From Dehalococcoidales bacterium (GTDB taxonomy: Bacteria; Chloroflexota; Dehalococcoidia; Dehalococcoidales; RBG-16-60-22), in the NCBI GenBank assembly GCA_016930185.1, contig JAFGHK010000019.1, positions 1 through 46,353 of the forward strand: a DNA stretch of 46,353 nt, in the 5' to 3' direction. A program made the position numbers and the translations under genes. Positions 1 to 46,353 of the stretch are shown in pieces (the first letter of the stretch is position 1; each line of letters begins with the position of its first letter). The notes below the pieces were generated by a model. The model had not been told where the DNA came from and did not search any database. It saw only the letters and a program-made list of their open reading frames with translations.

Positions 1-920
1 ATGGCTCCATCCTTGATAGACAGGTTTTTATTCAGTATCAAATCGGGGTCGATTTCATGTTTGAAGCCGAGGCCTGTACAGGAAGGGCAAGCGCCGTAAG
101 GCGTGTTGAAGCTGAACGTACGCGGCGCGATTTCGCCCAGGTTGATGCCGCAGTGAACACAGGCGAACTTTTCCGAGAAGAGCATCTCCTCGCCGCCAAT
201 AATGGAAACCAGCACGATGCCGCCGCCCAGCTTAAGGGCGGTCTCGACGGAGTCCGAGATGCGGGAGCGGTTGCCGCTGTCGCCGATAACAAGGCGGTCG
301 ACAACGGCGGCTATAGAGTGCTGCTTATATTTATCCAGGGGCGGAATACTTTCCGAAAGTTCGCGTACCTTGCCGTCCACCCGCACGCGGGCATAGCCCT
401 GCTTGCGCAGGTCTTCGAAGACGGACTGATACTCGCCCTTGCGGTCGGTGACGATGGGCGCCATGACCATGATGCGGCTTTTCTGCGGGAGTTTCTGGAT
501 GGCATCGACAATCTGCTGGATGGACTGCACGGTAATCTCCCTCCCGCACTGCGGACAATGTGGGCGCCCTACCCTGGCGAAGAGCAGGCGGAGGTAGTCA
601 TAGATTTCTGTGACGGTGCCTACGGTGGAGCGGGGATTTTTACTGGGGCCCTTCTGGTCGATAGAGACGGCCGGGCTTAACCCTTCAATATAGTCGACAT
701 CCGGCTTATCCATACGGCCCAGGAACTGACGGGCGTAAGCAGAAAGCGACTCCACGTAGCGTCGCTGTCCCTCGGCGTAGATGGTATCGAAAGCCAGCGA
801 ACTTTTACCGGAGCCGGAAACGCCGGTAATGACCACCAGCTTGTCGCGCGGGATGGTAACGTCGATGTTCTTCAGGTTATGCTCGCGGGCACCTTTTACG
901 ATAATGGAATCCGACGGCAT
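1..920 (-). CDS. uvrA: Excinuclease ABC subunit A, N-terminal part (C-terminus runs off the window)
   Basis: Reverse complement from the ATG at 920 reads [90 protein letters not shown]..., the UvrA N-terminus with Walker A. Missing from the ORF track because it is open at the window edge. Confidence 0.97.
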
Positions 921-1053
921 TTTGAAAATACCTCTTAAAGGGTATTTTACCACTTTTTTAAAAAGAACACAAGTTCTAATTTAAGAAAAAAAGGAGATGA
1001 TAAGGATGACTCTTGCGCGGGGCGGATTTTTCACCTAGAATAGGAGTGCCGGT

Positions 1054-1141
1054 GCCGAAGTGGCGGAATGGCAGACGCGGCAGTCTCAAAAACTGCTGAG
1101 GGGCAACCCTCGTGTCGGTTCGAGTCCGACCTTCGGCACCA
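1054..1141 (+). tRNA. tRNA-Leu (anticodon CAA), CCA encoded
   Basis: Acceptor gccgaag/cttcggc, anticodon arm gcagt-ctcaaaa-actgc, long variable arm, T-arm gtcgg-ttcgagt-ccgac, terminal acca. Confidence 0.96.
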
Positions 1142-1218
1142 CTTTTTTATTATCTCCTAACTGTCATTATTTACTCGTCTTTTAATATTTGGTTTAATTA
1201 TTATACAATCAATGACAG

Positions 1219-2169
1219 ATGGATATATTCATCGTCGTTTTGGAGTCGGTGCTGGTACTGCTGGGCATCGGGCTCATCGGTTTCTGGATAACGCGTCGCG
1301 GCATCATACCGGAGAACGTCCTTAGCTTTTTATCCCGCCTGGCCATAGATATTGCGCTGCCGTGTATGGTCTTCTCCAGCGTTTTAACTACTTTTACGCC
1401 AGACACATTCCCGGACTGGTGGCAGCTGCCGCTGTGGTGGCTGGCGTTCACGGGAATATCCTTCGTCTTTTCCCTGATTATGATGTTCTTATCCAACAAA
1501 GAGACCCGCAGCGAGTTCGTCCTGAACCTGCTTTTCCAGAACGGTCTGTTCTTCCCCCTGATTATCATCAGCGGGGTCTTCGGCACCGGCAGCATTTACG
1601 TACCGCAGCTTTATATTTTCATCATGATTCACCCGGTGTTATTTTTCAGCACATACCATCTTTTCTTCAGAAACAGGGAGGCCGAGAAAAAGACCCAGTG
1701 GAACCGTATTTTCAATCCCATTCTCATCGCCACGGTCGTCGCTGTAATTATCCAGCTTTTCAACGGCAGCGATTATCTGCCGGACTTCGTGAAATCCATT
1801 CTGGAAATCCTGGGAGGTATGGCCCTGCCGCTGATAATGATTATCCTCGGGGGCAGCCTTTACCTGGACTTCAAACAGAGGGGGAAAATATATTACAGGG
1901 AAATCATCAAATTCGTGACGATGAAAAACATTATTTACCCGCTGGCATTCCTGGGTCTCCTCTTAATCATCAAGCCGAACTACAATATAGCCCTCCTCCT
2001 GATGCTGCAGAGCGCTGTGCCGCCGATAACAGGGACGCCTATAGTGACGGAGCGGGCCGGCGGGAACAAAGCAATATCCAACCAGTTCGTCTTCTCCAGC
2101 TTTGTCTTTTCCGTGGTCTCCATACCGCTGGTTTTCCGGCTGTTCGACTATTATTTCCCGATGCCGTAG
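1219..2169 (+). CDS. AEC (auxin efflux carrier) family transporter
   Basis: 316 aa, about 10 hydrophobic segments, AEC-type layout (ITRRGIIPENVLSFLSRLAIDIALPCMVFSSV... QSAVPPITGTPIVTERAGGN). Confidence 0.8.
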   Translation: MDIFIVVLESVLVLLGIGLIGFWITRRGIIPENVLSFLSRLAIDIALPCMVFSSVLTTFTPDTFPDWWQLPLWWLAFTGISFVFSLIMMFLSNKETRSEFVLNLLFQNGLFFPLIIISGVFGTGSIYVPQLYIFIMIHPVLFFSTYHLFFRNREAEKKTQWNRIFNPILIATVVAVIIQLFNGSDYLPDFVKSILEILGGMALPLIMIILGGSLYLDFKQRGKIYYREIIKFVTMKNIIYPLAFLGLLLIIKPNYNIALLLMLQSAVPPITGTPIVTERAGGNKAISNQFVFSSFVFSVVSIPLVFRLFDYYFPMP

Positions 2170-2282
2170 GCAGACTCGAAACCGGGGCTTTAAGAGATTG
2201 CCATCATCATCAAACAATGGTACAATCGGCCATATAGAGTTAAGAGCGGGAGGGAGCGCGGTTTAAAAAGGGCTGATAAAAA

Positions 2283-2507
2283 ATGTTTACTTTAAAATGT
2301 CCCCAGTGCGGCGCCGAGAGTAAATTTTCCTTTGTCAATAACAGCTACGAGGGCCCGCGTCGTTGCTGGCAATGCCGCGGTCTTTTCAAGCTAAAAATAG
2401 AGCACAACGTACTGATATACTGCGAACCGATAACCGAAGAGAAATTCAAGCAACTGCAAGAGATACACGATCTTAAGGCAAAATACAGGAACGAACCGAC
2501 GGATTAA
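2283..2507 (+). CDS. Small zinc-ribbon-like protein
   Basis: 74 aa with paired CPQC...CWQC motifs. Confidence 0.7.
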   Translation: MFTLKCPQCGAESKFSFVNNSYEGPRRCWQCRGLFKLKIEHNVLIYCEPITEEKFKQLQEIHDLKAKYRNEPTD

Positions 2508-2515
2508 GTCGGCGT

Positions 2516-2635
2516 TTATTTCCTTTTATTCGAGTCTCGCGTCCTATCGCGCTTGGCGATTGTCTCCTGTTTAGCTTTTAGCTCAAGGATACGGAAGACC
2601 GTTTTTGCTTTTCCCGCCAGAACGAAGTTCTGCAT
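2516..2635 (-). CDS. Candidate 39-aa basic small protein (MQNFVLAGKAKTVFRILELKAKQETIAKRDRTRDSNKRK)
   Basis: Below the ORF-track length cutoff. ATG preceded by a good Shine-Dalgarno (aaaaaaggagaaaaATG on the minus strand), followed by an in-frame TAA. Confidence 0.4.
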   Translation of the reverse strand: MQNFVLAGKAKTVFRILELKAKQETIAKRDRTRDSNKRK

Positions 2636-2901
2636 TTTTCTCCTTTTTTACCACCCTGCAGGCCGGGGCATGTTTTCAACACAGTAATATTTGTTAAGTC
2701 CGTTATAAGCGTAACAACCAGATATTAACGGAAGCATAAAGACTATTAACGCGGGATAAACGTACGGTAAAAATTTCATAAAGAAAAATAAGGAAAAATA
2801 ATAAAATACCGCGTGAAAAGCAATTATAACCATCCCCTATTGACAATCAAGCTAAATAAGTATTAAATAAGGACTACGATACTGGTTCAGGGAGGGACGA
2901 T

Positions 2902-3225
2902 ATGGCAAAGCCACCTACAATACAGCCCGGCTATTGTGTGGCGGTACATCTTTTACCGGAGACCGCGCCGGAGGACTGCTACATCGGCATGGTGGAAGCT
3001 ACCGATGAGTACGGAATATTAATCAACCTGGTACACTGGGACGATAAACTGGACATGATCGGCGGATATACGGAGAGCCTGTTTGTTCCATGGATGAACA
3101 TCAACTCAATGTTGGTAAGCACCGAGGTCCAGCCGACGCGCCGTTTCATGGCCGATAGAGCCCGCAAGTGGAAATCCCAGATTGAAGCCATGTACGGCAA
3201 AACAAGCACAACCAGGAAAAAGTAG
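2902..3225 (+). CDS. Conserved-looking hypothetical protein, 107 aa
   Basis: ORF with an SD (cagggagggacgatATG); beta-rich pattern ending in a basic helix. Confidence 0.7.
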   Translation: MAKPPTIQPGYCVAVHLLPETAPEDCYIGMVEATDEYGILINLVHWDDKLDMIGGYTESLFVPWMNINSMLVSTEVQPTRRFMADRARKWKSQIEAMYGKTSTTRKK

Positions 3226-3338
3226 CACCCGCTTCACCGATAAGCAAGACCGATGCCCTGCTCTAATCATCGCGTCAAGTGATGTAGACAGGGCATCCTG
3301 GTTTTACAGGAGGCTGATAAAAAGCCGGGTAACTAACG

Positions 3339-3367
3339 TTGCCACCTTCAAGACTAAATGATATAAT
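3339..3367 (+). promoter_or_regulatory. Sigma70-type promoter for tRNA-Gln
   Basis: TTGCCA-N17-TATAAT just upstream of the tRNA. Confidence 0.65.
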
Positions 3368-3382
3368 TTTACGAGTAAGCAC

Positions 3383-3456
3383 TGGCGAGTTGTGTAGAGG
3401 TAGCACAGAGGACTTTGGATCCTTTAGCCCAGGTTCGATTCCTGGCTCGCCAGCCA
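3383..3456 (+). tRNA. tRNA-Gln (anticodon TTG), CCA encoded
   Basis: Acceptor tggcgag/ctcgcca, anticodon arm gagga-ctttgga-tcctt, T-arm ccagg-ttcgatt-cctgg, gcca end. Confidence 0.95.
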
Positions 3457-3523
3457 CGCAAAACGGCGCAGGATTCCAAAAAGAGAAAAACAGCAAGACA
3501 GGCTTTTTATTCCAGCAAAGTCG

Positions 3524-4960
3524 CTAGATATGACGTTGCGAAGAACTGCTCTTTCTTATACGAGTAATAAGGATAAATATCACTATTACCGCCAGACCGA
3601 CGGCTGCAATACATAATAAAGGCGTACGCAACTGCCCCCATAATCCAACGGGAGGCGGCACGGGCTGATAAACGGTAACTGTAGCCAGCATTGAGTTGAC
3701 GCCGATGGTGTGAACGCCGAGTTCCTCCAAGATAATAGTAAATGTCTCCGTTGATTCCTGCATGGCAAGGATGCTGACGTTCTTGCCGTCCACAGTCGTT
3801 CCATCAAAGACCAGCTTAATGTAAAACACGCCATCGGTATCACTCTCGTTGGCCAAATCCACATCAACGGTAAGAGTCTCACCCTGTTCAACGGTTTCTG
3901 AACTCAAAGTAAGATTTCTGATGACTAAATCAGGCACTGCAGTTACGTTTGAAGTCCATCCGGAAATATCCGAACTGGGGACCAACAAGGCAAAAAGTGA
4001 GAAGTGCGTCAGCTGTGTGCCGGCACTTTGGGCATCAGCATCACGGGTGCTGTCCATCATCATCCAGCGTTCCTCGGTAGGGTTATAGTAAGCGATATGG
4101 AAATCCGCTTCATTGATATCGGGAGCGAGTTGCTCGAGTTCGTAGTTCATTTTTATCGGAATTGCGGGCTCGATGACACAGGCCGGCTGGAAATCATATG
4201 TAGCCAGGAATTCGTAACCCTGGGGAGGCGTTCCGTAGTGGTCAACATACTCCAGTACGATGACGCTGACAGGCTCGCCCGACTTATCCAGTAAAATAGT
4301 CCCTTTTTCCAGGGTCATCGCAAGCCGGCTTTCATAGAGGGTGATGTAGTAAGTCCGCGCCAGTGTGCCATCAGACCGCAGCTCCAGGAAGATAACGCCT
4401 CTTTTACCTTTGATATCGATATAAACAGGGCTATAATCCTCACTGGGAGTAGGAGTAGTAGTAATACCAGTCGCGGGAGGCGTTGTAGTTGTAGGCGACG
4501 GTGTTATATCCGGGGTCTGGGCAGGGGTGGTGGCGCCAGCGCAGTTGGATAGAGGTGACCAGTTTAATTCTTCATCGACGCTTTTCAGGGCGAAGTAATA
4601 AGTTGTAGAAGCGAGGAACCCGCTTACGGTAAGACTTTGACTTGAACCGGCCGGCAACGGGGCGGGGATATCGATGACTTTATTAGCAGCATTCCATCTA
4701 CTTTCAGAAGTGATAGGTGATACGGAGTATCTGATATCATAATCGGACGCTGTGCCGGTAATGCCGTCGTCTCCCGTGGCGGTCCAGTGGAGAGTTATTG
4801 AATAAGATGTGTCGGCGGCAGCATCCAGGTCAGTAACGGGGGCCGGAGGGTAATAATCGCCCGCCGTGAAGCTGCCGTCGACCTCGCCGCTTGCAAAGAC
4901 CGGCATAACCGATGCAAGCAGATAGAGAATCGTTATACATACTGAAAGAACAATCCGCAT
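3524..4960 (-). CDS. Surface protein: signal peptide, fibronectin type III-like domain, Thr/Pro-rich linker, CARDB-like domain, C-terminal TM anchor
   Basis: 478 aa; N-terminal signal, FnIII pattern (APVTDLDAAADTSYSITLHWTATGDDG...TYYFALKSVDEELNWSPLSN), TTTTPPATGITTTPTP linker, PDLVIRNLTLSSETVEQGETLTVDVDLANES (CARDB-like), LLCIAAVGLAVIVIFILITRIRK anchor. Confidence 0.8.
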   Translation of the reverse strand: MRIVLSVCITILYLLASVMPVFASGEVDGSFTAGDYYPPAPVTDLDAAADTSYSITLHWTATGDDGITGTASDYDIRYSVSPITSESRWNAANKVIDIPAPLPAGSSQSLTVSGFLASTTYYFALKSVDEELNWSPLSNCAGATTPAQTPDITPSPTTTTPPATGITTTPTPSEDYSPVYIDIKGKRGVIFLELRSDGTLARTYYITLYESRLAMTLEKGTILLDKSGEPVSVIVLEYVDHYGTPPQGYEFLATYDFQPACVIEPAIPIKMNYELEQLAPDINEADFHIAYYNPTEERWMMMDSTRDADAQSAGTQLTHFSLFALLVPSSDISGWTSNVTAVPDLVIRNLTLSSETVEQGETLTVDVDLANESDTDGVFYIKLVFDGTTVDGKNVSILAMQESTETFTIILEELGVHTIGVNSMLATVTVYQPVPPPVGLWGQLRTPLLCIAAVGLAVIVIFILITRIRKSSSSQRHI

Positions 4961-5006
4961 TATTACATTGCCAGTAGATTGTTGGTTGTTATCCAGAGCT
5001 TGATAA

Positions 5007-6227
5007 TTACATCCGTTTTCTGACGAATAAGATAACAGCTATTACTATCAACAATACGCCTACGGCAACACCCACGATAATCAGCCAGATAAATGAGCTA
5101 CCGGGCACTGTTTCTGTATCCGCCGCTTCGGATGATGTGGGGGTGGGGGTTGAGGTCTCACTATCGATAGTACCACCACCAACAGTCGTCAGGCTGGCTT
5201 TCCCCGTTTCATCTACTGTAAGTCCTTTCGCCTGTGATGTAGTGTATATCTGCCCGCCGATTTCAAGTTCCAGCTTAAAGATATACGTACCTGCCTGCCA
5301 GCCATTACCCGGTATGTAGTTGTAGTTAATCTCGGTCTGGCTCTGCTCCAGGCGACTTGTATTGAGAATATTAACATTTTCCTGTTGAGCATCACTATTA
5401 ACAACCAGATTTACCTGAACGTCCGTGAAGGCATCCAGCAGATTGTTGATAGAACAGACCACGTTAGCCAGAACCATTTCTCCCGTGTCTCTCTGGGCGA
5501 GGGGTACTACTTCAAAGCCTTCAAAATAGACGGTTTTTACCGTCATAGTGACGCCTTTGTGCTCATCAGCAGCCACTGAAAAGCTTTCTTCGGCAAGCTG
5601 CCTGCCGGCGATAAAAGCACGTGTCAAGTAATCGCCGGGGGAAACATTAAGGTCGAGTTCTCCCGTGTCCGTGCGGGCAATTTCAAAGTTTTCATCTGTA
5701 TAAGCACGGAACAGGACTATCCTCGCCGGTACGGGAGCGCCGTCCGGGGAAAGAGTAGTGACATTTAACACACCGTAATCGCCGGTGATAGTGAGGTCGG
5801 CTTCCTGTCCGGCGCCGCCCACTATCTGAATACCGGTTAATCCCGTTTTAAACGGTTCGGCGGTAACGCCTATCCTGTAGTCGCCCGGCACGGCTTCCAT
5901 GCTGATATCAACACCGATATCAATCTTTTTCTGGGAATTGGCCGCTAACGGAAATTCATATTCCTGAAGTATTATCGTAACGCCCGGGGGTGTATTAGTG
6001 GACACTTTTACGTTAATATCTTCATCAGAATTATTGAAAACTACCACATAGATATCCGGCGTACGGAGAGAAGTGCCCTGGGGCAACTCCAGTTTCTGGG
6101 AATAAAAACTCCCTGACATGGCAAACCCACCCTGGGCTTGCACTGGCGCTACCCAGATAATAGTGCTGAATAGCGCCAGCAACCACCCAAGGCAGATCGC
6201 TTTCTTCAAAGATGAGGCCATAGCCAC
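5007..6227 (-). CDS. Surface-anchored beta-sandwich protein (signal peptide, C-terminal TM anchor)
   Basis: 406 aa; signal peptide, repeated Ig-like beta-sandwich segments, SSFIWLIIVGVAVGVLLIVIAVILFVRKRM anchor. Confidence 0.75.
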   Translation of the reverse strand: MAMASSLKKAICLGWLLALFSTIIWVAPVQAQGGFAMSGSFYSQKLELPQGTSLRTPDIYVVVFNNSDEDINVKVSTNTPPGVTIILQEYEFPLAANSQKKIDIGVDISMEAVPGDYRIGVTAEPFKTGLTGIQIVGGAGQEADLTITGDYGVLNVTTLSPDGAPVPARIVLFRAYTDENFEIARTDTGELDLNVSPGDYLTRAFIAGRQLAEESFSVAADEHKGVTMTVKTVYFEGFEVVPLAQRDTGEMVLANVVCSINNLLDAFTDVQVNLVVNSDAQQENVNILNTSRLEQSQTEINYNYIPGNGWQAGTYIFKLELEIGGQIYTTSQAKGLTVDETGKASLTTVGGGTIDSETSTPTPTSSEAADTETVPGSSFIWLIIVGVAVGVLLIVIAVILFVRKRM

Positions 6228-6244
6228 CTCCTTATTAAGTTCGA

Positions 6245-7243
6245 TTAACGATCAGCAATTATATATACAATGTTACCGCTATATGTGTCGTTCGAGAAAA
6301 CCAAGGCTATCTTCAACCACAGGGTATTGACGGTGATGTCGATACCGTCTTCATCGGTTTGCGTGCCGGTATTATCGATGTTGACACCGGTGGTATCAAC
6401 CTGCACGGCAGACCCGAAGACGTCCGAATCATAAGCCATCAGAGAGAATTCCTGGGGATCGTCACAGGTACCTGTGGAATCATAGTCCGCCGTAAAGGTT
6501 ACACCGTCCCAGGTTGCATCTGATTTAACCAGCTGGTCAAAGTTACCGTTGGATATATAGGTTACCGATATATCAGTGACTTCGTTGACGTTATCGGCGA
6601 AACCGCTACCATTGTTAACGCCGCCAAAGGGGGCGGTAGCACTGGTGGCTATTTCACCGTACCAGAGCATTTCCTTGTCACGCGTGTACAAATCGCCGCT
6701 GCCGCTGCCATCGATAGCTTCGCCATAGACGTCCCAGTTGCCCGCAGCGGGCGTTTCGGTAGCGACTTTACCCACTCTCATTACAAAGATCCACTCGCCG
6801 ATGGCTGCCGTCATATTGCTCGGTTTCGTGCAGTTAGCCGAAACAACCGACCAAGTGACAGAAGTACCGGCATCAATAGTCCACTCATTCCCGCCGCCGT
6901 CCTTGTCCCAAGTCAGGATGCCACAGCTTGTTACGTTACCTGAGCCCGGAGAGACGGGGTCGGTGCCACTGGCATCCAGGAACAGGTGCACGTCTATCTG
7001 GTCGATATCGTCTATCGTATTACCGTCTCCGGCCGAAATTTTGACGAAATAATACACCTGGGGTGAGACATTGGTAATGGTAGAGTTCCCGCTATCGTAT
7101 ATGTTCACGGCTGTAACGGTTGGAAGAACATTGAGAGGCGTGAAACTCCCGGTAACCGTGTCTTCGTCCGCCATAGCCACCGGCGCCAAGCTGAAGAATA
7201 CAGCCAAGGCCATCAAGACACCTATAAATCTGATAAGTTTCAT
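6245..7243 (-). CDS. Secreted protein related to the C-terminal half of the two paralogs upstream
   Basis: 332 aa, signal peptide ending ADE; shared block (GEWIFVMRVGKVATETPAAGNWDVYGEAIDGSGSGDLYTRDKEMLWYGEI). Confidence 0.75.
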   Translation of the reverse strand: MKLIRFIGVLMALAVFFSLAPVAMADEDTVTGSFTPLNVLPTVTAVNIYDSGNSTITNVSPQVYYFVKISAGDGNTIDDIDQIDVHLFLDASGTDPVSPGSGNVTSCGILTWDKDGGGNEWTIDAGTSVTWSVVSANCTKPSNMTAAIGEWIFVMRVGKVATETPAAGNWDVYGEAIDGSGSGDLYTRDKEMLWYGEIATSATAPFGGVNNGSGFADNVNEVTDISVTYISNGNFDQLVKSDATWDGVTFTADYDSTGTCDDPQEFSLMAYDSDVFGSAVQVDTTGVNIDNTGTQTDEDGIDITVNTLWLKIALVFSNDTYSGNIVYIIADR

Positions 7244-7355
7244 ATATTTGAAACCTCCTTTTCTGGATATTTCCAGTTGTTATATTAAAGGCGGGGTTTT
7301 GCCATAATATATATATGAAAGCGTTATCACGCTATTTTTTTCCTTCATATCATTT

Positions 7356-8798
7356 CTATGAGCTGCTAATCATGTAGTAAATCGTTCCGGTGTAAGTAGT
7401 CTCAATAATGGCGCCGAGCTTAAGCCATATGGTATTTGTGCTTACCTCGTCCCCCGATTCCGACGTTTGCGTACAGGCTTTTATAGAGATATAAGTTGGA
7501 TAAGCAGTTACTAGAACCGCAGAGCCAAGATTATCAACATCGTCGGCTTTAAGGGAAAACTCCATCGACCCCGGAGCGCCGCCAGTATTTAACAAAGCAT
7601 TGGCTATACCCCCAGACCAGGGGGTGGAAGCCGCTATCTTCTGATAATAAGGACCGTTAGAGATATACGTTACCGTAACATCAGTCTGCTTGGTGGATTC
7701 ACCGAAATCCGCCCCGGGAACAACCCCGGACCAATCGACCGTGACCGTGCTTGCCGATACCTCACCGTACCAGTTCATCTCTATATCACGCAGGTAATCC
7801 GAGCCGGTGAGTGCATAATCATCAACAGCCTCGGCATAGATATCCCAGTCCGATGCACCGCCGGAATAAGTGGCCACCTTGCCTATCTGAAACGAGAATA
7901 CCCAGTTGCCCTGATCAACCCAATCGCTGGGCTTGCTGCACGCCCCCCAATTCGTGTTAAGTAGCCATGTAGTGTCAGCGGGTTCAAGGTTCCAGATACC
8001 CCACCAGCCATCCCTGGTCCAGCTTAATACAGCACAGTTCTGGACGTCAGCGCTGAAACCGGATGCATCCGGGTCAGTGCCGGCGCTGTCATAAAATAAC
8101 TTGACCTCTACATAATCTATACTAGATATACCCTCACCGTGGTACACTGGCACGGTAATGGTGGTCCATTGTTCCTGGGGGGTCAGGGTGGTGGGACTGA
8201 CAACGATAGGATATTCGGGGCCGATTTGCGTGCCGACCTTGGGCAGGGCGGAGAAATCACATTCCAGCCTCACGTCATAGATATATGCATAGCCGCGGCG
8301 GTCAGCACCGCCGACCCTGAAGGTGGCAATTTTAACCACCAGGAGCGATAAATCCAGGTCAGTGTCGATATATACTACCGGGGTATCGCCTGTGCCCGGG
8401 CTAGTAAGGCCGGATTCGATTACGGTATAATCAGTGCCTCCGTTGATGGAGTAACTGATACTCCAGTTATCATCAACGTTATTTCTGCCCCTGCGGCGGA
8501 TAATGAGCCGGCGCTCCGAGTGCTCGTTTGAGGAAGTCTGCCAGGTGTGATATTCGATGGTGGGGTCGGCGTTGTTATCACCTACACCAAGAGTATTGTA
8601 ATTATATATACTGCTATCATAGGCTCTCTCCGGATAATTATTGGTGCCGCTGCCAGAGAAGGTATAATCAGTGGGCTTAAGTTCTTCCGTGGCGGCTAAG
8701 GCGCGAGGAACAGGCAAACACAAAGTGATTGACACACTTATTATGAGTGCTGATAACACTATACTTATAGCGTTTAGTTTTATGTTTTTAACAAACAT
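7356..8798 (-). CDS. Secreted surface protein, paralog 1
   Basis: 480 aa, N-terminal signal/TM, alignable by eye to 9151..10614 along nearly its full length. Confidence 0.8.
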   Translation of the reverse strand: MFVKNIKLNAISIVLSALIISVSITLCLPVPRALAATEELKPTDYTFSGSGTNNYPERAYDSSIYNYNTLGVGDNNADPTIEYHTWQTSSNEHSERRLIIRRRGRNNVDDNWSISYSINGGTDYTVIESGLTSPGTGDTPVVYIDTDLDLSLLVVKIATFRVGGADRRGYAYIYDVRLECDFSALPKVGTQIGPEYPIVVSPTTLTPQEQWTTITVPVYHGEGISSIDYVEVKLFYDSAGTDPDASGFSADVQNCAVLSWTRDGWWGIWNLEPADTTWLLNTNWGACSKPSDWVDQGNWVFSFQIGKVATYSGGASDWDIYAEAVDDYALTGSDYLRDIEMNWYGEVSASTVTVDWSGVVPGADFGESTKQTDVTVTYISNGPYYQKIAASTPWSGGIANALLNTGGAPGSMEFSLKADDVDNLGSAVLVTAYPTYISIKACTQTSESGDEVSTNTIWLKLGAIIETTYTGTIYYMISSS

Positions 8799-9150
8799 AA
8801 CGTCATGCCTTCCTCACGGAGATCCCGTGGGTAACACCTTTATATTATTTAAATTACTATAATTATAGGGAGTAATTAGCGAAATTAAGACTAGGGAGAT
8901 TATGGTTTTTAGAGGGGTAAACCCCAATTTATTATCAGGGTTATTATCCATAGGTAAAATATCCAGTTATTCAATCCGAATATTAGTATACGTACAATAC
9001 CCGTAAACAAGAGATAACAAACTTGACCCAAAATATAAAAAAGGTGATAATAATAAGCTCAAAAGGCGGGGGTGGAACGAGGGTCCAGATACGTAAAAAA
9101 CCGGGACTCTTTTTTATACACAGTCAAAAGGGATAACTTAAGCATGTTTT

Positions 9151-10614
9151 TTACGGTGTGCTGCTTATCATGTAATAAATCGTGCCGGTGAATGTTGCAT
9201 CAAGAATCAAGCCGAGCTTAAGCCATATCGTATTAGTGCTTTCCTCATTCCCCGATTCCGACGTCTGCGTGCCGGCGCTGTTGATGGTTACATACGCGGG
9301 ATAAGCGGTTACCAGAACCGCAGAACCAAGATTATCAATATCATCGGCTTTGAGGGAAAACTCCATCGCCTCTGGAGTACCGTCGGTATCCAGTGCGGCA
9401 TTTTTACCTCCTCCACTCCACGTTGTGGAGGCTGCTATCTTCTGGTAATAAGGTCCATTAGCTATATATTTTACCGTTATATCCGTCTGCTTGGTAGAAT
9501 CACCGAAATCCGACCCGGGAGTTATATCGTACCAGTCGACTGCGACCGTGCCTGCCAATACCTCTCCGTACCAGTTCATCTCTATATCCCTAAGATAATC
9601 CGAACTGGTGGCAGAGTTATAATCTATAGCCTCGGCATAGATGTCCCAATCTGGTGTTCCATCAGAATAAGTGGCTACCTTGCCGACCTTGAACGAGAAT
9701 ACCCAGTCTCCCTGTAAAGCGCTATCGTTCGGCTTGCTGCAGCCGGTGTCGTTAATAGACCAGGTTGTTCCAGTCATTTCGCTGTCCCATTCCGGCGAGC
9801 CGCCCCTGGTCCAGGTAAATACGGCGCAGGTCTGGGCATTAGAGCTGAAACCGGACTCATCCGGGTCGGTGCCGGCGCTGTCATAGAATACCTTTACTTC
9901 CACCGCGTCGATGTGAGATAAATCTTCAGCGTGCGCCACCGGCACGGTGACGGTGGTCCATTCCTGCTGGGGGGTAAAGGCGGAGGGGTTGGCGACGATG
10001 GGATAGCCGCCGCCGATTTGCGTGCCTACCTTAGGCACACCGGTGAAATCACATTCCAGCCAGACATCATATATATAAGCGTAACCGTTATCAGGCCCTT
10101 TTTCTTTGGCAGTGGCAATTTTAACCACCAGAAGCGATAAATCCTGGCTGTTGGAGATAACTACTACCGGTGTATTACCTATGGGGGGACTGGTGAGTCC
10201 AGACTCGATTACGGTATAATTGGTACCTCCATTGAGGGAGTAACTAATGCTCCAGGGGTCATCATTATTACCGACGCCCTGGCGGCGGATATAAAGGCGC
10301 CGCGCTGAGTGCGTATTGGAAGAGGTGTCCCATGTGTGATATTCAATGGTAGGGTCGGCCCTGTTATCATATACGCCGAGTCGATTGTAGGTAGAACTGT
10401 CACCGCCGGTAGTACCATCGTAAGCATAGGTTGGATTATCGTTGGTGCCCCAGGCGCTGAAGGTATAATCGGTTGGTTTAAGTATTTCTGTGGTCAGGGC
10501 GACAGCACGCGGCGCAGGCACACAAAAGGTAATAATAATACTAATAAGAATAGCGACTAAAAGAATACCTATACCGTTGAGTTTCAAGCTGTCGCTCCAC
10601 ATAGTCGTATGCAT
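9151..10614 (-). CDS. Secreted surface protein, paralog 2
   Basis: 487 aa, N-terminal signal/TM; shares LKPTDYTFS, SISYSxNGGTxYTVIESGLTSP, DWDIYAEA, YLRDIEMNWYGEV, LGSAVLVTAYP, TNTIWLKLG blocks with paralog 1. Confidence 0.8.
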   Translation of the reverse strand: MHTTMWSDSLKLNGIGILLVAILISIIITFCVPAPRAVALTTEILKPTDYTFSAWGTNDNPTYAYDGTTGGDSSTYNRLGVYDNRADPTIEYHTWDTSSNTHSARRLYIRRQGVGNNDDPWSISYSLNGGTNYTVIESGLTSPPIGNTPVVVISNSQDLSLLVVKIATAKEKGPDNGYAYIYDVWLECDFTGVPKVGTQIGGGYPIVANPSAFTPQQEWTTVTVPVAHAEDLSHIDAVEVKVFYDSAGTDPDESGFSSNAQTCAVFTWTRGGSPEWDSEMTGTTWSINDTGCSKPNDSALQGDWVFSFKVGKVATYSDGTPDWDIYAEAIDYNSATSSDYLRDIEMNWYGEVLAGTVAVDWYDITPGSDFGDSTKQTDITVKYIANGPYYQKIAASTTWSGGGKNAALDTDGTPEAMEFSLKADDIDNLGSAVLVTAYPAYVTINSAGTQTSESGNEESTNTIWLKLGLILDATFTGTIYYMISSTP

Positions 10615-10795
10615 TCCTCAAAGAAATCGGTGGTAAATAACCAACAATTAAGTGAAACCACTTTGATTATATGAAAAATTTTCTGAAATTAGGACAAGGA
10701 AAATTACAATTCTGATATAGGTTAACCCTGACCTGCCATCATGGCTGTTACCTGAAAAGCGTACAAATGCACAATACGCTGGAAACGTTGATGAC

Positions 10796-10824
10796 TTGAC
10801 TCGATTTTATAAAAAAGCGATAAT
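10796..10824 (+). promoter_or_regulatory. Promoter candidate upstream of tRNA-Glu
   Basis: TTGACT-N17-GATAAT. Confidence 0.5.
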
Positions 10825-10904
10825 GATGTGCGGCACAGTTAAGGTGAAGTCGTATTCAAACAAGGAATAGTCTGTTTTTCATGTAAGAACCTACGAAATT
10901 CCAT

Positions 10905-10981
10905 GGCGCATTCGTCTAGCGGCCTAGGACACGTCCCTCTCAAGGACGAGATCACGGGTTCGAATCCCGTATGCGCTACCA
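10905..10981 (+). tRNA. tRNA-Glu (anticodon CTC), CCA encoded
   Basis: Acceptor ggcgcat/atgcgct, anticodon arm cgtcc-ctctcaa-ggacg, T-arm acggg-ttcgaat-cccgt, acca end. Confidence 0.95.
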
Positions 10982-11071
10982 ATTACCTTCTTTAAGTCTT
11001 TACAAAGATACTGTAATAATATGGGTTTAAGGAGGACTGGAATGAACGTTATCTGGGTAGTATCGGACACC

Positions 11072-11548
11072 TTAAGACGTCTTTGGTATTTGAACATCAT
11101 CTCCCAGAACCGGTGTTTCGCCTCTGGCCCACTGTCTTAATAACTCCCCGCTTCTTTCAATATACTCGTCCAGACCCAGCTTTTTCAGCATCAGCAGGTT
11201 GTATATCTTGGTATTATGCCTCCTTACTTCGGCCATACCACTGATAGGAGCCAGTTTGAGACAGGGGAAGTCCTCGCACTGATAACAGAAATCCAGGCCT
11301 TTTTTGTTAACGCAACAATCGTAAGTTTGACAGAGCATATTCATGATAGGTCGTCCCTGCTTCGGTCGGCACCCGGCACATGAGCCGCGGAGTTCATCAA
11401 CAGAAAGATTCGCTCTTTTTGCTTCTTTTTGAATGACAACATCATCATCGCAGACGCTATGTTCATATCCCGCACAACTTAAGCAGCAATAACCGCAAGG
11501 AGACACCAGTTGTAATTTCTCTTTATCAAACATTTTCCTCTCCTTCAT
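11072..11548 (-). CDS. DUF3795-like cysteine-rich protein
   Basis: 158 aa; LVSPCGYCCLSCAGYEHSVC...CAGCRPKQG...CVNKKGLDFCYQCEDFPCLKL resembles DUF3795. Confidence 0.75.
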   Translation of the reverse strand: MKERKMFDKEKLQLVSPCGYCCLSCAGYEHSVCDDDVVIQKEAKRANLSVDELRGSCAGCRPKQGRPIMNMLCQTYDCCVNKKGLDFCYQCEDFPCLKLAPISGMAEVRRHNTKIYNLLMLKKLGLDEYIERSGELLRQWARGETPVLGDDVQIPKTS

Positions 11549-11700
11549 CTCATTCCTAAAAAATTATCATAGAAGATTATATCATAAAAGTACAAACAGC
11601 TATTTCACTTCTTCAATATACGTGCTGATAAAACTCTTAAAGGCTTCCAATGACCCTATTAATCCCTGATTATGTATCTAGTATTTCCTTTGACATCTAT

Positions 11701-12957
11701 CTATTTGACAATCCCGTCCGCCGTCAGATTATCTACGACTCCGCTTACCGCCGATGTGGCAACGGTCCTGCTCTGCGGATTGGGGTTGCGGTAACGGAAG
11801 ACCTTGCCTTCGTAATTTTTGAGGAGCAGATCGGCTTTTCTCATCGAAAGCACGTAGTCAGGCTGCAAAGTCACCTTGCCGCCGCCATCCACAAGGTCGA
11901 TAGCGAAGTTAGGCACAGCAAGACCGGATGTGTGCCCGCGCATGCCTTGAATAATTTTGATACCCGTTTCAACGGGAGTGCGCAGATGTTCCGTGCCCTG
12001 CACTTCATCGCACTGGAACAGGTAATAGGGGCGCACTTTAGCCTTCAACAGTGCATGGCAAAGTCGCGTCTGGGTCGCCACGCTATCGTTAATGCCGCGT
12101 AAAAGGACCGCCTGGTTATTCACCGGCACACCGGCCCGCAGGATACAATCACAGGCGACGGCCGCCTCGGGGGTTACCTCGTTGGGGTGGTTAAAGTGGG
12201 TATTGAGCCATATTGGGCCGTACTTGGAGAGCATATCGCACAAATCAGCGTCGATACGCTGGGGCAGTACCGCCGGGAACCGCGAGCCGATACGGATAAT
12301 CTCTATATGTTTTATAGCTCTTATGCGGGAGATAATAGCTTCAAGTTTGGCGGTTGACAGCGTTAACGGGTCGCCGCCGGAGATAATAACATCACGGACT
12401 TCATCATGCCGACGTAAATAGTCCAGCATCGCTTCTATTTCAGCGACAGTGCGCGTCCAGGCGCCGTGCCGCCATTCTCTCTTACGGTTGCAGTGGCGGC
12501 AAAGAACCGGGCAGATATCCGTAAGCACAATCAGCGCCCTGTCCGGGTAGCGGTGCACCAGGCCAGGCACAACGGAATTTTCCTTCTCCGCCAGCGGGTC
12601 TTCAAATCCAAGAGACCTCATGGAAATTTCCTGGATACAGGGCACCGCCTGTTTCCTGATGGGGTCGTCCGGGTCATCGGGGTTTACGAGCGACAGATAA
12701 TAGGGGGTGATGGAGAGGGGATAGCGCCGGATTACCGAGCTTATGTGCGCCTGCTCTTCCGCTGACAGTGATATCAGCCTGACGAGCTGCTCCAAAGAGG
12801 TAATTCGGTTACGGAACTGCCATTTCCAATCTTTCCAGGAACTCTCCGGGACGTTCCGGAAAAACCGGTGCCTGGAGGTGGATATTGTTTCGGGAAGCAC
12901 TAACGCTACGTTATTAGTTGATGTCTCTTTGGCGGGAGGCAGAGATGAATTTATCAT
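11701..12957 (-). CDS. KamA/lysine 2,3-aminomutase family radical SAM protein (copy 1)
   Basis: 418 aa; CPVLCRHCNRKREW (CxxxCxxC), VIISGGDPLTLSTAKLEAII, typical of KamA-type radical SAM proteins. Confidence 0.9.
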   Translation of the reverse strand: MINSSLPPAKETSTNNVALVLPETISTSRHRFFRNVPESSWKDWKWQFRNRITSLEQLVRLISLSAEEQAHISSVIRRYPLSITPYYLSLVNPDDPDDPIRKQAVPCIQEISMRSLGFEDPLAEKENSVVPGLVHRYPDRALIVLTDICPVLCRHCNRKREWRHGAWTRTVAEIEAMLDYLRRHDEVRDVIISGGDPLTLSTAKLEAIISRIRAIKHIEIIRIGSRFPAVLPQRIDADLCDMLSKYGPIWLNTHFNHPNEVTPEAAVACDCILRAGVPVNNQAVLLRGINDSVATQTRLCHALLKAKVRPYYLFQCDEVQGTEHLRTPVETGIKIIQGMRGHTSGLAVPNFAIDLVDGGGKVTLQPDYVLSMRKADLLLKNYEGKVFRYRNPNPQSRTVATSAVSGVVDNLTADGIVK

Positions 12958-13081
12958 TTTTAAAACTCCTCGTTTTTATATAATGCGTAAAATATATGTA
13001 GTCCTAAAGATTTCACGGCAACCCCTGATATGTTATATAATGATACCTGCAAATTCAATCTATAAAATATAGGAGGTAATC

Positions 13082-13849
13082 ATGGACCTTGGTTTAAAAG
13101 GTAAGGTAGCGCTGGTAACCGGCGCAGGCAGCCAGATAGGCTTCGGCAAGGAGATTGCACTTCTGCTGGCCAAGGAAGGTTGCGACGCCGTCGCCGTTAC
13201 GGACATTAACATCGACGACGCCAAATTGACGGCGGAAGCAATCAAAAAACTCGGCAAGAAATCGATTGCGGTCAAGGCAGACATCACCAGGCAAGCCGAT
13301 GTCGCCGCGCTTGTAAAGAAAGTAATAGACGAATATAAAAAAATAGATATACTTTGTAATGTCGCCGGCGGTATTGCCAACCGCGTACAATACGACAAGG
13401 CCAAACCGGAAGACTGGGATAAAGATATTCACCTTAATCTCCACAGTATCCTGCTTACCTGCCAGGCCGTCCTGCCCTACATGAGAGAAAAGAAGTCCGG
13501 CGCCATCGTCAATATAGGCTCGGGCAGCACGCGCATGTACGAACACGGCGCGGGCAACGCTTATGCCCTTGCCAAATCTGGAGTAGATACCTTTACCAAA
13601 CAGGTTGCTTTTAACGAAGCTAAGAACGGCATACGCTGCAACTGCGTCGCTCCCGGCCCCGCCCCAACCAATTTCATTCCGGGTCCTGATAAGAAGGGCC
13701 TGGTTGAGATGCTGGCCAAGACGATTCCTATGGGCAGGGGCGCCACCCAGGCCGATATTGCCAACGCAACTGCCTTCTTCGCCTCCGACCTCTCCGGCTA
13801 TGTCACCGGCCAAATCCTGCACGTGTCCGGCGGGTCGGTACTGGATTAA
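13082..13849 (+). CDS. Short-chain dehydrogenase/reductase (SDR), copy 1
   Basis: 255 aa; VTGAGSQIGFGKEIA, NVAGG, YALAKSG, VTGQILHVSGGSVLD; SD aggaggtaatcATG. Confidence 0.92.
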   Translation: MDLGLKGKVALVTGAGSQIGFGKEIALLLAKEGCDAVAVTDINIDDAKLTAEAIKKLGKKSIAVKADITRQADVAALVKKVIDEYKKIDILCNVAGGIANRVQYDKAKPEDWDKDIHLNLHSILLTCQAVLPYMREKKSGAIVNIGSGSTRMYEHGAGNAYALAKSGVDTFTKQVAFNEAKNGIRCNCVAPGPAPTNFIPGPDKKGLVEMLAKTIPMGRGATQADIANATAFFASDLSGYVTGQILHVSGGSVLD

Positions 13850-13878
13850 AAAATTCTCATATAATAATAGGAGGGAAC

Positions 13879-14676
13879 ATGGACCTCGGATTTAAGGGCA
13901 AGACCGCTCTGGTGACTGGCGCGGGCAGCCAGATTGGCTTCGGCAAGGAGATTGCCCTGCTGCTGGCTAAAGAAGGTTGCCAGGCCGTCGCTGTTACAGA
14001 TATCAATCTTGAAGACTCAAAGAAAACGGCTGCAGAGGTCAAGAAGCTAGGCGGCAAATCCACCGCCCTCCAGGCGGACATCACCAAAAAAGCCGAAGTG
14101 GACGCCATGGTGAAAAAGGTCATTGATGAGTACGGGAAAATCGATATCCTCTGTAACGTCGCCGGCGCTATCCTGCACAAGGACTATGTCCCCCTGGACG
14201 AGCAGAAACACGAAATATGGGCGAAGCAGATGGACCTCAACCTGTTCGGCACCATGTATGTCACGCGGGCGGTACTGCCCCACATGAGAAAGCAGAAGCA
14301 CGGCGCTATCGTGAATATCGGCTCCGGCAGCACCCGCCAGTATGCTTTCGGCGTAGGTGTTTATGCCATCTCAAAGTACGCCATCGACCTCTTTACGAAG
14401 CAACTGGCATACCAGGAAGGCAAGAACGGTATACGCTGCAACTGCATCGCCCCGGGCCCGGCGCCGACCAATTTCGGGGCGGTCTTAAGGGAAGGCATGC
14501 CCCCTCCCCCACCGGAGCAGTACAACAAGATGCGGGAAGAAATGTTGAAAGCTTTCCCTCTCGGCAGGCTGGGCAAACCTGCGGACATTGCGAGTATCAC
14601 CGTGATTATGGCATCAGAAGCTACTAACTACATCACCGGGCAGGTGATTCAGGTTTCCGGCGGCAACGTGATGTAA
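13879..14676 (+). CDS. Short-chain dehydrogenase/reductase (SDR), copy 2
   Basis: 265 aa; N-terminus nearly identical to copy 1; YAISKYA, ITGQVIQVSGG. Confidence 0.92.
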   Translation: MDLGFKGKTALVTGAGSQIGFGKEIALLLAKEGCQAVAVTDINLEDSKKTAAEVKKLGGKSTALQADITKKAEVDAMVKKVIDEYGKIDILCNVAGAILHKDYVPLDEQKHEIWAKQMDLNLFGTMYVTRAVLPHMRKQKHGAIVNIGSGSTRQYAFGVGVYAISKYAIDLFTKQLAYQEGKNGIRCNCIAPGPAPTNFGAVLREGMPPPPPEQYNKMREEMLKAFPLGRLGKPADIASITVIMASEATNYITGQVIQVSGGNVM

Positions 14677-14801
14677 CGGGCAAATACCCACCCTATATAC
14701 AGCAGAATAAATTTTATAAAACTCCTGAATATCTTAAATTCAAGGCTGTCAATAGGGTTTCATAGTACTTTTTTCATACACGGTTGGGCTGGCGGATAGT
14801 C

Positions 14802-14830
14802 TTGACAGGCGGCAAACCGGATGATAATAT
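14802..14830 (+). promoter_or_regulatory. Strong sigma70-type promoter of a putative small RNA gene
   Basis: TTGACA-N17-TAATAT. Confidence 0.65.
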
Positions 14831-14880
14831 GAGGTCAGAAGCTGATGGCACAACCTGAATAATGCTTCGGGAGGTGGTCT

Positions 14881-14940
14881 ATGAGGCTTCATGGGTTATA
14901 CGGAGTATGGCAGGTGGATAGTTGGGGCCCTGCCGAGTAG
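14881..14940 (+). CDS. Candidate 19-aa peptide MRLHGLYGVWQVDSWGPAE inside the putative small RNA
   Basis: GGAGG-N6-ATG, 19 sense codons, TAG. Confidence 0.35.
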   Translation: MRLHGLYGVWQVDSWGPAE

Positions 14941-15060
14941 TAGGGCGAGCGGAAAACGGACACGGCTCGTAAATTAAGCTGGGGCCAGATCTGCAAAACA
15001 GACGCCCGGTACGGTAAATTACCGGAAGTGAGTTGAGTCCGTTACCAGTAGAAAATGTTA

Positions 15061-15094
15061 GCGGGGGTCGTTAGTACGGCCCCCGCTGCTTTTT
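15061..15094 (+). terminator. Rho-independent terminator
   Basis: gcgggggtcg-ttagta-cggcccccgc (10-bp stem with one G-U) followed by a T-rich tract. Confidence 0.85.
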
Positions 15095-15110
15095 GAGGGA
15101 AATTGATTGG

Positions 15111-15398
15111 CTAGTCGCTGTTAGGGTCGGTCAGGCCGGTCTTCTCCATAAGCGCCCGGTAGAAATCGGCGATGTCTTCGTCGTAGATTTCACTCTCCGC
15201 CTGGATGAAAGGCATGGTCAACGATTCGCGGTATATTTTTTCGATATCAGGTATGAGACCGACCAGGCTTTGCGTAACATTTTCAGACCCATCGGGGGGA
15301 GGCACTTCTTCAGCGAATGCTGGTAACACCGGCTTCACGCCGTATAGTATCAGGAAGCAGATAACGACGCCGCAGATGAAGCTAATTGCCATTTTCAT
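15111..15398 (-). CDS. Small membrane-anchored or secreted hypothetical protein
   Basis: 95 aa, N-terminal hydrophobic segment ISFICGVVICFLILYGVKPVLPAFA. Confidence 0.6.
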   Translation of the reverse strand: MKMAISFICGVVICFLILYGVKPVLPAFAEEVPPPDGSENVTQSLVGLIPDIEKIYRESLTMPFIQAESEIYDEDIADFYRALMEKTGLTDPNSD

Positions 15399-15571
15399 TT
15401 TATTCCCCAGCTCCTGTAAGCAAGTAACAACTGATTACACTTTAATTCTGGCACAGGAGTATAAAAGGGGATGTAAAGACTATAAAAAATATATAAAGAC
15501 GGGGTTAATTTTGTATAAAGAATTGCTCACAAAATTGTGATGTTTATGATAAAATGCCAGTAGGAGGCAGC

Positions 15572-16225
15572 ATGATTAAAAATATCCGCGTTTTACCGGC
15601 CATTCTCACCGATAAACCCGCCGAGCTGGAAAAGCTGGTGCGTCAGGCCGAGTCGTTTACCGATTCCGCCCAGTTCGATATCATGGACGGGCAGTTCGTG
15701 CCGTCGCACAGCGTTTCCTGTGGAGACATCGCCGGGTTGAAAACAAGTCTGCACTGGGAGGCGCACCTCATGGTGCTGCGTCCGGAGGACTGCCTCGAGG
15801 ATTTCAAGCGTGCCGGGGCGGAGAAAATCGTTTTCCACTTTGAAGCAACGCCGTCGCCGGAAAAAACGATTAAAGCCATCAGAAAGCTGGGCTTGCAGGT
15901 GGGATTGGCTATCAACCCGGAGACCCCCATCAGCGACTTCAGCCCGCTGGTCAAGCAGGTGGACGGCGTGCTTTTTCTTGCCGTCCACCCGGGTTTCTAC
16001 GGCGCCAAATTCATCCCCGAGGTGCTGGATAAAATAATCGAGTTCCGCAAGGCATATCCCAAAGTGGAAATCGGCATAGACGGGGGCATAAAAGAAAGCA
16101 ATATCGAACAGGTCGCCCGTACCGGCTTGAATGTCATCTGTGTGGGAAGCGCCATCTTCAGGCAGTCAGACCCTGCCGCCAGTTACCGGCGACTTGTTAA
16201 GATGGCGACTGCAGCTATAGCTTGA
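15572..16225 (+). CDS. rpe: Ribulose-phosphate 3-epimerase family protein
   Basis: TIM-barrel motifs FDIMDGQFVPSHS, HFEA, VHPGFYGAKFIPEVLDKI, GIDGGI; SD aggaggcagcATG supports this start. Confidence 0.88.
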   Translation: MIKNIRVLPAILTDKPAELEKLVRQAESFTDSAQFDIMDGQFVPSHSVSCGDIAGLKTSLHWEAHLMVLRPEDCLEDFKRAGAEKIVFHFEATPSPEKTIKAIRKLGLQVGLAINPETPISDFSPLVKQVDGVLFLAVHPGFYGAKFIPEVLDKIIEFRKAYPKVEIGIDGGIKESNIEQVARTGLNVICVGSAIFRQSDPAASYRRLVKMATAAIA

Positions 16226-16257
16226 TGTGAAAACCGATCCTGTAAGGCAGTGTCTTT

Positions 16258-16584
16258 TTATGATTGCTCTTCCGATTTTTCCTCGGAGCCCCAGTCGAGC
16301 ATGAGTTGTTTCAGCTGCTGGGCAAGCTTCGGACTGGAGCGGAGTCGCTGAATAAAAATGGGGCAGCCCTCCAGCAATGAGTTCTGCGCGGCCGTAGCCA
16401 TGCTGGACAGCAGGTTCTCTGTTACGGAGTCCATCTGTTGCCCTGCCGTGCTGCCGGGTGCCGCCTGTTCCAGTTGCCTTTTGATATCCTCGGTGGTGAA
16501 TTTCATCGGCACGACACAGGCTTTATACCAGGGACACTCCTTGCACTGGACTATCCCGTAGGCTTCATTAACAATATCATCCAT
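16258..16584 (-). CDS. Hypothetical protein, 108 aa
   Basis: ORF between plausible genes; CKECPWYKAC motif. Confidence 0.55.
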   Translation of the reverse strand: MDDIVNEAYGIVQCKECPWYKACVVPMKFTTEDIKRQLEQAAPGSTAGQQMDSVTENLLSSMATAAQNSLLEGCPIFIQRLRSSPKLAQQLKQLMLDWGSEEKSEEQS

Positions 16585-16601
16585 CTTCTACCGCCTTTTT
16601 A

Positions 16602-17114
16602 TTACTGCGTTATAAGAGCTAATCTCTGTTCAATCTGAGCTATATTCTGGAAAGCTCCCATTACAGCATTTTTTATTATACCATCTTTATCAATAAAAAG
16701 GGTGGCGGGAATTCCTCTGGCACCATACATAAGGCCAACCTCTCCGGTCGTGTCAAGCAATACGGTAAAGGTAAGCCCGTTTTGCGCCATGAACAACCGG
16801 ACGTCATCAGCGCTTTCCTGTTCATTAACAGCCAGTATCACAAGTCCTTTCTGCATCCACTTACTATCTTCAAATATTTCCTGAAACAGGGGCATCTCGT
16901 AGCGGCAGGGAGCGCACCGGATGGCCCAGAAATTAATCAGCACCGGCTGTCCCCTGAAATCACTTAATGCGACCTGTTGTCCGTCTAGATTCAATAACTG
17001 AAAATCAGGTGCCGTTAATTCAGGCGTTTCGTCAGTTTCGGAACTCGTACATCCGCCTGATAATAGAGTAACAATCGATAACGCAATTATCAGCATTGAC
17101 ATTAATATTCTCAT
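16602..17114 (-). CDS. TlpA-like thioredoxin-fold lipoprotein
   Basis: Lipobox LLSGGC; thioredoxin-like core INFWAIRCAPCRYEMPLFQEI. Start reassigned from 17156 to the internal Met preceding MRILMSMLIIALSIVTL. Confidence 0.85.
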   Translation of the reverse strand: MRILMSMLIIALSIVTLLSGGCTSSETDETPELTAPDFQLLNLDGQQVALSDFRGQPVLINFWAIRCAPCRYEMPLFQEIFEDSKWMQKGLVILAVNEQESADDVRLFMAQNGLTFTVLLDTTGEVGLMYGARGIPATLFIDKDGIIKNAVMGAFQNIAQIEQRLALITQ

Positions 17115-17131
17115 AATCCCCCCTTTACCGG

Positions 17132-17824
17132 TTACGCTGTAAGTGAAGAAATCCATACCAGTTTATTTGTCAGCACCAGAATACCTATAGTAATCAATAG
17201 AAATGCACTTATAAATTGTATAATGACGGAATACCGACTGATGCGTTTCAGGAGAGGACGCAGCGCGTCAAAGGCCGCCCCGATAACGAGAAACGGCAGC
17301 CCCAAACCCAGAGAATATATAGCTAATAAATAAGCGCCCTCCCACGCCGTTGCCCTCACCGAAGCCAGCGTTAATATACTGCCCAGGACCGGCCCGATAC
17401 AGGCCGTCCAGCCCATTGAAAATGCCCCTCCGATGATGAAAGACCGCAGGTAACCCGTGGTTTTGCCGGCATTCGGTTTGAGTCGTTTTTCATAATTGAG
17501 CCACGTCACTTTCATAGCTAATAATATAAACACACCGAAGGCTATCATCAGGCTGCCGGCAATCTTACGCAGCAGGCTGATGTCCGGGATTATAGCGTGT
17601 CCGGTAACTCCCGCAATTATACCCAGGAGCACGAAAATTACGGTAAAACCCAGTACAAAGCTCAAGGCATGCAGAAACACGGCAGGACGGAAACCCTTGC
17701 CTTCAAAAATCTCCGGGCCGTAAAGGCTGGCTAAATAGACCGGCACCATCGGTAAGACACATGGAGAAAGAAATGACAGCAATCCAGCGCCAAAAGCGAC
17801 TAACACGGTAATATTCTCATCCAT
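17132..17824 (-). CDS. ccdA: Cytochrome c biogenesis protein CcdA / DsbD-like membrane protein
   Basis: 230 aa, 6 TM; GLLSFLSPCVLPMVPVYLASL and GWTACIGPVLGSIL. Confidence 0.9.
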   Translation of the reverse strand: MDENITVLVAFGAGLLSFLSPCVLPMVPVYLASLYGPEIFEGKGFRPAVFLHALSFVLGFTVIFVLLGIIAGVTGHAIIPDISLLRKIAGSLMIAFGVFILLAMKVTWLNYEKRLKPNAGKTTGYLRSFIIGGAFSMGWTACIGPVLGSILTLASVRATAWEGAYLLAIYSLGLGLPFLVIGAAFDALRPLLKRISRYSVIIQFISAFLLITIGILVLTNKLVWISSLTA

Positions 17825-17996
17825 TACGACTATTCTATAATGTATTTAGAGAAACTGCCAGAAAATATAAATCGTATGACGACTATGGACAAAACTTATA
17901 TTACGGCATATAATCCTGTATGCGGGTGTGAAACCCATAAAAGCAGCTTCGGGCACCGGAAATAAAGCCCCGCGCAAAAACAGGGAGGAGGGAAAA

Positions 17997-18281
17997 ATGC
18001 CGCTATATATTATGACGAGCACCCTGACCGACGAAGGCCGAAAAACGGTGAAATCTAATCCCCTTAGAATCATAGAGGTAAACAAGGAAGTCGAAGCCAT
18101 GGGCGTGAAAATCCTCGCCCAGTACGTTACCCTGGGGCAATACGACTTCATCAATATCCTGGAAGCCCCCAATAATGAAGTTGTCGCAAAAGTAGCGATA
18201 GAACTCGGCTCCCGCGGCACGCTCCAGACCAACACCCTCGCCGCCTTGACTCTGGACGATTTTATAAAAGCACTCAAATAG
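17997..18281 (+). CDS. GYD-domain protein
   Basis: MPLYIMTSTLTDEGRKTVKSNPLRI...LGQYDFINILEAPNNEVVAKVAIELGSRGTLQTNTLAA; SD ggaggagggaaaaATG. Confidence 0.8.
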   Translation: MPLYIMTSTLTDEGRKTVKSNPLRIIEVNKEVEAMGVKILAQYVTLGQYDFINILEAPNNEVVAKVAIELGSRGTLQTNTLAALTLDDFIKALK

Positions 18282-18362
18282 CAATGTCGTTGAAAAGAAA
18301 ATACCGGTGCCCTACAGCTGCGCGACCGCTCAAGCCACGACAATAACTGGAGGATAATAATC

Positions 18363-19508
18363 AGACCTCTTAGCTTTACCCAGATTTCTCTTTACCAGCA
18401 ATGCCCCTGGTGCTACAAGCTTCAGTACATCGACGGCCTGAAAGCCAAGGAAAAATGGTATTTCAGCTTCGGCACGTCCATGCACAACGCCTTGGAGCGT
18501 TTTTTTAAAGTGCGCACGCCGCCGGCCCCCTCGCTCGAAGAACTGCTGCAGTTTTACGAGCAGGGCTGGGTTTCAGGGGGATACGAATCGCCGGAGGAAG
18601 AGGCCAGGTACAAGGAGTACGGCAGGGAAATTCTAAAGCGCTTCCGGGAGATTCACGCCCCCGATTTCCGCCTGCCGATTGCGCTGGAGCGCAGGTTCAA
18701 CCTGGACATCGAAGGGATTAAGCTGATAGGGTTTATCGACCGGGTGGATAAACTGGACAGCGGCGGTCTTTCCATCATCGACTATAAGACAAACCAGGAG
18801 CTTTTTACGTCCGATTACCTGGAAAACGACCTCCAGCTGACGATTTACCAGATGGCCGCCGAGCAGACCTGGAACCTGCCGGTGGAAAAACTCACGCTCT
18901 ACCACTTGCGGTCGAATACCGCCTGCACCTGCGCACCGCGTGATGAAAAGCGCATCGACCAGGCCAGACAGCTGGTGCTGGACGTGGCGGAAAATATTAA
19001 TCAGGGGAATTTCCCCGCTACGGAACACGAGTTTTGCCCCTGCGATTTCCCCGAGCACTGCCCCTACTACCGCCACCAGTATATTAAAACGGAAGAACAG
19101 CCGGACCGGCAGGAGCAGCTGCCCGGCATCGCTGCCGCCGACGCCGTCGAGCGCTATGCCGAAATACAGTCACAAATCAAGGAACTGGAAGCAGAACTCG
19201 AAGAAATTAAGCAATCGATAATCGACTACTGCCAGGCGGAGGGACTGAACCGCGTTTACGGCAGCGAACATGATATCTCCTACAAACTTACGCAGAGGAC
19301 AGGCTTCAGCGGGGACGAGGTCAAATCCGTCCTGGAACCGGAGGGGCTGTGGGAAAAGGTGCTGGGGTTCGACCAGGCGCTCGTAAGAAAGCTCATGGAG
19401 GACAGGTCAACTCCCGCTGAAATCAAGAAAAAGCTGGAAACGCTGAAAAAGATTACATCTACATATACCAGTTTAAGGCTACGACAACACGACGGCGAAG
19501 AAGAGTGA
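18363..19508 (+). CDS. Cas4/RecB-like PD-(D/E)XK nuclease with a predicted Fe-S cysteine set; true start lies upstream of the track's 18480 ATG
   Basis: In-frame upstream codons read RPLSFTQISLYQQCPWCYKLQYIDGLKAKEKWYFSFGTSMHNALE, a RecB-nuclease N-terminus; GFIDRVDKLDSGGLSIIDYKT catalytic motif; FCPCDFPEHCPYY C-terminal cysteines. Exact start codon not resolved. Confidence 0.8.
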   Translation, partial: RPLSFTQISLYQQCPWCYKLQYIDGLKAKEKWYFSFGTSMHNALERFFKVRTPPAPSLEELLQFYEQGWVSGGYESPEEEARYKEYGREILKRFREIHAPDFRLPIALERRFNLDIEGIKLIGFIDRVDKLDSGGLSIIDYKTNQELFTSDYLENDLQLTIYQMAAEQTWNLPVEKLTLYHLRSNTACTCAPRDEKRIDQARQLVLDVAENINQGNFPATEHEFCPCDFPEHCPYYRHQYIKTEEQPDRQEQLPGIAAADAVERYAEIQSQIKELEAELEEIKQSIIDYCQAEGLNRVYGSEHDISYKLTQRTGFSGDEVKSVLEPEGLWEKVLGFDQALVRKLMEDRSTPAEIKKKLETLKKITSTYTSLRLRQHDGEEE

Positions 19509-19518
19509 GGGATAAATC

Positions 19519-20124
19519 ATGGCAAGACTGCTGCTGATAAGGCACGGCACAACCAGGCTGCACAAAAACGACCGCTTCTGGGGCTGGACGGACGTGCCCC
19601 TAAGCGCCACCGGCATCAAGCAGGCGGGAAAACTGCGGACCCGCCTGGCAGGTGAAAAAATAACCGCCGTTTATACCAGCACGCTAAGTCGCGCCAGCGC
19701 TACCGCGGAAATCATCGCCACCGGGCACAAAGCTGAATTAGTCGCCTGCGACGAACTCTGCGAGTGCAACTTCGGGTTTATCGAAGGGCTGACCTATAAA
19801 GAAATTGAGCACCGTTACCCGGAACTGGCCGAAGAGCTGGCAAGCAGGAAAACGGTCTCTTTTCCCGGAGGGGAAACGCTCGACCAGCTAAACGACCGGG
19901 TTATAACTTTTATGAAAGAACTGGAAAATCTCAAGGCTAAAGATATGGCGGTCATCGTCTCTCACGGCGGGCCACTGCGGTTGTTAATCTGCAATTTACT
20001 GGGTATGGATATTACGCACTGGCAGCAGTTCCGCATCGATAGAGCGTCGTTGAGTATCGTGGAGACCTATCCACAGACGGCTATCCTGGTCTCGCTCAAT
20101 GATGTTACCCATCTTAAGAAATAA
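19519..20124 (+). CDS. Histidine phosphatase family protein (phosphoglycerate mutase-like)
   Basis: LLLIRHGTT..., YTSTLSRASATAEII, VIVSHGGPLR. Confidence 0.92.
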   Translation: MARLLLIRHGTTRLHKNDRFWGWTDVPLSATGIKQAGKLRTRLAGEKITAVYTSTLSRASATAEIIATGHKAELVACDELCECNFGFIEGLTYKEIEHRYPELAEELASRKTVSFPGGETLDQLNDRVITFMKELENLKAKDMAVIVSHGGPLRLLICNLLGMDITHWQQFRIDRASLSIVETYPQTAILVSLNDVTHLKK

Positions 20125-20134
20125 TGGAAGTATT

Positions 20135-20815
20135 ATGAATCTGGCTTTTGCATCATGGAGCGGGGGAAAGGACGGCTGCCTAGCGCTTTACCGGGCCAAG
20201 CAGTCGGGCATGGATATCCGCTTCCTGGTAAACATGGTCTCGGAGGACGGCAAGCGCTCGTGCAGTCATGGCATCCGGGCGGCTGTAATTAAAGAGCAGG
20301 CTGGGGCGCTGGGAATACCCATCGTACAGAAGCCCACCACAACTAAAACCTACGAAAAGATATTTGTCGATACACTCAAGGAATTGAAAAAGAAGGGCGT
20401 TACTGACGGCGTTTTCGGCGATATAGATTTCGACCCGCACCGGGAGTGGAACGAAAGGGTCTGCGGCGGGGCCGGTATAAAAGTCCACCTTCCCCTCTGG
20501 CAGGAGGACCAGACAAAACTCATGGAAGAATTCATCGACGCCGGATTTAAGTCCGTGGTCGTTGCCGCGAAAGCCGAGCTGCTCGGAAAAGAGTACCTCG
20601 GCAGGACCGTCGATAGGCAGTTCATCGCCGATTTAGCCGGATTAAATAAAGACATCACGCCCTGCGGCGAGTCCGGCGAGTACCACACGCTGGTGGTCGA
20701 TGGGCCTATATTTCCAAATCGACTGGAAATTATAGAATCTGAAAAGGTAAGTCGCGGTGACCACCATTTTCTAGAGATACTAAAGACCAGAATAGCCGCT
20801 AAGAAACAGGATTAG
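20135..20815 (+). CDS. Diphthine--ammonia ligase-like ATP pyrophosphatase (Dph6/MJ0570-like)
   Basis: MNLAFASWSGGKDGCLALYRAKQSG (SGGKD PP-loop), GVFGDIDFDPHREWNERVC, GESGEYHTLVVDGPIF. Confidence 0.88.
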   Translation: MNLAFASWSGGKDGCLALYRAKQSGMDIRFLVNMVSEDGKRSCSHGIRAAVIKEQAGALGIPIVQKPTTTKTYEKIFVDTLKELKKKGVTDGVFGDIDFDPHREWNERVCGGAGIKVHLPLWQEDQTKLMEEFIDAGFKSVVVAAKAELLGKEYLGRTVDRQFIADLAGLNKDITPCGESGEYHTLVVDGPIFPNRLEIIESEKVSRGDHHFLEILKTRIAAKKQD

Positions 20816-20819
20816 TAAA

Positions 20820-21074
20820 ATGACCAAAATAATAGCCAGAGTGATATCACAAAAGGGCGTTTGCGATGCCGGCCATAAGGTCGGTGACGAGTTCGTCATC
20901 GGGCAGACAACGCCCGAAGGGATGTGCTCCTGGGCTTTTTATACCCTTTTCCCCTTCGCCGAGCCGCTGCAGTTCGGCGGCAAGTTCCCGTGGGAAAAAG
21001 ACCCCTCCAAAGCCAGAGTAGCCTGCCCGGACGCGGATAATCCCGTTATCTTTGAGCTGCGGAGAGTGGAATAG
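20820..21074 (+). CDS. TIGR04076-like small protein (copy 1)
   Basis: 84 aa; CDAGHKVGDEFVIGQTTPEGMCSWAFYTLFPFAEPLQFGGKFPWEKDP...CPD; paralogous to 44352..44630. Confidence 0.75.
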   Translation: MTKIIARVISQKGVCDAGHKVGDEFVIGQTTPEGMCSWAFYTLFPFAEPLQFGGKFPWEKDPSKARVACPDADNPVIFELRRVE

Positions 21075-21079
21075 CCGCG

Positions 21080-21523
21080 ATGGCCTGGCTTAGAGAGCTT
21101 TCAATTAATAAGGACCACGTTTACCGGGGAATCGTTGAAACGGGACTTGGCGGCGCCGTGGCGGAAATGGACCAGCCCGACTTTATGGAAGGCTTCAAGA
21201 AATTAACCGGACTGGACGTTATACCCGGAACGCTAAATATAAAAATGGTCGAGCCGCTTGACCTTCACCTCTTAAGATACCTGAAGTTCGCCGATATCGG
21301 CTGGGAGTTCGACCCGGCGACGCAGGGAATCGACTACACAGGCGAAATCGGGATGTACTATCGACGGGCGACCGTAAAGGGCAAATACAAGGCCTATCTC
21401 CTGGTCTTTACCTGGGTATCGGATACCCATACCGACGCGGAACTGGTAAGCCCACACCACCTGCGCACGGTGCTCAAACTTAAAGATGGGGACAAAGTAA
21501 AGTTTAAACTGGACAGTGAATAA
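21080..21523 (+). CDS. DUF120-like / archaeal-type CTP-dependent riboflavin kinase domain protein
   Basis: 147 aa; GIVETGLGGAVAEMDQPDFMEGFKKLTGLDVIPGTLNIKM, a G-rich loop plus PGTLN motif as in RibK/DUF120. Confidence 0.7.
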   Translation: MAWLRELSINKDHVYRGIVETGLGGAVAEMDQPDFMEGFKKLTGLDVIPGTLNIKMVEPLDLHLLRYLKFADIGWEFDPATQGIDYTGEIGMYYRRATVKGKYKAYLLVFTWVSDTHTDAELVSPHHLRTVLKLKDGDKVKFKLDSE

Positions 21524-21547
21524 GGCAAAAAGCGTTACTGCCGACTG

Positions 21548-21883
21548 TTAGAAAGCCAGCATTATCAATTCTTTTACGTTCCACCCCACCACCATCAGCA
21601 ACAGCAGGATAGCGGGAATCAGCCACCTGCCCGGCACAAAAAAGCTGATAGCCACTGGGATAACGAACTTGAAAATCGCCATCTTGTAGGTGGAGTCCAT
21701 TGACGCTTTCATGACGGGATTCAGCTCTATCCAGCCGTAGCGTGCCGCCAGAGCCGTCAAGACCAGGTCCACAACCTGTAATGATAAAAAGGCCATTTTT
21801 AGAACCAGGTCGACTTTATCACGCCGACGGCTCCTGACGAGGATACTTGAGATTGGTCCCCCGATACGCTGACCTAATGACAT
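21548..21883 (-). CDS. Small integral membrane protein, DUF5658-like
   Basis: 111 aa; VVDLVLTALAARYGWIELNPVMKASM pattern with TM segments. Confidence 0.6.
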   Translation of the reverse strand: MSLGQRIGGPISSILVRSRRRDKVDLVLKMAFLSLQVVDLVLTALAARYGWIELNPVMKASMDSTYKMAIFKFVIPVAISFFVPGRWLIPAILLLLMVVGWNVKELIMLAF

Positions 21884-22031
21884 AACTTTCTTCTTTCTCT
21901 TTCCAGCGTATCTTTTAATTCAAAAACACAGGATAAATTTAACCTATGGAAATATGAATAAAGTGTAAAAATCCTTCCTCTATTTTTCTTTTGCCCGTTC
22001 CTGCCCTGTGCTATACTTAGGTAAGATTTAA

Positions 22032-24682
<2,651 letters not shown>

Positions 24683-24695
24683 TAATGTTTTTTCT

Positions 24696-24725
24696 TTGCC
24701 CCCGTTCCGCCCGCGATGCTATAAT
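24696..24725 (+). promoter_or_regulatory. Promoter candidate for the lipoprotein gene
   Basis: TTGCCC-N18-TATAAT, upstream of SD gggagg and the TTG start at 24754. Confidence 0.4.
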
Positions 24726-24753
24726 CACAGTACACGACGGCGGGAGGTCGCGA

Positions 24754-25320
24754 TTGAAAAGGCTGCTGTTCTTATGCATCGTTTTCCTGTGTATCCCAGC
24801 ATTATCGCTTGTAATCACGGGCTGCGGGCAGACACAGTCCACTGCTCCAGTCCCGGATACGACTAACAGCAAGATTTACGAAAACGAATACTTCGGTTAC
24901 TCCTGCCTGTACCCTGCTGGCTGGGAATTACAGGCAAATCCGGGCGGTATGCTGGTCCTGTTTGCCGGGCCGATGGACACCGATGATGAATTCATAATTA
25001 ATGTTAATATTTTTGTCGAAGAATTAACTGAATATGCCGGTATTTCACTTGATGATTACACGGAAAACAGCGAAGTACAGTTCCATGAATCTCTGGATGA
25101 TTACCAGAGGCTGGCCCTGGATGATACCATCATCAGCGGAATGGCCGCCAGGCTGGTTACCTACTCCTTCTCAATAGACACCTTTAAAATCAAGGGGACA
25201 CAGGCGTTTTTCATCCGCGACAATAAAGCCTATATCATCACCTACTCGGCCACGCCCGAAACCCACAGTCAATATTACTCTGAATTCGAACTTATATTCG
25301 CGAGTTTGGTCTTCAAATAG
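24754..25320 (+). CDS. Putative lipoprotein
   Basis: TTG start after gggaggtcgcga; signal and lipobox LSLVITGCGQTQS; PsbP-like segment YFGYSCLYPAGWEL. Confidence 0.7.
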   Translation: MKRLLFLCIVFLCIPALSLVITGCGQTQSTAPVPDTTNSKIYENEYFGYSCLYPAGWELQANPGGMLVLFAGPMDTDDEFIINVNIFVEELTEYAGISLDDYTENSEVQFHESLDDYQRLALDDTIISGMAARLVTYSFSIDTFKIKGTQAFFIRDNKAYIITYSATPETHSQYYSEFELIFASLVFK

Positions 25321-25331
25321 TTGAAGGTGTT

Positions 25332-27117
<1,786 letters not shown>

Positions 27118-27142
27118 GTGCCCACCCTGGAAAAGAGAAATC

Positions 27143-28135
27143 ATGGCTGAAATATTCCCCGGCATACACTGGCTTAAATCGCCGATAGCCCTTGAACAAA
27201 GCTCATTGGCGCACGTAAATATATACCTGGTTGAAGGCGACAAGGGCTATTTGCTGGTCGATGCCGGGTGGAACACGGATATATCTTTCAGCACACTGCA
27301 TAATTTCCTGATTAAAAAGGGCAAAAATTTCCATGATATAAAGCAGATTGTCGTTACCCACGTCCACCCCGACCACTACGGTATGGCGGGGCGGATAAAA
27401 GAGCTCTCCGGTGCAACGCTGGCTATGTACCACACCGAAAAAGACTTCATCGAGCCCAGGTATGTCTCCATGGAAGAGCTGCTGCAAAAGACCGACCGCA
27501 TGCTCGTGGTCAACGGCACGCCGGAAAAGGAAATGGTCGTATTGCGGGACGCCAGCCTGGACGTTGAAAAATACATCGTCCCCACCCAGCCGGACCAGCT
27601 CCTCCACGACGGCGATACAATAACCACCGGACTTTTTACGTTCCGGGTAATATGGACGCCGGGTCATTCCTCCGGTCACATCTGCCTCCACGAGCCGGAC
27701 AAAAAAGTGCTGATTTCAGGCGACCATATCCTGCCCAGGATAACGCCCAACATCAGCGTTAATCCGCAGTCGATAGAAAACCCCCTGGGCAGGTATCTGG
27801 AGTCGCTCAAGGAGTTAAGGAGGCTTGATGTAGAACTTACGCTGCCGGGGCATGACGAGCCGTTTAAAAACCTCAAGCAGCGCATCGACGAGATAATATA
27901 CCACCACGGCTTGAGAAACCTGGAAATACTGGGGACTTTAGCCTCCCGCCCCAGGACAGCCTACCGAATTGCGAAGGAGGCAAGCTGGGGCGATAACGCC
28001 GCCTGGAAAGACCTGCCGCCCTTCCACCAGAGGATGGCGGTCTTCGAGACGCTGGCCCACCTGGAGATGATGGCGGCGGAAAGCCGCGTGGACAAACTCA
28101 CGCGCAAGGGCATCATTTACTGGGCGGAGAAGTGA
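27143..28135 (+). CDS. MBL-fold metallohydrolase
   Basis: VTHVHPDHYGMAGRI (HxHxDH), WTPGHSSGHICLHEPDKKVLISGDHIL. Confidence 0.92.
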   Translation: MAEIFPGIHWLKSPIALEQSSLAHVNIYLVEGDKGYLLVDAGWNTDISFSTLHNFLIKKGKNFHDIKQIVVTHVHPDHYGMAGRIKELSGATLAMYHTEKDFIEPRYVSMEELLQKTDRMLVVNGTPEKEMVVLRDASLDVEKYIVPTQPDQLLHDGDTITTGLFTFRVIWTPGHSSGHICLHEPDKKVLISGDHILPRITPNISVNPQSIENPLGRYLESLKELRRLDVELTLPGHDEPFKNLKQRIDEIIYHHGLRNLEILGTLASRPRTAYRIAKEASWGDNAAWKDLPPFHQRMAVFETLAHLEMMAAESRVDKLTRKGIIYWAEK

Positions 28136-28147
28136 TATAATTTAGTC

Positions 28148-29161
28148 GTGATGAAAAAAATCGGCATCACCACCACCGTGCCGGTGGAAGTCCTGCTCGC
28201 CGCAGGGTACCAGCCAATCGACCTCAATAACGTCCTCGTTAGCGCCCCCGACCCCACCAAATACGTTACTATTGCCGAGCGGGACGGCTTTCCGCTTAAC
28301 TGCTGTACCTGGATTAAAGGCCTCTACGGCGTCTGCATGGACAGCGGCATTAACGACGTTCTGTGTGTGACCAATGGCGACTGCACTAATACAATCATGC
28401 TCATGGAGGTCTTAAAGCTTAAAGGCAAAAATACCATACCATTCGCCTATCCTGAACGCCCCGACGCAGAGCAGATGGACTATGTCCTGGAGAAATTGGC
28501 GGCAACCCTCGGCACGACGCTACAAGCCGCAGAGAAAGTGCGGCGTAAGGTAAAGCCGGCGCGCGACCTCGCCCTCAAGCTGGACGAGCTTACATGGAAG
28601 GACAATAAGGTCAGCGGCTGGGAGAATAATCTTTGGCTGATTTCAACTTCCGACTTTAACGGTGACTATTTGAAATACCAGAAAGAATTGCAGGAGTTAA
28701 TCGATAAATCCACGCAGCGCCAGCACTACCCTTCCCAGGAAATCCGGATAGGGTATATCGGGGTGCCGTCCGTCTATGCTAAGGAGTTTTACCCTTACGT
28801 TGAAAAACACGGCGCGAGAGTGGTTTTTAACGAGGTGCAGCGCCAGTTCGCCATGCCCGAACCGGGTGGGTCGCTGGCCGAACAGTACACCAATTACACC
28901 TACCCTTACTCCATCAACGAGCATATCGCCGATATCAAGTCCGAGCTTAAAAAGAGGCGTATCGACGGGATAATTCATTACGTGCAGGCGTTCTGCCACC
29001 GGGGCATCGGGGACATCGTCATGCGCAGCATGATTAAGGTTCCCATGCTGACGCTGGAAGGCAACGCCGACTTCTTTCTCAACGGGCATGTCAAGACCCG
29101 TATCGAGGCTTTCCTGGACATGATAGAGAGGAGAAAAATCTCGCCCAAAGTAGTAAAATAG
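28148..29161 (+). CDS. 2-hydroxyacyl-CoA dehydratase family protein
   Basis: 337 aa; LNCCTWIKGLYGVCMDSGINDVLCVTNGDCTNT and FCHRGIGDIV. Confidence 0.8.
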   Translation: MMKKIGITTTVPVEVLLAAGYQPIDLNNVLVSAPDPTKYVTIAERDGFPLNCCTWIKGLYGVCMDSGINDVLCVTNGDCTNTIMLMEVLKLKGKNTIPFAYPERPDAEQMDYVLEKLAATLGTTLQAAEKVRRKVKPARDLALKLDELTWKDNKVSGWENNLWLISTSDFNGDYLKYQKELQELIDKSTQRQHYPSQEIRIGYIGVPSVYAKEFYPYVEKHGARVVFNEVQRQFAMPEPGGSLAEQYTNYTYPYSINEHIADIKSELKKRRIDGIIHYVQAFCHRGIGDIVMRSMIKVPMLTLEGNADFFLNGHVKTRIEAFLDMIERRKISPKVVK

Positions 29162-29204
29162 GTATGTGATTGTTTGACATATATGTATTTATTAGGAGGC
29201 TTAA

Positions 29205-30217
<1,013 letters not shown>

Positions 30218-30218
<1 letters not shown>

Positions 30219-31084
30219 TGCTTGAGATTATTGATACTTTTCCTGCCTTTTTGAAGTACTGGAAAAAAGCACAAAACCAATCACTGGACGAGCAAATAGA
30301 AGGCTGGGAAAAAGTATATATGACTCCCTGGCCGGAGCTTCTGGCCAAGCAGTTAGATAATTACGAAGCGGATAAACTCGACTGGCGTAAAATTGCCCGC
30401 GTAAAAGTTTTCCCTCACTTTTCAAAACAAATACCCGCCATGAGGGAAGCGCATAAAAACCTGCTGGAATCCTGTGTGCCCCTTTATGAAAGAGTGCAGC
30501 ATTTATTCGATTTTAACAGTGATGTTATCGTCGTAATCTATGTGGGAATAGGATGCGGGGCTGGTTGGGTAACACCCTATCGCGATACGCCGGCAATTCT
30601 ATTCGGGCTGGAAAATATCGCCGAGTGCGATTGGAGCAACGTATCTGATATACAGGAACTAATCGCCCACGAAGCGGGACACCTTGTTCACCAGTACTGG
30701 CGGTCACAAAATGGCAAGTCCGCAGGTTCCGGCCCCTGGTGGCAGCTTTATGAAGAAGGCTTTGCCCAGCGAATTGAGAGTAAAATATGCAGCGAATATA
30801 CCTGGCACCAGGCAGATGAGTTAATGGACAGCGACTGGCTTGAGTGGTGTCAGCGCCACAAAGGCTGGCTGGCGGCTGAATTTTTAAAAAGGATAGGAGA
30901 AGCAAAATCTGTAGCTCCGTTCTTCGGTTCGTGGTTTAATATAAACGGCAAAATTGAAACAGGATATTTCCTCGGGCATGAAGTGATTACAGAACTGGAA
31001 AAAAATATCAGTATTAAAGAAATCGCCCTGTTTGACGATATTGAAGGATATTTAAAGCCGATATTAAAACAAATGATGCCATGA
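30218..31084 (+). CDS. Putative zinc metallopeptidase-like protein (HEAGH motif)
   Basis: 288 aa; IQELIAHEAGHLVHQYW plus a downstream EEGFAQ motif; GTG start overlapping the gap stop codon. Confidence 0.65.
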
Positions 31085-31111
31085 TATAATAAAAATGTAC
31101 CATAGTAGCGA

Positions 31112-31141
31112 TTGACATTGTATTGCGGAATTGCGTAAAAT
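31112..31141 (+). promoter_or_regulatory. Promoter of FtsZ-like gene A
   Basis: TTGACA-N18-TAAAAT, containing the ATTGCGGAATTGCGTAAA motif. Confidence 0.6.
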
Positions 31142-31170
31142 GTAACATCGGCTACCTGCAAAGGTGAGTA

Positions 31171-32346
31171 ATGAAATTAGTAGTTGTTGGTTTCGGTCAG
31201 TGCGGCGGCAGAATCGCCGATGAATTCGCCCGTTTGAATAAAAGAGCCATGGGATTGCGCAGGCTCAACATCGTCACCGGCGCTTATGCGGTCAATACCG
31301 ATATCGCCGACCTTAGTGGACTAACAACCATAAAATCTAATTACGACCACCGCATTCTTATCGGCAACAAGAAGACACAGGGACACGGCGTGGGGAAAAT
31401 CAACGAACTCGGTGCGGAAATCGCCCACGAAGATGCCGATAAAATCATCGAGACAATCAGGACCACCGAGCACTTTTCAGAAACAGATGCGTTCCTGCTC
31501 ATCGCCGGGGCGGCGGGGGGCACCGGCTCCGGCGCGATAGCCGTATTGACACAGCAGATTAAAGAGCGCTACGTTGATAAACCGGTCTACAATCTCATTG
31601 TCCTTCCCTTCGAGCACGAGGTCGCTACCGAGGAAAGGACAGTCTATAACGTGGCCACATGCTTGAAGTCCAGCTATCTGGTGGCGGACGCTATATTCCT
31701 GGTGGACAACCAGCGGTACGTAATGAAAGACGCCTCGCTAATGAATAATCTGTCTAGGATAAACACGTTGATTGTCCAGCCGTTCTTCAATCTCCTCTGT
31801 GCCGGCGAGGAAAAAAGGACGCGGTATATCGGTGCCAAAATTTTAGACGCCGGAGATATTATACAGACACTGGTAGGCTGGACAACGCTCGGCTACGGGC
31901 GTTCGCAGACCAGTATATTCAAGAACCTTTTCAGCGGCCCACGAGACTTTCGCGATAAAGCCTCGGAAACCCAGCGCGGCATCCATGCCCTCGATGAAGC
32001 CATTACCGGCCTGTCCATCAAGTGTAATCCCCTGGAATCCAAGCGGGCGCTTTATCTCGTCTCTGCCCCGGCCAAGGAAATTAACGTGGACCTTATCAAA
32101 GACATGGGCACCTATATCAAAAACATGGCGCCGGAAGCTGTCATCAGGAGCGGTGATTACCCGCGTGAAAAAGGCAATCTCGATGTAACCCTGATTCTCT
32201 CGGAGATGAGCGACGTGGAGAAAGTCAGGGGCTACTTCACCAAGGCAATCAATCTCATCGCGGAACTTAAGAAACGCCAGGAAGGTATAGTAAGCACACA
32301 GCGAGGGATTGATGTTTCCATTAAGGATATTCCCTCGCTGTTATAG
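31171..32346 (+). CDS. FtsZ/tubulin-like GTPase, paralog A
   Basis: 391 aa; N-terminal GFGQCGGRIADEF, tubulin-signature AGGTGSGAI, T7-like ILDAGDIIQTLVGWTTLGYG, C-terminal KDIPSLL. Confidence 0.88.
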   Translation: MKLVVVGFGQCGGRIADEFARLNKRAMGLRRLNIVTGAYAVNTDIADLSGLTTIKSNYDHRILIGNKKTQGHGVGKINELGAEIAHEDADKIIETIRTTEHFSETDAFLLIAGAAGGTGSGAIAVLTQQIKERYVDKPVYNLIVLPFEHEVATEERTVYNVATCLKSSYLVADAIFLVDNQRYVMKDASLMNNLSRINTLIVQPFFNLLCAGEEKRTRYIGAKILDAGDIIQTLVGWTTLGYGRSQTSIFKNLFSGPRDFRDKASETQRGIHALDEAITGLSIKCNPLESKRALYLVSAPAKEINVDLIKDMGTYIKNMAPEAVIRSGDYPREKGNLDVTLILSEMSDVEKVRGYFTKAINLIAELKKRQEGIVSTQRGIDVSIKDIPSLL

Positions 32347-32495
32347 CTCGATTATTCAGTTATAATCTAACTTATAATTCCACAAGATTACTGGTTCGTC
32401 GGTAATTTTTTAATTCCTAACCGTCCGAATACCCAATCCTGCTATTCACCGCAAACACTATCAGTCCGGTGCATTAAAACGTAAGCCGGATTTAT

Positions 32496-32978
32496 TTATC
32501 CTTTGGCTATCTTGGAATAAATCTGCCAGGCCTGCTCGATTGTCTCGTCGCGCACCTGCCAGGCTTTCTCAACAGAGTTATCGCGTGTGTTGGCGGCTCT
32601 TTCGATAGCGGCTTCATAAGATCTGTTGGCTGCCTGTTCGGCTTTTTTATATTCTTCTTCAGCCTGTCGAACAGCCATTTCACGAGAGCCGGCGGCTGCG
32701 GCTATCGCTTCTTCCCGGTCTTTCGACGCTTTAGCAACGGCGTTGGAGTAAGAGCGGTTGCTCTGCTGTTCCGCCCGGCGGTAGGCCTTTGCTACCTGCA
32801 TTTCATTTTCATGATAAGCCTTGGCTACCTGCCGCTCGGCGTCCATGTAAGCGGCATAAGCCCTCTCGGCCTGACTCATTACTTCGTCAAGGGGGTTAGC
32901 AGTGCGTTCTTCTTTCGGCTCTTCAACCTCGGCAGGAGTTACTTCGACATCTTTAGCTTTCTTCTTCTGGGTAGGCAC
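32496..32978 (-). CDS. Hendecad (11-residue) repeat helical protein, 160 aa
   Basis: Charged N-terminal tail then ten consecutive 11-mers (AYMDAERQVAK / AYHENEMQVAK / AYRRAEQQSNR / SYSNAVAKASK / DREEAIAAAAG / SREMAVRQAEE / EYKKAEQAANR / SYEAAIERAAN / TRDNSVEKAWQ / VRDETIEQAWQ). SD aaggaggtgtc upstream. Confidence 0.85.
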   Translation of the reverse strand: MPTQKKKAKDVEVTPAEVEEPKEERTANPLDEVMSQAERAYAAYMDAERQVAKAYHENEMQVAKAYRRAEQQSNRSYSNAVAKASKDREEAIAAAAGSREMAVRQAEEEYKKAEQAANRSYEAAIERAANTRDNSVEKAWQVRDETIEQAWQIYSKIAKG

Positions 32979-33044
32979 CAGACACCTCCTTATAAAATCA
33001 TGTATTTTTAAATAGGTTTACTATTCAGATTCTATTCAGTGCAA

Positions 33045-33073
33045 AGTATATTGCGCACTATTTAAAAAGTCAA
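33045..33073 (-). promoter_or_regulatory. Promoter of the hendecad-repeat protein gene
   Basis: Minus strand TTGACT-N17-TATACT. Confidence 0.65.
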
Positions 33074-33154
33074 GCGAATTTTCCGCACCGCAACAGGTAC
33101 TCATATCCTTCCCGTTACATGATTTAAATGTCCGCCAATCAAGGCTAATCCGTC

Positions 33155-35308
33155 TTAATCACCCTCATCTTCTGCTTCTTCTTCATCAGGCTGCAACTTC
33201 TTGGCCTCATACATCCTGGAGAGCAGTTCCAGGCGATCGGCTATCTTTTTCTTGGTTTCTTTAGGTGTCTCTTCAGGCAGCTCTCTGGCTTTTTCTTTCT
33301 GCGCCTTACTGATTTTAGCCGCTTTATCCGACTTCTTTACGGCTTCCTTGAGAGTATCTATGGCAGCCATGGTATCCTCGACGCCGGATTCCCCGACCTC
33401 GCCCATCTTTTCCTTCGCTTTAGCAGTCGTTTTCTTCTCCAGTGCTCCAATTACGGGAGGCGCCTCTTTTTTACGACTCTTCTTCGGAGCCTCTTCCTCG
33501 GTTTCTATAGACGTCTCGACCTTATCGACGGCAGCCTCGGCTCGGCTTACGGCATCCTGTAAAGCGGTAAGCGATAAGCCGGCGGCTTCACTGGCAACCC
33601 TAGTCGATGTCTCCGTAGCCTCCTTGACGGCTTTAACGGTCCTTTCCGCCGATTCCCTGGACGCCCTGATTAGAGCATCTGTAACTTCACGGGCCGCCTT
33701 TACTGCCGCTTCGGCCGTTTCTTTGGTCTCGCGGCTGATCTGTTCCGCCCGGGTGATAGCTACCTGGATTTCTTTTTCAGTAGATTCGGCCAGATTTCTG
33801 ATAGAGGCAACGGTATTATCCATCGCCTCATGGACGGCGTTCAAAGCCTCTTCGGACGTCTCGCGGGCGGATTTGTTTGTTTCATTTGCAGTCTCCACCG
33901 CTTTTTCAGACTCCGATTTTAATGTCTCAATAGCTTCACGCGCCTTACTGGCAGATTCTTCAACGGACGCATGTGAAGTAGTTATCATTTCTTCAATTCT
34001 ACTGATTATCTCACGGAACTCCCCGGTGGCGGCTTCGGCCTTTTCTGTGGATTCCTTACCAATTGTTTCAGCCTTAGCAATAGCTTCCTTCGATTCTGCC
34101 AACGTTTTTTCAGACGCTTCTTGAGCAGCCTGAATGGCAGCCTGAGCTGCTGCCTCCAGGGCGGCTAAGGTTTTCTTGCCCTCTTCCTGTGCTTGAGTAA
34201 CTGCTTCCTGTACCGTCTTCACGGACTCATCAGCGGCTTTGGTACTATCGGCGCTGACCTTTTCCGCTTTGGTTATAGCCTCCTGGAATTTCCGGGCGGC
34301 TTCATCGGCGTTTTGTTTAGCTTCCTTACTAATGGCCTCGGTGCGTGCAGTAGCTTCCTGTGCCGCCTTAATAGCAGCTTCTGTAGTTGCTTTTGTTTCC
34401 TTAGCTACTTCATCAACCCTGTTGACCGTTTCCTGCGAGGCCTGCTTCGCCGCTTCAACCGCCTGCTTGGTCTCCTTGCTGATAGCTTCAACGCGATTCA
34501 TCGTTTCCTGCGAAGACCGCTGCGATGATTCAGCCACCTCGCGGGCAACCGTGCTGATGGTCTCCGCGCGCTTGGCGGCTTCCTCCGAAGCCCGGGCGGC
34601 CACTTCAGCGCTTTCCCGGGTGGACTTGCTGACTTTTTCCGCTTTCAGACTGGTCTCTTTAGCGACTTTATTTGTGGCTTCGGCGGCATCCTTGGCTTCT
34701 TTAGCCATTCGTTCTGCCTTCGACGTTGCCTCCCTGGCAGCCTTTACAGATTCTTCGGACGCTTCCTTGACCGCCTTTACCGATGCTTCAGCCATACTCA
34801 TGGCTTCTTGAGACGTTTCTTTGGCAGACTCCGCCGTTTTCTTGGCTTCGCGGCCTAATTCATCGATACGCGTCATTCCGTTTTGCGACAGCATCATGGC
34901 GGACTCGGCGGACTGCATGGCTTCACGGCTGACTTTCTCCGCCCGGTCGATGGCCTCCCGGAAAGCTTTTTCCATAGCCTCGGTGGTCTGCTGGGGTCGT
35001 TTAGCCACCTCTTCGGCTTTCTTGATAGCTTCATTGGCAGCCTGCAGGGTTGCCGCCATGGCTTCCTTGGACTCTTTATTTATTTGTTCCGCCCGGTCAA
35101 TAGCATCCTGGGCAGCCCTTGCCGCTTCCTCGGCAGCCATTCTGGCTTCCTTACCTATCTGCTCAGCGCGCAAAGCCGCCTCAATAGCGGTCTTGGTGGA
35201 TTTCCCAGCCGCCTCCTTGGCAACCCGGCTCAAAGCTTCAGCCCTGGCTACCGCCTTTTCAAAGTCGGTTATATTATTTTCGACTTCTTCCTGTAATCCC
35301 GGAGACAT
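33155..35308 (-). CDS. Large coiled-coil protein, 717 aa, built of 25-residue repeats
   Basis: 21-aa N-terminus then 14 contiguous 25-mers of the type RAExISKEAKxAAEAAxxAxQEAxx, further degenerate units, and a charged tail; no Cys or Trp seen. Confidence 0.88.
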   Translation of the reverse strand: MSPGLQEEVENNITDFEKAVARAEALSRVAKEAAGKSTKTAIEAALRAEQIGKEARMAAEEAARAAQDAIDRAEQINKESKEAMAATLQAANEAIKKAEEVAKRPQQTTEAMEKAFREAIDRAEKVSREAMQSAESAMMLSQNGMTRIDELGREAKKTAESAKETSQEAMSMAEASVKAVKEASEESVKAAREATSKAERMAKEAKDAAEATNKVAKETSLKAEKVSKSTRESAEVAARASEEAAKRAETISTVAREVAESSQRSSQETMNRVEAISKETKQAVEAAKQASQETVNRVDEVAKETKATTEAAIKAAQEATARTEAISKEAKQNADEAARKFQEAITKAEKVSADSTKAADESVKTVQEAVTQAQEEGKKTLAALEAAAQAAIQAAQEASEKTLAESKEAIAKAETIGKESTEKAEAATGEFREIISRIEEMITTSHASVEESASKAREAIETLKSESEKAVETANETNKSARETSEEALNAVHEAMDNTVASIRNLAESTEKEIQVAITRAEQISRETKETAEAAVKAAREVTDALIRASRESAERTVKAVKEATETSTRVASEAAGLSLTALQDAVSRAEAAVDKVETSIETEEEAPKKSRKKEAPPVIGALEKKTTAKAKEKMGEVGESGVEDTMAAIDTLKEAVKKSDKAAKISKAQKEKARELPEETPKETKKKIADRLELLSRMYEAKKLQPDEEEAEDEGD
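34196..35245 (-). repeat. Fourteen tandem diverged 75-bp coding repeats (25 aa each)
   Basis: Protein residues 22-371 split without gaps into 14 x 25 aa, each starting [RKM][AVTI][ED]. Confidence 0.85.
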
Positions 35309-35350
35309 TACCCTGCTTTCTCAAGATATTACCAGTAATCAGCATAGACT

Positions 35351-35379
35351 ATTATATTATCCAAGCGCCACTTTTTCAA
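35351..35379 (-). promoter_or_regulatory. Promoter of the 717-aa coiled-coil gene
   Basis: Minus strand TTGAAA-N17-TATAAT. Confidence 0.65.
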
Positions 35380-35441
35380 TCAGCGCAAAATATTTATATT
35401 TGTTTTATTTGTATTTTACTGTTTTTGTGATTAAAAAAGTG

Positions 35442-35453
35442 ACGCAATTGCGT
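35442..35453. promoter_or_regulatory. 12-bp perfect palindrome ACGCAATTGCGT, candidate operator in the divergent intergenic region
   Basis: Self-complementary; its right half continues into AATTGCGTAAA, also found in the promoter of FtsZ-like gene A. Confidence 0.5.
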
Positions 35454-35462
35454 AAATAAGGA

Positions 35463-35491
35463 TTGACTTTCTCAAGTCATTGTGTTAAAAA
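35463..35491 (+). promoter_or_regulatory. Promoter candidate of FtsZ-like gene B
   Basis: TTGACT-N17-TAAAAA. Confidence 0.4.
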
Positions 35492-35520
35492 TAGCATAAC
35501 TCCACTGAAAGAGGTGAAAG

Positions 35521-36693
35521 ATGAAATTAGTAGTTCTTGGCCTGGGACAATGCGGCGGTAGAATCGCTGATGAGTTTGCCCGGCTTAATAGTAAAGCCAA
35601 ATCCCGGCGCGGCATGACCATTATTACCGGCTGTTTTGCCGTAAATACAGATGCTGCCGACTTAAGCGGACTATCCAGCATCAGTAAAGACCACCGCCAC
35701 CGCATCCTTATCGGCGCCCGCAAAACCGGCGGTCATGGTGTGGGTAAAATCAACGAACTGGGTGCAGAGATAGCCAAAGAAGATTCCGATAAAATTATCG
35801 AGAATCTCCGCAATACCAAGAAATTCTTCGAGACCGATGCCTTCCTGCTCATTGCCGGGACGGCCGGCGGCACCGGTTCCGGCGCTATTTCCGTGATTAC
35901 CCAGCACCTTAAAGAACGTTATATTGACAAGCCAGTATGGAATCTGCTGGTCCTGCCTTTTGAACATGAAGAGTCCACCGAAGAGCGTACGGTATTCAAT
36001 GTCGCCACCTGTCTCAAGTCCTGCTATTCGGTGGCCGATGCCGTTTTCCTGGTAGATAATCAGAGATACGTGAGGAAAGACTCCTCTCTCCATTCCAACC
36101 TTTCCAAGATAAACGCCATGATAGCTGACCCGTTCTATAATATGCTCTGCGCCGGCGAAGAGAAAAAGTCCAAGTACATCGGCGCCAAGCTCCTTGATGC
36201 CGGCGACATTATCCAGACCGTAGTTGGCTGGACGGTTATCGGCTACGGCAAGACCACCGCGCCGCTGTTCAAACTGCCGGAGCTTCGGAGCGACTTCCGT
36301 AAGAAGGGCGCTGAAATCCAGAAGGGCATCCAGGCGATGGATGAAGCTATCAGCGAATTATCATTGAAATGCAATCCCGCCGATTCGCGCCGGGCCTTAT
36401 ACCTGGTCTCCGGGCCGGCCAAGGAAATGAACATGGACATGATTAAGGAAATCGGCGACTACATGAGAGACATCGCGCCGGAGGCCATCATCCGCAACGG
36501 CGACTACCCGCGGGAAAGAGGCGTGGTGGATGTCACCGTGCTGCTCTCCGAGTTAAGCGACGTTGAAAAAGTCCGCGACTACTACCTGCGCTCCACCGAC
36601 CTTATCCCCGAGTTCAAGAAGCGTCAGGAGGAAACCGAGGACAAGCTTAAAGCGCTGGATGACGTATCTAAGGATATACCGTCGCTTCTGTAA
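35521..36693 (+). CDS. FtsZ/tubulin-like GTPase, paralog B
   Basis: 390 aa; GLGQCGGRIADEF, AGGTGSGAI, LLDAGDIIQTVVGWTVIGYG, C-terminal KDIPSLL; colinear with paralog A. Confidence 0.88.
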   Translation: MKLVVLGLGQCGGRIADEFARLNSKAKSRRGMTIITGCFAVNTDAADLSGLSSISKDHRHRILIGARKTGGHGVGKINELGAEIAKEDSDKIIENLRNTKKFFETDAFLLIAGTAGGTGSGAISVITQHLKERYIDKPVWNLLVLPFEHEESTEERTVFNVATCLKSCYSVADAVFLVDNQRYVRKDSSLHSNLSKINAMIADPFYNMLCAGEEKKSKYIGAKLLDAGDIIQTVVGWTVIGYGKTTAPLFKLPELRSDFRKKGAEIQKGIQAMDEAISELSLKCNPADSRRALYLVSGPAKEMNMDMIKEIGDYMRDIAPEAIIRNGDYPRERGVVDVTVLLSELSDVEKVRDYYLRSTDLIPEFKKRQEETEDKLKALDDVSKDIPSLL

Positions 36694-36718
36694 GAAATCG
36701 TTTAGTGATAGCGTCATT

Positions 36719-36752
36719 AAGGGGGGTTAAAAAAGCCCCCCTTTTCTTTTTT
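36719..36752 (+). terminator. Rho-independent terminator after FtsZ-like gene B
   Basis: aagggggg-ttaaaaaag-cccccctt then ttctttttt. Confidence 0.85.
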
Positions 36753-36830
36753 AATAACAACAAAATGTTATCTAAAAACTCGGCTTTTTCGCTTGGGTAA
36801 TAAGGCGTTTTGGGGTATAATGAATCCGTA

Positions 36831-38510
36831 ATGGCTTCACAGGTATTCTACCGCAAATGGCGTCCGCAATCTCTGGGAGAAATCCTCGGGCAGGAGCACG
36901 TCACTAAGACGCTGTTGAACGCCCTGGCGAATGAAAAAGTATCCCATGCCTATCTCTTCTGCGGCCCGCGTGGCACCGGCAAAACGACCACCGCCCGCGC
37001 ACTCGCCAAGGCGGTTAACTGCCTCACCAATGGCAAGGGCGATTCCTGCAACACCTGCGAGATGTGCCAGTCCATCGCCGAGGGCAGGGCGCTCGACGTT
37101 ATCGAAGTGGACGCCGCCAGCAATACGGGCGTGGATGACATCCGCAACCTGCGGGAAAAGGTGAACTATGCCCCTAACCAGGCGCGTAAAAAGGTCTATA
37201 TCATCGATGAAGTCCACATGTTGAGCACCAGCGCCTCCAATGCCCTGCTGAAAACGCTGGAAGAGCCGCCGCCGCACGCCATCTTTATTCTGGCGACCAC
37301 CGAGGCGCATAAACTCCTGCCTACCATCCTCTCGCGCTGCCAGCGGTTCGATTTTCACCGTTATTCGCTGGACGACATGTTAAAAGTGCTTTCCCGTGTC
37401 TGCGAGGGTGAAGGCATTACCGCCGAGCCGGAAGCGCTTAAGCTAATCTCCAGGGCGGCAACGGGCAGCCTGCGGGACGCCCTTAACCTGTTACAGCAGC
37501 TAAACACTTCCTACGGCAATGACATCAAGCTCCAGCATGCGCAGGCACTACTGGGCATTTCCGGCGACCAGCGTTCCCGGGAACTGGTCGGCCATATCAT
37601 CGCCAAGGACGCCACCGCCGGAATTAACACCCTGAACAATGTCAATAACGACGGACTTGACCTGCGGCAGTTCCACAGGGAAGTCGTTGACTTTTTGCGA
37701 CTGCTATTGCTGGTCAAGACCGGCTCCGGCGAGTCGCTTGAACTGACCGCCGAAGATATTAAAGAGCTTAAAGAACTGGCTAATAAAGCATCCCTTTCGC
37801 AAATCTTGAAAGCCGTCAAGCGCTTTGGGCAGCTTGAGCTTAATTTGGATAATTATTCCACCCTGCCGCTGGAGCTGGCAATCGTCGATGCTACCCTGCC
37901 GGACGAAGAAGTCCGGGCAGAGCCCGTCCGCAAGGCAGCACCCGAACCGGCCGCTAAAAAGGCGGCGGCGCCTAAAGCCTCACCACCTCCTCCCAAATCC
38001 GAACCGGAACCAGCCCAACCGGAGGAGAAAAAAACCCCCGTCACAGAGCCTGCACCAGAATCTAGTCCCCCTGTGGCCAAAACACAACCTCCGTCAGAAT
38101 CCGGTCCCCCCAACGCCGAAACGCCTCCCGAAACCAAAACCGAGCCGGCAAAAGCGGATAATGACGCTATCACGAACGGCAGCCCCGTCGAGCAGCTGCA
38201 GGGACAGTGGAGCAAGATGATTACCGAGTCGCCGGACGGCATGGGCAGGACCCCGGCAGCCGCCCTGTTGCGGAGCGCCCGCCCCGTTTCTATTGAAAAC
38301 GACGTGCTGGTGGTGTCTTTCAAGCACCAGTACCATAAAGAAAAGATGGATATTCTTGAAAATCAGAAGATGGCCGAAAAAATCGTCAGCAGCTTCATGG
38401 GCCGTCCCTGCAAGGTGCGCTGTGTTTACGAGCACGAAAACAACCACCTGGTAAAAGCGGCCTTAAAAATGGGCGGGCAGGTCATCGAATCGGAGGGAAC
38501 ACATGAATAA
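36831..38510 (+). CDS. dnaX: DNA polymerase III subunits gamma/tau
   Basis: FYRKWRPQSLGEILGQEHVTKTLL, GPRGTGKTTTARALAKAVNC, Zn module CNTCEMC, IIDEVHMLSTSASNALLKTLEEPP; Pro-rich linker. Confidence 0.97.
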   Translation: MASQVFYRKWRPQSLGEILGQEHVTKTLLNALANEKVSHAYLFCGPRGTGKTTTARALAKAVNCLTNGKGDSCNTCEMCQSIAEGRALDVIEVDAASNTGVDDIRNLREKVNYAPNQARKKVYIIDEVHMLSTSASNALLKTLEEPPPHAIFILATTEAHKLLPTILSRCQRFDFHRYSLDDMLKVLSRVCEGEGITAEPEALKLISRAATGSLRDALNLLQQLNTSYGNDIKLQHAQALLGISGDQRSRELVGHIIAKDATAGINTLNNVNNDGLDLRQFHREVVDFLRLLLLVKTGSGESLELTAEDIKELKELANKASLSQILKAVKRFGQLELNLDNYSTLPLELAIVDATLPDEEVRAEPVRKAAPEPAAKKAAAPKASPPPPKSEPEPAQPEEKKTPVTEPAPESSPPVAKTQPPSESGPPNAETPPETKTEPAKADNDAITNGSPVEQLQGQWSKMITESPDGMGRTPAAALLRSARPVSIENDVLVVSFKHQYHKEKMDILENQKMAEKIVSSFMGRPCKVRCVYEHENNHLVKAALKMGGQVIESEGTHE

Positions 38511-38808
38511 ATTCATGATGCAGCAGGCACAGAAACTTCAGGCGCAGCTGGCAAAAGCGCAGGAAGAACTGGCCAATCTTAATGTGGAAGCAAGTTCCGG
38601 CGGCGGTATGGTGACCGTGGTCGTGAACGGCCAGATGCAGATACAGTCGGTGAAAATTTCTAAAGAAGTGGTCAACCCGGAAGAAGTGGAAATGCTGGAG
38701 GACCTGGTGCTGACCGCTGTGAAAGAAGCGCAGGCTAAGGCGCAGGAAGCCGCCGCGCAAAAGATGGGCGGCCTTACCGGCGGACTGAAAATACCCGGCT
38801 TGATGTAA
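38503..38808 (+). CDS. YbaB/EbfC family nucleoid-associated protein
   Basis: 101 aa, [26 protein letters not shown]...[21 protein letters not shown], between dnaX and recR. Confidence 0.95.
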
Positions 38809-38819
38809 AAGGAGATTCA

Positions 38820-39437
38820 GTGTCGAAAGAAGAACCCGCCGTCCCCGCCACCGACGCCATCGGAAAGCTTGTGCAGGAGTTTTCCAAACTGCCCGGCATC
38901 GGGCCCAAGAGCGCCCAGCGTATTACCTTCCACCTCCTTCGCTCCCCGGAAGAAAAGGCTAAAGAACTCGCCGAGGCGCTTACTTCTCTTAAGCAGCGGG
39001 TCAACCTCTGCTCCATCTGCTGCAACGTCACCGAGAGCGACCCCTGCCCTATCTGTCGCAACAGCCAGCGCGATGCCGCTACGGTCTGCATCGTCGAGCA
39101 GCCGCAGGATATCCTGGCTATAGAGCACACGGGCGCTTATAAAGGACTTTATCACGTCCTCCACGGCGCGATTTCCCCCACCGAGGGTGTCGGCGCCGAT
39201 GACATACGCACGCGGGAACTACTGGCCCGACTCGACAACAACAGCGTCAATGAGGTCATCCTCGCCACCAACACCAACATGGAAGGCGAGCAGACCGCCA
39301 TGTACCTCTCCCGCATCATCACCCCCCTCGGCATCAAAGTCACCCGCCTCGCCCGCGGCCTCCCTTTCGGGACGGAGCTTGAGTACGCCGACGACATGAC
39401 GCTTACTCGCGCTTTAGAGGGAAGGCAGGAATTTTAG
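38820..39437 (+). CDS. recR: Recombination protein RecR
   Basis: [33 protein letters not shown] zinc finger, Toprim [15 protein letters not shown]. Confidence 0.97.
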
Positions 39438-39467
39438 ACTCCCGGAAATTTACTCAAGAGATGAAAT

Positions 39468-40040
39468 ATGTCTTGGATACCATCCTTTGAAATCGGCGTC
39501 TGGAACGCCTGGCTGTTTATGATTATTTACCCCCTGCAGTGGCTGGCGGTGATTGTTGTCCCCAAACACGTCGCCGAGAGGACCAGCCATGCCCCGGAAA
39601 TAATCACAACCCGGCAGGACAGGATTATGTCGTTTTTCACTCAGGGACTGTGGATAGTCGCCACGCTTTATTCCATTTTCGTGCCGTTCCAGGTCGGCAC
39701 CCCCTGGCTGTGGACGGGGCTGGTCTTGTTCGTCGTCGGTCTGTTAACCCTCATTCTGGCAACACTTACCGTCGCCAGCACGCCTAAGGATAAACCGTTC
39801 ACCTCCGGAGTTTATCGCTACTCACGTCACCCGATGTACCTTTCCATGATTTTCGTTTATCTCGGCGTAAGCGTCGCCGCCGCTTCATGGTTGTTTTTTG
39901 TAATTACCATGGCTACCTTTTTCCTGCAAAGCTACCAGATGTCTAAAGAGGAAAGGTCCTGCCTCGATATTTTCGGAAACGCTTATCGCGATTACATGGA
40001 CATCACCCCCAGGTGGATTGGCTTACCGAAAACGCGCTAA
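39468..40040 (+). CDS. Isoprenylcysteine carboxyl methyltransferase-like membrane protein
   Basis: 190 aa; multiple TM; GVYRYSRHPMYLSMIFVYLGVSVA and C-terminal EERSCLDIFGNAYRDYM. Confidence 0.82.
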   Translation: MSWIPSFEIGVWNAWLFMIIYPLQWLAVIVVPKHVAERTSHAPEIITTRQDRIMSFFTQGLWIVATLYSIFVPFQVGTPWLWTGLVLFVVGLLTLILATLTVASTPKDKPFTSGVYRYSRHPMYLSMIFVYLGVSVAAASWLFFVITMATFFLQSYQMSKEERSCLDIFGNAYRDYMDITPRWIGLPKTR

Positions 40041-40048
40041 AATAGACT

Positions 40049-40834
40049 ATGCCAGACCCGCGCGAATACCAAACGGAAGCCATCGTTATAAAAAAGACGA
40101 AGCTGGGAGAAGCGGACAGTATCCTCACCTTCTTTACCCCCCGTCTTGGTAAAATCCAGGGCTTCGCTAAAAGCCTGCGCAAGCCAAAGAGCAAGATGGC
40201 GGGGCATCTTGAGCTCCTCACCCACAGCACCGTGTCTTTCTCGCGGGGGCGGGGCAACATCCCCACGATTACCGGCGCGCAGACCATCAACAGCTTCATG
40301 CCGCTTAAGAACGACCTCTGGCTGACGTCCTGCGGTCTTTACACCATCGAGCTTGTCCACCAGTTCACCGCCGAGCACCAGGAAAATTACGGTATTTTTG
40401 AACTTCTGGCGGATACACTCGCCGGACTCTGCGAGGTGGAAAATAAAGAGCTCGTCCTGCGCTACTTCGAGATGCACCTGCTGGAAAGCGCTGGTTACCG
40501 TCCCCAGCTGCGACAGTGCATAACCTGCCACCGCGCTTTAGACCCCGCCACCAACTATTTCAGCCCCGCCGCCGGAGGCCTGCTCTGCCCCGATTGTAAT
40601 CTTAACCAGCCGTTCTCTTATCCCCTCTCCCTAAACGCCCAGAAAGTCCTGCGGCTCTTGCAGGGTGAGGACTTTACCGCCACCGCCCGTGTTAAAATCG
40701 ACGCCGACCTGGAGCGTGAAATGGAAAACGTTATCAGCGGCTACCTGAAATACCTGCTGGAAAAAGAGGTTAAGTCCGCCGCCTGGCTTGACACCTTAAG
40801 GGAACAAAGACTTCAATTTAAACGCCCAATTTAA
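40049..40834 (+). CDS. recO: DNA repair protein RecO
   Basis: YQTEAIVIKKTKLGEADSILTFFTPRLGKIQGFAKSLRKPKSK; CITCHRALDPATNYFSPAAGGLLCPDC. Confidence 0.95.
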   Translation: MPDPREYQTEAIVIKKTKLGEADSILTFFTPRLGKIQGFAKSLRKPKSKMAGHLELLTHSTVSFSRGRGNIPTITGAQTINSFMPLKNDLWLTSCGLYTIELVHQFTAEHQENYGIFELLADTLAGLCEVENKELVLRYFEMHLLESAGYRPQLRQCITCHRALDPATNYFSPAAGGLLCPDCNLNQPFSYPLSLNAQKVLRLLQGEDFTATARVKIDADLEREMENVISGYLKYLLEKEVKSAAWLDTLREQRLQFKRPI

Positions 40835-40846
40835 AGTTAAAAAACT

Positions 40847-42085
40847 CTACTTGATTACCTTCGCCCCGACGTACTTCTGCAGCACCTCCGGCACGGCAAT
40901 CGAGCCGTCCGCCTGCTGGTAGTTCTCCATGATGGCAATCATTATCCGCGGCAACGCCAGCCCGGAGCCGTTGAGCGTATGGACGAACTGGGGCTTGGCT
41001 TCCGGTTCCGGACGGTACCTTACGTTGGTCCTCCGCGCCTGGAAGTCCCCGCAGCTGGAGCAGGAGCTCACCTCGAGCCATTCGCCGCAGCCGGGCGACC
41101 ATACGTCGATGTCGTAAGACTTGTTTGCTGCGAAGCTTACTTCGCCGATGCAGAGCAGCCGCACGCGGTAGGCCAGTCCCAGCTTTTGACAGACATCCTC
41201 GGCGTCGTGCAGCAGCTTCTCCAGCTCGTCGTTTGATGTATCAGGTGTCACGAACTTGTAAAGCTCCACCTTATCGAACTGGTGGCCTCTCTTGATGCCT
41301 CGTGTGTCCTTGCCGGCCGACATCTTCTCGCGGCGGAAACAGGCAGTGTAAGCGCAGTAGTAAAGGGGAAGTTCTTCGGCGGGTAGGATTTCATCGCGGT
41401 GGAGGTTAGTCAGGGGTATCTCCGCCGTGCCGACGAACCAGTAGTCCTCCTCGGCGTCGTGATAGATATTATCGGCGAGCTTGGGTAGCTGCCCCGCCCC
41501 CACCATGCACTCTCTTTTCACCATGTAGGGCGGGTATATTTCCTGATAGCCGTGCTTTTGAGTGTGCAGGTCGAGGAAAAAGGTAATTAAGGCACGCTGC
41601 AGTCGTGCACCCATGCCCTTGAGCACGTAAAATCGTGAGCCGGAAAGCTTAACTCCCCTCTCGAAGTCTATAATATTCAGTTTCTCCCCCAGCGTCCAGT
41701 GCGGCTTTGCCTCGAAGCTTAATTGCCTGGGCTCGCCCCAGGTACTCACGGTGACGTTATCGCAGTCGTCCTTACCGGTAGGCACGTCGGGCTGGGGAAT
41801 ATTGGGGATCTGTAATAAAAGTTCCTGGAGTTGGCCGTCGATTTTCTTGACTTCTTCCTCTAGTTCCTGTATCTCGGCGCGCAGGGCGCGGCCCCTTTCC
41901 TGGGCTTTTTCTCTTTCCTTGGAGACGGCTTTTCTTTCCTGCCGCAGTGCGTCCAGCTTGCCGATGTTCCGGCGGCGCTCGGTATCCAGGCGCAGGACTT
42001 CATCAACCGGGGCGCTGTCATTTCGGTCTTTAACGGCTTTTTTCACCAGGTCGGGATTTTCTCTTATTATTTTTATATCGAGCAT
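40847..42085 (-). CDS. serS: Serine--tRNA ligase
   Basis: MLDIKIIRENPDLVKKAVKDRN..., class II motifs, EVSSCSSCGDFQARRTNVRYR, THTLNGSGLALPR-like C-terminus. Confidence 0.98.
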   Translation of the reverse strand: MLDIKIIRENPDLVKKAVKDRNDSAPVDEVLRLDTERRRNIGKLDALRQERKAVSKEREKAQERGRALRAEIQELEEEVKKIDGQLQELLLQIPNIPQPDVPTGKDDCDNVTVSTWGEPRQLSFEAKPHWTLGEKLNIIDFERGVKLSGSRFYVLKGMGARLQRALITFFLDLHTQKHGYQEIYPPYMVKRECMVGAGQLPKLADNIYHDAEEDYWFVGTAEIPLTNLHRDEILPAEELPLYYCAYTACFRREKMSAGKDTRGIKRGHQFDKVELYKFVTPDTSNDELEKLLHDAEDVCQKLGLAYRVRLLCIGEVSFAANKSYDIDVWSPGCGEWLEVSSCSSCGDFQARRTNVRYRPEPEAKPQFVHTLNGSGLALPRIMIAIMENYQQADGSIAVPEVLQKYVGAKVIK

Positions 42086-42089
42086 TGGC

Positions 42090-43568
42090 TTATTCCTCTT
42101 TCTCCCTCAACTGGGGGAAGAGTATGACCTCCCTGATGGACGCCTGGTTGGTCAGCAGCATTACCAGCCTGTCGATTCCGATGCCCAGTCCGCCGGTGGG
42201 AGGCAGGCCGTATTCCAGCGCCGTCAAAAAGTCCTCGTCGATGGTCCATTTTTCTTCGTCATGGCCGTGGCGTTCCTGCATCTGCTCGACAAATCTCTCC
42301 CGCTGCAGGATGGGGTCGTTAAGCTCGGAATAGGCGTTGCCCAGTTCCATCCCGCCGGCGTAGGGCTGAAAACGCTCGACCACCCGCTCCTCGCCGGGCC
42401 TGTTTTTCGCCAGAGGCGACATGGAGACCGGGTAATCGTAAACGAAGGTCGGCTGGATAAGCCTGGGGCGCACGAATGTCTTGAGCAGCTCATCTACCAG
42501 CTTGGCCCAGTTTTTCTGGGGGTCCACTTCCTTCATCACGGAGCGCATTTTCTCACGCAGTCCGTCCGCGGTGGGGTACTTCACGTAGTCGATGCCGCTG
42601 TATTCCTTAACGGCGTCGCGTAGTGTGATACGCCGCCACGGCGGCGAAATCTTGACGGTATCTTTACCGTACTTGACTTCCTTCTTGCCGAGCACCTGCT
42701 GCGCCACGTAGGCTACCATTTGCTCCACCATCGTCATCACATCCGTATAGTCGGCGTAAGCCTCGTAGCTTTCCAACATGGTGAACTCCGGGTGGTGCTC
42801 GGAGTCGATGCCCTCGTTGCGGAAGTCGCTCCCTATCTCATATACCTTGTCGAACCCGCCCACGATAAGCCTCTTCAGATGTAATTCCTTGGCGATGCGC
42901 AGGTACAGGTCGCGGTCGAAGACATTATGGTGGGTGATAAAGGGGGCGGCTAAAGCTCCGCCCGCCGCTGACTGCAATATCGGCGTTTCCACCTCGATAA
43001 AGCCTCGCTTGTCGAGGAACTGGCGTATCGCGGCGATAATCCGACTGCGCGTTTTGAAAATGTCCTTGACTCCCGTGTTGGCGATGAGGTCGATATAACG
43101 TTGTCTATAGCGAATCTCGGTATCGCTCAAGCCGTGCCATTTTTCCGGCAGCGGCCGCAACGACTTCGCCAGCAGGGTAAACCCGGCGACGGATATCGTG
43201 GGTTCGCCGGTGCGGGTACGCAACAGCTTGCCCTCCACCCCGATAATATCCCCGATATCCAGGTCTTTGAACAATTCCATTTCCGCTTCTTTATAATTGA
43301 CAGTCTGGAACAACAACTGTATCTTGCCGGAGATGTCGCGGATATCCATGAAAGATGCCTTGCCCATTTTCCTTATGGCGGTAATCCGCCCGGCCACACT
43401 CACCTTTTTGCCTTCCCCACCCCCCTTTTGCTTGTCCAGCAGTTCGATAGCTTCACCCGTCGTATGGGTCTGGGTAAAGCGGTGGGGGTAAGGATTTACG
43501 CCGCGCCCGCGCAGACGCTCCAGTTTCTGCTTTCTCTGCTTAAAAATATTATCTAACTTCGATGCCAT
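42090..43568 (-). CDS. lysS: Lysine--tRNA ligase, class II
   Basis: VAGRITAIRKMGKASFMDIRD, RSRIIAAIRQFLDKRGFIEVETPILQ, GIGIDRLVMLLTNQASIREVILFPQLR. Confidence 0.98.
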   Translation of the reverse strand: MASKLDNIFKQRKQKLERLRGRGVNPYPHRFTQTHTTGEAIELLDKQKGGGEGKKVSVAGRITAIRKMGKASFMDIRDISGKIQLLFQTVNYKEAEMELFKDLDIGDIIGVEGKLLRTRTGEPTISVAGFTLLAKSLRPLPEKWHGLSDTEIRYRQRYIDLIANTGVKDIFKTRSRIIAAIRQFLDKRGFIEVETPILQSAAGGALAAPFITHHNVFDRDLYLRIAKELHLKRLIVGGFDKVYEIGSDFRNEGIDSEHHPEFTMLESYEAYADYTDVMTMVEQMVAYVAQQVLGKKEVKYGKDTVKISPPWRRITLRDAVKEYSGIDYVKYPTADGLREKMRSVMKEVDPQKNWAKLVDELLKTFVRPRLIQPTFVYDYPVSMSPLAKNRPGEERVVERFQPYAGGMELGNAYSELNDPILQRERFVEQMQERHGHDEEKWTIDEDFLTALEYGLPPTGGLGIGIDRLVMLLTNQASIREVILFPQLREKEE

Positions 43569-43734
43569 ATTTTCCCTTGCCTGTATAAAATTTAAGTCCC
43601 CCCTGTTTTTCCGGGGCTGGTTACGACTAATTATAAGTTATCCGCGCATTATGGTAAAGGGCAAGATGTCATTATTAAATATTACGGGTGGAAATCATCA
43701 AAAAATGGTGCAGCAATCTTTTCAATATTTCCGC

Positions 43735-43763
43735 TTGACACAATTGATGTTTTCCTATATTAT
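43735..43763 (+). promoter_or_regulatory. Promoter candidate
   Basis: TTGACA-N17-TATTAT upstream of 43806. Confidence 0.6.
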
Positions 43764-43805
43764 ACCTAGTAATTCTATGTATTTCGATAAGGGAGGTATC
43801 ATTTA

Positions 43806-44189
43806 ATGCGTGTACTTGGAGCAATCGTCATCATTCTTGGCCTGGCAACTCTTGTCTTCGGAATTATCTTTATCCCCCAGGCAAATGCAGGCGAACAGGA
43901 AATCGCCGACACTGTCGCACCCCTGACTCTTGATGAAGTAAGCGAAAAATATGACGCGGTAGTCGTTAAATATGACCAGATAAAAATGGCGGAAGAACCT
44001 GCAATACAGGCGGGGACAGCCGGCCCCAGTTCCATGTATAACTACCTTGGCCAGCAGAGGGCCTTACTCGGCCTGGCTAAAGCCAGCATGGGCACCACCG
44101 CCTTCATCCGCATGATGGGTATTGTAAGTATCTTTATCGGCGCAGGCCTGATCATGACTGGTGTGGTACTGGTCCGGAAAACCTCGTAA
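43806..44189 (+). CDS. Small membrane protein with two TM helices
   Basis: 127 aa; N- and C-terminal hydrophobic helices; SD gggagg. Confidence 0.7.
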   Translation: MRVLGAIVIILGLATLVFGIIFIPQANAGEQEIADTVAPLTLDEVSEKYDAVVVKYDQIKMAEEPAIQAGTAGPSSMYNYLGQQRALLGLAKASMGTTAFIRMMGIVSIFIGAGLIMTGVVLVRKTS

Positions 44190-44230
44190 AAATATTAAAT
44201 AATAAGTAATATTTAATAACGAGAATTATG

Positions 44231-44284
44231 CCCCATCGACGGAAAAAGGTTAAATACAGCCGTTCCGCCGATGGGGTGTTTTTT
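44231..44284 (+). terminator. Rho-independent terminator
   Basis: ccccatcgacgg...ccgccgatgggg stem followed by tgtttttt. Confidence 0.75.
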
Positions 44285-44351
44285 GCTATATGGCAATATT
44301 TCTCTAAACCCCTGTATATTACCACTTGATAGTTAATACAGGAGTACATTC

Positions 44352-44630
44352 ATGGAAACAAAGCAGTATGAAGTAGTCATCAAGCTGATAGCCAACGACC
44401 AGCCCTGCCATTGCGGCCATAAAATCGGCGACGAATGGGTCTTCCGCTACTTCACGCCGCCCGATATGTGCAGCCTGGCCTATAACGCCCTTTATCCCGC
44501 CGCCCTGGCGTTAAGCGTTGGTGGGACTTTTCCCTGGCAGGAAGACCCGGATGTGCTGATTCTTTCCTGCCCGGATGCCGAGGTGAAGAATGTTTTTGAG
44601 CTCCGCCGCCGACCCATCAATGTGAAATAG
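44352..44630 (+). CDS. TIGR04076-like small protein (copy 2)
   Basis: 92 aa; CHCGHKIGDEWVFRYFTPPDMCSLAYNALYPAALALSVGGTFPWQEDP...CPD. Confidence 0.75.
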   Translation: METKQYEVVIKLIANDQPCHCGHKIGDEWVFRYFTPPDMCSLAYNALYPAALALSVGGTFPWQEDPDVLILSCPDAEVKNVFELRRRPINVK

Positions 44631-44676
44631 ATATCATTCAGCCGTAAATAATTAACCGGGAGATACAATCGACTTA

Positions 44677-46002
44677 CTAGTAAACCGGTTCCTTTTCTCC
44701 CGGCATCAGGATACTATCGAGCTCGTCCTGGAAGAAGAACTTCTCTTCCCCGAAGGCCGGCTTCAAATCGTCGAACCAGGCTGCGTTCTCGTCATAAGCC
44801 GCGAAGAAAGGCCGGTGTACCCAGTCAGAGTTCCTCCCCTGTATCATACGGAGAACGAACACTTTTTCTCCCCGCACCTCTGCCACGCCCAGCACCTGCA
44901 CTTTCCCCGGCAGGCAGGACATTACCGGACCTCTTACTGTCCGGCATAGGCCGCTGACAGAATTGTAGGCTTTCCTGAATATTTGCCAGATTTCGGCCAG
45001 GGGTATATGGAAATATTCCTGCGGCCCGGTGTCCCTGGCAACGAACATATAGTAGGGGATGCAGTTAAGCGCGACCTGCCTACGCCAGAGTTCCGCCCAG
45101 CTTTCGGATGAATCGTTGATGTGCCGCAGGATGGGCGACTGTGTTCTTATCATCGCACCCGTTTCAAGTATTTTACCGATTGCTTCCTTAACGACATCTG
45201 TTTCCAACTCAACCGGGTGATTGAAGTGCGCCATAAATGCCAGGTGCTTGCCGGACTTCCTTACCTTTTTAAACAGGTTTAACAGGATATCGGCGTCATT
45301 ATCGGTTACGAACTTGTAAGGCCAGTAGGTTAAAGCCCTGGTGCCGATGCGTATCGTGCGAAGGTGGGGAATGTCCTTGGAGAGCAGGGGCTCGATATAT
45401 CCCGCCAGCAGCTCCGCCTTCATAATCAGCGGGTCGCCCCCGGTGAATAGCACGTCGGTTATTTCGGGATGGGCCTTAACGTAGTGCGCCAGCAATTCTA
45501 TCTCCCGTGTCGATATCTTCAGCTCTTCCATACCGGCGAACTGCGGCCAGCGGAAACAAAAGGTGCAAATCGCGTGGCATATCTGTGCTTGTGCGGCAAA
45601 AAACAGTACCGTTTCCGAGTACTTGTGCTGTATGCCGAAAAGCTTCTCCCCCTCAAAAATGGGCATATTGTATTGAAGTTGCCCGGCGGGGTGCGGGTTC
45701 AGCCGCAGCCTTATCTCGTTCGCCGCTTCCTTAATCGCCTGGCTGTCCGCCCCGGAATCGTATAAAGCTTCTATCTTTTTATAGTCCTCCGGTTTCAGCA
45801 TCTCTTTCTGCGGAAAAGTCGTAATGAATAACGGGTCGTTGGGAATATTCGACCAGTCGATTAGCTGCTCGACCACGTAATTATTCGTTTTGAAAGGCAG
45901 CACCGAGCCGACAACCTCAATGCTCTTTTGCTGTTCTTTAGAGAGCTTGGCAATCTGCGGTAGGTTCCTGAAATTATGCAGTGTATAAGCCTTGTATTGC
46001 AT
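44677..46002 (-). CDS. KamA/lysine 2,3-aminomutase family radical SAM protein (copy 2)
   Basis: 441 aa; CHAICTFCFRWPQF (CxxxCxxC), DVLFTGGDPLIMKAELLAGYI. Confidence 0.88.
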   Translation of the reverse strand: MQYKAYTLHNFRNLPQIAKLSKEQQKSIEVVGSVLPFKTNNYVVEQLIDWSNIPNDPLFITTFPQKEMLKPEDYKKIEALYDSGADSQAIKEAANEIRLRLNPHPAGQLQYNMPIFEGEKLFGIQHKYSETVLFFAAQAQICHAICTFCFRWPQFAGMEELKISTREIELLAHYVKAHPEITDVLFTGGDPLIMKAELLAGYIEPLLSKDIPHLRTIRIGTRALTYWPYKFVTDNDADILLNLFKKVRKSGKHLAFMAHFNHPVELETDVVKEAIGKILETGAMIRTQSPILRHINDSSESWAELWRRQVALNCIPYYMFVARDTGPQEYFHIPLAEIWQIFRKAYNSVSGLCRTVRGPVMSCLPGKVQVLGVAEVRGEKVFVLRMIQGRNSDWVHRPFFAAYDENAAWFDDLKPAFGEEKFFFQDELDSILMPGEKEPVY

Positions 46003-46225
46003 ACCGCTACCTCCTTTTCAGTCAACTGAACAGACGGCATACGTATTCAGTTAAGTCTTTGCGTTGATTGGTATAGTATGAAGAATCGGGGATATTTGAA
46101 CGACTGCGTATTAACGGCAGTCCATTGGATACCTTATTATGTTTTTAGCGATTTGTCAATATTTAAAGTAGCATTTTCCCTGCCGAATACTCTTTATGTC
46201 AAGCGGTCGTGCGGTAACTCGCCCT

Positions 46226-46254
46226 TTGACGTGATATCCCCCACCAAGTATAAT
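46226..46254 (+). promoter_or_regulatory. Promoter of tRNA-Ser
   Basis: TTGACG-N17-TATAAT. Confidence 0.65.
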
Positions 46255-46266
46255 TAACCAGTTGAC

Positions 46267-46353
46267 GGAGGGGTGTCCGAGTGGCCTATGGTGACGGTCT
46301 TGAAAACCGTTGTCGGTGCAAGCCGACCGTGGGTTCGAATCCCACCCCCTCCG
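46267..46353 (+). tRNA. tRNA-Ser (anticodon TGA), runs to the window end
   Basis: Acceptor ggagggg/cccctcc, anticodon arm acggt-cttgaaa-accgt, long variable arm, T-arm ttcgaat. Confidence 0.95.

Follow-up and report, generated by a model that had tools for sequence, protein, structure and literature searches.

A CetZ-like GTPase pair with linked helical-rod genes suggests an uncharacterised internal skeleton in Dehalococcoidales, bacteria without a cell wall

A four-gene locus of a Dehalococcoidales bacterium (GCA_016930185.1, contig JAFGHK010000019.1; positions 31112-36752 of the 46,353-nt stretch analysed, here called the window) points to an internal skeleton, so far uncharacterised, in bacteria that have lost the cell wall. 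To judge from their sequences, genes A and B encode intact CetZ-like GTPases rather than simply FtsZ-like ones, and between them, on the opposite strand, lie genes H and C for two repeat-built helical proteins (Table 1). H and C go with A, whereas B keeps a fixed place of its own in the GAPDH-dnaX-recR locus. We lean towards reading the locus as encoding CetZ filaments that have their own rod partner and that shape or organise the envelope of these wall-less bacteria. New here are the A-specific linkage of C and H, the KDIPSLL tails of A and B, and the non-overlap of CetZ_C and transpeptidase domains in 148 genomes.

Table 1. Coordinates of the genes and other features of the locus, numbered from the first letter of the window
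Feature	Position	Strand	Description
Promoter A	31112..31141	+	TTGACA-18-TAAAAT; 11/12 consensus; -35/-10 kept in 7 genomes
Gene A	31171-32346	+	391 aa; CetZ-like GTPase by sequence; paralog tied to C and H
C-terminal peptide of A	32323..32343	+	KDIPSLL; ortholog alignment
Gene H	32496-32978	-	160 aa; hendecad-repeat helical protein
Conserved head of H	32754..32894	-	residues 29-75, PLDEVMSQAERAYAAYMDAERQVAKAY...; ortholog alignment
Promoter H	33045..33073	-	TTGACT-17-TATACT; 10/12 consensus; kept in 7 genomes
Gene C	33155-35308	-	717 aa; Ala-rich helical rod; 25-residue (7+11+7) repeats
C-terminal helix of C	33197..33265	-	residues 682-704; conserved RLExLxxMYEAK; AlphaFold2 and orthologs
Promoter C	35351..35379	-	TTGAAA-17-TATAAT; 11/12 consensus; kept in 7 genomes
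Promoter B	35463..35492	+	TTGACT-18-AAAAAT, from scan; 9/12, weaker; kept in 7 genomes
Gene B	35521-36693	+	390 aa; CetZ-like GTPase by sequence; fixed resident of GAPDH-dnaX-recR locus
C-terminal peptide of B	36670..36690	+	KDIPSLL; ortholog alignment
Intrinsic terminator after B	36719..36753	+	10-pair stem, then T-rich tail

A check of the open reading frames of the window returned the four genes at the positions and on the strands that a first-pass annotation had given. When the window was compared with locus L007, most differences fell at third codon positions (113 of 138 in A, 104 of 128 in B, 230 of 372 in C and 39 of 77 in H), which supports coding on these strands for all four genes. 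The same annotation had proposed a separate promoter for each gene and a terminator behind B, and both were recovered. A consensus scan for promoters is weak by itself (12 sites against 5.4 expected), but in seven-genome alignments all four -35/-10 pairs are conserved while the A/H 3' spacer is not, and the region from -35 to -10 of promoter H is nearly invariant. The -10 element of promoter B overlaps a near-palindrome, which reads TTATGCTA-AAAA-TAGCATAA in several of the seven genomes and carries two mismatches in the window. As the four genes lie on both strands and, in this family, are each served by a separate conserved promoter, a single operon was rejected. An element present near promoters A and B in the genus, AATTGCGTAAA, is absent from B of more distant genera and was dropped as a shared A/B promoter element.

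Full-length A and B share 67% identity. In a Pfam search, they scored 109.9 and 113.7 bits, respectively, against the tubulin/FtsZ GTPase domain (PF00091, cut-off 33), and 62.8 and 60.0 bits against CetZ_C (PF21011, curated cut-off 21.6). When B was searched against the PDB with phmmer, the best match was archaeal CetZ 4b46 (E 4.3e-43), with further matches to 4b45 (1.4e-27) and 3zid (2.7e-15). Matches to the bacterial tubulins BtubB (5.0e-5) and BtubA (3.3e-4) were far weaker, and a BtubA/B identity was rejected on that ground. The AlphaFold models of B and C are of modest confidence and were used for fold ranking and helix layout only; with the model of B (pLDDT 60), all four top Foldseek ranks went to CetZ. 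Both proteins contain GGTGSG, the motif for nucleotide binding, and the catalytic T7 motif LDAGD; LDAGD(I) aligns with VDSSE of CetZ and LDFAD of FtsZ. In a tree from which tubulin and archaeal FtsZ were left out, clade A received an SH-aLRT of 99 and haloarchaeal CetZ branched among the Dehalococcoidia CetZ-like sequences, on long branches. Identity with the canonical division FtsZ was rejected: A and B reach only 58.7 and 56.8 bits against the FtsZ equivalog TIGR00065 (cut-off 295.2), and their neighbours are GAPDH, dnaX and recR, with no ftsA or dcw gene. FtsZl was likewise rejected, as scores against PF13809 (Tubulin_2; 13.5 and 12.8 bits) lie below the cut-off of 27. The earlier description of A and B as FtsZ/tubulin-like thus stands insofar as it named tubulin/FtsZ relatives other than the division FtsZ; they are specifically CetZ-like by PF21011.

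The repeat-built nature claimed for H and C was confirmed by periodicities far above those of shuffled sequence. Self-similarity of C is strongest at lags 25 and 50, its hydrophobicity has a period of 3.58 (power 55, 99% shuffle limit 7.8), and the 25-residue register runs unbroken through about residue 375 and is shifted afterwards. For H, the repeat lag is 11 and the period 3.65-3.66 (power 13-15, shuffle limit about 7). In the AlphaFold2 model of C (pLDDT 59), an almost continuous helix spans residues 3-594 and is followed by a low-confidence linker (595-640); the best-predicted block is the C-terminal helix (pLDDT about 80), whose RLExLxxMYEAK tag is also found in distant C proteins. The non-repeat ends are conserved in both proteins, and the head and tail of H are conserved in an alignment of 10 orthologs. 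The predicted form is a long alpha-helical rod for C and, for H, a shorter helix of hendecad repeats. Membership of a known family was rejected for both: searches gave no curated Pfam family over cut-off, only sub-threshold matches, and NCBIfam only sub-threshold matches to unrelated families, while in the PDB H had no match and C matched designed helical bundles only. Because an unrelated coiled coil also reaches 91 bits with the C profile, the weak calls of C (L067 and L108) are unsure.

Comparison with relatives showed that most genomes of the family carry A-H-C-B in this order, flanked by GAPDH and dnaX/recR. C lies within 3.5 kb of 39 of the 42 A-type genes and H within 3.5 kb of 31, so that the expected synteny of coiled-coil and GTPase genes holds. 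The A-C/H arrangement is usually tail to tail and is kept even where A has relocated away from B, which stays between GAPDH and dnaX; at the loci examined, C was not seen beside a B-type gene unless A was present or the contig broke off. Linkage of A and C, usually with H, spans the order and extends to a single genome from a different family of the class. Complete single-contig genomes of family f9 contain both the A-C pair and B. Among the exceptions are a locus with a relic of H adjoining A, C-H pairs with no adjacent A (L166 and L170), and H-like genes standing alone (L165, L167, L169, L171 and L172). A-H-C is joined to B in the source family and some others, but the four genes are not quite a single unit. 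The first-pass proposal of a self-contained four-gene system has to be narrowed: its conserved synteny of A with C and H stands, with C and H tied to A only.

A further prediction, that a canonical ftsZ would be found elsewhere, proved correct: the same genome has two further ftsZ loci, each adjoining an FtsA-like gene, so A and B are not its sole FtsZ relatives. In the order, FtsZ and FtsA are present, the penicillin-binding transpeptidase (PF00905) and SepF are absent (each found in 0 of 61 genomes), and MreB is essentially absent. Matches to PF06723 (MreB) occur in 60 of the 61, nearly all in frames of DnaK or FtsA size; the lone look-alike of a true MreB, a 321-aa frame (G013:C154, 3.6e-46), could be contamination. 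Among 148 Dehalococcoidia genomes, CetZ_C was found in 35 and the transpeptidase in 67, never both together; of the 81 genomes without the transpeptidase, 46 also lack CetZ_C. Dehalococcoides mccartyi has no peptidoglycan and an S-layer-like wall (PMC10608941). Peptidoglycan was probably lost in a single event (PMC10284905), and the mutual exclusion of CetZ_C and transpeptidase may therefore be one evolutionary event.

Almost all orthologs of the A and B types keep the shared C-terminal peptide, with the pattern [KR]D[IVL]P[ST]LL. It resembles the FtsZ C-terminal peptide DIPxFL and aligns with DMPSFL, the tail of the same genome's FtsZ. Archaeal CetZ tails stop at the same position, with [DE]L[DE]xLF or a similar sequence; instead of being an FtsA-binding peptide, KDIPSLL could therefore stem from the CetZ tail.

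In the filament system that we favour, A and B would polymerise with GTP into protofilaments, alone or together, and KDIPSLL would anchor them at the membrane by way of an adaptor, FtsA being the simplest candidate, as the FtsZ tail does. C, which at full extension would measure up to about 88 nm (0.15 nm for each of 590 residues), may space or cross-link A-containing filaments and would have a short conserved helix for docking, borne by a flexible linker; H may cap, bundle, or link C to A. Such a system would likely give shape and organisation to the envelope of cells with an S-layer and no peptidoglycan, much as CetZ1 acts on cell shape in Haloferax; H. volcanii without CetZ1 forms disks only (PMC10869688). 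A more far-reaching version, possible but rather doubtful in our view, is a tubulin-family skeleton in which A/B filaments and C/H rods, the latter resembling microtubule-associated proteins, take over the shape role of the lost wall, MreB having been lost too; wall-less archaea would then offer a parallel.

Could the locus instead serve division? A and B might join the Z-ring through FtsA and KDIPSLL, with C and H as cross-linkers of the Zap or EzrA kind. The likeness of the tail to that of the genome's own FtsZ and the presence of FtsA-like genes with SepF absent are consistent with this, as is the grouping of the FtsZ-annotated D. mccartyi transcripts DET0589 and DET0636 with respiration and growth genes (PMC5102406). 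However, A and B lie outside the mraZ-mraW-ftsA-ftsZ cluster described for the class (PMC10608941), two other FtsZ loci are already available, and the sequence affinity is to CetZ, with a different C-terminal domain; we regard a division role as unlikely. The same transcripts connect directly to hup and fdh-like operons (PMC5102406), and the neighbourhoods of archaeal cetZ genes suggest a tie with type IV pili and with biosynthesis (PMC9856176). This could point to a scaffold for an envelope machine or metabolic assembly, such as a respiratory complex, S-layer secretion or pili, and not to a skeleton for cell shape in general; the rods would position the client. No conserved pilus, secretion or respiratory gene was seen next to the cassette, though, and the neighbours of B are housekeeping genes, which makes such a scaffold decidedly improbable.

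C and H might also be LEA-like stress or structural fillers that adjoin the GTPases without a functional tie. Their low-complexity Ala/Glu/Lys composition, the lack of a curated Pfam family and the solitary H-like genes would fit. Yet linkage to A survives relocations and reaches another family of the class, the non-repeat ends are conserved, and neither protein matched a Pfam LEA family at E 0.1, so we give this reading very little weight. Least credible of all is TubZ-like segregation of DNA, in which H or C would serve as the DNA adaptor. A tubulin-family GTPase with small partner genes might call it to mind, but the locus is core chromosomal, lies among housekeeping genes and is conserved across the order, and the Pfam search found no DNA-binding domain in C or H. 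TubZ was compared through Pfam and a published HMM result, its sequences being left out as an outgroup, and TubZ-type plasmid segregation was ruled out by the chromosomal setting together with sequence.

The literature searched contained no report of the cassette and no characterised system of A, H, C and B, which would have counted against the first-pass annotation. Closest are the archaeal CetZ proteins (Haloferax volcanii CetZ1 and CetZ2, Methanosaeta CetZ), which share the GTPase domain, CetZ_C and the catalytic T4/T7 motifs, are the best PDB and Foldseek matches, and likewise occur in hosts without peptidoglycan. In contrast, A and B are a bacterial (Chloroflexota) paralog pair with a different tail, and A is linked with two helical proteins built from repeats. 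FtsZ with ZapA/ZapB or EzrA also combines a GTPase filament, putative in our case, with helical cross-linkers and has a similar C-terminal tail, but A and B are CetZ in sequence and lie outside a dcw context in a genome with separate FtsZ loci, and C and H match no named family. BtubA/BtubB of Prosthecobacter form a bacterial tubulin-superfamily pair with a helical partner, BtubC; A and B resemble them in this, yet are far closer to CetZ than to tubulin, have Ala-rich coiled-coil partners and form no operon. Crescentin, FilP and the DivIVA/Scy type are long repeat-built alpha-helical rods. C and H share such extended coiled-coil repeats (periods 3.58 and 3.66) and differ in the 7+11+7 Ala-core repeats of C, the 11-residue repeats of H, their link to a CetZ gene and the absence of a sequence match to these or other named families.

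CetZ-like proteins of Dehalococcoidia were already placed in 2023 with a CetZ_C HMM (PMC9871819), very probably the same protein group as A and B; in the part of that study available, the treatment is phylogenetic placement only, and partner genes, the A/B paralogy, the tail peptide and a correlation with wall loss are not described. Recent reviews, in their abstracts, call CetZ archaea-specific (PMC9856176, PMC11621097). CetZ partners are little known; for this bacterial CetZ pair, conserved synteny supplies candidates, and the KDIPSLL tail leads to a specific predicted binding with FtsA. The class includes cultivated organisms, and the separation of CetZ_C from the transpeptidase makes the form of wall-less, MreB-less bacteria a testable question.

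Profile searches against Pfam place a Tubulin GTPase domain in both GTPase genes of the cassette, A and B, and both products score far above the cut-off for CetZ_C (PF21011) but fall more than 230 bits short of what the FtsZ equivalog model demands. Searched by sequence against the PDB, they best match CetZ1 and CetZ2 of H. volcanii and a Methanosaeta CetZ, and CetZ structures also come first in a structure search with B's AlphaFold model (pLDDT 60). Judged by sequence, with the CetZ_C score as the decisive point, A and B are CetZ-like; the first-pass annotation, which called them FtsZ/tubulin-like GTPases, had the GTPase family right and is here made more exact. In alignments both retain GGTGSG and an acidic T7 loop (LDAGD, where CetZ has VDSSE and FtsZ has LDFAD), so neither appears to be a dead GTPase. 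Their family placement is not new, since a 2023 paper already records CetZ-like sequences from Dehalococcoidia-Chloroflexota (PMC9871819). An archaeal CetZ study takes the family as archaea-specific, with no mention of Chloroflexota (PMC9856176).

The window is contig C38 of a 1.8-Mb Dehalococcoidales MAG, and an ORF check bore out the gene order and coordinates first proposed for A, B and the genes of two helical repeat proteins, H and C. The 288-aa gene between GAPDH and A holds that position in the window's genus and is also found at loci L051 and L052.

Features of the window and of related loci
Feature	Location	Coordinates	Strand	Remarks
GAPDH gene	window	29205-30218		
288-aa gene	window	30218-31084		HEAGH zinc-protease-like motif; no Pfam match
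A	window	31171-32346	+	CetZ-like
H	window	32496-32978	-	11-residue repeat
C	window	33155-35308	-	25-residue repeat
Near-palindrome	window	35480-35499		over the -10 of gene B
B	window	35521-36693	+	CetZ-like
dnaX	window	36810-38510		followed by a short gene, then recR
Relic of H	L072	6702-6898		at the 3' end of A
Coiled-coil gene	L141 (G000, contig C62)	5027-6640		537 aa, Ala-rich; hydrophobic, transmembrane-like C-terminus; no Pfam match
MreB-like fragment	G013:C154	2826-3206		only convincing one in 61 Dehalococcoidales genomes; may be contamination

Most genomes of the same family show the order GAPDH-A-H-C-B-dnaX-recR. In other families of the order Dehalococcoidales, B remains by GAPDH and/or dnaX, and A is relocated together with C and usually H (L083, L081, L092, L094, L100, L102, L103, L105, L109, L144); a variant has B-A followed by H-C reversed (L070, L071, L073). 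A-H-C also occurs in one genome beyond the order, from another family of the class (L154). The A-type genes form a single clade in the tree (35 rows, SH-aLRT 99). Within 3.5 kb of an A-type gene, profile searches found C in 39 of 42 cases and H in 31 of 42, the C profile having been built partly from these same loci and scoring 91 bits on another Ala-rich coiled coil. By the same profiles, no C lies beside a B-type gene lacking A, except at L066, where the contig breaks. Two A genes are without either partner: that of L107 begins 139 bases into its contig, and that of L072 retains the relic of H. The partnership is that of A with C and H. Of the four-gene cassette first proposed, the synteny of A with C and H stands; B is not quite part of the unit, as it stays by GAPDH/dnaX elsewhere in the order. 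Two C-H pairs have no adjacent A (L166, L170), and H-like genes stand alone, with no A or C detected nearby, at L165, L167, L169, L171 and L172.

In nearly all cases the H/C side and A are convergent, tail to tail, and in the family C and B diverge from a common spacer. The claim that each gene has its own promoter held: all four are conserved across seven genomes, whereas the A/H 3' spacer is not, so the four genes appear to be separately controlled units. The near-palindrome TTATGCTA-AAAA-TAGCATAA, a possible operator, is kept in relatives and has two mismatches in the window.

Both helical proteins appear to be products of genuine genes, since their substitutions are biased to third codon positions; neither has a curated family above cut-off or an informative PDB match. 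The repeat of C has a hydrophobic period of 3.58, with mainly alanine core positions spaced 4-3-4-4-3-4-3, a heptad + hendecad + heptad reading; that of H has a period of 3.66. AlphaFold predicts for C a near-unbroken helix up to residue 594, a low-confidence linker and a short helix at 682-704 (block confidence about 80), which is the conserved tag RLExLxxMYEAK. In the ortholog alignment of H, the head (residues 29-75) and tail are conserved and the middle is variable.

Both A and B end in KDIPSLL, and [KR]D[IVL]P[ST]LL is kept at the end of nearly all A- and B-type proteins in the order. This peptide resembles the tail with which the FtsZ of this genome ends, DMPSFLRR, whereas at the corresponding position haloarchaeal CetZ proteins end in [DE]L[DE]xLF or similar. 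The proposed check for an ftsZ elsewhere in the genome found two further FtsZ genes on contigs C36 (L140) and C62 (L141), each adjoined by an FtsA-like gene; A and B are not the division FtsZ. This wall-less bacterium has two ftsZ genes, each paired with its own FtsA-like gene, and the 537-aa coiled-coil gene lies about 3 kb from the second pair.

Neither a penicillin-binding transpeptidase nor SepF was found in 61 Dehalococcoidales genomes, and their MreB-profile matches are nearly all DnaK- or FtsA-sized. Sampling of 301 Chloroflexota genomes turned up CetZ_C in 22, every one in Dehalococcoidia. Among 148 genomes of that class, 35 carry CetZ_C, 67 a transpeptidase and none both (Fisher p = 1.3e-11 with shared ancestry ignored; 14 versus 23 families); the exclusion may be a single event. 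More archaeal-like CetZ genes occur in other families of the class (L110/L142 in G185, and genomes G404, G461, G386, G392 and G463), with frames mostly of about 355-380 aa and top CetZ_C scores of 120-137 bits. The CetZ of L110 branches with haloarchaeal CetZ and is possibly a separate transfer.

Filaments of A and B would be driven by GTP and tethered to the membrane by the KDIPSLL tail, possibly via FtsA; C, helped by H and docking through a short helix, would serve as a long rod that spaces or cross-links the A-containing filaments. FtsZ-FtsA pairs are present separately in the genome, and rod shape in Haloferax requires CetZ1 (PMC10869688); for these reasons we favor a role of the A/B system in shape or envelope organization over one in division. 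Some archaeal tubulin-like genes also have coiled-coil genes nearby according to the 2023 paper, which terms the contexts unrelated (PMC9871819); no account of the A-H-C linkage, the tail peptide or the wall-less association was found in the open-access literature searched. The CetZ cassette is real and conserved and, as far as that literature shows, uncharacterized, its strongest new points being the linkage of A with its partners C and H and its exclusion from peptidoglycan-making relatives.
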